DNA of 47,401 nucleotides from Thermosipho sp. (in: thermotogales). GTDB taxonomy: Bacteria > Thermotogota > Thermotogae > Thermotogales > Fervidobacteriaceae. A model generated the notes under the pieces. It saw only the letters and a list, made by a program, of their open reading frames with translations, did no database searches and was not told where the DNA came from. Position numbers and translations under genes: made by a program. Shown piece after piece: positions 1-47,401 of the stretch. The number at the start of each line of letters is the position of its first letter. Position 1 is the stretch's first letter. The DNA lies in NCBI GenBank assembly GCA_030153605.1, contig JASKLO010000010.1, positions 1 to 47,401 on the forward strand, in the 5' to 3' direction.

Positions 1-43
1 ATGTGAATATGAATATTTAATCCTCAAAAGCCATATTATATGA

Positions 44-1297
44 CTAAATATTTTTGTTTTTCTCTCTATCTCTTACTTGACTAATTACCGGAAATCTTGT
101 TTTTAAAAGATCAACTATTGTTTTTGGAAAAGTTGCATAAAACGCAGCAGCTTTAATAAGATGTTCAATTGCTACTTTTTCATTAGGTGCGTGAGCATAT
201 TTTTCTTCCCCTGGTCCGAAACCAACAGTTGGTATTCCATAGACTCCTGCTGTTACGGTGCCATTAGTAGAAAATGTCCATTTATCTATGATAGGTTCCT
301 TGCCAAAAACATCAATATAATTCTTTTTTGCAGCTTGTACTATAAAACTATCTTCTGGGAAAGACCAAACTGGGAAGTATTTTTCTGTTGGGAAAATCTC
401 TCCTGTATATGAAGGCTTTTTATATTCAAGTTCAATGATTTCAGCGTCTTCCACTCCTGCCCTTTTAAATACATCTCTAATTTCTTCAAAAACAGTTTCT
501 TTGGTTTCACCTTCAGTTATTCTTCTATCAATTTGAATTTCACATTCATCAGGTACAGCATTATGAGAAGGAGATTTAAAGAAAATCTGGGAAACTACAA
601 TTGTGCCTTTTCCAAGGAAAGAATCGCTTTTTAAGCGTTCGTTTAGCTTTTCAATTTCATTTATTATTTTTGCCATTTTGTAAATTGCATTAACACCTCT
701 TTCTGGAGCACTAGCATGGGCTGATAAACCTGTGGTTCTAATTCTAAACTCAATTCTGCCTCTATGGCCTCTATAAATATTTAATGATGTAGGTTCTGTA
801 ATTACTACAAAATCAGGTCTTAAGTGTTCTTTTTCAATAATATATCTCCAACAAAGTCCATCACAATCTTCTTCCATAACTGTTCCAGTAATATATAGAG
901 TAAAGTCATCCAATAAACCTAGTTCTTTTAAAATTTTTGCTCCATATACCATTGAACACATTCCGGCTTTTTGATCAGATGCTCCACGACCATAAACCCA
1001 TTTATCATCATAATCACCACTAAAAGGATCTTTTTCCCAAAGTTTTTCATTTCCTACATCTACAGTATCAATATGAGCATCCATTGCTATCTTGTATTTT
1101 CCATTCCCTATTCTTCCAATAATATTACCTAAACCGTCAATTTTGACCTCATCAAAACCTACTTTTTCCATTTCAGCTTTGATAACTTGAACAACTTCTC
1201 TTTCTTCACCAGAGTAACTTTTAGCTTTTATAAGTCGGCTCATAAAATTAACAATTTCATCTCTATATTTGTTAGCAAGTTCTAATGCCTTATTCAT
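44..1297 (-). CDS. M20-family metallohydrolase, YgeY-like
   Basis: Zinc-dependent M20 peptidase/deacylase family protein of 417 residues, best matching the YgeY branch (putative amidohydrolases named for linkage to selenium metabolism). The expected metal and catalytic motifs are visible: DAHIDTVD near residue 75, GRGASDQKAG, MEEDCDG (Glu pair), TEPTS and a late HAPNEK histidine. A dimerisation-type insert (HASAPERG) lies between them. The frame stays open 60 bases further upstream, but ATG at 1297 is preceded by AAGGAGGTG at ideal spacing, so I chose it. A TATAAT on the minus strand at 1326-1331 could be its -10. The substrate is unknown. Family assignment is firm; any role in amino-acid or purine catabolism is inference. 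Confidence 0.85.
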   Translation of the reverse strand: MNKALELANKYRDEIVNFMSRLIKAKSYSGEEREVVQVIKAEMEKVGFDEVKIDGLGNIIGRIGNGKYKIAMDAHIDTVDVGNEKLWEKDPFSGDYDDKWVYGRGASDQKAGMCSMVYGAKILKELGLLDDFTLYITGTVMEEDCDGLCWRYIIEKEHLRPDFVVITEPTSLNIYRGHRGRIEFRIRTTGLSAHASAPERGVNAIYKMAKIINEIEKLNERLKSDSFLGKGTIVVSQIFFKSPSHNAVPDECEIQIDRRITEGETKETVFEEIRDVFKRAGVEDAEIIELEYKKPSYTGEIFPTEKYFPVWSFPEDSFIVQAAKKNYIDVFGKEPIIDKWTFSTNGTVTAGVYGIPTVGFGPGEEKYAHAPNEKVAIEHLIKAAAFYATFPKTIVDLLKTRFPVISQVRDREKNKNI

Positions 1298-1444
1298 TAA
1301 AACACCTCCTTCAGCTTTTGTTTGTATTATAGTTTGAATTAAAAATATAAAAAACATATGAAAAACAGAAAAAACAGAAAAAAAATAATGATTTTAGAGA
1401 ATATTTACCAAAAATGAAAATATGGGAAAGATTAAAAAGCTCAG

Positions 1445-1472
1445 TTGACAAAAGAAAAGATTATGCTAAATT
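1445..1472 (+). promoter_or_regulatory. Promoter of the tRNA-Ala gene
   Basis: A perfect TTGACA (-35, 1445-1450) is followed after 16 bases by TAAATT (-10, 1467-1472), placing the start of transcription only a few bases before the mature 5' end of the tRNA at 1485. No gene start lies nearby on this strand. Confidence 0.65.
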
Positions 1473-1484
1473 ATTAGTTGTAAT

Positions 1485-1560
1485 GGGGCCGTAGCTCAGT
1501 TGGGAGAGCGCTACCTTCGCACGGTAGAGGCCGTGGGTTCAAATCCCATCGGCTCCACCA
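1485..1560 (+). tRNA. tRNA-Ala (anticodon CGC)
   Basis: A full 76-base cloverleaf. The acceptor arms GGGGCCG and CGGCTCC pair with a G3-T70 wobble, which is the alanine identity element. The anticodon stem CTACC/GGTAG encloses the loop TTCGCAC, giving anticodon CGC, which reads GCG codons. The T-loop is GGTTCAAATCC and the CCA end is encoded. It is a single-gene transcript with its own promoter and terminator. Confidence 0.97.
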
Positions 1561-1567
1561 AAAAAAT

Positions 1568-1595
1568 AAGCCCTCCTTGAAGGAGGGCTTTTTGA
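1568..1595. terminator. Bidirectional rho-independent terminator
   Basis: AAGCCCTCCT (1568-1577) pairs with AGGAGGGCTT (1581-1590) across a 3-base loop and is followed by a T-run on the plus strand. An A-run just before the hairpin (1560-1566) gives a T-run on the minus strand. It therefore ends both the tRNA transcript and the convergent serA operon, whose stop codon is at 1609. Confidence 0.9.
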
Positions 1596-1608
1596 TTTAT
1601 TTGTTTGA

Positions 1609-2523
1609 TTATTTTAAATTCTTAATTTCTTCAAGAATTTTTTCAACAATAATTTGTCCCACTCTTAATTGTGCTTCGACTGTTGAGGCTCCAATGTGTG
1701 GTGTAGCAACAACATTAGGTAATTCAAGTAATTTTTTCCTTAATTCATCAGTTGGTGGTTCGACTTCAAAAACATCCAATCCTGCTGCATAAACTTTCCC
1801 AGAAACAAGGGCATCATATAAAGCTTTTTCATCTACTACACCGCCTCTTGCTGCATTAATTATAATTATTCCATCTTTCATCATTTCAATTGCTTTTTGA
1901 TTAATTAAATGTTTTGTTTCATTAGTAAGTGGAACATGAACAGTAATTATATCTGATTCTTTGAAAATTGTTTCAAGATCAACAATTTTCACATCAAGAT
2001 CTGTTTCCTTTATAAATGGATCATATGCAAGAACATTCATTTCAAAAGCTAATAGCCTTTTAGCAACTTCTCTTCCAATATTTCCAAACCCAATAATACC
2101 CACAGTTCTTTTATAAAGTTCATGTCCTTTTAACTGTTTTTTAGTCCATTTTCCCTCTTTTAAGTCCATAGTTCCTTTAGCAATATGTCTAGCACATGAG
2201 ATCATTAATCCAATTGTGAGTTCAGCTACAGAAATACCATTGGCTCCAGGAGTATTTATTACTTTAATACCTTTTTCCTTTGCTTTTTCAACGTCAACAT
2301 TATCTAGTCCAGTTCCAGCTCTAGCGATTATTTTTAAATTTTTTCCAGCTTCAATAATATCTGCTGTAACTTTAGTAGCACTCCTGACAACTAAGACATC
2401 AATATTAGGTATTTCTTTAATTAATTCCTCTTTTTCAAGATGTTCTTCAGTTACAGTATAACCTGAAGCTTTTAATTTTTCCATTGCAAGTTTATCAAGA
2501 GGATCATTTACGTGAATTCTCAT
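1609..2523 (-). CDS. serA: D-3-phosphoglycerate dehydrogenase / hydroxypyruvate reductase, short form
   Basis: NAD-dependent D-2-hydroxyacid dehydrogenase of 304 residues. The Rossmann motif GFGNIG is at residues 145-150 with an acidic cofactor residue in AYDP near 168. The catalytic triad is R226 (NAARGG), E255 (VFEVEPP) and H276 (TPHIGAS). The C-terminal ACT domain of classical serine-feedback-inhibited SerA is absent. ATG at 2523 shares one base with the stop of the upstream aminotransferase gene (TAATG), so the two are translationally coupled. In Thermotoga maritima the equivalent pair is assigned to serine degradation, with this enzyme reducing hydroxypyruvate to glycerate. Pairing with an aminotransferase and with a glycerate kinase elsewhere in the window makes that direction plausible here, but biosynthesis cannot be excluded. 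Confidence 0.9.
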   Translation of the reverse strand: MRIHVNDPLDKLAMEKLKASGYTVTEEHLEKEELIKEIPNIDVLVVRSATKVTADIIEAGKNLKIIARAGTGLDNVDVEKAKEKGIKVINTPGANGISVAELTIGLMISCARHIAKGTMDLKEGKWTKKQLKGHELYKRTVGIIGFGNIGREVAKRLLAFEMNVLAYDPFIKETDLDVKIVDLETIFKESDIITVHVPLTNETKHLINQKAIEMMKDGIIIINAARGGVVDEKALYDALVSGKVYAAGLDVFEVEPPTDELRKKLLELPNVVATPHIGASTVEAQLRVGQIIVEKILEEIKNLK

Positions 2524-3665
2524 TATTGATTTACCTCCTTGAAAAGCACTTCTTGAGCAGCTTTTACGCCTGTTCCAAATTCAACCTTATAGCCAAGTTC
2601 ATTCAGTGTGAATTCTAAAGCAGAAATCCCTACTATAGTATCAAACATACTTAAGTATCCTAAGGTAGAAATCCTGAAAATTTTTCCTTTCAAATGTTCT
2701 TGTCCACCTGCAATTGTAACGCCATATTTATCTCTCATAATTTTTGTTAATTTATTTCCATCGACTCCTTCAGGAACTTTTACAGCAGTGGCAACATTAC
2801 CTGGGCGCTTGGAGAATAATTCTAGTCCCATAGCTTGAACAGCAGCTCTTGTGGCATCAGCTAAAATTTTATGTCTTTTCCAAACATTTTCAATTCCTTC
2901 TTCCTTGATCATGTTTATAGCTTTTCTTAACATGTAAATGAGGTTTACACCTGGAGTCCAAGGATTGTCAGGATATTTTTTGTTATATGCTTTTAAATTG
3001 AAATAATATCTTGAATTGTTTGAATTTTCGACTAGTTTCCAAGCTTTTTCATTAAGAGCTATAAAAGCAAGTCCTGGAGGAAGCATTACACCTTTTTGTG
3101 AACCGCTGACAACAACATCTATTCCCCATTCATCCATTTTTAATGGTTCAGCAAGCAACGCACTTACGGCATCTGTTACTAGTACTACATTAGTATCACG
3201 AGTAACTTTTGCGATTCCTTCGAGATCAATTACTGTACCTGTAGAAGTTTCACTATAAGTGGTGAAAACAGCTTTAGCATCAGGGTGTTTTTCAATTGCA
3301 TCTTTAATTTGTTCGGGAGTAACAGCTTCTCCCCATTCTAGTTTTAGAGAAACAACATTAATATTGAAAGCTTCAGCAATTTCTCTCCAACGTTCACCAA
3401 ATTTACCAGCTTCAACAATTATTGCTTTATCGCCGGGATTTAAAAGGTTTGAAACAGCAGCTTCTAGAGCACCGGTTCCTGAAGAAAGAAGGGTAAAAAC
3501 TCTATTTTTGGTCTGGAAAAGGTATTTGAGATTTTCAAGAGTTTCTTCAAGAATACTAACAAACTGTGGTGTTCTATGGTGTATAGTTTCTTTTGCTCCT
3601 TCTAAAAGAATATCAGACGGTACTGGAGTTGGGCCAGGTGCTAATAAGTAATTCTTTTTAATCAT
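2523..3665 (-). CDS. Class V aminotransferase, serine-pyruvate / alanine-glyoxylate type
   Basis: PLP-dependent small archaeal/bacterial alanine-glyoxylate aminotransferase family, 380 residues. Typical landmarks are [10 protein letters not shown] at the N-terminus, HHRTPQF, the [10 protein letters not shown] phosphate-binding segment, VTDAVSAL, and the PLP lysine in [12 protein letters not shown]. The likely reaction is transfer of an amino group between serine or alanine and pyruvate or glyoxylate. A GTG nine bases upstream would also open the frame, but it abuts the AGGAGG; ATG at 3665 sits eight bases after it, so I chose ATG. It is the first gene of a two-gene operon with serA and is divergent from the fermentation operon at 3965. 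Confidence 0.87.
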
Positions 3666-3808
3666 TTGATACACCTCCTAATTTTGTGATGTTTTACACT
3701 TATATTTTAAATTAAATTTTTTAAATGGAAAACACCGTATATGAATAATTTTTTTAAATAAATGATTAATAATGAAACTTTTTACTCAAAAACATTGCTA
3801 TTTGAAGT

Positions 3809-3837
3809 TTTACTAGTTCTACCATATATTGTATAAT
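3809..3837 (+). promoter_or_regulatory. Probable promoter of the amino-acid fermentation operon
   Basis: TTTACT (3809-3814), a 17-base spacer and a perfect TATAAT (3832-3837) lie upstream of the aminotransferase gene. The implied leader is about 120 bases and contains the palindromes at 3867-3903 and 3914-3927. The -35 is weak and no start has been mapped, so a second, closer promoter remains possible. Confidence 0.5.
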
Positions 3838-3866
3838 TATTATAGAATATTTTCAATAGATTTAAC

Positions 3867-3903
3867 ATGCAATTTTTTGCATGCAAGATTTTGCCAAATG
3901 CAA
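3867..3903. promoter_or_regulatory. Tandem ATGCAA-type inverted repeats, putative operator
   Basis: ATGCAA (3867-3872) and TTGCAT (3877-3882) form a perfect inverted repeat around TTTT. It overlaps a second, imperfect one with the same 4-base centre spacing, TGCAA (3882-3886) and TTGCC (3891-3895). A third ATGCAA half-site lies at 3898-3903. The cluster sits between divergent operons, just downstream of the best plus-strand promoter, as expected for a repressor array. The cognate protein is unknown. Confidence 0.45.
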
Positions 3904-3913
3904 TTTTTTTCAA

Positions 3914-3927
3914 ATTCAAATTTGAAT
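3914..3927. promoter_or_regulatory. 14-bp perfect palindrome in the operon leader
   Basis: ATTCAAATTTGAAT is perfectly self-complementary and lies between the ATGCAA repeats and the Shine-Dalgarno of the aminotransferase gene. It may be a second operator or an AT-rich coincidence; no T-run follows, so it is not a terminator. Confidence 0.3.
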
Positions 3928-3964
3928 GTAATTTAATATTTTTATATATTTTGGAGGTGGAAAG

Positions 3965-5200
3965 ATGAATTACGAGGAAAAATATTCTGATTTAGGCAAA
4001 TCGCTGCGCTCATCTTTGATTAGAGAACTTTTGAAGTATGCCTCCGTTCCTAATTCAATTTCATTTGGTGGTGGTGTTCCTGATCCCGAAACTTTTCCTA
4101 GAAGAGAATTATCTCAAATTGCGTCTGAAGTTATTGAAAAAGAGTATAATTACGTTCTTCAATATAGTACCACAGAAGGAGATCCTGAGCTAGCAAAGCA
4201 AATGATTAGTTTATTGGATAATTTGTATGGAATTAAAGATTTAGATGTTGATAATGTAATGTTTACTACTGGTTCTCAACAAGCACTTGAATTAGCATCT
4301 AAGATTTTTTTAGATGAAAATAGTATAGCAATTGTTGAGGATCCTTTTTATCTTGGTGCAGCAAGTGCATTTAGGATGCGTATGTCAAAATTTATTACTA
4401 TTCCCCTTGAAGAAGATGGAATGAATGTGGATATTTTGGAAAGAAAATTAAAAGAATTGGATAACAAAGGTCTTATTAAAAAAGTTAAATTTATATATGT
4501 CATTCCTAATTTTCACAATCCAGGTGCAGTAACACTTTCATTAGAAAAAAGAAGAAAAATAATTGAGCTTGCAGAAAAATATGATCTTTTAATTTTAGAG
4601 GATGATCCATATGGATTACTAAGATTTGAAGGCGAACACATTCCTTCTTTATTTAAACTTGCAGAAAGAGGAAGAGTAATACTTTTAAATACTTTCAGTA
4701 AAATTTTGTCCCCTGGTTTAAGAATTGGGGCAGTAATTGGTGATAAAGAAATTGTCAGAAAATTTGTATTAGCTAAACAAGGTACAGATCTTTGTAGCTC
4801 AGCCTTAACCCAAAGAATTGCTGCAAGATATTTGGAAAGATATGATTTAATACAACAAATAACGCCAACCATTAAATTGTACAAATCTAAAAAAGATACA
4901 ATGATGAAGGCTTTTGATGAGTATTTTTCAGATATTAAGGGCATGAAATGGGTTAAACCTAAAGGTGGTTTATTTACTTGGGTAACATTACCTGAAGGAT
5001 TCGATACCATGGAAATGTTTGAAATTGCGAAGAAAAAATTAGTATTTTATATTCCTGGTCAAGCTTTTACACCCGATGATAGGCCTTCTTCTTCAATGAG
5101 AATGTCGTTCTGTTTGCCACCACACGAAAAGATTATTGAGGGAGTAAAAAGATTGAAAGAAGCAATTTTGGAGTATGGTAAATCTAAGGGGTTGATATAG
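3965..5200 (+). CDS. PLP-dependent class I/II aminotransferase (amino-acid catabolic)
   Basis: Fold-type I aminotransferase of 411 residues from the 2-aminoadipate/LysN and MocR-like group, but with no N-terminal DNA-binding domain. Motifs are SFGGGVPDPETFP near residue 34, YSTTEGDPEL, GSQQALEL, HNPGAVTLS, EDDPYG, and the PLP lysine K246 in NTFSKILSPG. It starts with ATG after GGAGGTGG. Its stop overlaps the GTG of the first butyrate kinase by one base. As the first gene of an operon encoding 2-oxoacid oxidation and acyl-phosphate kinases, it probably deaminates branched-chain or other hydrophobic amino acids to 2-oxoacids. Substrate range is inferred from context only. Confidence 0.87.
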   Translation: MNYEEKYSDLGKSLRSSLIRELLKYASVPNSISFGGGVPDPETFPRRELSQIASEVIEKEYNYVLQYSTTEGDPELAKQMISLLDNLYGIKDLDVDNVMFTTGSQQALELASKIFLDENSIAIVEDPFYLGAASAFRMRMSKFITIPLEEDGMNVDILERKLKELDNKGLIKKVKFIYVIPNFHNPGAVTLSLEKRRKIIELAEKYDLLILEDDPYGLLRFEGEHIPSLFKLAERGRVILLNTFSKILSPGLRIGAVIGDKEIVRKFVLAKQGTDLCSSALTQRIAARYLERYDLIQQITPTIKLYKSKKDTMMKAFDEYFSDIKGMKWVKPKGGLFTWVTLPEGFDTMEMFEIAKKKLVFYIPGQAFTPDDRPSSSMRMSFCLPPHEKIIEGVKRLKEAILEYGKSKGLI

Positions 5201-6259
5201 TGTTAATTTTAGTAATAAATCCTGGCTCCACAAGTACAAAGGTTGCTATCTTTGAAGATGAAAATATAAAGATTGATAAAGTAATACGTCACAAACCTTA
5301 TGAATTGGAAAAATTTGATAGTTTGATGGCACAGAAAGAATACAGAGAAAAAGCAATACTTGAGTTTTTAAAAAGTAACGGATACAAAATAGATGATTTT
5401 GATGCCATAGCTTGTCGTGGAGGAATTCTTCCACCTTTAAAAAGTGGTACTTATATAGTTAATGAAGAAATGGTCAACTATTTAAAGTATAAATCAAAAG
5501 TTGAACATGCTTCAAATCTTGCTGCTGTAATTGGTTTTGAACTATCTAATGGTAAAATACCTGTTTTTATTACTGATCCAGTATCTGTTGATGAAATGGT
5601 TGATGAAGCAAGAATTTCAGGAATTCCAGAAATAAAAAGGTTAAGTTTGGCACATGCTTTAAATATAAAAGCGGTAGGTAGAAAAGTTGCTTCAGAATTG
5701 GGCAAAAAATACGAAGAGCTTAATATGGTAATTGCGCATCTTGGAGGAGGAATATCTGTAACAGCACATAGAAAAGGAAAAATGATCGATGTAAATAATG
5801 CCAATGATGAAGGCCCTTTCAGTCCTGAGAGAACCGGAGATCTTCCTGTTGGAGATGTGGTTAAATTATGTTTTTCTGGAAAATATAATCATAAAGAAGT
5901 TAAAAAAATGTTTGTTGGAAAAGGCGGACTTGTTGCATATTTGGGTACTAACAACATGAAAGAAGCTTTGGAAATGGCAAAAAGTGATGAATATGCAAAA
6001 TTAATAGTTGATGCAATGGCGTATCAAATTGCTAAGGAAATTGGTGGTATGTGTGCTATTTTGAAGGGAGAAGTAGATGCAATAGTAATTACTGGAGGAA
6101 TAGCTAATAATAATGAATTTGTTGAAAATATAAAATCATATATTTATAACTTTGCACCGATCTTTAATATTCCTGGAGAATTTGAAATGGAGGCTTTGGC
6201 CTTGGGTGCGTTGAGAGTATTAAAAGGAGAAGAAAAAGCTTTAACATGGGGTGAGAAAT

Positions 6260-6285
<26 letters not shown>
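5200..6285 (+). CDS. buk: Butyrate kinase (first copy)
   Basis: Acetokinase-family enzyme of 361 residues that makes ATP from butyryl phosphate or a branched acyl phosphate. The ASKHA phosphate-1 motif INPGSTSTK is at the N-terminus. HLGGGISVTAHRKG, the substrate-side GPFSPERTGDLP and the late VITGGIANN are all present. Length is normal for Buk. Translation starts at GTG 5200, overlapping the upstream TAG, with AAGGGG upstream. Ptb begins inside its 3' end. A second buk lies after ptb, giving a kinase-transferase-kinase order. The exact acyl chain is not readable from sequence; branched chains fit the operon. Confidence 0.92.
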
Positions 6286-8893
<2,608 letters not shown>

Positions 8894-8907
8894 GGAGGTT
8901 GTAGAAA

Positions 8908-9129
8908 ATGCCAAAAGTAAAAGGCTATATTGAAATTGATCAGGAAAGATGTAAAGGCTGTGGATTATGTATAAATGCTTGTCCAACTAAAGTTATAGAA
9001 TTTTCGGAAGGTTTTAATAGCAAAGGTTATCATCCTGCAGAAGCCAAGTATTTGGATAGGTGTATAGCTTGTGGTTTTTGTTATAGAATGTGTCCTGATG
9101 TTTGTATAACAGTCTACAGGGAAGAGTGA
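8908..9129 (+). CDS. korD: 2-oxoacid:ferredoxin oxidoreductase, delta (2[4Fe-4S] ferredoxin) subunit
   Basis: Small 73-residue ferredoxin with two CxxCxxCxxxC cluster motifs: CKGCGLCINACP near residue 15 and CIACGFCYRMCP near residue 51. It carries electrons from the catalytic alpha/beta subunits encoded directly downstream. AGGAGG precedes the ATG. The order delta-alpha-beta-gamma matches the KorDABC/Vor type of multi-subunit oxidoreductase. Confidence 0.92.
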   Translation: MPKVKGYIEIDQERCKGCGLCINACPTKVIEFSEGFNSKGYHPAEAKYLDRCIACGFCYRMCPDVCITVYREE

Positions 9130-9140
9130 GGAGGGAAAGC

Positions 9141-10205
9141 ATGGAAAAAGTAATGGTAAAAGGAACAGAAGCAATTGGTGAGGCTGCTATTAGAGCGGGT
9201 TGTAGGCACTTTTTTGGTTATCCTATAACTCCTCAAAGTGAGCTTCCTGAATATATGTCAAAAAGACTTCCTGAAGTTGGTGGAGTTTTTCTTCAAACAG
9301 AAAGTGAAGTTGCTACAGTAAATATGCTTTATGGTGCTGCTTGTACAGGAACAAGAGTAATGACTTCTACTTCATCACCAGGTTTCAGTTTAATGATGGA
9401 AGGAGTTTCTTATATGGCCTGTGCTCAATTACCGGCTGTTTTTGTGAATGTAGTACGTGGTGGTCCTGGACTTGGAGATATTCAACCTGCACAAGGCGAC
9501 TATTGGCAAGCTACAAAAGGTGGTGGGCATGGAGATTACAAACTAATTGTTTTGGCTCCATCCACTGTTCAAGAGGCAGTTGATTTGACTGTTCTCGCTT
9601 TTGATCTAGCTGATAAATACAGAACACCCACATTAATTTTGGCCGATGGTTTACTTGGACAGATGATGGAACCTGTTACTTTTCCAGAGTTTAGAGATTT
9701 GTCAACCTTACCTGATCATAGTAGTTGGGCAATGACAGGTGCTAAGGATAGAGAACCTCATATAATTACTTCTTTTGATATAGATCCTTATATACTTGAA
9801 AAGATGAATTTAGAATTAGTTGAAAAATATAAGGAAATTGAGAAGAATGAAGTAAGATGGGAAGAATTTATGACTGAAGACGCAGAAATAGTTATTACAG
9901 CTTTTGGAACAGTAGCAAGAATTGCTAAAAGTGTTGTTGAAATGGCAAGAAAAGATGGTATAAAAGTAGGTTTATTCAGACCAATAACTGTTTGGCCGTA
10001 TCCATATGAACCTTTGAAAAAATTGACTGAAAAAGTTGATTTGTTCTTTGATGTTGAAATGAATATGGGACAAATGTTAGAAGATGTAAAACTAGCAATA
10101 GGTGATAAAAAACCAGTTGCATTCTATTCACGAATGGGTGGAGTTGTTCCAACTCCAACAGAAATTTATGAAGCACTGAAAAAGGAAATTGGGAGGCGAG
10201 TATAA
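9141..10205 (+). CDS. korA: 2-oxoacid:ferredoxin oxidoreductase, alpha subunit (VorB-like)
   Basis: 354-residue subunit holding the pyrimidine-binding and transketolase C-terminal-like domains of TPP-dependent 2-oxoacid:ferredoxin oxidoreductase. Motifs include [16 protein letters not shown] near residue 25, [32 protein letters not shown] and [18 protein letters not shown]. Databases call close relatives 3-methyl-2-oxobutanoate dehydrogenase subunit VorB. It oxidatively decarboxylates a 2-oxoacid to acyl-CoA, reducing ferredoxin. ATG at 9141 follows GAGGAGGG; the frame extends 39 bases upstream into the ferredoxin gene but without a ribosome site. Substrate is probably a branched-chain 2-oxoacid given the ptb/buk neighbours, though 2-oxoglutarate enzymes look similar. 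Confidence 0.9.
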
Positions 10206-10957
10206 TGAGAAAACTTTTATATAAAATGCCAGAATCATTAAGTGGCAAGGAATTTACGTATTGTCCAGGTTGTCACCATGGTATTGTACATAGATTAGTT
10301 GCTGAAGTTATTGATGAACTTGGAATTAGAGAAAAAACGCTTGTAGTTGCTCCTATTGGATGTTCAGTTTTTGCATATCAGTTTTTTAATATGGATGGTA
10401 CAATTGCAGCTCACGGTAGAGCTCCTGCTGTTGCAACGGGTATGAAAAGAGCCAGACCTGATTTGTATGTGTTTACTTATCAGGGAGATGGTGACCTTGC
10501 GGCAATTGGTACCGCCGAGATTATGCATGCAGCTAATAGAGGGGAAAAAATAACTACAATTTTTATTAATAATGCTATATACGGAATGACTGGCGGACAA
10601 ATGGCTCCTACAACTTTATTAGGTATGAAAACAACCACAACTCCATATGGAAGGGATGCACAAAAAGATGGTTATCCAATGCACATGTGTGAGTTCTTAA
10701 AAGAAGCAAAAGGGGTAGCATATCTTGCAAGAACTAAGGTTACAACACCTCAAGATGTAGAAAAAACAAAGAAAGCAATAAAGAAAGCATTTTTGGCTCA
10801 AATTAAGGGAATAGGCTTTGGAATGGTTGAAGTATTATCTACTTGTCCAACAAATTGGGGAATGGATCCAATTTCAGCAATGAAATGGTTAGAAGAAAAG
10901 ATGGTTCCTGAATATCCGTTAGGAATCTTTGTTGATAAGGTTGGTGATGAAAAATGA
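10205..10957 (+). CDS. korB: 2-oxoacid:ferredoxin oxidoreductase, beta (TPP-binding) subunit
   Basis: 250-residue thiamine-pyrophosphate subunit. [12 protein letters not shown] near residue 20 and the conserved [10 protein letters not shown] lie upstream of the TPP/Mg motif, which reads [19 protein letters not shown] and later [11 protein letters not shown]. Its ATG overlaps the alpha stop by one base and its stop overlaps the gamma start (ATGA), so the three subunits are translationally coupled. No separate ferredoxin domain is fused; that is the job of the delta subunit. Confidence 0.93.
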
Positions 10958-11493
10958 GATTCATCTTTGCTGGGTTTGGTGGTCAAGGTGTAATGTTGAT
11001 GGGACAAATCTTGGCTTATGCTGGCATGATTGAAGGAAAGAATGTTACTTGGATGCCTTCATATGGTCCTGAAATGAGGGGTGGAACGGCTAATTGTACA
11101 GTTGTTGTAAGTGATGGACCAGTAGCCTCTCCTGTTGTTGATAAAGCGGAAGTTGTTGTTGCTATGAATATCCCATCAATGATCAAATTTCAGGATTTTT
11201 TAACTGAAAATGGCTTCTTCTTTTTGAATAAATCTGTTATAGATAGAGAGCCTGACAGAAAAGATGGAATAAAAATATATAAACTGGAATGTAATGAAAT
11301 AGCTGATAAATTGGGGAATTTAAAGGTTGCAAATATGGTTATGTTAGGAGCTGTCATTGGAGCAACAAAAATAGTTTCTAAAGAAAGTGTGTTTAAAGCA
11401 TTAGAAAAAAAACTGACAGGTAAAAAAGCTGAATTGATTGAAATTAATAAATTAGCAATTGAAGAGGGGATGAAAAAAGTTAGTGAGCAGTAG
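10954..11493 (+). CDS. korC: 2-oxoacid:ferredoxin oxidoreductase, gamma subunit
   Basis: 179-residue gamma domain protein with the signature [16 protein letters not shown] at the N-terminus, [18 protein letters not shown] and the strand [10 protein letters not shown]. This domain binds CoA and interfaces with the alpha and beta subunits. It is the last gene of the operon; a strong terminator begins 26 bases after its stop. Confidence 0.92.
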
Positions 11494-11518
11494 GCGGATG
11501 AGATAAAGCCCTCATTAT

Positions 11519-11544
11519 GGGACCCGTAAGGGTCCCGGTTTTTT
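11519..11544 (+). terminator. Rho-independent terminator of the fermentation operon
   Basis: GGGACCC (11519-11525) pairs with GGGTCCC (11530-11536) around GTAA, followed by GG and six T residues. It closes the nine-gene transcript starting at 3965. Confidence 0.9.
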
Positions 11545-11572
11545 GAAAAACTAAGCAATTAATAAAAATATT

Positions 11573-11600
11573 TTGAATTATTTCAAAAATCGTGTATAAT
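11573..11600 (+). promoter_or_regulatory. Promoter of the yicC-remA-gmk-rpoZ operon
   Basis: TTGAAT (11573-11578), a 16-base spacer and TATAAT (11595-11600, preceded by TG). The predicted start is almost at the Shine-Dalgarno AGGAGTG (11608-11614), so the mRNA has a very short leader. Confidence 0.65.
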
Positions 11601-11620
11601 TGTTCATAGGAGTGATTATT

Positions 11621-12496
11621 TTGTTAAAAAGTATGACAGGTTACTCAAAAGTTGAAAATATAGACGAAAATTACAAAATTACTTGTGAAATTAAAAGCTT
11701 AAATTCTAAAGGATTGGATATAGGAGTTTCCATTCCATATTTTCTGAATTCAAAAGAAATTTTAATTTCAAAGATTGTTTCAGAATATTTGAAACGTGGA
11801 AGAGTTCACATAAAGATAAATGTTAAATTTTTAAAACCAATTGAAATGAATTTGGATTTTGCAATGGCAAAATCATATTATGAAAGTTTAGAAGAACTAA
11901 GGGAAAGCTTTGGGATTCAAACGCCTACTAAATTATCTGATTTACTTGTGTTTAAAGAGGTTTTTAGAACAGATTTTGATGATGAAGAGATTGAAAGACT
12001 TTGGAATGTTGTGGAAATCGTTTTAAGAAAAGCTTTAAAAGAATTAGTAAAAGAAAGAGAAAAAGAAGGGAAAAAATTACAAATTGATATAAAAAATATG
12101 ATTTCGAAGATGAATGAAATTGTTAATAACATAGAGAATGTTTCGCAAAATTTAAAAGATGTGATTGCTCAAAAAATTAAAGATAATATTGAAGAAATTC
12201 TTCCTGATAATGTAGAATTAGATATAAATCAATTTGAAACGGCTGTTGCTTTGATAGCTGATAGAGCAGATATAAGAGAAGAAATAGTAAGACTTAAAAG
12301 TCATTTAAAGAGGATGGAAGAATTGATTGAGTCTGATGAACCAGTTGGAACACTATTGAATTTTTTAACTCAAGAGGTGCACAGAGAATTTAATACTATT
12401 TTGTCAAAAAGTAGATTACTTGAAATTAGTAATTTTGCTTTAGAGGGGAAATATATAAATTCACAATTAAAGGAACAAGTTCAAAATTTGGAATAA
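11621..12496 (+). CDS. yicC: YicC family endoribonuclease-like protein
   Basis: 291 residues with the YicC N-terminal signature KSMTGYSK and the C-terminal DUF1732 part (RLKSHLKRMEELIESDEPVG, LNFLTQEVHREFNTI near the end). Members have been reported as endoribonucleases or RNase adaptors. I start it at TTG 11621, which follows AGGAGTGAT at good spacing and gives the family-typical N-terminus (M)LKSMTGYS; the frame upstream contains only a TTG without a site. It is the first gene of a widely conserved operon with remA, gmk and rpoZ. Confidence 0.88.
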   Translation: MLKSMTGYSKVENIDENYKITCEIKSLNSKGLDIGVSIPYFLNSKEILISKIVSEYLKRGRVHIKINVKFLKPIEMNLDFAMAKSYYESLEELRESFGIQTPTKLSDLLVFKEVFRTDFDDEEIERLWNVVEIVLRKALKELVKEREKEGKKLQIDIKNMISKMNEIVNNIENVSQNLKDVIAQKIKDNIEEILPDNVELDINQFETAVALIADRADIREEIVRLKSHLKRMEELIESDEPVGTLLNFLTQEVHREFNTILSKSRLLEISNFALEGKYINSQLKEQVQNLE

Positions 12497-12514
12497 CCTT
12501 TAGGAGGTGTAAAC

Positions 12515-12799
12515 ATGTTTGGTCTCATTAATATTGGTTTTGGTAATGTAATTGCTGGTGATAGAATTGTTGCAATTGTAAATCCCGAAAGTGCACCACT
12601 TAAAAGATTAAAAGAAGATGCTAAAGATGAAGGGAAACTTATTGATGCAACTTATGGAAGAAAAACAAGGGCTATTTTAATTTCGGATAGTAACCATATA
12701 ATTTTAAGTGCTATTCAACCTGAAACAATTGCACAAAGGTTTATGCAATCATTCTATGAAATTGAAGAACAACTTGACAAAATAAGAAGAAAGGGATAA
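12515..12799 (+). CDS. remA: RemA/DUF370 family DNA-binding regulatory protein
   Basis: 94-residue DUF370 protein. The core [21 protein letters not shown] and the central [21 protein letters not shown] are the family hallmarks. In Bacillus subtilis RemA is a ring-forming DNA-binding activator of biofilm matrix genes. Outside Bacillus its role is not established, but the gene nearly always stands between yicC and gmk, as here. AGGAGG precedes the ATG. Confidence 0.88.
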
Positions 12800-12800
12800 T

Positions 12801-13421
12801 ATGAAAGGAACACTATTCGTAGTTAGCGGCCCATCAGGAGTTGGAAAAACTAGTATAATCAATTCTGTAATTAAAATGTTAGATAATGTCGTTTTTTCAG
12901 TTTCATGTACAACGCGTCCGCCTAGACCCGGTGAAGTTGATGGTGTTGATTATTTTTTTATTTCAAAAGAAAAGTTTCTAGAAATGGTTAATAATTCTGA
13001 GTTTTTGGAATGGGCTGAAGTTCATGGAAACTTTTATGGAACTCCTAAAGATTTTGTGTTAAAAAAGATTGAGGAAGGCAAGAGAATTATTCTTGATATT
13101 GATGTTCAAGGAGCTTTACAAGTAAAAAGAAATTTTGATGATGCTGTTTTTATATTTGTTGCACCGCCAAGTTATGAAGTTTTAAAAGAAAGATTATTAA
13201 AAAGAGGTACTGAAGAACCAAAGGCATTATTAAAAAGATTGGATAATGCAAAATGGGAATTATCAAAAATGATAGAATTTGATTATTTAATTGTGAATGA
13301 TGATCTAGTTAATTCTATACAAATTATGAAATCGATAATAATATCTGAAACTTACAGAACTAAGAGGGTATTAACAGAAGAATTAATTGAAAATCTTTTT
13401 AAGGGGGTAAGTGATAGATGA
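12801..13421 (+). CDS. gmk: Guanylate kinase
   Basis: 206-residue nucleotide kinase phosphorylating GMP to GDP. The P-loop GPSGVGKTS is at residues 10-18. The GMP-binding region follows with [18 protein letters not shown], and the lid carries RLLKRGTEE. It starts one base after remA and ends with ATGA overlapping rpoZ. Confidence 0.96.
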
Positions 13422-13645
13422 AACCAGTGATTAACTATGATGAATTGATGAAGAAGATACCTTATAAATTTGCTATTCCAATAGCTGTGGCAAAAAGAGC
13501 AGAAAACCTTAAAGAATTTGCAAAACCGTATGTGGAAACATGGGATAAAAACTATGTAAGTATAGCCCTTAAAGAACTTAGCGAAGGTTATATTAGAATT
13601 AAAAACGAAGAAATTTTGAAGATATTGATTCCAAATGTAAAGTAA
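13418..13645 (+). CDS. rpoZ: RNA polymerase omega subunit
   Basis: 75-residue small omega protein that helps assemble the beta-prime subunit. The family core is recognisable in [26 protein letters not shown] and the later [15 protein letters not shown]. It overlaps gmk by four bases with GGGGG upstream, and is followed by a terminator. Position after gmk strongly supports the call despite weak similarity in the second half. Confidence 0.88.
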
Positions 13646-13660
13646 AATTAAGTTTACTAA

Positions 13661-13692
13661 AAAGAAAGCCACCTTATGGTGGCTTTTCTTTT
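13661..13692. terminator. Bidirectional terminator between rpoZ and the M42 peptidase operon
   Basis: AAGCCACC (13666-13673) pairs with GGTGGCTT (13678-13685) around TTAT. It is flanked by A-rich sequence on the left and T-rich sequence on the right, so it can work for both convergent transcripts. Confidence 0.85.
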
Positions 13693-14701
13693 ATTTCAAT
13701 ATAGGTGAATTTTCTAAGAATGTTTTAACTAATTTATAAGTATTTTGGTAATCATTAAGGTTTATAACTGTTAAAGGGCTGTGAATGTATCTAGAAGGAA
13801 TTGAAACTACTGCTGCTGGAACACCATATATACTTCTTGAATATCTTGCAGCGTCTGTCCCACCTGCAGTTCTTCTTTTATACTGAAAAGGTATATCATT
13901 TGTTTTAGCTGTTAAAACCAAAGCATCAAAAATTTCTTTATCAATAACATAACCAGAATGTAAAAAAGTTAAAGCTGGGCCATCTCCTAAATGTGTAGCC
14001 CAATGTTCTTTTCCTAATTCAGGATTATCTCCTGCAGTAGTGCATTCAAGTGCAATTGCAAAATCTGGTTTAACTTGTTCTGAAACTACGGCTGCTCCTC
14101 TTAGCCCTGTTTCTTCTTGAACTACAAATGCAAAGTATAAATCGTAATCACTTTTCACATCATTTAGAATTAGATCTAATAAAATGCTACATCCCCCTCT
14201 ATCATCAAAAGCCTTACCAGTTGCGAAATTTCCAATCTGTTCATATTTTGTTGCAAAAGATACGTAATCGCCTATGGAAACATTTTTTGATGCTTCTTCT
14301 TTAGAACTAAAACCAGCATCGATTTTTAAATCAGAAAATTTTGGAGTTTTTAAATAATCATCTTTTTGGAGGTGAATAGCTTTAAAGCCAATAACAGCAG
14401 GTATTTTATCTTTTATTAATACTTTTTTTCCAATTACTACTCTGGGATCTACACCACCTACTGGCATAAAAGAAAAAGAACCATCATCATTTATTTTTGT
14501 AATCATGAAACCAACTTCATCCATATGAGCATCCAAAACAACTTTTGCTTTACCATTTCCTTTTCTAAAAGCAATTAAGTTTCCCATTCTATCAATCCAG
14601 TACTTATCAACTTTTCCCTTTATTTTTTCTAATATAAAATTTCTAACATTGTCTTCGTTACCTGATACACCATTTAATTCAGAAAGCTCTTTTAAAAACA
14701 T
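13691..14701 (-). CDS. M42 family metallo-aminopeptidase (downstream copy)
   Basis: 336-residue dinuclear-metal TET-type aminopeptidase/glucanase family. Metal and catalytic positions are visible: DAHMDEVGFM near residue 60, FDDRGGC with its bridging aspartate, the Glu pair in VVQEETGLRGA, ALECTTAGD, and the late histidine in RYIHSPLTV. ATG at 14701 directly follows the TAA of the upstream copy, with GGAGGTG inside that gene. The pair probably trims peptides in the cytosol, feeding the amino-acid fermentation operon. The exact specificity of M42 enzymes varies and is not readable here. Confidence 0.9.
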   Translation of the reverse strand: MFLKELSELNGVSGNEDNVRNFILEKIKGKVDKYWIDRMGNLIAFRKGNGKAKVVLDAHMDEVGFMITKINDDGSFSFMPVGGVDPRVVIGKKVLIKDKIPAVIGFKAIHLQKDDYLKTPKFSDLKIDAGFSSKEEASKNVSIGDYVSFATKYEQIGNFATGKAFDDRGGCSILLDLILNDVKSDYDLYFAFVVQEETGLRGAAVVSEQVKPDFAIALECTTAGDNPELGKEHWATHLGDGPALTFLHSGYVIDKEIFDALVLTAKTNDIPFQYKRRTAGGTDAARYSRSIYGVPAAVVSIPSRYIHSPLTVINLNDYQNTYKLVKTFLENSPILK

Positions 14702-15718
14702 TTAAAGCACCTCCATTTCTAAAATTGTGAATGCCATAAGTTTTGCAGTATCTTCGACATCTTTTACGGAGACTTTTTCATATGGTGTATGCATGTATTT
14801 TAAAGGAATAGAGATAAGTTGAGTCATTATTCCACTTCGTACTAACTGAATAGCGTCTGTATCGGTACCAGAATTTCTGGGGATAGGTTCTAATTGGTAA
14901 TTGATATTATATTTTTTAGCTATTTTTCTTACTTTTTCATTAAATTTTTTATCTATAACTGGTCCAAAGGCAATAGCCGGGCCTTTATTAATTTCGATTT
15001 TGTTATAACCGGGTATTTTTTCATCACCATGGGTCACATCTATAACAAATGCATAATCAAGTTCAGTTAAAAATGCACTGGTTGGTGCCCCAGGTCCACC
15101 TATTTCTTCCTGGGTTGAAAAAATGTAATAAACATCAAAAGAATGTTTCATTTTTTTAAGCATTTCTGCAACTTTGATAATAGAGGTGCAACTTGCTCTA
15201 TTGTCAAGTGCTGGTGCAAAAACAAAATTATTACTTTCAAAACCTTCTAAACCATCAAGCATTACAATATCGCCAACTTCAATTTCTTGCCAATTTTCAT
15301 TCATGCTAATATCTAAAAATAAGCCATCAAAATCTGGCATTTTTTGTCTTTCATCTTTCTTTTGTAAATGGGGGGCTAAGAATCCAAATATTCCCTTAAA
15401 TTCTTTATCATTAGAATAAATTATAGCTCTTTGACCAGCTACAACTTTAGGGTCCCAACCACCTATTTCTTCAACATATGCATAACCCATACTATCTATT
15501 TTAGAAATTACAAAACCTAGTTGATCGACGTGGGCAAAAAGCCCAATTCTCCCTTTCCCTTCACCTTTTTTAATGCATATAAGACTTCCCATTTTTGAAA
15601 TAAAACATTCATCAGAAAGATCCAACATTATACTTTTAATTTCTTCTGTAATTTTGTATTCATACCCTGAAGGGCCATGTATAGAACTCAATTTTAACAA
15701 CAAATTTTTGGTGTCCAA
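14702..15718 (-). CDS. M42 family metallo-aminopeptidase (upstream copy)
   Basis: 338-residue paralogue of the adjacent gene with the same skeleton: FAHVDQLGFV, ALDNRASC, STQEEIGGPGAPTSA, VIDVTHGD and KYMHTPYEKV. I start it at TTG 15718, which lies six bases after AGGAGGG; the frame continues upstream into the promoter region without a ribosome site. Divergent copies side by side suggest different peptide specificities, as in Thermotoga maritima where several M42 genes are clustered. Confidence 0.9.
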   Translation of the reverse strand: MDTKNLLLKLSSIHGPSGYEYKITEEIKSIMLDLSDECFISKMGSLICIKKGEGKGRIGLFAHVDQLGFVISKIDSMGYAYVEEIGGWDPKVVAGQRAIIYSNDKEFKGIFGFLAPHLQKKDERQKMPDFDGLFLDISMNENWQEIEVGDIVMLDGLEGFESNNFVFAPALDNRASCTSIIKVAEMLKKMKHSFDVYYIFSTQEEIGGPGAPTSAFLTELDYAFVIDVTHGDEKIPGYNKIEINKGPAIAFGPVIDKKFNEKVRKIAKKYNINYQLEPIPRNSGTDTDAIQLVRSGIMTQLISIPLKYMHTPYEKVSVKDVEDTAKLMAFTILEMEVL

Positions 15719-15823
15719 TTTTATCCCTCCTATTTTTAATAATCCTAAAATAATTTTAACATAATTTGCCAATTTTTATTGATATAATAAATATAAATGA
15801 AAATACAAAAAAGAGGTGGTGAA

Positions 15824-16765
15824 ATGCGAACCCCAAAAGTAGTAGAATTTGAACTTACTACCGCTTGCAATTATTCATGTATTCATTGTTACTGTAATGC
15901 CGGGAAAACATCTAAAAATGAATTGTCAACAGAAGAGGTTAAAAAAGTTATTAAAGATTTATATGAATCAGGTGTAGAAATTATTGACCTTGTAGGTGGA
16001 GAACCACTAATACGTACCGATATATTTGAAATAATTTCCTTTGCTAAAAGTATCGGAGCAAAATTAATGATAAATACAAACGCTTCTTTAGCTTCCAAGG
16101 ATGTAGTAAAAAAATTGAAGGAAATTAATGATAATTTACTTGTGGGTGTTTCTCTTGATGGTCATAAAAAAGAAATACATGAGTTAGTTAGAGGTGCAGG
16201 AACCTTTGAAAAAACTATGAGAGGCTTAAAAAACTTTTTAGAATTTGGTTTTGATGTTACAATTTTACATGTAATCAATAAGCATAATTACAAGTATTTT
16301 GAAGAAATGGTTTTATTTGCAAAAGAATTAGGGGTAAGTTTATATGTTGATAGGTTTGTTCCTGTTGGCAGAGGAGAACTTTTTAAAGATATGCTTTTAC
16401 CAACAAAAGAAATGATTAAATTTGTTAATGGAATTATCGAAAAATATAAAGATCAAGTTGACTTTTTTGTTGAAGAAAATATTTATGGTGATGAGTGTAC
16501 TGCCGGCAAAGAACATGCTTCTATTTTGGTAGATGGGACAGTTGTTCCTTGCGGACATTTCAGATATGACTTTAAATACTATATGGGTAATGTAAGAGAA
16601 AAATCATTTAAAGAAATTTGGGAATCATTTAATCCAGATATATTGTTTAATGATTGTAAAGAGTGTGAGCTTTTTACTAAATGTAAAGGTGGTTGTAGAG
16701 CGTTTGCTAATCAATTAGGATTATCTTACGATCCTATTTTTTGTGAGGCGAGTAATAATGTTTGA
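15824..16765 (+). CDS. Radical SAM protein with SPASM-type C-terminus
   Basis: 313 residues. The radical SAM cluster is C15-C19-C22 in CNYSCIHC, followed by the GGEPL SAM-binding motif and SLDGHKKEIHE. The C-terminal part carries extra cysteines (DECTAGKEHASI, VPCGHF, CKECELFTKCKGGCRAF, IFCEA) arranged like a SPASM/twitch auxiliary-cluster domain. Such enzymes mature peptides or cofactors (PqqE, AhbC and similar). ATG at 15824 follows AGAGGTGGTG; an earlier in-frame ATG lacks a site. No precursor peptide is visible nearby. The next gene, an MFS transporter, overlaps by 8 bases, so the two very likely act together. Confidence 0.85.
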   Translation: MRTPKVVEFELTTACNYSCIHCYCNAGKTSKNELSTEEVKKVIKDLYESGVEIIDLVGGEPLIRTDIFEIISFAKSIGAKLMINTNASLASKDVVKKLKEINDNLLVGVSLDGHKKEIHELVRGAGTFEKTMRGLKNFLEFGFDVTILHVINKHNYKYFEEMVLFAKELGVSLYVDRFVPVGRGELFKDMLLPTKEMIKFVNGIIEKYKDQVDFFVEENIYGDECTAGKEHASILVDGTVVPCGHFRYDFKYYMGNVREKSFKEIWESFNPDILFNDCKECELFTKCKGGCRAFANQLGLSYDPIFCEASNNV

Positions 16766-17969
16766 AAAAGATTTACAATATAGACGTTTTCAATTGTATG
16801 GTTTTTTAAAGAATCTAAGATTTTTTGAACCTTTTTTAGTGCTTTTTTTACTTAGTAGCGGATTGAGTTATTTGCAAATAGGACTATTATATTCAATTAA
16901 GAGTGTTGCGACTAATATACTAGAAGTTCCAACGGGAATAATTGCAGATTTATTTGGAAGGAAAAAATCAATGCTATTTTCTATGAGTTCGTATATTATT
17001 TCCTTTTTAATTTTTTACTTCTTTTACTCATTTTATTTATACATTATAGCAATGATATTTTTTTCATTTGGAGAAGCATTTAGATCTGGCACACATAAAG
17101 CAATGATTTTTGATTACTTAAAAATAAAAGGAATTGAACATTTAAAAGTTCAGTATTATGGTTCAACAAGAGCAGCTTCGCAATTTGGTTCGGCATTAAA
17201 TTCTTTGATTGCAGCTAGTATTGTTTATTTTAGTGGGAATTACAGGAAAATTTTTATATTTACTGTTATCCCTTACATACTTAATTTTATAAACTTAGCT
17301 ACGTATCCAAGTTTTCTTGATAAAACAGAAGTAAAGAAATCAAAAAAAGCTACTTTAAAAGATTTTTTGTCGGCAATTTTTGACTTTAAAGTTTTGAAAA
17401 TTCTTTTAAACACTTCTATGTATTCAGGTGTTTTTAAGAGTATAAAAGATTATTTGCAACCGGTATTGAAAACTTTTGCTTTATCTATACCGATTTTTGT
17501 GTCTTTAGACAATGAGAAAAGAACTTCGATACTAATAGGTCTTGTTTATTTTGTTTTGTATCTTTTAACGTCAGTAGCTTCAAAAAATTCATGGAAGATT
17601 GGTAAAAAAAGTTCATCATTTGCTTTAAATGTTACATTAATATTAGGTGCGTTATCTATATTTTTTGCAGGATTTGCATATTTATTTAAACTCTACATAA
17701 TTTCAATTATAATTTTTGTTTTGCTTTATATAATAGAAAATTTGCGAAGGCCAATTGCTGTTTCTTATATAAGTGAAAATATAAAAGCTGATGCTATGGC
17801 TTCAGTACTTTCAGTCGAATCTCAATCAACAACTCTTTTAACTGCTGTTTTTTCAATTATAGTAGGTTATTTTGCTGATAAATTTAGTATTGGAACAGCG
17901 ATATTAATTTCTGGTTTAATTTTGTTGTTTTTTTCATTCTTTGTTAATGTTAAGGAGAATCAAAGATAA
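16758..17969 (+). CDS. Major facilitator superfamily transporter
   Basis: 403-residue integral membrane protein with about 12 hydrophobic segments. The MFS loop 2-3 signature appears as GIIADLFGRKKSM near residue 65, with EVPTG just before it, as in drug and small-molecule exporters. The second half contains long aliphatic segments and a KENQR tail. ATG at 16758 lies inside the end of the radical SAM gene. The substrate may be the radical SAM enzyme's product or precursor, but this is only inferred from coupling. Confidence 0.82.
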   Translation: MFEKDLQYRRFQLYGFLKNLRFFEPFLVLFLLSSGLSYLQIGLLYSIKSVATNILEVPTGIIADLFGRKKSMLFSMSSYIISFLIFYFFYSFYLYIIAMIFFSFGEAFRSGTHKAMIFDYLKIKGIEHLKVQYYGSTRAASQFGSALNSLIAASIVYFSGNYRKIFIFTVIPYILNFINLATYPSFLDKTEVKKSKKATLKDFLSAIFDFKVLKILLNTSMYSGVFKSIKDYLQPVLKTFALSIPIFVSLDNEKRTSILIGLVYFVLYLLTSVASKNSWKIGKKSSSFALNVTLILGALSIFFAGFAYLFKLYIISIIIFVLLYIIENLRRPIAVSYISENIKADAMASVLSVESQSTTLLTAVFSIIVGYFADKFSIGTAILISGLILLFFSFFVNVKENQR

Positions 17970-17976
17970 AATAAAT

Positions 17977-18005
17977 TTGTGTTTTTAATTTTATTAGTGT
18001 ATAAT
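17977..18005 (+). promoter_or_regulatory. Promoter of the FKBP/SlyD gene
   Basis: TTGTGT (17977-17982), a 17-base spacer and TATAAT (18000-18005), ending about 30 bases before the ATG. It separates the isomerase gene from the upstream MFS operon. Confidence 0.6.
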
Positions 18006-18034
18006 CATAGTATCAATATTTGTGAGGTGAGAAA

Positions 18035-18457
18035 ATGGGTGTTAAAATTGGTGACAAAGTGAAAGTACATTATGTTGGAAAGTATGAAAACGGGGAAGTA
18101 TTTGATAGTTCTTTGGATAAAGAACCACTTGAATTTGTTGTAGGAAACAATCAAGTAATTCCTGGTTTTGAAGAAGGGATTATGGGTATGGAAATAGGAG
18201 AAAAGAAGACAATAAATGTTCCTTCTGATAAAGCCTATGGTCCTTTTAGAGAAGAACTTGTTTTTCCGATTGAAAAAAGTAAACTACCTGAAGGGATTAC
18301 AGAAGGTGAATTCTTAGAAGTTCATCAACCAGATGGAAATAATTTTATAGTAAAAGTTTCTGAAATTAAAGATGATACTGCTTATCTTGACGCAAATCAT
18401 CCATTGGCAGGGAAAAATTTGATTTTTGAAATTGAATTAGTTTCAATTGAAGAATAA
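18035..18457 (+). CDS. slyD: FKBP-type peptidyl-prolyl cis-trans isomerase, SlyD-like
   Basis: 140-residue FKBP domain with an inserted chaperone flap. Active-site elements are VHYVGKYENGEVFDSS, the VIPGFEEGIMGMEIGEKK block and the closing LIFEIELVSIEE. The insert between about residues 72 and 120 (EVHQPDGNNF, DANHPLAGKNL) is the IF domain of SlyD types. The metal-binding histidine-rich tail of the Escherichia coli protein is absent. It is a cytosolic protein-folding helper with its own promoter and terminator. Confidence 0.9.
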   Translation: MGVKIGDKVKVHYVGKYENGEVFDSSLDKEPLEFVVGNNQVIPGFEEGIMGMEIGEKKTINVPSDKAYGPFREELVFPIEKSKLPEGITEGEFLEVHQPDGNNFIVKVSEIKDDTAYLDANHPLAGKNLIFEIELVSIEE

Positions 18458-18509
18458 TCAAAATATTGTTTAAAACAGTTCTATTTGTAAAACTATCAAA
18501 ATACAGAAT

Positions 18510-18546
18510 AACCCCATCCAAAAATGGCCGAGGATGGGGTTTTTTA
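18510..18546 (+). terminator. Rho-independent terminator of slyD
   Basis: AACCCCATCC (18510-18519) pairs with GGATGGGGTT (18532-18541) across a 12-base loop and runs into TTTT. Confidence 0.85.
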
Positions 18547-18597
18547 TATAAAAAATTGTTTTGTAAATTTATAGACATTAAAAGATTTACTCTTACG

Positions 18598-18632
18598 TTT
18601 TGCTTTTTTCATTAAACAAATGGTTATCTTTA
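18598..18632 (+). repeat. Degenerate direct repeat, left copy
   Basis: TTTGCTTTTTTCATTAAACA followed by AATGGT matches the segment starting at 19598 with only four mismatches over about 28 bases. The two lie 1,000 bases apart in the same orientation and bracket the cation-efflux relic. Confidence 0.4.
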
Positions 18633-18898
18633 AAACATCCAATTCTAAATAAGCTTCAATGTTATGTTTTAGAACCCACTTATGTTCCCTTCTTATAAAC
18701 TGTTTTTCTTAAATCAGTAAATATTTTTACGCATTTACTTTATCAAATTTCTAAGCTATTGGTAAGCCAAAATCTATTATAGTTCTAAAAACTATTTTAC
18801 TAATTTTCTAAAATTTTTCGTATATTTATATGGTTAGTTTATGTGTAAACAAAAATAAATAAAATCATGCTTTTATTAATCCTACATTTTCTACTTGA

Positions 18899-19322
18899 TT
18901 AAATTCTATTTGTATATAGAATGTTTGATTTTGGACTTTTTTGTAGTATATTGTTAATCTTATTTCGTAAAAAATCAATCTCACTTAATCTTAAATTTTC
19001 TTTAAACTTTACATGAAATTCAACAAGGATATCAAGGTCATTTACCGGGTAGATGAAGATGATGAATATTATAAACTTTATCAATTTTTGTCAATACATT
19101 TTTAATTTCATAAACATTTATATTTTCAGATGAAATTGTAATAATATTAAAGCTACTGCAATCAGTCTTTGAACTGTTAGTAAAAAGAAAGAGAATGATA
19201 TCATTAGAATAAAAATGAAATGGATGTTTGATTAAAGAAATAAATATTCTCCATATTTTAAAATTCAAGTTTTTAAAGATAAATTCTTCAAAGATTTTAT
19301 TTGATTTTTTATTAAAAACCAT
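18899..19322 (-). pseudogene. Frameshifted remnant of a cation diffusion facilitator C-terminal domain
   Basis: Two overlapping minus-strand frames read as one broken protein. The first (19322 to about 19040) ends in ENINVYEIKNVLTKIDKVY then NIHHLHLPGK, resembling the start of the cytoplasmic domain of CDF metal transporters. After a frameshift near 19045-19060 the second continues VNDLDILVEFHVKFKENLRL followed by SEIDFLRNKINNIL. This lines up by eye with the intact CDF protein in this window, whose C-terminus reads VGNKYDIDMDIEVDPNLTVE then KAHEITNCLKSKI. The membrane half is absent or unrecognisable. The family call rests on motif pattern, not a search. Confidence 0.45.
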
Positions 19323-19597
19323 ATTTCTTCTGACCTACTTTGCATGAATAGGTTAAAATATATAAGGATTCTTTCTATTTAGTGGAATTTATCCTTATTT
19401 CTATCTTTTTAACCAAGTATATTTTGGAATTAATAATCTATTGAAATCATAATTTCATATTACATTCTTTTATAATTATTAAACAAAATCATCTCCACAA
19501 AAAAGAAAAAGAGAACATATACCTAATTTTTCAGTTGATACAATGAGACTTTATCAAAAGCATAAGTTCATATATTGAAATTTTTTCTTTTTAAAAC

Positions 19598-19630
19598 TTT
19601 GCTTGTATCGTTAACCAAATGGTAACTTTG
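19598..19630 (+). repeat. Degenerate direct repeat, right copy, with an imperfect palindrome
   Basis: Matches the copy at 18598. It also contains GTTAACCAAATGGTAAC (19610-19626), an almost perfect inverted repeat just upstream of the tusA promoter region. It could therefore be an operator, a remnant of decayed coding sequence, or both. Confidence 0.35.
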
Positions 19631-19655
19631 TAGAAACAAATTAATTGCTGCTAAA

Positions 19656-19664
19656 TGCTATAAT
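19656..19664 (+). promoter_or_regulatory. Possible extended -10 upstream of the tusA operon
   Basis: TGCTATAAT is a perfect extended -10 motif, but no convincing -35 lies upstream. TATACT at 19733-19738 is an alternative closer to the gene, also with a poor -35. The start of transcription of the sulfur operon is therefore unresolved. Confidence 0.35.
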
Positions 19665-19772
19665 TTATTTAGATAGTGAAAAAAATCTCAACATTGTACT
19701 GAATATTAGTGTAAAAATACATTTTATCTAATTATACTTGTGAAAAAAATCTTTTGGTAGGAGGTGGGGTAT

Positions 19773-20015
19773 ATGGCAAAGTATGAGGTTACGAAGACTA
19801 TTGATGTAAGAGGAGAAGTATGTCCTGTTCCTGATGTTGAAACAAAAAGAGCGTTGAAAAAGATGAAACCAGGGGAAATTTTAGAAGTTTTGATTGATTA
19901 TCCAATGTCAAAGGAAAGAATTCCTGAGACAGTAAAGAAATTAGGACATGAGGTATTGGAAATTGAAGAAGTTGGAGAAAGTGAATGGAAAATCTATATT
20001 AAAGTTAACGGCTGA
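19773..20015 (+). CDS. tusA: TusA-type sulfur carrier protein
   Basis: 80-residue TusA/SirA fold protein. The active cysteine is C17 in RGEVCPVPDVETKRAL, the standard CPxP motif that carries persulfide. The second half has the conserved DYPMSKERIPETVKKLGHEV. ATG at 19773 follows GTAGGAGGTGGGG. It heads an operon with a YeeE/YedE transporter and DsrE-, DsrF- and DsrH-like proteins, so it probably passes sulfane sulfur imported or mobilised by those partners. Its sequence is strikingly like the C-terminal domain of the regulator encoded at 23679-24248. Confidence 0.92.
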   Translation: MAKYEVTKTIDVRGEVCPVPDVETKRALKKMKPGEILEVLIDYPMSKERIPETVKKLGHEVLEIEEVGESEWKIYIKVNG

Positions 20016-21022
20016 TGGGGGTGATCGAAGAGGCATTTTTAGGCATAGTATTTGGACTTATATTTGGAATTATTCTCCAAAGAGGTCGTATATGTTTTAA
20101 CTCAGCGTTTAGAGATGTAAAACTTTTTAAAGACAATTATCTTATGAAGTTTGCTGCTTTAGTAATTGGGCTTCAGATTCTTACATTTTTGTTTTTTGCA
20201 CAAATGGGGTGGATTACATTAAACCCTAAACCTTTTAACTGGGTTGGAAATATAATTGGAGGCTATTTGTTTGGCATGGGTATGGTTCTTGCAGGTGGTT
20301 GTGCATCAGGTGTTACATATAGGTCAGGTGAAGGTATGACAACTGCTTGGTTTGCGGCAATTTTTTACGGATTGACAGCATATGCAACAAAAGCAGGAGT
20401 GTTTTCTGGATGGTTAAAATGGATTTCAAAATTTAGTGTAACAGTTGAATATACAGAAGGATTGTATGCAACAAAATCAGGCCCTACTTTATCTTCACTC
20501 TTTAATATAAATCCATGGATAGTTGGTATTATATTTGCAGCAATTCTCTTTTGGTATGTTTTCGGTACAAAAACAACAGAAAGAAGTACAAAACTTAATT
20601 ACAAAATAGCTGCAGTAATTCTTGCAATATTAGCTCCCCTTGCATGGATGTCAAGCGCAGCTTCTGGAAGAAACTATGGATTTGGTATCACAGGTGGTTG
20701 GATTAATTTGTTTAAAGGATTTCTTACTGGATCATCATTGAATTGGGAAGGTTGGGAAATCTTAGGGATTATAATTGGTGCTATGATTTCAGCAAAGTTA
20801 GCTGGTGAATTTAAATTAAGAATGCCAAAAAAACCTATTACTTATCTTCAGGTAATGGTTGGTGGAGTTTTAATGGGATTGGGTGCTGTTACAGCAGGTG
20901 GATGTAATATAGGACACTTTTTCACCGGTGTACCGCAAATGGCAATTAGTTCTTTACTTGCTTCTTTATTCTTTATCCTCGGTAATTGGACAATGGCATG
21001 GATTTTGTTTGGTAGGGAATGA
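20015..21022 (+). CDS. yedE: YeeE/YedE family thiosulfate/sulfur-compound transporter
   Basis: 335-residue membrane protein with about nine hydrophobic segments, matching the YeeE/YedE (TsuA) family that imports thiosulfate or related sulfur species. Conserved cysteines appear in GRICFNSAFRD near the N-terminus, in LAGGCASGVTYRSGEG near residue 93, and in the mirror motif TAGGCNIGHFFTG near residue 303, as expected for a duplicated fold. ATG at 20015 overlaps the tusA stop (TGATG); a GTG six bases downstream is an alternative start. YeeE and TusA are frequent neighbours and are thought to hand over sulfur. Confidence 0.9.
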   Translation: MGVIEEAFLGIVFGLIFGIILQRGRICFNSAFRDVKLFKDNYLMKFAALVIGLQILTFLFFAQMGWITLNPKPFNWVGNIIGGYLFGMGMVLAGGCASGVTYRSGEGMTTAWFAAIFYGLTAYATKAGVFSGWLKWISKFSVTVEYTEGLYATKSGPTLSSLFNINPWIVGIIFAAILFWYVFGTKTTERSTKLNYKIAAVILAILAPLAWMSSAASGRNYGFGITGGWINLFKGFLTGSSLNWEGWEILGIIIGAMISAKLAGEFKLRMPKKPITYLQVMVGGVLMGLGAVTAGGCNIGHFFTGVPQMAISSLLASLFFILGNWTMAWILFGRE

Positions 21023-21034
21023 GGAGGAGATAAT

Positions 21035-21388
21035 ATGAAGATTACAATACAAGTCATGGTGCAACCATATACATATCAGGATTTGGATACAGCCATAAAA
21101 ATTGCGGAGGCAGCTTTGAAAAAAGGCCATGAGGTAACAATATTTTTGTTCTGTGACTCAGCAATAGCTGCAAATAAAAATATGAAACCAGTAAGAGGGG
21201 ATAGAAATATTTCACAACTTTTGAAAGAACTAGCAGACAAAGGAGTAAAAGTAGAAATATGTGGAATTTGTATGGATTATAGAGGAATTACAACAGATAT
21301 GATAATTGATGGTTCCAATCCGAGTGGACTTCCAGAGCTTGCAGAACTCATATATACAAGCGATAGATTTATAAGTCTTATGGCGTGA
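21035..21388 (+). CDS. DsrE/TusD family sulfur-relay protein
   Basis: 117-residue DsrE-like protein. The fold starts MKITIQVMVQPYTYQDLDTA, and the candidate sulfur-accepting cysteines are in VEICGICMDYRGI near residue 76, the place of the TusD/DsrE active cysteine. GAGGAG precedes the ATG. Together with the next two genes it forms a DsrEFH-like set, which in sulfur oxidisers and in tRNA thiolation passes sulfur between TusA and a DsrC/TusE acceptor. No DsrC is encoded in this window. Confidence 0.85.
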   Translation: MKITIQVMVQPYTYQDLDTAIKIAEAALKKGHEVTIFLFCDSAIAANKNMKPVRGDRNISQLLKELADKGVKVEICGICMDYRGITTDMIIDGSNPSGLPELAELIYTSDRFISLMA

Positions 21389-21399
21389 GGTGAAAAATA

Positions 21400-21756
21400 A
21401 TGGAAAAAAAGGTTTTGTTTGTCGTTTACCAATCTCCTGTTGGTTCAATATGGGTCAATGAGGGCTTTAGAACAGCTTTTGGAATGTATGGAGAAGATAT
21501 CGAACCTTCAGTAATGTTAATTGATGCTGCTACGGTTGCATTATCTAAAGATACTTCACCAGAATCTTTGGGGCTTCTTCCAATAAAGATAGTTCAAAGG
21601 TTTATAAAAAGATATGAAACACCAGTATATGCACTTAAAGAGGACATAGAAAAATACAAAGTTAAAAATATAGATGAAAATTTTGGTGCACAATTTATTA
21701 AAAAAGATAATCTTTCTGATTTCTTCCATCAATTTGACTTGGTTATTTTTATGTGA
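21400..21756 (+). CDS. DsrF/TusC family sulfur-relay protein
   Basis: 118-residue protein beginning with KKVLFVVYQSPVGSIWVNEG and FRTAFGMYGEDIEPSVMLI, typical of DsrF/TusC subunits, which have the DsrE fold but no catalytic cysteine. This protein in fact has no cysteine. It presumably forms a hexamer with its DsrE- and DsrH-like neighbours. Spacing to both is about a dozen bases, with Shine-Dalgarno sites. Confidence 0.82.
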   Translation: MEKKVLFVVYQSPVGSIWVNEGFRTAFGMYGEDIEPSVMLIDAATVALSKDTSPESLGLLPIKIVQRFIKRYETPVYALKEDIEKYKVKNIDENFGAQFIKKDNLSDFFHQFDLVIFM

Positions 21757-21768
21757 GAGGTGATTTAA

Positions 21769-22038
21769 ATGGCTTTAGTTTTAATTAAATATGGTATAAA
21801 CAACCCTGTTGAAAAGTTGAAAATAGAAAGTGCAAAGGATAATGATTCTGTAGTTTTAATACAAGATGGAGTATATTGGAATTTGCAAGATTTATCCAGT
21901 CTAACAAAGGCAAATATTTATATATTAAAAGAGGATTTTCTTGCAAGAGGATATAAAGAAGATGAAGCAAATCACAAATTAATTGATTACGATGGGTTTA
22001 TTGAACTAGTAGAAAAAGAAGAAAAATTTATAGGCTAA
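21769..22038 (+). CDS. DsrH/TusB family sulfur-relay protein
   Basis: 89-residue protein with the DsrH/TusB pattern: ALVLIKYG at the N-terminus, DSVVLIQDGVYW in the middle and IYILKEDFLARGY, then LIDYDGFIELVEK. The usual cysteine of this subunit is missing, so only the DsrE-like partner seems redox competent. GAGAGGTG precedes the ATG. A hairpin overlaps its stop codon and separates it from lpdA. Confidence 0.8.
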   Translation: MALVLIKYGINNPVEKLKIESAKDNDSVVLIQDGVYWNLQDLSSLTKANIYILKEDFLARGYKEDEANHKLIDYDGFIELVEKEEKFIG

Positions 22039-22063
22039 CGGGGAGATTTCCCCGTTAGTTTTT
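22035..22063 (+). terminator. Intra-operon terminator or processing hairpin before lpdA
   Basis: CTAACGGGGA (22035-22044) pairs perfectly with TCCCCGTTAG (22049-22058) around GATT and is followed by TTTTT. The lpdA start codon is only 18 bases beyond the T-run, with no room for a promoter in between, so lpdA must rely on read-through. The hairpin may tune its level relative to the dsr genes. Confidence 0.8.
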
Positions 22064-22080
22064 AAAAAGGAGGTAAAGAA

Positions 22081-23424
22081 ATGTACGAAGCAATAGTGAT
22101 AGGAGGAGGGCCAGGTGGATACGTTGCAGCGATAAGGCTTTCACAACTTGGAAAGAAAGTTGCAATTGTAGAAAAAGAAGAATTTGGAGGTACATGTACT
22201 AACAAAGGTTGTATTCCCACTAAAGCTTTACTTACTACCTCACATCTTTTTTCTGAAATTAATGAAAAAGCTAAAAAATTTGGTATTTTAGTTGATAATG
22301 TTTCATATGATCTATCTTTAATTATGAAACACATGCAAAAAGCTGTTTCCATGTCAAAAAAAGGCATCGAATTTCTAATGAAAAAGAATAAAATAGATGT
22401 ATTTAAAGATAAGGCAATATTAAAGGATAAAAACACAATATTACTTGAAAAAAGTGGGAAACAAATACAAGCTGAGAATATTGTACTTGCCCATGGTTCT
22501 GTACCAAATATTTTTCCACCTTTTGATAAGGTAGAAGGTATATGGACAAGTGATGATGTATTTAAGATGGAAAAACTACCACAATCTTTATTGGTAATAG
22601 GGGGAGGAGTAATAGGAGTAGAATTTGCAACATTTTTTTCAAGTTTTGGTGTTGATGTAACAATAGTAGAGCTTGCAAATCATATTTTGCCATATGAAGA
22701 TAATGATGTAGCAGAAGAAGTGAAGAAAGGATTGGTAAAGAATAAAGTAAAAATAATTGAAGGAGAAAAGGTAGAAGAAATAAAAAGAAGCGAAGACAAA
22801 TACATTGCAAAGGTAGCAGAAAAAGAAATAGAGGTAGAGAAAATATTACTTGCTGTGGGAAGAAAACCTAATATAAGTGAAGATATAAAATCAATAGGGA
22901 TAGAGATAGAAAGAGGAGTAAAAACAGACAAACATATGAGAACAAACATAGAGAACGTATATGCGGTAGGAGACATAAGAGGTGAAATAATGTTAGCTCA
23001 TGTGGCAATGTACGAAGGAATAGTAGCAGCACACAATATTGCTGGGCAAGAGATTGAAATGGATTATTCAGCAGTTCCGTCTATAATCTTTTCAAATCCA
23101 GAAGTAGCAAGCGTAGGAAAAAAAGAAAAAGATGTGGAAAAGGAAAAAGTTAATATATATAAATTCCCAGTATCTGCAAACGGTAGAGCAAGAACTATGG
23201 AAGAAAAATTGGGATTTGCGAAGGTAATAGAAGAAAAAGAAACAAAAAAGGTATTGGGAGTGGCAATAGTCTCAGCAAATGCGACAGATATGATAATGGA
23301 GGGAGTATTGGGTGTAAAATACAATATGACATCCCATCAAATAGCTGAAGCAATACATCCTCATCCAACCCTAACTGAAACACTACTCGGTGCTTTTGAA
23401 GGTAACTTTGCAATTCATATTTGA
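22081..23424 (+). CDS. lpdA: Dihydrolipoyl dehydrogenase-like flavoprotein disulfide reductase
   Basis: 447-residue FAD/NAD enzyme. The FAD motif GGGPGGYVAA is at residues 8-17, and the redox disulfide reads GGTCTNKGCIPTKA (CxxxxC; classical Lpd has CLNVGC). The NAD motif is GGGVIGVEFA near residue 176, FAD motif YAVGDIRG is near residue 299, and the C-terminal catalytic HPHPTLTETLL is present. It normally reoxidises dihydrolipoamide on an E2 or H protein, but no lipoyl-domain gene lies here. Its place after tusA-yedE-dsrEFH points to a sulfur role, as in lipoate-dependent sulfur oxidation. AAGGAGG precedes the ATG. Confidence 0.88.
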   Translation: MYEAIVIGGGPGGYVAAIRLSQLGKKVAIVEKEEFGGTCTNKGCIPTKALLTTSHLFSEINEKAKKFGILVDNVSYDLSLIMKHMQKAVSMSKKGIEFLMKKNKIDVFKDKAILKDKNTILLEKSGKQIQAENIVLAHGSVPNIFPPFDKVEGIWTSDDVFKMEKLPQSLLVIGGGVIGVEFATFFSSFGVDVTIVELANHILPYEDNDVAEEVKKGLVKNKVKIIEGEKVEEIKRSEDKYIAKVAEKEIEVEKILLAVGRKPNISEDIKSIGIEIERGVKTDKHMRTNIENVYAVGDIRGEIMLAHVAMYEGIVAAHNIAGQEIEMDYSAVPSIIFSNPEVASVGKKEKDVEKEKVNIYKFPVSANGRARTMEEKLGFAKVIEEKETKKVLGVAIVSANATDMIMEGVLGVKYNMTSHQIAEAIHPHPTLTETLLGAFEGNFAIHI

Positions 23425-23650
23425 CGAGAACATTGGGAAATAAAATAGTGTTCAAAAGGAAAAGATTTAACCGAAAATAAAAGAATTTTTGGTGCGTAAG
23501 ATTGAATTTTACAAAGAATAAATAAGTGCTTTTATATGATAATTCAATATAATTGGGAGAATTACAGAAAAGGCAGGATTTCAAAGTAGAATTTGGTGAA
23601 GAAAATAGATAAGAGAGAAAAGAAAAATTTCTGAAAATAATTTTTAAGAG

Positions 23651-23687
23651 GACGCTCTTTTTTAAACAAAGAGCGTCTTTATTTTTG
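23651..23687. terminator. Terminator between lpdA and the convergent HTH-TusA regulator
   Basis: GACGCTCTTT (23651-23660) pairs with AAAGAGCGTC (23668-23677) around TTTAAAC, followed by TTTATTTTT on the plus strand. On the minus strand an AT-rich tail follows. The 220 bases between lpdA and this hairpin hold no recognisable gene. Confidence 0.8.
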
Positions 23688-24248
23688 TATAAAAATTTTT
23701 ACTTCTCCAGCTTTTTCTGAAAATTTTGCAAGTACTTTTGAGCCCATTTTTGAAACAGAAATTGGGATTCTTTCTGCAGATAGTGGATAATCTACAATTA
23801 CAAGCAATATTTTCCCTTTTTCAAGTGTTTCCAACATTTTTCTTGTTTTAATATCTGGAACCGGACAGATTTCTCCTCTCATATCAAGAATATAATCAGC
23901 GTTGAAATTAGCATGTTCTTTGGTTATAAAACAATATTTTAAGTTTGTACTATCAATTACATGTTCTCCATTTACTTCATTAAGAAATTCCATTGCTTTT
24001 TCAATGAGTTGAAATATTTTTGTCGATGAAAAATCAAAATATTCTACTCCTTTAATTCTTTTAGATTTTAATATACCAACATTTTTTAATTGAACAAGAT
24101 GTCGATAAATTGTTGAGATATCTTTGTTTAGTTTATTTGCAATTTCTGATGTAGTAAGATAATTATCAAAAATTGTCATTAGTATTTCAAGTTTTGTCTG
24201 ACTGGAAAAAATTTTAAAAAGATAGTGAAGAGTTAACTTCTTTTGCAA
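23679..24248 (-). CDS. Winged-helix transcriptional regulator fused to a TusA sulfur-carrier domain
   Basis: 189 residues. The N-terminal ~75 form an ArsR-like winged helix (TKLEILMTIFDNYLTTSEIA, NKLNKDISTIYRHLVQLKNVG and the wing ILKSKRIKGVEYFDF). After a helical linker, residues ~118-189 are a complete TusA domain with C128 in RGEICPVPDIKTRKML and VDYPLSAERIPISVSKMG. This half is clearly paralogous to the TusA at 19773, retaining the carrier cysteine. I start at TTG 24248, five bases after AGGAGGG; the open frame upstream has no site. It lies convergent to the tus/dsr operon and is a natural candidate for its sulfur-sensing regulator, the CPxP cysteine acting as the sensor. Function is inferred. 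Confidence 0.85.
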   Translation of the reverse strand: MQKKLTLHYLFKIFSSQTKLEILMTIFDNYLTTSEIANKLNKDISTIYRHLVQLKNVGILKSKRIKGVEYFDFSSTKIFQLIEKAMEFLNEVNGEHVIDSTNLKYCFITKEHANFNADYILDMRGEICPVPDIKTRKMLETLEKGKILLVIVDYPLSAERIPISVSKMGSKVLAKFSEKAGEVKIFIQK

Positions 24249-24494
24249 ATTATCCCTCCTTACACGATATTTTATCATAAAAAATTTTAATTAAATTAGA
24301 ATAATTTAAAATAAATATAAGAAAATATCTTTTGAATGGATTGATATGGTAAAGTTTTTTTACATGATTGTGGTTAAATAGAATACTCTTTTATCAAACA
24401 GGCAATAAAAAAGAAGAAAAAACCTCGTATCTATCTAATTCTTCTACATGAGCTGGTTTTTCAACAGTCTGAGAATTTTCTTTGGAACGTATCT

Positions 24495-25547
24495 TTATTT
24501 AAATTTATAAATAATTTTATGTTTATAAATTTTGTTTGGGTATAAAACAACTTTAGGAAAATTTTTAATATTTGGTGAGTCAGGAAAAAATTGTGGTTCC
24601 AGACATATTCCTGAAAATTTATCGTATTTCAAGCCAAGTTTTCCAACAATTCCATTTAAATAATTTCCTGTGTAAAGTTGTAAACCTGGTTTAGTAGTGA
24701 AAATTTCCATAGAAATTCCAGTGTCAAGTGATTCTAATTTTGCTGCAAATTTTAACTCATTTTCTGTTTTATTTAAAACATAATTAATATCGTATCCATA
24801 GTTTTGAGAAAGCAATTTGCCAAGAATTTTTGGATTTTTAAAGTCATATTCTGTATTTTTTACAGGTTTAAATTCACCAGTAGGTATTAATTTTTCATTT
24901 ACTGGTGTAATAAAATCAGAATTTATTTGTAATTTATGGTTGGAAATATTTCCCGATCCTGAAAGGTTAAAATAACTGTGTTGAGTAAGATTGACAATAG
25001 TAGGCTTATCCGTAATTGCTTTAAACTCCACAATAAACTCATTTTTGTTGGTTAAAATATATCTAACCTCAACATTTAAATTGCCTGGAAATCCTTCTTC
25101 TCCATCTGGGCTTAAATAATTTAAAATTAACGATGGACCATCAGGTGTTTTCAAGGGGTATGCTTTGAAAATTCGAGTATGAAAACCTTTAAACCCTCCA
25201 TGTAAGGTATTGTGATATTTCTCTTCGTTTATTGATAATTGATATGTATTACCATCAATTGAAAATCGCCCATTTGAGATTCTATTGGCATATCGGCCAA
25301 TTATTGCTCCAAAAAAGTAATTTGAATTGAACTTCTCATACTCTTCCAAGGTGTTAAATCCTAAAACAACATCATGAAAAGTTCCTGATTTATCGGGAAC
25401 CCAGAGATTGGTTATTATACCTCCGTAATTTATGATTTTCACCGTAAGTGAATTTTTGTTTGTTAGAGAATATTGAAATACGGGTACATCATCTTTTGTA
25501 TAGCCGTACAGTTCTTTTTCAATAATACCGGTTAAATGACCTTTCAA
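24495..25547 (-). CDS. galM: Aldose 1-epimerase (mutarotase)
   Basis: 350-residue galactose mutarotase family protein interconverting alpha and beta anomers. Motifs: INYGGIITNLWVPDK, the GAIIGRYANRISNGRF block with its arginine, HNTLHGGFKGFH, and the catalytic-histidine segment LTQHSYFNLSG, and near the end GICLEPQFFPDSPN with the acidic catalytic residue. The start is TTG 25547 after GAGGTGA. It is a single gene divergent from niaR; galT lies 16 kb away in another operon. Confidence 0.9.
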   Translation of the reverse strand: MKGHLTGIIEKELYGYTKDDVPVFQYSLTNKNSLTVKIINYGGIITNLWVPDKSGTFHDVVLGFNTLEEYEKFNSNYFFGAIIGRYANRISNGRFSIDGNTYQLSINEEKYHNTLHGGFKGFHTRIFKAYPLKTPDGPSLILNYLSPDGEEGFPGNLNVEVRYILTNKNEFIVEFKAITDKPTIVNLTQHSYFNLSGSGNISNHKLQINSDFITPVNEKLIPTGEFKPVKNTEYDFKNPKILGKLLSQNYGYDINYVLNKTENELKFAAKLESLDTGISMEIFTTKPGLQLYTGNYLNGIVGKLGLKYDKFSGICLEPQFFPDSPNIKNFPKVVLYPNKIYKHKIIYKFK

Positions 25548-25617
25548 TAGGATTCACCTCGCAAAAAGACTCTAAGTTTATTATACACTAAATTATTTTT
25601 TTAAAAATCTCATTTTA

Positions 25618-25646
25618 TTGACAGCTGCTGTCAATTAAAGTAAAAT
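25618..25646 (+). promoter_or_regulatory. niaR promoter overlapped by a palindromic operator
   Basis: TTGACA (25618-25623), a 17-base spacer and TAAAAT (25641-25646) form a good promoter. The -35 is embedded in a perfect inverted repeat, TTGACAGC (25618-25625), T, GCTGTCAA (25627-25634). Binding there would block RNA polymerase. The obvious ligand-controlled binder is the NiaR protein encoded directly downstream, giving autoregulation. Confidence 0.75.
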
Positions 25647-25666
25647 TATTATAGGAGGTAGATAAA

Positions 25667-26170
25667 GTGAAGGAAAATTTAAAAAAAATTCTGGAAATTT
25701 TATCAAATTCTAAAGGTCCAATAAAAGGAAAAGAACTTGCAGAAATTATTGGAGTAAGTAGACAAGCGGTTGTTCAGTATGTTTCAATTTTGAAGACGAA
25801 AGGTTATAAAATTTATTCAACTAGGGATGGATATATTCTTGAAAATTCAAAAGGAAATATACGTAGAATGGTGGCTGTTAAACATTCCTCTGAAGAAATT
25901 TATGATGAATTATTAAAAATAGTTAAAGCTGGTGGGAAAATAATAGATGTAATAGTTGAACATCCGATTTATGGAGAAATTACTGGTAGACTAGACATTT
26001 CTACAGTAGATGATGTTTCAAAGTTTATTGCATTAATGGAATCTACACACGCTACACCTCTTTTGGAGCTTTCAGGAGGAGTACATATTCATACTATTGA
26101 AGCTCCAGATAAGGAAACAATGCAAAAAGTTATGAATGCTATAAAGGAATACTTGGTAAAGGAGGGTTAG
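25667..26170 (+). CDS. niaR: NiaR-type niacin-responsive transcriptional repressor
   Basis: 167 residues. An N-terminal winged helix (GKELAEIIGVSRQAVVQYVS) is followed by the 3H domain, named for three histidines, seen here in VAVKHSS, VIVEHPIYGEITGRLDI and GGVHIHTIEAP. NiaR represses NAD-biosynthesis and niacin-uptake genes when nicotinate binds through a metal. It starts with GTG 25667 after ATAGGAGG. The next gene, two bases on, is a transporter of the NiaP kind. Confidence 0.92.
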   Translation: MKENLKKILEILSNSKGPIKGKELAEIIGVSRQAVVQYVSILKTKGYKIYSTRDGYILENSKGNIRRMVAVKHSSEEIYDELLKIVKAGGKIIDVIVEHPIYGEITGRLDISTVDDVSKFIALMESTHATPLLELSGGVHIHTIEAPDKETMQKVMNAIKEYLVKEG

Positions 26171-26172
26171 AT

Positions 26173-27441
26173 GTGAAAATTGATGAAGTAGTTGAGAAGC
26201 TTGTTCCTGAAAAAACTCAGAGGAAACTTTTAATTATTACTTCATTGATTTGGATTATAGGAGCAGCAGGGGTTATGGTCATGCCTTTTGCTATCCCTGA
26301 TATTTCAAAAGAATGGGCTTTAACTACATCATTAACTAGTTCGTTAATTAGCTCAGTTTTTATGGGAATGCTAGTTGGTGCTCTTTCTTCAGGGTTGATT
26401 TTAGACTACTTAGGTAGGAAAATGGGAACTATTTTATATTTATTAATATCTGTTATATTTACATTTTTATTTGGTTTTTCAGAAACATACAAAATGGCTT
26501 TAATTTTTAGATTTTTATCAGGTTTAGGATATGGAGGACTTTTACCATCTGTAAATACTTATCTATCTGAATATACTTCAATAAAACTCAGAGGAAGATT
26601 TCTTGTTCTTTTAGAATCTAGTTGGGCAATAGGAAGTATTTTAATAGCTTTATTTGCAGTTACAATAGGTCAGAAATATAGCTGGAGATGGGATTTTTAT
26701 GTCTTTTTGATTGGAATTTTTGTATTAATTCCATTGATAAAAGAAAAGGAAACACCTAAATTTCTTTTTAAAAAGTATGGTAAAGAAAGACTTGAAAAAG
26801 TTTTCGGAAAGATTGAAGGAGAAATCGAACCAATTGAGGAAGCAAAAATAACATATGCTAAATTATTTGAGAAAACTCATATAAAAGAAACAATTTTAAT
26901 AATTATTTCCTGGTTTGTTGTAAGCTTTGTTTATTATGCTTTGTTCTCTTGGGCTCCGAAAATTTTTGTGAAGGAACTTGGAATAACAATTACAAAAGCA
27001 AAATGGTACACTTTTTATATTTATCTAGCTCAACTTCCTGGTTATTTGTCGGTTGCTTACTTAATAGAAAAATGGGGAAGAAAGGAAACATTAAGTACAT
27101 ATTTCATGGGTATGGGGTTAAGTGCGCTTCTTTTACCATTGGCATCTGGTAATTTATCTTTTTTACTTGTTATGCTAGTAATATCATTTTTCACACTAGG
27201 TGTGTGGGGCATGGTTTATGCTTATACACCTGAGCTTTTTCCAACAACCTTTAGAGGAACAGCAAATGGATTGGCTGGAAGTATAGCAAGAATAGCTGGA
27301 ATTATTGCTCCATATTTTACAGGATATTTTGTTGAGTACTCAATTTACGTTGCCTTATTTTTGATTGCAATAATTTCTGTGTTATCGGGTTTAGTAGTTT
27401 TAGTGCTTGGAAAAGAAACAAAAGAAAGTTATATCAATTAG
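26173..27441 (+). CDS. niaP: MFS transporter, probable niacin uptake protein NiaP
   Basis: 422-residue member of the sugar-porter-like MFS branch, with about 12 membrane segments. GLILDYLGRKMG near residue 77 and RFLSGLGYGGLLPSVNTYLSE near residue 112 are the first-half signatures; GRKETLS and the PELFPTTFRGTANG motif mark the second half. It starts with GTG 26173, as the overlapping ATG is followed by a stop. Co-transcription with niaR under a presumptive NiaR operator makes nicotinate or nicotinamide the likely substrate; the fold alone would not show that. Confidence 0.85.
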   Translation: MKIDEVVEKLVPEKTQRKLLIITSLIWIIGAAGVMVMPFAIPDISKEWALTTSLTSSLISSVFMGMLVGALSSGLILDYLGRKMGTILYLLISVIFTFLFGFSETYKMALIFRFLSGLGYGGLLPSVNTYLSEYTSIKLRGRFLVLLESSWAIGSILIALFAVTIGQKYSWRWDFYVFLIGIFVLIPLIKEKETPKFLFKKYGKERLEKVFGKIEGEIEPIEEAKITYAKLFEKTHIKETILIIISWFVVSFVYYALFSWAPKIFVKELGITITKAKWYTFYIYLAQLPGYLSVAYLIEKWGRKETLSTYFMGMGLSALLLPLASGNLSFLLVMLVISFFTLGVWGMVYAYTPELFPTTFRGTANGLAGSIARIAGIIAPYFTGYFVEYSIYVALFLIAIISVLSGLVVLVLGKETKESYIN

Positions 27442-27463
27442 TGCCCGTTTGGGCACTTTTTTA
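27440..27463 (+). terminator. Terminator of the niaR-niaP operon
   Basis: AGTGCCC (27440-27446) pairs with GGGCACT (27451-27457) around GTTT and is followed by TTTTTT. It begins within the niaP stop codon. Confidence 0.88.
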
Positions 27464-27478
27464 TTTTTCGGTATTGAA

Positions 27479-27507
27479 TTGACTATTAATTTTTTTTATG
27501 ATATACT
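27479..27507 (+). promoter_or_regulatory. Promoter of the hrcA-grpE-dnaJ operon
   Basis: TTGACT (27479-27484), a 17-base spacer and TATACT (27502-27507). It directly abuts a CIRCE-like element, so the HrcA repressor would sit over the transcription start. Confidence 0.75.
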
Positions 27508-27508
27508 A

Positions 27509-27535
27509 TTAGCAGACTAAAATAAAGAGTGATAA
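27509..27535. promoter_or_regulatory. Degenerate CIRCE operator for HrcA
   Basis: TTAGCAGAC (27509-27517), nine bases, then GAGTGATAA (27527-27535). The CIRCE consensus is TTAGCACTC-N9-GAGTGCTAA, so the spacing is exact and about fourteen of eighteen arm positions match. It lies immediately after the -10 of the operon encoding HrcA itself, as expected for autoregulation. Confidence 0.75.
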
Positions 27536-27560
27536 GATAAGTGATAAGTGAGGTGAAAAC

Positions 27561-28574
27561 ATGAGGGATCTTTCAGATAGGCAAGAAAAGATCCTATATT
27601 GTGTTGTAAGAGAGTATGTAAAAACAGGTGTCCCGGTAAGCTCAAAAAAAGTACTAGAATCAACAAATTTAGAATGGAGTGGAGCTACAGTAAGAAATGA
27701 CTTAAGAAAATTAGATTACTTGGGATATATATTTCAACCACATACATCTGCTGGAAGAATTCCAACAGATAAAGGTCTTAGATTTTATGTTAATGAAATA
27801 CTTAAAATAAGAAATGAAACAAAAAAGAAGAGTTCAACTATTGATACTACTATAAATTTTCCAATAGGTGATCTTGATAAAGTTATTCAAGGGGCCGCTA
27901 AATTGCTCGCAACAACTGTTAAGGGATTTGTAATTATTGAAAAGCCAAGTCCAATGAATCTTAGAATTAAAAGAATAGTTTTAACCCCTGTTACAAATAA
28001 CTTTTCTATTGTGAATATTATAACTGAATTAGGATTAACAACTGTGTTACCTATCCAACATTCCGAAATATTTAATATCGAAGAAATTGAACATTTTATG
28101 AATAAAAGTCTTCAATCGGCTTTTTTGAGTGACTTTAAACTTAAATTGAGAGAAATAGCTGATAGATTTGCATGGGCTGGAGGGAGTTTAAAAGAATTTA
28201 TTGAACTATCAGAAAGAATAGCATCAGAAAAATACGAAGATTATATAACCGATGGTATTTTCAACCTTATTAATGCTAAGAGATTTGATGAAAATAAGTT
28301 AAAGGAAATTATTAGGCTATCTACTTCTTCAGATTTTTATTCTCAAGTTTTTAACCTTGGAGAAGGAATATTTATTGGAAAAGAACATAACTTTAGGAAC
28401 TTTGAACAATATACAATTGTAATTGTACCTTACTTTGTTGGTTCAAGAGAAGTTGGAAAAATAGCAGTTATATTTGATAAATTTAGTGATTATGATAAAG
28501 TGTTTGAAAGTATTGAATATGTAGTAAATAGATTAACTGAATACTTTACTGTTGTAGCTAGAAATATACAATAA
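27561..28574 (+). CDS. hrcA: Heat-inducible transcription repressor HrcA
   Basis: 337-residue repressor. The N-terminal winged helix reads LSDRQEKILYCVVREYVKTG through SGATVRNDLRKLDYLGYI and the family-specific QPHTSAGRIPTDKGLRFYV. A GAF-like and inserted dimerisation region follows, ending in PYFVGSREVGKIAVI. HrcA represses chaperone genes at CIRCE and depends on GroE chaperonin for activity. GAGGTG precedes the ATG. It is first in an operon with grpE and dnaJ. Confidence 0.95.
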   Translation: MRDLSDRQEKILYCVVREYVKTGVPVSSKKVLESTNLEWSGATVRNDLRKLDYLGYIFQPHTSAGRIPTDKGLRFYVNEILKIRNETKKKSSTIDTTINFPIGDLDKVIQGAAKLLATTVKGFVIIEKPSPMNLRIKRIVLTPVTNNFSIVNIITELGLTTVLPIQHSEIFNIEEIEHFMNKSLQSAFLSDFKLKLREIADRFAWAGGSLKEFIELSERIASEKYEDYITDGIFNLINAKRFDENKLKEIIRLSTSSDFYSQVFNLGEGIFIGKEHNFRNFEQYTIVIVPYFVGSREVGKIAVIFDKFSDYDKVFESIEYVVNRLTEYFTVVARNIQ

Positions 28575-28587
28575 TGGAGGTGAAATA

Positions 28588-29166
28588 ATGGAAAAAAGAA
28601 AAAATGACCTGAAGGAAAAAGTAAACAACCAAGAAATTAACAAAAAAGAAAAAGAGCGCAAAAATGAAAACAAAGATGAAATATATGAACAAGAACTTGC
28701 GGAATTAAATGAAAAGATTAAGGAGCTTGAAGCACAGTTAAAAGATTTCGAAAATTATGCAAGAATCTTAAAAGCTCAATTTGAAAATTATAAAAAAGAC
28801 GTTGTCAAAGAAAAAGAACAATTAGTGGTAACTACAACAGGTAGAATTGTTGAAAAATTTATTCCTATAATTGATGATTTTAAAAGAGCTTTTTCTAACG
28901 CTGAAGAAGAAATTAAAAATACCAAATTTTATAGTGGAATTGAATTAATTTATAAAAACTTAAAAAAGACTCTTGAAAATTTGGGATTGAGTGAATTGAA
29001 AGTGGGAGAAAAATTTGATCCATTTGAACAAGAGGCTGTTGAGAGGATTGAAGATGAACAAAAAGAAGAGTACAGCATTGTCGAGGTTGTTGAAGATGGA
29101 TATAAATTTAAAGATAGAGTAATAAAGCCAGCAAAAGTTAAAGTAACAGTCAAACCCAGGAGGTGA
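28588..29166 (+). CDS. grpE: Nucleotide exchange factor GrpE
   Basis: 192 residues. The first ~35 are extremely charged (lysine, glutamate and asparagine), followed by a long coiled coil (ELAELNEKIKELEAQLKDFE) that forms the paired helix of the dimer. The compact C-terminal beta domain contains FDPFEQEAVERIEDE and KFKDRVIKPAKVKV. It exchanges ADP from DnaK and can act as a thermosensor. Its final codons and stop (AGGAGGTGA) also serve as the dnaJ Shine-Dalgarno. No dnaK is present in the window. Confidence 0.94.
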   Translation: MEKRKNDLKEKVNNQEINKKEKERKNENKDEIYEQELAELNEKIKELEAQLKDFENYARILKAQFENYKKDVVKEKEQLVVTTTGRIVEKFIPIIDDFKRAFSNAEEEIKNTKFYSGIELIYKNLKKTLENLGLSELKVGEKFDPFEQEAVERIEDEQKEEYSIVEVVEDGYKFKDRVIKPAKVKVTVKPRR

Positions 29167-29171
29167 AGAAA

Positions 29172-30287
29172 ATGGCAAAAAAAGACTATTATGAAATTTT
29201 AGGGGTTTCTAGAAATGCTACTGAAGAAGAAATTAGAAAAGCATATAAACAATTGATAAAAAAGTGGCATCCTGATAGACATCATGAGAATAAAAAAGAA
29301 GCAGAACAAAGGTTTAAAGAAATTCAAGAAGCATACGAAGTTTTATCAGATCCTGAAAAACGTGCAATGTATGATAGATATGGTTATGTAGGTGATGTTC
29401 CACCAAATGCAGAAGGATTTGGTGGATTTGGTGGTTTTGGAGGATTTGAAGATATTTTTAAAGATTTTGGAGATTTTATTAATAACGATATTTTTAACAT
29501 TTTCTTCGGTGATCAAAGAACTTCTTCAAGAAGAAGGCAAAGAACCTCAAGAAGAGGCGAAGATATTAATATAACTGTTGATGTGTCTTTTGAAGAATTA
29601 TTTAAGGGTGTAACTATTCCTTTAGAATATGAAAGGTATGAAATATGTTATCATTGTAAAGGAGAGGGAGTTGAACCCGGAAGTGGTTGGGTAACTTGTC
29701 CGAAATGTCACGGAACAGGGACAGTAAGAGAAGAAAGAAGAACTTTTTTAGGTGTCATAGTTAACCAGTATACCTGTAATCAATGTGGAGGTACGGGAAA
29801 GATTCCTGGTGAGCCCTGTCATGTTTGTGGTGGTACTGGGAGAGTAAAAAGTAGACACAAAGTAGAAATTAAAATACCTGCTGGAGTTGAAGATGGTACA
29901 GTTTTAAGGGTAGCAAAAGCCGGGAATGCTGGTTACAACGGTGGCGAGTATGGAGATCTATATGTTCATGTTAGAGTTGTAGGAACAAGTAACTTTATAA
30001 GACAAGGAAATAATTTAATTAAGGATATTACAATAGATTATATAGATGCGATTTTAGGAACTCAAATCAATCTAAAAATGCCTGATGGTACTGAAAAAAA
30101 TATAAAGATACCTTCTGGTGTTCAAAATGGTGAAGAAATATATGTATATGGAGAAGGTTTGCCAGATATGAGAACGGGTAAAAGAGGGGATTTAATCTTG
30201 AGAATTAAAGTGGAAATTCCAAAAAGAGTTTCAAAAGAAGAGAAAAGATTGCTTGAAGAAATCGCAAAAATTAGAGGGAAAAAATGA
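29172..30287 (+). CDS. dnaJ: Chaperone protein DnaJ
   Basis: 371-residue full-length type I J-protein. The J domain has HPD at residues 33-35, followed by a Gly/Phe region (GFGGFGGFGGF). Four zinc-binding repeats follow: CYHCKGEG, CPKCHGTG, CNQCGGTG and CHVCGGTG; then the substrate-binding and dimerisation C-terminus. ATG at 29172 is six bases after the grpE stop; an earlier in-frame ATG at 29163 is inside the Shine-Dalgarno region. It stimulates DnaK ATPase. The next gene, nadE, overlaps by four bases (ATGA). Confidence 0.95.
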   Translation: MAKKDYYEILGVSRNATEEEIRKAYKQLIKKWHPDRHHENKKEAEQRFKEIQEAYEVLSDPEKRAMYDRYGYVGDVPPNAEGFGGFGGFGGFEDIFKDFGDFINNDIFNIFFGDQRTSSRRRQRTSRRGEDINITVDVSFEELFKGVTIPLEYERYEICYHCKGEGVEPGSGWVTCPKCHGTGTVREERRTFLGVIVNQYTCNQCGGTGKIPGEPCHVCGGTGRVKSRHKVEIKIPAGVEDGTVLRVAKAGNAGYNGGEYGDLYVHVRVVGTSNFIRQGNNLIKDITIDYIDAILGTQINLKMPDGTEKNIKIPSGVQNGEEIYVYGEGLPDMRTGKRGDLILRIKVEIPKRVSKEEKRLLEEIAKIRGKK

Positions 30288-31156
30288 ATAAGATTGAGAA
30301 AATTGTTGAATTTCTGAGAGAAAAGATTAAAGAAAACAATTTTTCTGGAGCAGTGTTAGGAGTTAGTGGGGGGATTGATTCTGCAGTTGTTCTTGGATTA
30401 CTTGTTAAAGCAATAGGAAAAGATAAAATAATGTGTTTCATTCTTCCAGAAAGAGATAGCCCCCCTGATAGTGTAAAGGATGCAAAATTAGTTTGTGAAC
30501 ATTACAATGTAAATTATAGAATAAAAGACATTTCTAAAATTTTGAAAAATTTAGGAATATATTCTTACTTTCCTCCAGCATCTTTTATTCCATGGAAAAT
30601 AAAGGAAAAATACGCAAAAGAAAAATGGCTAAAATTTGGTAAGAAAAATTTAAGTCCATATGAAATGGATGTATTAGGAACTAATGATTCAGAATTTCTT
30701 AAAGGAATTTCATATTATCGAGCAAAACATCGAATCAGGATGGTATATCTCTACAAAGAAGCTGAGCTGAGAAATTTTGCAGTAATTGGAACTACTAATA
30801 GGACTGAGTTTTTAACAGGTTTGTATGTAAAATGGGGTGATGATTCAGCTGATATTGAGCCAATTTTACATCTTTTTAAGACAGAAGTTTTTGAAATTGC
30901 TAAAGAATTGGGTGTTCCAGAAAGAATAATAAGTAAACCTGCTTCACCTGATTTAATTCCTGGGCTAACTGATGAAGAGGCTTTAGGGTTAAGTTATAGT
31001 GAAATTGATAGAATTCTTAAAAAAATTATTAATGGAAGTAATTTAGATGATGAAGAACCACAAAAGGTAAAAATAGTAAAAAAGTTATACGAATTGGGTA
31101 GAAAGAGAAATAGCGTTAGAAATTTGAATTTATTAGATGATAAAGAGGTGAAATAA
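30284..31156 (+). CDS. nadE: Ammonia-dependent NAD+ synthetase
   Basis: 290-residue N-type ATP pyrophosphatase with the PP-loop SGGIDS at residues 28-33. Later blocks are AKHRIRMVYLYKEAE, VIGTTNRTEFLTGLYVKWGDDSADIEP, LFKTEVFEIAKELGVP and KPASPDLIPGLTDEEALG. It amidates deamido-NAD in the last step of NAD synthesis. No glutaminase (nitrilase) domain is fused, so ammonia is the donor. Overlap with dnaJ puts it in the heat-shock operon, which is unusual company, and a second Shine-Dalgarno (AGAGGG) supports efficient initiation. Confidence 0.92.
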   Translation: MNKIEKIVEFLREKIKENNFSGAVLGVSGGIDSAVVLGLLVKAIGKDKIMCFILPERDSPPDSVKDAKLVCEHYNVNYRIKDISKILKNLGIYSYFPPASFIPWKIKEKYAKEKWLKFGKKNLSPYEMDVLGTNDSEFLKGISYYRAKHRIRMVYLYKEAELRNFAVIGTTNRTEFLTGLYVKWGDDSADIEPILHLFKTEVFEIAKELGVPERIISKPASPDLIPGLTDEEALGLSYSEIDRILKKIINGSNLDDEEPQKVKIVKKLYELGRKRNSVRNLNLLDDKEVK

Positions 31157-32392
31157 ATGGATTTAAAGAAGATAGCTAGATTAATTATTGACAAAACTAT
31201 CCAAGATATTTTGCCTGAAAATTTAGTAAAAAACAAATTAAAAGAATTAAAAATAAATCAGGAAGTCTATGTTCTTTCAATTGGAAAAGCAGCTTGGAGA
31301 ATGGCAAAAGCTGCTTCTGAAGTGTTAAAAGTTAAAAAAGGCATTGTGATTACAAAGTATGGACATTCAATGGGAAATATTGATAATTTTGAAATTTTTG
31401 AAGCAGGACATCCGATTCCAGATGAAAATTCTTTAAAAGCTACAAAACATGTTATTGAAAATTTTGGAAATTTAAATAAAGATGATCATTTGATCTTTCT
31501 TGTTTCTGGAGGAGGTTCGGCTCTTTTTGAACTTCCAGAAGAAGGTATTACTCTCGAAGAAATTCAAGACATAACATCACAACTTTTAAAGTCGGGAGCA
31601 GATATAGTTGAGATAAATACTATTAGAAAAAGATTATCAATGGTTAAGGGTGGAAAATTTGCAAATATTGTTTATCCAGCTAAAATTACTGCGTTAGTTT
31701 TGTCTGATGTCTTAGGAGATAGACTTGAATCAATTGCATCAGGTCCAGCATATCCAGATATTACTACTAATGATGAAGCATTAAAGATAGTAGAAAAATA
31801 TAATCTAAAAGTTTCTGAAAAAATATTGAATGCATTGAAAAAAGAAACTCCAAAAGAAATAAATAACGCAGTTCATTATGTAATTGGAAGTGTTGAAAAT
31901 GCATGTAAAACTTTAGAAAAATATGCTAAAAATGAAGGTTTTAATACATATATTCTTACGACCCAACTTAATTGTGAAGCAAAAGAAGCGGGAAGATTTA
32001 TAGCAAGTATAGCCAAAAGCATTAATCAAACAACATTCGAAGTACCAGCATGCATAATTTTTGGTGGTGAAACAGTAGTTAAAGTGATTGGTCAAGGTAA
32101 GGGAGGAAGAAATCAAGAACTTGCATTTTCAGCTGCTTTAGAAATAGAGGGGATGAAAAATGTTGTGATTGCTTCTGTTGGAAGTGATGGAACAGATGGG
32201 CCAACAGATGCAGCTGGCGGAATTGTTGATGGTGAAACAACTTTTAAAATAAAAAATCTTGGGAAAAATCCACATGAATTTTTAAAGAATAATGATACTT
32301 ACAACGGTTTATTATTAGCAGGTGATTTGTTAAAAACAGGCCCTACTGGTACTAATGTTAACGATTTTGGTTTTTTGCTTATTGGGGGGTAA
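31157..32392 (+). CDS. gck: Glycerate 2-kinase (MOFRL/GckA family)
   Basis: 411-residue type II glycerate kinase. Characteristic parts are VLSIGKAAWRMAKAA, GHPIPDENSLKAT, the phosphate loop LVSGGGSALFELPEEG, the INTIRKRLSMVKGGKFA block, LSDVLGDRLESIASGP, and the C-terminal MOFRL domain with GGRNQELAFSAAL and SDGTDGPTDAAGG. The Thermotoga maritima homologue makes 2-phosphoglycerate and completes serine degradation. In this genome the serA/aminotransferase pair at 1609-3665 could supply its substrate. It is joined at its 3' end to a 2-hydroxyacid dehydrogenase gene five bases away. Confidence 0.92.
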   Translation: MDLKKIARLIIDKTIQDILPENLVKNKLKELKINQEVYVLSIGKAAWRMAKAASEVLKVKKGIVITKYGHSMGNIDNFEIFEAGHPIPDENSLKATKHVIENFGNLNKDDHLIFLVSGGGSALFELPEEGITLEEIQDITSQLLKSGADIVEINTIRKRLSMVKGGKFANIVYPAKITALVLSDVLGDRLESIASGPAYPDITTNDEALKIVEKYNLKVSEKILNALKKETPKEINNAVHYVIGSVENACKTLEKYAKNEGFNTYILTTQLNCEAKEAGRFIASIAKSINQTTFEVPACIIFGGETVVKVIGQGKGGRNQELAFSAALEIEGMKNVVIASVGSDGTDGPTDAAGGIVDGETTFKIKNLGKNPHEFLKNNDTYNGLLLAGDLLKTGPTGTNVNDFGFLLIGG

Positions 32393-32396
32393 ATAA

Positions 32397-33365
32397 ATGA
32401 AAATATTAGTCTTAACAAAAATAACTGAGTATTTTGAAGAAATGATAAAAAAATTTTCTAAAAAATATGATTTACAATGGTATACAAGCAAAGATGTTGA
32501 AAAAGTATTGCATGAAGTTGATGCAGTAATTGGAGCATCTCTATCAAGTGAACAGATAGAAAAAGCTAGTAATCTAAAAATAATTTTTATACCTTGGACT
32601 GGTGCTGATAAACTTCCATGGGATGTAATAAAACGAAAAAATATTATAGTGTCTAATTCCCATGGAAATGGGAAAATTGTTGCGGAGAGAGCTTTGAGTT
32701 TGGCATTAGCTTTACTTGGAAGAGTAGTAGAGTATCATAAAGATCTTGAAAGAGGCATTTGGCATGGTTTTGTGAAAGGTTTTAAAAATGAAGATTTATG
32801 GTATTCTTTGCAAAAAAAATCTGTAGTTATTTTGGGAACAGGTGTTATAGGAAAACATTTAGCTAAGTTATTAAAAGGTTTTGATTGTAAAATAATAGGT
32901 TTTAAAAAGCATGTTGAAAAAATAGAGGGTTTTGATATGGTAACAGATTCAATATCTGTTGCAGTAAAAAATGCAGATGTAATTTTTTTAACTCTTCCTC
33001 TTACAAATGAAACTTATCATATAATAAATGCAGAAATTTTAGATTTGATGCAAGGTAAGTTTTTAATAAATGTAGGGCGTGGTGAATTAATTGAAGAGAA
33101 ATCTTTGTATGAAGCTTTGTTAAAAGGAAAACTAGCGGGCTTTGCAAGTGATGTTTGGTATGAATATCCTGATAACAATAGAGAAGTAGTCTTACCTTTT
33201 CATTATCCTTTCCATAAATTAAAAAATGTTGTTTTATCCCCTCACGTTGGTGGATTTACAATTGAAGGTCAAAATGGAAGAATTGATGAACTTTTTGAAA
33301 ACATTGAAAAATATTTAAATACAGGAAAGCCAAAAAATATTGTAGATCCAGAAAAAATGTATTAA
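32397..33365 (+). CDS. D-isomer-specific 2-hydroxyacid dehydrogenase
   Basis: 322-residue NAD(P)-dependent dehydrogenase. The Rossmann glycines are in VVILGTGVIGKHLAK near residue 143, and the catalytic residues are Arg in NVGRGELIEE, Glu in WYEYPDN and His in LSPHVGGFT. The N-terminal domain departs from typical SerA and resembles glyoxylate/hydroxypyruvate or phosphonate-type dehydrogenases. Standing between glycerate kinase and an opine-type dehydrogenase, it may reduce hydroxypyruvate or another 2-oxoacid; the substrate cannot be fixed from sequence. Confidence 0.87.
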   Translation: MKILVLTKITEYFEEMIKKFSKKYDLQWYTSKDVEKVLHEVDAVIGASLSSEQIEKASNLKIIFIPWTGADKLPWDVIKRKNIIVSNSHGNGKIVAERALSLALALLGRVVEYHKDLERGIWHGFVKGFKNEDLWYSLQKKSVVILGTGVIGKHLAKLLKGFDCKIIGFKKHVEKIEGFDMVTDSISVAVKNADVIFLTLPLTNETYHIINAEILDLMQGKFLINVGRGELIEEKSLYEALLKGKLAGFASDVWYEYPDNNREVVLPFHYPFHKLKNVVLSPHVGGFTIEGQNGRIDELFENIEKYLNTGKPKNIVDPEKMY

Positions 33366-33389
33366 AGCTTCAAGTAAAGGAGTGAAAAT

Positions 33390-34469
33390 ATGAACATAAC
33401 AGTAATTGGTGCTGGAAATGGCGGGCTTGCACTTGCTGGATTTTTGGGAATGAGAGGATTTAAGGTAACTTTGTATAACAGGTCATTGAAGAGAATTTCA
33501 GCCTTTATGAAGTCTAAAACTATTAAACTTGAGGGAGAAGTCAATGGAATAGTTACTATTGAAAATATTACTACAGATATAGAAGAAGCTTTGAAAAATG
33601 CTAATCTTGTAATGGTTGTTGTTCCAGCTTTTGCACATGCTGACATAGCAAAAAGGGTTGCAAATTATGTAAAAGATGGACAAGTTTTCGTTTTAAATCC
33701 TGGAAGGACTTTTGGTGCTCTAGAATTTTGGAATGTATTAAAAAGGCTTGGTGTAAAAAAAGATATAATTGTTGCTGAAGCTCAAACTTTTCTTTTTGCA
33801 TCTAGAACATCAAATCCTGGAGTTTCACACATTTTTAGAATTAAAAATGCTGTTCCAGTTTCTGCATTGCCTTCAAAAAGAAATAAGCTGTTAAGTGAAA
33901 TTTTAGAAGAGGTATTACCAGAATTCCAAGTAGTTGATTCAACTTTATATACAAGTTTTAACAATATAGGAGCAGTATTTCATCCTGCTACTTTAATTCT
34001 GAATTCTGGTCGCGTAGAAAGCACCTATGGTAAATTTGAGTTTTATCTTGAAGGGATAACTCCATCAGTTGCAAAAGTTCTTGAAAAAATAGATCAAGAA
34101 AGGTGTCAAGTAGCTCAAACAATGGGTATTGAACCAATGTCTGCTGTTGAATGGCTAAATTATGCATACGATGTTCAAGGTACTAACTTGTTTGAAGCAA
34201 TTCATAACAACAGTGGTTATCAAGGGATAGTGGCACCACCCAGTCTTCAAAATAGGTATATTTTTGAGGATGTTCCAATGAGTTTAGTTCCAATTTCTTC
34301 TATGGCCAAAAAATTAGGTATTAATACGCCAGCAATTGATTCAATAATTTATCTTGCATCAATAATGATGAACAGAGATTTTTATAGAGAAGGTAGAACT
34401 TTAGAGAGGTTAGGAATTCAAGATATGAGTATAGAAGAAATTAAAAAATTACTTTCTGAGGGGGTGTAA
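33390..34469 (+). CDS. Opine (octopine/nopaline-type) dehydrogenase family protein
   Basis: 359 residues. NAD-binding IGAGNGGLALAGFLG is at the N-terminus, followed by the middle VVVPAFAHADIAKRV and NPGRTFGALEF. The C-terminal octopine/nopaline dehydrogenase domain includes NIGAVFHPATLILNSGRVES and ERCQVAQTMG with a conserved His/Asp/Arg pattern. Characterised members reductively condense an amino acid with a 2-oxoacid, or run the reverse. A plain oxidoreductase acting on another amino-acid derivative is equally possible. AAGGAG precedes the ATG, and the next gene starts two bases after its stop. Confidence 0.85.
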   Translation: MNITVIGAGNGGLALAGFLGMRGFKVTLYNRSLKRISAFMKSKTIKLEGEVNGIVTIENITTDIEEALKNANLVMVVVPAFAHADIAKRVANYVKDGQVFVLNPGRTFGALEFWNVLKRLGVKKDIIVAEAQTFLFASRTSNPGVSHIFRIKNAVPVSALPSKRNKLLSEILEEVLPEFQVVDSTLYTSFNNIGAVFHPATLILNSGRVESTYGKFEFYLEGITPSVAKVLEKIDQERCQVAQTMGIEPMSAVEWLNYAYDVQGTNLFEAIHNNSGYQGIVAPPSLQNRYIFEDVPMSLVPISSMAKKLGINTPAIDSIIYLASIMMNRDFYREGRTLERLGIQDMSIEEIKKLLSEGV

Positions 34470-34471
34470 AT

Positions 34472-36109
34472 TTGAAGAAAATTTTAGGAGCTGCAATAGG
34501 AAGTTGTGTTCATGTAGCAGGACTTCTTAATTTTTTAAAGTTAGCCGAAAATGAGGGGTATAAAACTATTTATCTAGGTGGAGCAGTTGATTTAGATAAA
34601 TTAGTTGGTGCAATAATTGAATCTGATCCGGATATAATAGCTATCAGTTATAGATTAGACCCAAAAGCGTTAGAAAAATTGTTGGAGGAACTTGAAAAAA
34701 AATTAAAAAATAATAATCTTTTAAATAAAATCTTTGTATTTGGTGGAACTGTAGAAACTGGTTCTGTGGCAAGGAAGTTCAATTTTATTACTAAAGTTTT
34801 TGATGGGACCCAGGAAATTGAAGAAGTAGTTTTGTGGTTAAGGAATGCTGAAGTAAAAAAGGAAAATTTTGAAATACCACCACAAACACTCCCAGAAAGA
34901 ATCAAATACAAAAGTCCATTTCCGTTAATAAGACATCATATTGGACTTCCAACGCTTGAAGAAACCGAGAAAAATATTGAAATTTTATCAGATTCTGGTT
35001 TGCTTGATATTATTTCACTAGCGCCAGATCAAAATTGTCAACAATATTTTTTTGAACCTGAAAAAATGGATAAAAAACAAGATGGAGCAGGTGGCGCGCC
35101 TATAAGAACAATTGAAGATTTTAAGAGATTATACAATGCTTCTCGAAGAGGTAATTATCCTTTGATGAGAAGTTATTCTGGCACTAGAAACTTGGTGAAA
35201 TTTTCAAAGATATTAAAGGAAACAATCAATAATGCTTGGGCTGCAATTCCTTTAACTTGGTATTCTGATCTGGATAGAAGGTCTGATAGAGATCTTTTAA
35301 ATGCTATAAAAGAAAATCAAGAGGCTATTAAATGGAATGCGATGAACAATGTGCCTGTTGAAATAAACGAAGCACATCAATGGTCTCTTAGATATGCCCA
35401 TGATGCAATGGAAGTTGCTACATTTTACTTAGCAGCGTATAACGCAAAAAAACTTGGTGTAAAACATTACGTTGCGCAATATATGTTAACAACCCCTCCT
35501 GGTTTATCCCCAAAATTTGATTTAGCAAAGCAACTTGCAAAAAAAGAATTAATTGAAACTCTTCATGATGATAACTTTATTTCATATACAATGATTAGAA
35601 CAGGTCTTCTTTCATTCCCAGCTGATGAATATTCTGCTATGGGGCAATTGGTAAGTACCATGTTCTATGGCATGTATTTAAGACCAGATATATTGCATGT
35701 TGTTTCATATTCAGAAGCTATTCGACGTGCAACAAGTAAAGAAATCATTGAAAGCGTTAAGATGGTTAAACAAGCAATGAGAAACGCTATGACAGGTCTG
35801 CCAGACTTTTTAAGCGATAAAGAAATTAGAAATAGAATTGAAAAATTAAAAAATGAAGCAATGATAATTATCGAAGCTATTAAAGAACTAGGTAGAGATT
35901 TTGAAGATCCTCTCGTTGAGCCAGAAGTAATTTATAATGCAGTTAAATTTGGAATTTTGGATGCACCTGGACTTAAAGGTATGTCTGTAGCAAGAGCGAG
36001 ATTTGATACTAGAATTATAAATGGTGCATGCTATGCTGTAGACGAAGAAGGAAAGATTTTGAGCGAAGAAAAAAGAATAGAAATAATTAGAAAGGAGGCT
36101 GGGATATGA
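34472..36109 (+). CDS. Fused B12-binding domain and glutamate-mutase-like barrel protein
   Basis: 545 residues, function unknown. Residues ~1-126 look like the small B12-binding subunit of glutamate mutase (GlmS): LGAAIGSCVHVAGLLNFL, LGGAVDLDKLVGAIIESDPD and the late FVFGGTVETGS. The His of the DxHxxG motif is kept (H14), but the Asp is Cys12. Residues ~145-530 resemble the large subunit GlmE by eye: PLIRHHIGLPTLEETEKNIE, YPLMRSYSGTRNL, AAIPLTWYSDLDRRSDRDLL, INEAHQWSLRYAHDAM and QYMLTTPPGLSP, suggesting a TIM barrel. It starts with TTG 34472 after GAGGGGGTG. Coupled genes encode opine-type dehydrogenase and an ATP-grasp ligase, so a carbon-skeleton or aminomutase step on an amino-acid derivative is my inference. 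A non-B12 role is possible given the missing Asp. Confidence 0.7.
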   Translation: MKKILGAAIGSCVHVAGLLNFLKLAENEGYKTIYLGGAVDLDKLVGAIIESDPDIIAISYRLDPKALEKLLEELEKKLKNNNLLNKIFVFGGTVETGSVARKFNFITKVFDGTQEIEEVVLWLRNAEVKKENFEIPPQTLPERIKYKSPFPLIRHHIGLPTLEETEKNIEILSDSGLLDIISLAPDQNCQQYFFEPEKMDKKQDGAGGAPIRTIEDFKRLYNASRRGNYPLMRSYSGTRNLVKFSKILKETINNAWAAIPLTWYSDLDRRSDRDLLNAIKENQEAIKWNAMNNVPVEINEAHQWSLRYAHDAMEVATFYLAAYNAKKLGVKHYVAQYMLTTPPGLSPKFDLAKQLAKKELIETLHDDNFISYTMIRTGLLSFPADEYSAMGQLVSTMFYGMYLRPDILHVVSYSEAIRRATSKEIIESVKMVKQAMRNAMTGLPDFLSDKEIRNRIEKLKNEAMIIIEAIKELGRDFEDPLVEPEVIYNAVKFGILDAPGLKGMSVARARFDTRIINGACYAVDEEGKILSEEKRIEIIRKEAGI

Positions 36110-37050
36110 AAATAGCAATAGTTCATGATTTAGAATTAAACGATGAAGAATTTAAAATGGTTGAAAGTGTTAAAAATGCTATTTCAAAAAAATTTAAATG
36201 TGAGCTAGTTCCTTTTGATGAGAAATTTATAAATAATGTTAAAAATTTTGATTTTGTTTTTAATCTTTCAAATAAAGGCGGAAAAGAGACAAAGCAATTG
36301 CATGTACCATCGATTTTAGATAAACTAGGTATTCCTTATACTGCTTCAAATGCTTATTCACATGCTTTATGCTTAGATAAAATTACAACCAAAATTATTA
36401 TGAATTTTCATAATATCCCAACTCCTTTGTTCATGTATTTTGATATAGGAGAAGTTCCAGAAGTTATGGATGAAGGTAAAGTGTATATTGTTAAACCGCC
36501 GCGTGAAGGTAGTGCTAGAGGAATAACAAGAGAATCTGTTGTTGATAATTTAGAGGCAATGAGAAAACAAGTCAAAAAAATACATGAAGAGTTTAAGCAA
36601 CCAGCTCTTGTAGAAGAATTTATAGATGGAATGGAAGTTAGCGTGGGGCTATTAGGCAATGGAGAAGATTTAGAAGTTTTACCAATTTTGGAAATAGATT
36701 TTTCTAAACTTCCTGAAGGCCTTGAAAGGTTTTACTCATATGAAGTAAAACATAATTATGGTGAACAAACCAATTATGTATGTCCTGCTAGAATTTCCAA
36801 TGAAGTAAAACAAAAATTAGAATTTTATGCCAAGAAATTATTTAAAGTCCTTTCACTTAAAGATTATGCAAGAATGGATGTTAGAATTCGAGGAAATGAA
36901 GTATATTTTATTGAGGTTAATTCACTTCCACAACTGGTTCCAGTATATTCTGATATTACTAAAATGGCTAAAGCAGCAGGATATGAATATGATGATTTGA
37001 TTTTAAAAATCCTAGAACATGCTATTAAAAGATACGAGGGGGGCAAATAA
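36106..37050 (+). CDS. Divergent ATP-grasp ligase related to D-Ala-D-Ala ligase
   Basis: 314 residues with the Ddl domain order. ATP-grasp core parts are [38 protein letters not shown], and the Mg-binding end [20 protein letters not shown]. Ddl signatures for D-alanine are altered: the substrate loop is [20 protein letters not shown], and the ending [13 protein letters not shown] differs from the usual NTxPGxT. It likely couples a carboxylate to an amine using ATP, but not necessarily D-alanine. The ATG overlaps the mutase stop (ATGA) and the next gene overlaps its own stop, so it belongs to the cluster rather than to peptidoglycan synthesis. Confidence 0.82.
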
Positions 37051-37460
37051 TGAAAAGTTATACAAAATATTTGTGGTTTAATACCAAGAAAAGAAAGGAA
37101 CTTATTAGAATTACAGATACAATAGAAGAAATTGTAGAAGAAAGTGGTGTTAAGGAAGGATTATGCCTGGTTTCCGCTATGCATATAACAGCTGGTATAA
37201 TAGTTAATGACGATGAGCCAGGACTTCATAAGGATATATGGGAATGGTTAGAAAAACTTGCTCCTGTTTCTGATTATAACCATCATTGGACAGGAGAAGA
37301 TAATGGAGATGCTCATTTAAAAAGAATTTTGACTCATCATCAAGTTGTTTTGCCAGTTACAAACGGAAAATTAGACTTAGGTCCATGGGAACAGATTTTT
37401 TATGCCGAATATGACGGCCAAAGAAGAAAAAGAGTAGTTGTAAAAGTGATAGGTGAATGA
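37050..37460 (+). CDS. yjbQ: YjbQ/UPF0047 family protein
   Basis: 136-residue YjbQ family member. The diagnostic C-terminal half reads [40 protein letters not shown] and [20 protein letters not shown]. The histidine cluster resembles a metal or phosphate site. Some members show weak thiamine-phosphate synthase activity, but the physiological role is unresolved. ATG at 37050 overlaps the ligase stop. Confidence 0.9.
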
Positions 37461-37461
37461 C

Positions 37462-39153
37462 ATGGAACTTTCTCAATTTTATCGAACAGTTTTAGAATCA
37501 ATTGTTGAAGGTGTGATAATTGTTGATAAGGGCGCACGGATCTTGTACATTAACAAGACTGCCGTGCGTCTTTTAAATTTATCTGGAGATTTTATAGGAA
37601 AACCTGTTACAGAGGTAATACCTAATACAAGATTACATATTGTTGTAAGGACAGGTATTCCTGAAATTGATGAAGTACAGCATGTAGGAGAAAATATAAT
37701 TGTTACTTCTAGAATTCCTTTGAAAGATAAAAATGATAACATTGTTGGTGCAGTTGCAGTTTTTAGGGATATTACGAGTGTAAGAAAACTTGCTGAAGAA
37801 ATAACTAATTTGCATGAAATTGAGGCAAGACTAAAGGCTATTATTGATTCAACTTACGATGCCATTTCTGTGGCTGATGAATATGGGAATGTTGTACTTG
37901 TAAATAAAGCTTACACTGAATTAACAGGATTTAAACCAGAAGAAGTTATAGGAAAACCTGCTACAGTTGATATTGCTGAAGGAGAAAGTATACATATGAC
38001 AATTGCTAAGACAAAAAAGCCAATATATAATGCAAGATTAAAAGTTGGGCCTTCAAAAAAAGAAGTTATAGTAAATGCTCAACCACTATTCATAAAAGGG
38101 AAATTTAGTGGTAGTGTGGCTGTAGTTCATGATGTTTCAAGAATATTAGCTCTTACAAGAGAACTTGAAGAAATGCGAAGAATGATTAGGCAAGTTAAAG
38201 CTCAATATACATTTGAAGATATTATAGGAGACAGCGAGAAAATGGTAGTTGCAAAAGAGCAGGCAAAAAAGGTAGCAAAAACACCTGCCACAGTGCTTTT
38301 GAGAGGAGAAAGTGGAACAGGAAAAGAATTATTTGCTCATGCAATTCATAATGAAAGTAAAAGAAGCGATGGACCTTTTATAAGTGTTAATTGTGCTGCA
38401 ATTCCTGAAAATATACTTGAATTAGAACTTTTTGGTTATACAGAAGGAGCTTTCCTTGGTGCGAAATCAGAAGGAAAAATTGGATTAATTGAGGAAGCAG
38501 ATGGAGGTACTTTGTTCTTAGATGAAATAGGAAAAATGCCAATAAGTATACAAGCAAAAATTTTAAGGTTTATTGAAACTAAGGAGTTTTTACCTTTGGG
38601 TTCAACCAAAGTAAAAAAAGTTGATGTGCGAATAATAGCTGCTACGAATATGAATTTGGAAGAATTAGTTAAAAAGGAAAAGTTCCTTGCAGATTTATAT
38701 TTTAGATTAAATGTTTTTCCTATATATTTACCACCATTAAGGGAGATTAAGGAAGATATACCAAAGTTGGTTAATTATTTGTCAAGAAAAATAGCTCAGC
38801 AATTTGGAAGGAAAGTTGATGCTGTTTCACCTGTTGCGATAAAGTATTTGATGAGTTATGATTGGCCAGGTAATGTAAGAGAGTTAGAAAATGTTATAGG
38901 AAGAGCAATAATAAATATGAATATAAATGAAACAGTACTTGAAAAAAGACATTTTCCAACATTATTTCTTGAAAAAACAACAGAAAGTTTAAGATATGAA
39001 GGATCATTGAAATCTTTAATTGAAGACTTCGAAAGAAAGATTATAGAAAATGTTTTAAAAGAAAATAAGGGTGATAGAACAAAAACTGCTAAAAAACTTG
39101 GGATTAGTTTAAGAACCTTATATTACAAAATGCAAAGATACGGTTTATTATAA
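37462..39153 (+). CDS. PAS-PAS-AAA+ (sigma-54-activator-like) transcriptional regulator with GAFLGA loop
   Basis: 563 residues. Two PAS domains (~1-110, [15 protein letters not shown]; ~120-230, [20 protein letters not shown]) precede an AAA+ core (~245-485) with Walker A GESGTGKE near 281-288, Walker [12 protein letters not shown] near 355, [14 protein letters not shown] and [13 protein letters not shown] Fis-type HTH ends it ([20 protein letters not shown]). The sigma-54 contact loop is GAFLGA at 329-334, not GAFTGA; the threonine is replaced by leucine. ATG at 37462 follows AGGTGA; an in-frame GTG inside that site is rejected. As the last coupled gene before the MBL protein, it probably senses a metabolite of the cluster through PAS. 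Confidence 0.88.
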
Positions 39154-39164
39154 GGGGGAATTAT

Positions 39165-39794
39165 ATGAATCTGAAAATTTTACACGAAGGTGGAATTATA
39201 AGCATTTCAAATAGAGTAAAAGCTTCTTTTGCTACTATTTCCATTTTGGAAACCGAAGATCGAAAAATTTTACTTGAGCCAGGTGACTATACAACGCAAA
39301 GTTTTTTAGAACAAAAGTTAAATGAAATGGGAATTTCACTTGAAATGATTACTGATATTGTACTTACCCATTTTCATTTAGACCACGCATATAATTCTAT
39401 CTTTTTTCCAAATGCTACAATACACGTTCACGAAAATTTCATGAAGAAAAATTACGATTCATTTGGGATGATTGTTGGAAAGCAATATAGAATGATATTA
39501 AATCATTGGAAGAATATAAAAACATTTAGTGATGGAGAAATACTTTTTGATACAATAAAAGTTTTCCATACTCCATGGCACGCTCGCGAGCATGCTTCTT
39601 TTGTAGTTGAAACTGAAAATTATGGAACGGTTTTTTTCCCAGGAGATATTGTAATGACTCGACTTGAGTTTTATGATATAATGAGAATGTTGAGAGATGA
39701 TGAATGCGCAAGATTTGTTCGTGAAATTGTCTCTAATTGTGATTATTTGGTGTTCACGCACGATAGTGCGATTAGTTTGGAAAAATGGAGGTGA
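39165..39794 (+). CDS. MBL-fold metallo-hydrolase
   Basis: 209-residue metallo-beta-lactamase superfamily protein. The metal motif is HFHLDHAYN (HxHxDH) near residue 67. Further ligands probably come from HTPWHAREHASF and FFPGDIVMT, with the last histidine in FTHDSAIS. These enzymes hydrolyse thioesters, lactones, phosphodiesters or act as oxidoreductase modules; no specificity signature is visible. It has a GGGGG ribosome site and its 3' end nearly touches glgA. Confidence 0.87.
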   Translation: MNLKILHEGGIISISNRVKASFATISILETEDRKILLEPGDYTTQSFLEQKLNEMGISLEMITDIVLTHFHLDHAYNSIFFPNATIHVHENFMKKNYDSFGMIVGKQYRMILNHWKNIKTFSDGEILFDTIKVFHTPWHAREHASFVVETENYGTVFFPGDIVMTRLEFYDIMRMLRDDECARFVREIVSNCDYLVFTHDSAISLEKWR

Positions 39795-39799
39795 AATTA

Positions 39800-41254
39800 A
39801 TGAAAATAGCATTAATTTCATATGAAGTATATCCCTTTGCTAAAGTTGGTGGACTTGCAGATGTAGTCGGAGCTTTACCAAAATACTTAGAAAAATTATC
39901 TGCAAAACCAATGGTTTTTATGCCACTTCACAAATTAGTTGAGAAAAATGCAGAAAAATTTTCATACAAATTAGAAAAAATAGTTGAGGGATTGGAAGTT
40001 CCTTTTTTAAGAACAAATGAAAAATTTGATATTTATGTTTCAAAAATTCCTGGTACAAATGTTCCAGTTTATTTTATTTCAAATAAATATTACTTTTCTG
40101 CTGAAGAAGTATATGATGGTCCAGATTTAGCAGAGCAAGCTATATATTTTTCAGCAGCTGTTTTAAAAGCATTAAAAGAATTGGATTTAGATGTGGATAT
40201 TTTGCATGTAAACGACTGGCAAACTGCGTTGATTCCAGTTTATTTGAAGACTTTATATAGAGAAGATCCTTATTTTTCGAAAAAAGCTACAATATTAACT
40301 ATTCATAACCTCGGTTATCAAGGAGTTTTTGAAAAAGATTATCTAAAATTTTCAGGACTACCTGATTGGCTTTACGATATTAATGGGCTAGAGTTTTATG
40401 GAAAAATTAATTTCTTGAAAGGCGGTATTTTATTTTCAGATATTATCAATACTGTAAGTCCAACATATGCACAAGAAATACAGACAAAAGAATATGGAGA
40501 AAAGTTAGATGGAGTTTTAAGGCTTAGAAGTGAAGATTTATACGGTATTTTGAATGGCATTGATTATGATGTCTATAACCCACAAACTGATACTAGAATT
40601 TATGTAAATTACTCACTTGAAGAAATAGAAAAAAAGTATGAAAACAAAAGAAAACTTCAGGAAGAGTTAGGTTTACCTGTGAAAGAAGTGCCTGTAATTG
40701 GTATGATTACAAGATTAGTGGATCAAAAAGGTCTAGATATTTTGGCAGACGTTTTTAGATACATTACACTTTTCGATGTTCAGTTTGTTTTGCTTGGTAC
40801 AGGTGATAAAAAATATGAAACAATGTTTAAAGAGTTTGAAAATGAATTTCCCGACAAAGTGTCTGCTAACATTAAATTTGATATAACTCTTGCACAAAAG
40901 ATATATGCTGGTTCAGATATGTTTTTGATGCCTTCAAGATATGAACCATGTGGATTGGGACAAATGTATAGTCTAAGATATGGAACAATTCCAGTTGTTC
41001 GATACACAGGAGGATTAGCGGATACAGTAAAAGAATATGACGAAGCAACTTTTAGTGGAAATGGTTTCGGTTTTAAAGAATATAATTCTGCTTATCTTTT
41101 AAAAGCTGTTGCAAGAGCTGTAGATTTTTACAAAAATAAAAAAGTACACTGGAAAAAAATTGTTGAAAATGCTATGAAAACGGATCTTTCATGGGAAAAA
41201 TCAGCTAAAGAATATTTAAAATTGTACGAAATAGCTAAAAATAAAATTTCATAG
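39800..41254 (+). CDS. glgA: Glycogen (starch) synthase, GT5
   Basis: 484-residue GT-B glycosyltransferase. The N-terminal ADP-glucose motif KVGGLADVVGALPK has its lysine at residue 15. HVNDWQTALIP, LTIHNLGYQGVF, a mid-protein GILNGIDYDVYNP, and C-terminal RYEPCGLGQMYSLRYGTIPV with TGGLADTV complete the family pattern. It extends alpha-1,4-glucan from ADP-glucose, but no glgC or branching enzyme gene is nearby. I start at ATG 39800 following GGAGGTGA; an in-frame ATG 15 bases upstream precedes that site. Confidence 0.94.
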   Translation: MKIALISYEVYPFAKVGGLADVVGALPKYLEKLSAKPMVFMPLHKLVEKNAEKFSYKLEKIVEGLEVPFLRTNEKFDIYVSKIPGTNVPVYFISNKYYFSAEEVYDGPDLAEQAIYFSAAVLKALKELDLDVDILHVNDWQTALIPVYLKTLYREDPYFSKKATILTIHNLGYQGVFEKDYLKFSGLPDWLYDINGLEFYGKINFLKGGILFSDIINTVSPTYAQEIQTKEYGEKLDGVLRLRSEDLYGILNGIDYDVYNPQTDTRIYVNYSLEEIEKKYENKRKLQEELGLPVKEVPVIGMITRLVDQKGLDILADVFRYITLFDVQFVLLGTGDKKYETMFKEFENEFPDKVSANIKFDITLAQKIYAGSDMFLMPSRYEPCGLGQMYSLRYGTIPVVRYTGGLADTVKEYDEATFSGNGFGFKEYNSAYLLKAVARAVDFYKNKKVHWKKIVENAMKTDLSWEKSAKEYLKLYEIAKNKIS

Positions 41255-41266
41255 GGAGGTAAAGAA

Positions 41267-42265
41267 ATGCCAGAATATAGGAAAGATCCAGTTGTAAAAA
41301 GATGGGTAATTATTGCAACTGAAAGAGCAAAAAGGCCACATGATTTTACTGTCCCAAAAGATGAAAATAAAAGTGGCTTTTGCCCATTTGATTATGGAAA
41401 TGAACATACAACTCCGCCAGAGATTTTGGCTTTTAGACCTGAAGATACAGAACCTAATTCCCCAGGTTGGTGGGTTCGTGTAGTTCCCAATAAATTTCCT
41501 GCAGTTAGTCCAGAGCTTGAAATAAGAAAATATGGTCATGGAATGTATGATGCTATGACAGGTTTTGGATATCACGAAGTAATTATTGAAACACCTGATC
41601 ACAATAGCACTTTTGCCCTTTTTGATGATAGGCAAGCCGAAGAAGTAGTTTGGGCTTATGTAAAAAGATTTAATGAAATTTCTAAAGACGAAAGAATAAA
41701 ATACGTTCTTATTTTTAGAAATCATGGAATCTTAGGTGGCGCATCGCTTTCTCACCCTCATAGCCAAATTATTGCTATACCAAGTGTCCCAAAAAGAGTT
41801 TTAGAAGAATTAAATGGTTCAAAAGACTATTATGATTACAAAGAAAGATGTGTGTTTTGTGATATGATTTCTCAAGAAAAAATTGAAAACAAAAGAGTTG
41901 TAGAAGAAAATGATAACTTTATTGCATTTGCTCCATATGCTTCAAGATTTCCTTTTGAAGTTTGGATAGCTCCCAAAAGACATTCCCATAATTTTGGAAG
42001 CATAACTGAGGTAGAAGTGAAAGAGTTTTCCAAAATTTTGAGAAATACTTTATATAGGATTTATAAAGTATTAGATAATCCTCCTTATAATTTTGTTATC
42101 CATACTTCTCCAACATATGAAGAAGGTAAAGTATATTATCATTGGCATGTTGAAATTATGCCAAGGTTAACTAGAGTAGCTGGATTTGAATGGGGTTCTG
42201 GTTTCTATATCAACCCCGTTCCACCCGAAGACGCTGCAACATATCTTAAAGAAATAGAAATATAA
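41267..42265 (+). CDS. galT: Galactose-1-phosphate uridylyltransferase
   Basis: 332-residue HIT-superfamily enzyme of the Leloir pathway, exchanging UMP between UDP-glucose and galactose-1-phosphate. The nucleotidylated histidine is H165 in LSHPHSQI. A first zinc-type segment reads FCPFDYGNE and a second CVFCDMI. VVPNKFPAV, FAPYASRFPFEVWIAP and HWHVEIMPR complete the two HIT halves. It follows glgA with GGGAGG, suggesting that galactose is channelled to storage sugar. Convergent cation-efflux genes start beyond the terminator. Confidence 0.93.
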   Translation: MPEYRKDPVVKRWVIIATERAKRPHDFTVPKDENKSGFCPFDYGNEHTTPPEILAFRPEDTEPNSPGWWVRVVPNKFPAVSPELEIRKYGHGMYDAMTGFGYHEVIIETPDHNSTFALFDDRQAEEVVWAYVKRFNEISKDERIKYVLIFRNHGILGGASLSHPHSQIIAIPSVPKRVLEELNGSKDYYDYKERCVFCDMISQEKIENKRVVEENDNFIAFAPYASRFPFEVWIAPKRHSHNFGSITEVEVKEFSKILRNTLYRIYKVLDNPPYNFVIHTSPTYEEGKVYYHWHVEIMPRLTRVAGFEWGSGFYINPVPPEDAATYLKEIEI

Positions 42266-42298
42266 AAGGGCGAATTTTATCGCCCTTTATTTTTTTTC
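42265..42298. terminator. Bidirectional terminator between galT and the CDF operon
   Basis: AAAGGGCGA (42265-42273) pairs with TCGCCCTTT (42280-42288) around ATTTTA and is followed by ATTTTTTTT. The arms include the ends of both convergent genes. Confidence 0.85.
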
Positions 42299-43195
42299 AT
42301 CAAGTCCATAAGGTTCTGTTTCTTCGTTTTTAATAGGTTCTACGTGAATAACAATATCAAAAAGTTTTTCGTCTAGAGAGTCAGAAATTTTTGATTTTAA
42401 ACAATTAGTTATTTCATGAGCTTTTTCAACAGTTAGATTAGGATCAACTTCTATATCCATATCAATGTCATATTTATTACCAACTTTCCTAATTCTAACT
42501 TTATGAGGGTTATGTACCCCCTCACATTGTTTGCAAGACTCAAATACCACATCATATAACCATTCTTCGCCAGGATGAATCCCATCCATTAAAGAATAAA
42601 AATTTTCGCTAAAAATTTCAAAAGAAACTTTAATTATAATTAAGGACATAAATAAACCAACGACAGGGTCCATCCAAGGTAGTCCAATTTTATTCAAAAA
42701 TACACCAATAAACACAAGAGAAGAAAGCATAATATCATTTCTCATATTTAATGCTTCAGCTATTATAGATTGTTTGTTGTATTTTTTTCCGGCACGATAT
42801 TCAAGAATAAAAAGTAAAAACTTTGCAAATATTGAAATAGAAGTAATAACTAATGGAATAATACCAATAATTGTATGATAGTCTTTGGTTATAATTCTTT
42901 TAATACTTTCAATGGAAAGAGATACCCCAGCATAAAACATTATAAAGGAAATAATTTTTGCAGAAATATTTTCAATTTTGTGGTGTCCATATGGGTGAAG
43001 TTTATCAGGAGGTTTTGAAGAGAATCTAGTTGAAAAATAAACTATAGATGAAGTTAAAATATCAGTAGATGTGTCTATACCATCTGCAAGTATGGCCATG
43101 CTATTGAAAATAATTCCTGTTAAAACCTTTAAAAAGGCTAAAAGTGCATTCGTAATTACTGCAAAAGTTGTTATTTTTTTAAGAGATTTTTCCAA
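42287..43195 (-). CDS. Cation diffusion facilitator metal efflux protein
   Basis: 303-residue CDF transporter with six predicted membrane segments. The metal-site motifs are SMAILADGIDTSTD near the start of helix 2 and NMRNDIMLSS in helix 5, equivalent to the HxxxD and DxxxD sites with HPYGHHKIE in the first loop. A cytoplasmic ferredoxin-like C-terminus runs DIDMDIEVDPNLTVEKAHEI. It exports divalent metals such as zinc, iron or manganese. I start at TTG 43195, six bases after GAGGTG; the frame continues upstream into the nicotinamidase gene without a site. Confidence 0.9.
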   Translation of the reverse strand: MEKSLKKITTFAVITNALLAFLKVLTGIIFNSMAILADGIDTSTDILTSSIVYFSTRFSSKPPDKLHPYGHHKIENISAKIISFIMFYAGVSLSIESIKRIITKDYHTIIGIIPLVITSISIFAKFLLFILEYRAGKKYNKQSIIAEALNMRNDIMLSSLVFIGVFLNKIGLPWMDPVVGLFMSLIIIKVSFEIFSENFYSLMDGIHPGEEWLYDVVFESCKQCEGVHNPHKVRIRKVGNKYDIDMDIEVDPNLTVEKAHEITNCLKSKISDSLDEKLFDIVIHVEPIKNEETEPYGLDEKK

Positions 43196-43205
43196 GTTTT
43201 TCACC

Positions 43206-43730
43206 TCATTTAATATTAACATTTAAAACTTCATTCATTAGTTTTAATGAAAAGTCGTACATATAATTATCATAACTAATTGTTCCTTCTTTAAAAACAT
43301 TCACTTTTATATCTCTATTTCTTAACTCTTCAACAGTGAATAAAACACAAATATTTGTAACAAGTCCTACAACATCAGTTTCTTCAATTTTCAAAGATTT
43401 CACAATTTTATCAAGATTTGTATTAAAAAATGCTGAATATCTATTTTTCTTTATAAAAAAAGCGTTTTTGTAATCTGCAATAATTTTTTTTATTTCATCA
43501 ATTATCTCTGCACCATAAGTGTTTTTAATACAATGTTTGGGCCATATTTCAAATTCTTTATCATCTTCTTTATGCCAATCTTGTGTAAAAATAATTGGTA
43601 AATTTTGACTCTTGTATTTTTCGATTAAATTTAAAACAAAAGGAATTATTTTATCAGCGCCATCAAAATAAAGCGCTCCTCCCTTTTTTGCAAAATCGTT
43701 TTGCATATCTATAACAAAAAGAGCCTTCAT
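43206..43730 (-). CDS. pncA: Nicotinamidase-like isochorismatase-family hydrolase
   Basis: 174-residue cysteine hydrolase. The catalytic triad is D8 (VIDMQNDF), a lysine in IKKNRYSAFF (94 or 95), and C128 (VTNICVLF). Metal ligands D51 and H53 (QDWHKED) and H66 in WPKHCIKNTYGAE match the nicotinamidase pattern WPxHC, so I favour nicotinamide to nicotinate hydrolysis over isochorismatase. It would feed the niacin salvage genes (niaR/niaP, nadE) elsewhere in the window. It lies in a run of minus-strand genes; the CDF gene starts 10 bases after its stop. Confidence 0.82.
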   Translation of the reverse strand: MKALFVIDMQNDFAKKGGALYFDGADKIIPFVLNLIEKYKSQNLPIIFTQDWHKEDDKEFEIWPKHCIKNTYGAEIIDEIKKIIADYKNAFFIKKNRYSAFFNTNLDKIVKSLKIEETDVVGLVTNICVLFTVEELRNRDIKVNVFKEGTISYDNYMYDFSLKLMNEVLNVNIK

Positions 43731-43744
43731 ATTTTCACTCCTTT

Positions 43745-44608
43745 TTAAATTGTTCTTTTAAATCCTTCTCCAAGAACATATCTAGATTCATTAACTATTA
43801 CAAAAGCATTGGGATCAACCTTCTTTACAAAATTAATTAATTCATTCAATTCTCTTCTTCTTATTGAAACAAATATTATCTCTCTGTCTTTTCCAGTGTA
43901 TCCTCCTTTACCCTTGAGATATGTAAAACCTCTTCCCATTTCATTTAAAATAAAATTAGCAATTGGTTCATTTTTATCAGTAATTATTGTAACTGTTATG
44001 GCAAGTTCTAAACCTTTTAGGACAAAATCTATTGTTATACCGTTAATTATAATTGCTAGTATTGAATACATACCAATTTGTGGATTGAATGCTACACCGG
44101 CCAAGAAACCTATAGTAAAATCAATGATTAATAAACTAGTACCTATAGGAAGGCTGAAAAATTTATTCATTATTTTTGCAATTATATCTGTTCCACCAGT
44201 AGATGAATTTTGAGCAAAAGTAATAGCCATACCAACAGCAGTTAAAATATCTCCAAAAAATACTGCTAGAATAAGATCTTCTGTAGTAAATTTTGGAACT
44301 TTTACAATCCTATCAAAAAAGTCAATTAAAAAGTTTAACATAAAAGTACAGTATATAGTTTTATGACTGAAATCAAATCCAATTGTAAAAAAAGCAATTA
44401 AAAATAATAAAATATTGAGAATGTACATCCAAACACCAACAGGTAATGCGAAAACTGAGTGCAAAATTATCGCAAGACCTGAGGCTCCTCCAGCAGCTAT
44501 ATTATTAGGAATAAGAAACATTACTAAACCTAGAGCTGTAATAGCTACGCCAATTGTTGAAAAAATATATTCTTTAATAACTTGTGATTTAGAAAGATTA
44601 ATTTCCAT
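43745..44608 (-). CDS. yitT: YitT family membrane protein
   Basis: 287 residues with five or six hydrophobic segments in the first ~200 (ALGLVMFLIPNNIAAGGASG, VGMAITFAQNSSTGGTDIIA). They are followed by a soluble DUF2179 domain (GRGFTYLKGKGGYTGKDREI and IIFVSIRRREL). The repeated GGAS/GGTD motifs are hallmarks of the family. The substrate is unknown; members have been proposed as transporters with a C-terminal sensor. GGGGGG precedes the ATG. Confidence 0.88.
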   Translation of the reverse strand: MEINLSKSQVIKEYIFSTIGVAITALGLVMFLIPNNIAAGGASGLAIILHSVFALPVGVWMYILNILLFLIAFFTIGFDFSHKTIYCTFMLNFLIDFFDRIVKVPKFTTEDLILAVFFGDILTAVGMAITFAQNSSTGGTDIIAKIMNKFFSLPIGTSLLIIDFTIGFLAGVAFNPQIGMYSILAIIINGITIDFVLKGLELAITVTIITDKNEPIANFILNEMGRGFTYLKGKGGYTGKDREIIFVSIRRRELNELINFVKKVDPNAFVIVNESRYVLGEGFKRTI

Positions 44609-44630
44609 TAAATCCCCCCTAACCTTCTAA

Positions 44631-45914
44631 CTATTTAATAATTTCACCATACAAAGGACCTGCGGTTATTTTGTTGACTTTTACAATTACCTTTTTTCCA
44701 ATAAGATCAGGAGAAGCTTTAAATGCAATAATTTTGTTTCTTATATCTCTACCATAAAAATATCCTGTTTTTCCTTCTGATTCAACAATTACTTCTACTT
44801 CTTTTCCTAAATATTTCTCATTTAACTTTCGATTAATTTCTTTTTGTAAATTAAGAATATATGCCATTCTTCTAGTTTTTACTATTCTTGGGACGTTGTC
44901 TTCAAAATATTTCCAAGCAATAGTTCCTTCTCTTGGTGAATAAATGGCAAGATTGAGCCTTTCAAATTCTATTTCTCTAACCAATTTTACTGTGTCTTCA
45001 AAATCTTCTTCAGTTTCATCTGGAAAGCCTACAATTATATCACTTGTTATTGAAGCGTCTGGAACAATCTCGCGAATTTTTTTGATTAATTCCTTGTACT
45101 CTTCTATTGTATACCTTCTGTTCATTTTTTTTAGAATTTTGTTGCTTCCGTGTTGAACGGGCAAATGAATGTTTCTACCAATTTTGGGACTATTAGCAAT
45201 TTCATAAGCGATTTCTAATGAAAAATCAGTAGGATAAGAAGTTAAAAACCATATTCTTTCAATTTCATCAATCTTTGAGGTTTCGTGCAATAATTTAGCT
45301 AGGCTTGTACCATCATTTAAGTCTTTACCATATGCATCGACATTCTGACCTAGAAAAGTAATTTCTTTGATACCTTTCTTAGTTAAATTATTTATTTCTT
45401 CCAAGATTTCCGACATTTTTCGAGATTTTTCTCTTCCTCTAGTATAAGGAACAATACAATATGTACAAAATCTATTACATCCATATATGATAGTAATCCA
45501 TGCATGATATTTTGAACTTCTTCTCAAAATGTTTTTATAATCTATTTGATCAAGTAAATCATCAAAAAATGCAACTTTTTTATTTTTTAAAGAAAGTTCA
45601 ACTGCTTCTGAAATTCTTGGAATTGCTCTTGTACCAATAACAAAATTTACCCCACGTCTAAAAAGGTTTTCTCTTTCTTTTTCCGCTCCACAACCCATTA
45701 TTCCTACTTTTTTATTCTTTTTTCTTAATTCACCAATAGTACTGAAAAACTTATCTTCTGCTTTTTTTCTCACAACACAAGTGTTTAGTATAACTACATC
45801 TGCTTCATCTTCATTATCTATTACTTCAAAGCCATCTTGTTCTAGGTAGTATTGTGCTACTTCACTATCATTTTCATTCATTTGACACCCAAATGTTTTA
45901 ATGTAAATTTTCAT
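44631..45914 (-). CDS. miaB: tRNA-2-methylthio-N6-isopentenyladenosine synthase
   Basis: 427-residue radical SAM methylthiotransferase that adds the methylthio group at position 37 of tRNAs reading U-starting codons. The N-terminal auxiliary cluster cysteines are C10 ([11 protein letters not shown]), C46 ([10 protein letters not shown]) and C75 (MGCGAEKE). The radical SAM cluster is C146-C150-C153 (CNRFCTYC), followed by the LGQNVDAYG segment and a C-terminal TRAM domain ([15 protein letters not shown]). The MQNxSE-type signature supports MiaB over MtaB or RimO. GCAGGAGGG precedes the ATG. Confidence 0.93.
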
Positions 45915-45980
45915 CTTTTCCCTCCTGCTTTAACATTCAAAATAATTCTATCATTTTAAAAAATTTTTTCTACAAATTAA

Positions 45981-46010
45981 ATTTAACAGAAGTGTTAAAT
46001 ATGTTAAAAT
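45981..46010 (+). promoter_or_regulatory. Acyltransferase promoter overlapped by an inverted repeat
   Basis: TTAACA (45983-45988), a 16-base spacer and TAAAAT (46005-46010) make a plausible promoter. The -35 lies inside a perfect inverted repeat: ATTTAACA (45981-45988), GAAG, TGTTAAAT (45993-46000), followed by another ATGTTAAA. It could be an operator controlling the acyltransferase, and possibly the divergent miaB operon. Confidence 0.5.
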
Positions 46011-46028
46011 AAAAAAGGGGCGAATTTA

Positions 46029-47012
46029 ATGAGAATAAGGGAAATTGATGTTTCAAAAGGAATTTTAATATTAATGGTTGTGTTTGCCCATTCGTATGTG
46101 CCTTATTCAGTTATGATATACATTTCATATATCTTGTCAGCTTTTATGTTTATTTCAGGATATCTTTTTAAAAATGAAGAATTTTTTGTAAAACTTAAAA
46201 AAGTATTATTGAATCTTTGGATACCTTTTGTTTTTTTAAGTTTTGTAGGTTTTACAATTTATTATTTTGTAAATAAATTAGTTCAGTATGACGATAAAGT
46301 TTTTGAGAAATTTTTTGATTTTATTATTTTTGGCTATACTCATTTAAATATGCCAGTAACTGCTGTTCCATTATGGTATCTTTATATGTTTGCAGTTGCT
46401 GAAATAGTTTTTTTAATTTTTTTAAAAATGAGAATGATTCATTTTATTCCAATATTATCATTTTTATCAACTATTTTTATTCAAAACCAAAGCCGATTTT
46501 TCAAATTGGATGTAGCTTTTCATGGATTAATATGGTTTTATTTAGGATATCTTCTAAGAAAAAAAGGTTTTAATTACAAATTTAAAAAACCATTTTTAAT
46601 TTTTTTAATTTTTTCAATTTTTTTAGTTTTAATAGTGGCCTTTAATGGAATGGACGATTGGCGTGATAATAATTATGGAAATCTTCCTTTACTATCATAT
46701 TTGGGTGAATTAGCTTACATTTTTATTGTAATTTCACTATCAAATATGATAAAGAGTGAAAGAATAAAAAGATTTTTTGAATTATTTGGAAGGTATACAA
46801 TTTTTGTTTTGGGGTATCATATCGTTTTACCTGGGCTTTTAGCACCACTTTTAAACGACCCAATACAGTTTTTAGAAAAGTTTTGGTGGCTTTATTATAT
46901 TGTTGACGTTTCTATATTGTATGTTTTTTTATGTTTCGTTCCAAAAAATATCATTTTTTTCCTCTCTGGCCAATTTCATTTGATAAAAAAAAGAAAAAGC
47001 CTTCCAGCATAA
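46029..47012 (+). CDS. Membrane acyltransferase, family 3 (fucose 4-O-acetylase-like)
   Basis: 327-residue integral membrane protein with about ten hydrophobic segments. The family opening is REIDVSKGILILMVVFAHSY with the presumed catalytic His in FAHSY near residue 22. FMFISGYLFKNEEF and AVPLWYLYMFAVAE follow. Such proteins O-acylate cell-surface or exported sugars using acyl groups drawn from the cytoplasm. A GGGG ribosome site precedes the ATG. It has its own promoter and terminator. The target sugar is unknown. Confidence 0.83.
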   Translation: MRIREIDVSKGILILMVVFAHSYVPYSVMIYISYILSAFMFISGYLFKNEEFFVKLKKVLLNLWIPFVFLSFVGFTIYYFVNKLVQYDDKVFEKFFDFIIFGYTHLNMPVTAVPLWYLYMFAVAEIVFLIFLKMRMIHFIPILSFLSTIFIQNQSRFFKLDVAFHGLIWFYLGYLLRKKGFNYKFKKPFLIFLIFSIFLVLIVAFNGMDDWRDNNYGNLPLLSYLGELAYIFIVISLSNMIKSERIKRFFELFGRYTIFVLGYHIVLPGLLAPLLNDPIQFLEKFWWLYYIVDVSILYVFLCFVPKNIIFFLSGQFHLIKKRKSLPA

Positions 47013-47029
47013 ACTGGAAGGCTTTTTTT
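46994..47029. terminator. Terminator of the acyltransferase gene (possibly bidirectional)
   Basis: A 14-bp arm ending GCCTTCCAG (46994-47007) pairs with CTGGAAGGC plus T residues (47014-47029). The loop contains the acyltransferase stop codon. The mirror-image A-run allows use by the convergent gene on the right edge. Confidence 0.88.
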
Positions 47030-47040
47030 AACTAGTTAAA

Positions 47041-47401
47041 TTATTTCTTAACTATACTAACATCATCAAAATAGATTGTTGTTGGTTTATCAAGGCCTAA
47101 TTGGAAACTAAAGTTTACTACTTCATCTGCATCTTCTGGGTGTGTATATTCAAAAGTGAATGTTTGCCATTCGTTTGTTAGGTCATATGTCATTACATAT
47201 GGTTCTGGTAAATATGATGCCCATGGTTCGTGATTTTGTGCTATATTTAACCAAATCTTTCGTGGAATATCTGCTTTTGCTTTAAATGATACTTCATATG
47301 TAGCTCCTCTTTCAAGCTTTATCCATTGGTTGAATTGAATGTGCCATGTTTCTCCACCAGGATATTTTATTTTGATGTATGCATATCCGTCTTTAACACC
47401 A
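47041..47401 (-). CDS. Partial gene: C-terminal carbohydrate-binding module (CBM4/9-like)
   Basis: The minus strand reads open from the window edge to TAA at 47041-47043, giving 119 residues without a start. The fragment contains WIKLERGATYEVSFKAKAD, ADEVVNFSFQLGLDKPTTIY and a terminal TIYFDDVSIVKK, which is the usual end of a CBM4/9 beta-sandwich. TWHIQFNQW supplies aromatic residues for sugar binding. Such modules hang on secreted glycoside hydrolases (for example laminarinases and xylanases of Thermotogae). The catalytic part lies outside the window, so the enzyme cannot be named. No start-codon call is possible. Confidence 0.75.
   Translation of the reverse strand, partial: GVKDGYAYIKIKYPGGETWHIQFNQWIKLERGATYEVSFKAKADIPRKIWLNIAQNHEPWASYLPEPYVMTYDLTNEWQTFTFEYTHPEDADEVVNFSFQLGLDKPTTIYFDDVSIVKK

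Follow-up and report, generated by a model that had tools for sequence, protein, structure and literature searches.

An ArsR-TusA fusion protein encoded beside the thiosulfate operon of Thermotogota: a candidate sulfur-responsive regulator

The fusion gene and its neighbours

We analysed a 47,401-nucleotide stretch of Thermosipho DNA (the window), in which a presumed thiosulfate operon (tusA-tsuA-dsrE-dsrF-dsrH-lpd; 19773-23424, plus strand) converges with a gene for a two-domain protein (23679-24248, minus strand). The operon opens with a stand-alone TusA of the TsuB type (19773-20015, plus strand; Pfam TusA, 2.6e-26), followed on the same strand by tsuA, encoding a thiosulfate transporter of the YeeE family (20015-21022; NCBIfam ThSTportTsuASprch, 578.8 bits against a cut-off of 400), a dsrE/tusD-like gene (21035-21388; Pfam DsrE, 1.9e-26), a weakly matched dsrF/tusC-like gene placed by its position (21400-21756; NCBIfam TusC, 0.005, below the cut-off), a dsrH/tusB-like gene (21769-22038; TIGR03011, 4.3e-16, over the cut-off) and, last, lpd for a dihydrolipoyl-dehydrogenase-like flavoprotein (22081-23424; TIGR01350, 536 bits). 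In many of these genomes, such a flavoprotein gene is the final gene of the thiosulfate operon, and it accompanies the fusion gene when both leave the operon (L166); its product may be the reductase of the pathway.

The convergent gene encodes 189 residues from a TTG start, as delimited by its open reading frame, Pfam domains, alignment and an AlphaFold model. GGAGG lies immediately 5' of the TTG, and orthologues start at the same position (with TTG in L033 and L034, and ATG in L036); the alternative is a longer ORF of 199 residues that begins with ATG. The initial annotation had read this gene as a winged helix followed by a full TusA domain, and this was borne out: both domains score over curated Pfam cut-offs, the AlphaFold model (mean pLDDT 85.7) contains a confident winged helix, a confident TusA fold and a low-confidence linker, and Foldseek matched one half of the model to SmtB, CzrA and HlyU and the other to TsuB and TusA. 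The linker spans residues 93-117 (23898-23972, minus strand), with pLDDT below 50 at residues 102-112.

The N-terminal half (residues 7-92; 23973-24230, minus strand) groups with the ArsR/SmtB factors by its HTH_5 match (Pfam, 1.7e-8, 34.6 bits against a cut-off of 22) and by its SmtB/CzrA/HlyU fold; its matches in the PDB are HlyU, SmtB, CzrA and SqrR. The helices and strands of the model place the recognition helix at about residues 44-56 (DISTIYRHL...), and its motif ST.YR.L is conserved in the fusions. SoxR, sHdrR, SqrR, BigR and HlyU sense sulfane sulfur through two cysteines of the ArsR domain (PMC12423496); across the 36 aligned fusions, we found no conserved counterpart of the alpha2/alpha5 sensor cysteines of the SoxR/SqrR/BigR type. 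At two loci, a second, stand-alone ArsR-like gene with 30-31% identity to the HTH half lies directly upstream of the fusion gene (L155, 8784-9032; L157, 3455-3694).

The C-terminal half (residues 118-189; 23682-23897, minus strand) is a TusA domain of the TsuB type, as indicated by Pfam (3.9e-17, 62.3 bits against a cut-off of 28.6), the DYPxSxERI signature and its clade, and alignment and Foldseek likewise recover the TusA fold and CPxP cysteine of the family. That cysteine is C128 (codon at 23865-23867, minus strand), correctly numbered in the initial annotation, invariant in 36 of 36 fusions and the sole cysteine conserved in all of those aligned, including an independent fusion from Firmicutes. 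Also kept, at 97-100%, are D122, G125, the remainder of the CPxP motif, D153-Y154-P155, S157 and E159-R160-I161. The DYPxSxERI signature is common to TsuA-linked TusA (TsuB type) and the fused clade, and is absent from the other TusA types compared; most other positions that are conserved in the stand-alone carrier have drifted in the fused domain. From this pattern of conservation we infer that the fused TusA probably kept its chemistry and lost its carrier contacts. The cysteine of TsuB carries persulfide and perthiosulfonate, and TsuB splits thiosulfate (PMC11073785); thiosulfate decomposition and binding to TsuA have been demonstrated for the YeeD of S. thermophila only (PMC11073785).

Descent and distribution of the fusion

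One other TusA domain was found in this 98%-complete genome: the stand-alone protein at 19773-20015. The initial annotation had taken the fused domain for a copy of this TusA, encoded 4 kb away. Paralogy held: the two share 43% identity and belong to separate, old clades, so they are ancient paralogues rather than products of recent copying. In the TusA-domain tree (few columns, root uncertain, three truncated fusions labelled as fusions, long outgroups excluded), the main fused set forms one clade with support of 100/98, apart from the stand-alone domains, indicating an old fusion rather than one built afresh from the adjacent gene. A common origin of this main clade with the divergent fusions L053, L054 and L056 was not rejected (p-AU 0.17).

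Intact fusions occur in 36 of the 103 Thermotogota genomes searched, T. maritima among them, and fragments (a remnant, a broken frame or a contig edge) in four more. In nearly all of the Thermotogota loci examined, the fusion adjoins tusA-tsuA-dsrEFH(-lpd), in one of five arrangements: convergent and after lpd (the window, L033, L036, L155-L158), antisense between dsrH and lpd (L037-L039), sense between dsrH and lpd (L040, L159-L165, L168), sense after dsrH without lpd (L041-L052), or upstream of tusA (L053, L056). One genome (G093) carries a fusion-lpd unit and the tus operon on different contigs (L166, L167), another (G012) has the fusion and the operon on two contig ends, and four have a tus operon with no fusion nearby (G041, G044, G052, G064). 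The link to tus/dsr genes in other genomes, which had been set beforehand as a check on the idea of a dedicated regulator, is therefore kept through several rearrangements, and its survival of so many of them is strong evidence for a shared function. In T. maritima (G031), whose stand-alone TusA matches TM0983 (PDB 1jdq) without a difference across the aligned region, the fusion lies downstream of dsrH in the same direction. There, yeeE (tsuA) is 42.6-fold up with thiosulfate and only slightly up with elemental sulfur, and the dsrE and tusA homologues belong to the same transcription unit as yeeE (PMC9431562).

Two smaller features of these loci deserve mention. A GC-rich hairpin followed by T-rich sequence occupies the gap between dsrH and the fusion at L043, L044 and L046-L052, a layout suggestive of a partial terminator that would reduce expression of the putative regulator. 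In G077 (L170, 6773-7429), what is left of the tus operon is a tusA with CHVP for CPxP and a fragment of tsuA, and only the TusA part of the fusion is present; regulator and operon seem to have decayed in step, unless the assembly is at fault.

Outside Thermotogota, the Firmicute G137 has an independent ArsR-TusA fusion whose TusA is of another type (L154, 7418-7960). Oriented divergently from it are dsrE-dsrF-dsrH, genes for a GCV_H-type protein and a lipoate ligase, and two radical SAM genes (L154, 2715-7296, minus strand). Its relative G125 has a separate ArsR gene (52% identical) and tusA (53%) around dsrEFH (L194, 8646-11279). Judged from its sequence, the G137 protein is gene-fusion evidence outside Thermotogota for an ArsR regulator and a TusA acting together. 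It was the one further full-length fusion among the sampled genomes of six groups (299 Firmicutes, 201 Chloroflexota, 249 Proteobacteria, 247 Spirochaetota, 54 Caldisericota and 197 from the phylum of Candidatus Methanoperedens), at cut-offs of 1e-14 to 1e-16 that weaker, distant HTH-TusA pairs would escape. A scan of genome contigs with TusA-specific patterns returned fusions from Thermotogota only, and a plasmid search returned TusA-domain matches only, mostly yedF. An apparent fusion in G428 (Chloroflexota) proved to be an HTH gene followed by a separate tusA gene. The literature searched contained no report of an ArsR-TusA fusion, an absence that does not prove novelty.

Conserved boxes in the tus promoter

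Two conserved elements, Box A and Box B, lie upstream of tusA. The region 19600-19772, proposed earlier as the target of the regulator, does contain a candidate operator whose occurrence follows that of the fusion and the state of its recognition helix: Box A, at 19610-19627 (plus strand; GTTAACCAAATGGTAACT; 17.9 bits), which is conserved in fusion operons with the consensus TTTACCAAAtyGTAA and is followed after 31 bp by a predicted -10 hexamer, TATAAT (19659-19664, plus strand). When each operon was scored with a matrix built without its own family, Box A was present in 30 of the 32 main-clade fusion operons, with at most 1 of 60 shuffles scoring as well; this count ignores shared descent, and the two operons without a clear Box A (L040, L168) count against our preferred reading. 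The exact dyad TTAC-N6-GTAA, a candidate operator for an ArsR-type homodimer, occurs in 12 of 30 tus promoters against 0.15 expected, all exact dyads being counted. The consensus of each box was first seen by eye and hence seeded, a circularity against which the dyad count, the left-out scoring and the shuffles guard. In the window, Box A exceeds 12 bits at 19610 only. As a simple pattern it has 1.19 matches expected by chance in 47 kb, so a single match is unremarkable; what speaks for Box A is its conservation and position.

Box A scores at chance in all four Thermotogota operons that lack the fusion, and likewise ahead of the divergent fusions L053 and L056; at fusion-less TsuB-type outgroup loci, mostly from other phyla, it reaches at most 9.1 bits. 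Fusions with Box A upstream of the operon all retain ST.xR.L, and three of the four fusion operons lacking the box have a changed recognition helix (L040, L053, L056; Fisher p = 0.0007, shared descent ignored); the exception, L168, has the usual helix, yet no clear Box A. In G093, the box lies ahead of tusA, with 19.5 bits, and also ahead of the separate fusion-lpd unit, with 13.8 bits, where 3 of 100 shuffles scored as well. At the fusion gene's own promoter in the window, where we looked for autoregulation, no box rose above chance, which also counts against the preferred reading. In the search for a wider regulon, a genome-wide pattern with one mismatch gave background-level matches and the extra exact matches examined lay inside coding ORFs (L202, L209, L218), so none was found.

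Box A has its end 30-31 bp upstream of the -10 hexamer in 24 of 29 promoters. At the usual spacing, the tus promoters show no -35 better than random; the distance between Box A and Box B is variable. Activator-dependent promoters typically show a fixed phase to the -10 and a missing -35. The fixed phase of Box A without a -35 is thus activator-like, and it fits the strong induction by thiosulfate.

Box B has two copies in the window: a Rex-like dyad at 19674-19692 (plus strand; TAGTGAAAAAAATCTCAAC; 21.7 bits), similar to the T. maritima Rex operator, and a second copy at 19738-19756 (plus strand; TTGTGAAAAAAATCTTTTG; 14.5 bits), just 5' of the ribosome site. Only these two positions, both in the tus promoter region, exceed 13 bits in the 47 kb. 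The exact dyad GTGA-N6-TCAC is present in 9 of 30 tus promoters against 0.1 expected, and the left-out matrix found Box B in 32 of 32 main-clade fusion operons, in either orientation, in the interval from promoter to start codon (at most 1 of 60 shuffles as good). It also stands at L055, L083, L171 and L172, and it occurs at fusion-less operons of Thermotogota and of a Caldisericaceae MAG (Caldisericota). Applied to the T. maritima Rex operator known from a crystal structure (TM0201), the Box B matrix gives 16.4 bits; the best of 2000 shuffles reaches 9.3. Since Box A tracks the fusion, whereas Box B is fusion-independent and Rex-like, we provisionally attribute the first to the fusion and the second to Rex. 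The resemblance of Box B to a Rex site suggests that the operon is probably under double control, and its place before thiosulfate-uptake operons predicts Rex (NADH) control of thiosulfate uptake.

Proposed mode of action and relation to known systems

Our data make it very probable that the fusion regulates the tus operon. We further infer that it likely binds the candidate Box A, that it senses through C128, which the evidence favours somewhat less firmly, and that it activates rather than represses, towards which the evidence leans slightly. On balance, we favour a reading of the fusion as a one-component regulator of the adjacent tus operon, responsive to thiosulfate or sulfane sulfur, probably an activator, and acting through C128 and Box A. 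An ArsR-type dimer would sit on Box A, the centre of which falls near position -51 of the tus promoter, with the TsuB-type TusA domain on its flexible linker serving as the sensor. Entry of thiosulfate would lead to a sulfane-sulfur or thiosulfonate adduct on C128, derived either from thiosulfate directly or from TsuA, TusA or DsrE, and the adduct-bearing fusion would switch on the operon (tusA/tsuB-tsuA-dsrEFH-lpd), to which the Rex-like Box B would add NADH control.

ArsR proteins are usually repressors, so we keep repression as the leading rival: the fusion would occupy the tus promoter without sulfur and be released when C128 is loaded, as are SoxR, SqrR and BigR. The HTH half is indeed closest to ArsR proteins that include HlyU and SmtB/CzrA, and related sulfur-responsive ArsR proteins repress (PMC12423496); however, the fixed distance between Box A and the -10 hexamer and the missing -35 would be unneeded for a repressor site, and we consider repression unlikely, if still a serious competitor. 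Less likely again is a docking switch, in which the TusA half stores no sulfur and binds TsuA or DsrEFH, the regulator being held or freed by the occupancy of its partner. YeeD (TsuB) binds YeeE (TsuA) with the CPxP cysteine at the contact (PMC11073785), the TsuB signature is retained in the fusion, and in Hyphomicrobium SoxR receives a signal from a YeeE-family protein (PMC11582611), but the fusion has lost many positions of the stand-alone carrier outside the active site. It is most improbable that the fusion acts on Box B and that another factor owns Box A: although Box B lies between promoter and start codon in every one of the 32 fusion operons, in either orientation, it is also present at fusion-less operons of Thermotogota and Caldisericota and matches the crystallised Rex operator. 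Finally, a non-sensing protein, whose winged helix merely tethers a sulfurtransferase or has lost DNA binding, is scarcely credible, since the intact TusA active site would permit a transferase role but the fusions keep the recognition helix (ST.YR.L), and in three of the four fusion operons lacking Box A this helix is altered.

The fusion would also be a candidate regulator for the strong thiosulfate induction in Thermotoga, where thiosulfate reduction is incompletely understood. The Thermotogota fusion suggests that cells can detect sulfur compounds by means of a copy of their carrier protein, and the covalent joining of ArsR and TusA, in T. maritima and separately in a Firmicute, is gene-fusion evidence that both act together. 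A reasonable, if tentative, extension is that these proteins form a class of one-component regulators, arisen at least twice, in which a sulfur carrier serves as the sensor of an ArsR protein; its Thermotogota member would be a thiosulfate-responsive activator near -51 that, with Rex, couples thiosulfate uptake to supply and redox state.

Several known systems share parts of this design. Rex, an NADH-sensing repressor, is unrelated to the fusion and not encoded in the window locus, though its operator would explain Box B in the tus promoter. TsuB/YeeD, the partner of TsuA/YeeE, resembles the fusion in its TusA fold, CPxP cysteine, DYPxSxERI signature and adjoining tsuA; however, TsuB is a free 80-aa carrier or enzyme, whereas the fusion's domain is joined to a DNA-binding domain and many of its surface positions have drifted. 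The sulfane-sulfur-responsive ArsR repressors (SoxR, sHdrR, SqrR, BigR, YgaV and HlyU) share the ArsR fold, a place beside sulfur-metabolism genes and a proposed sulfane-sulfur signal, but they have two ArsR-domain cysteines, neither of which is conserved in the fusion, with its TusA domain instead, and they repress, whereas the candidate site of the fusion suggests activation. In Hyphomicrobium, SoxT1B, of the YeeE family, passes a signal to SoxR, an ArsR repressor; TusA is the proposed sulfur donor, and whether TusA hands sulfur over to SoxR is, according to the authors, not yet answerable (PMC11582611). SoxT/SoxR is the best-studied case of how regulators learn of thiosulfate, and the fusion offers a single protein for testing such a hand-over. 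SoxT1B, TusA and SoxR of Hyphomicrobium denitrificans likewise bring a YeeE-family protein, a TusA and an ArsR regulator into one thiosulfate pathway; there they are separate proteins and the role of TusA is only proposed (PMC11582611), whereas in the fusion two of these parts are combined in a single polypeptide.
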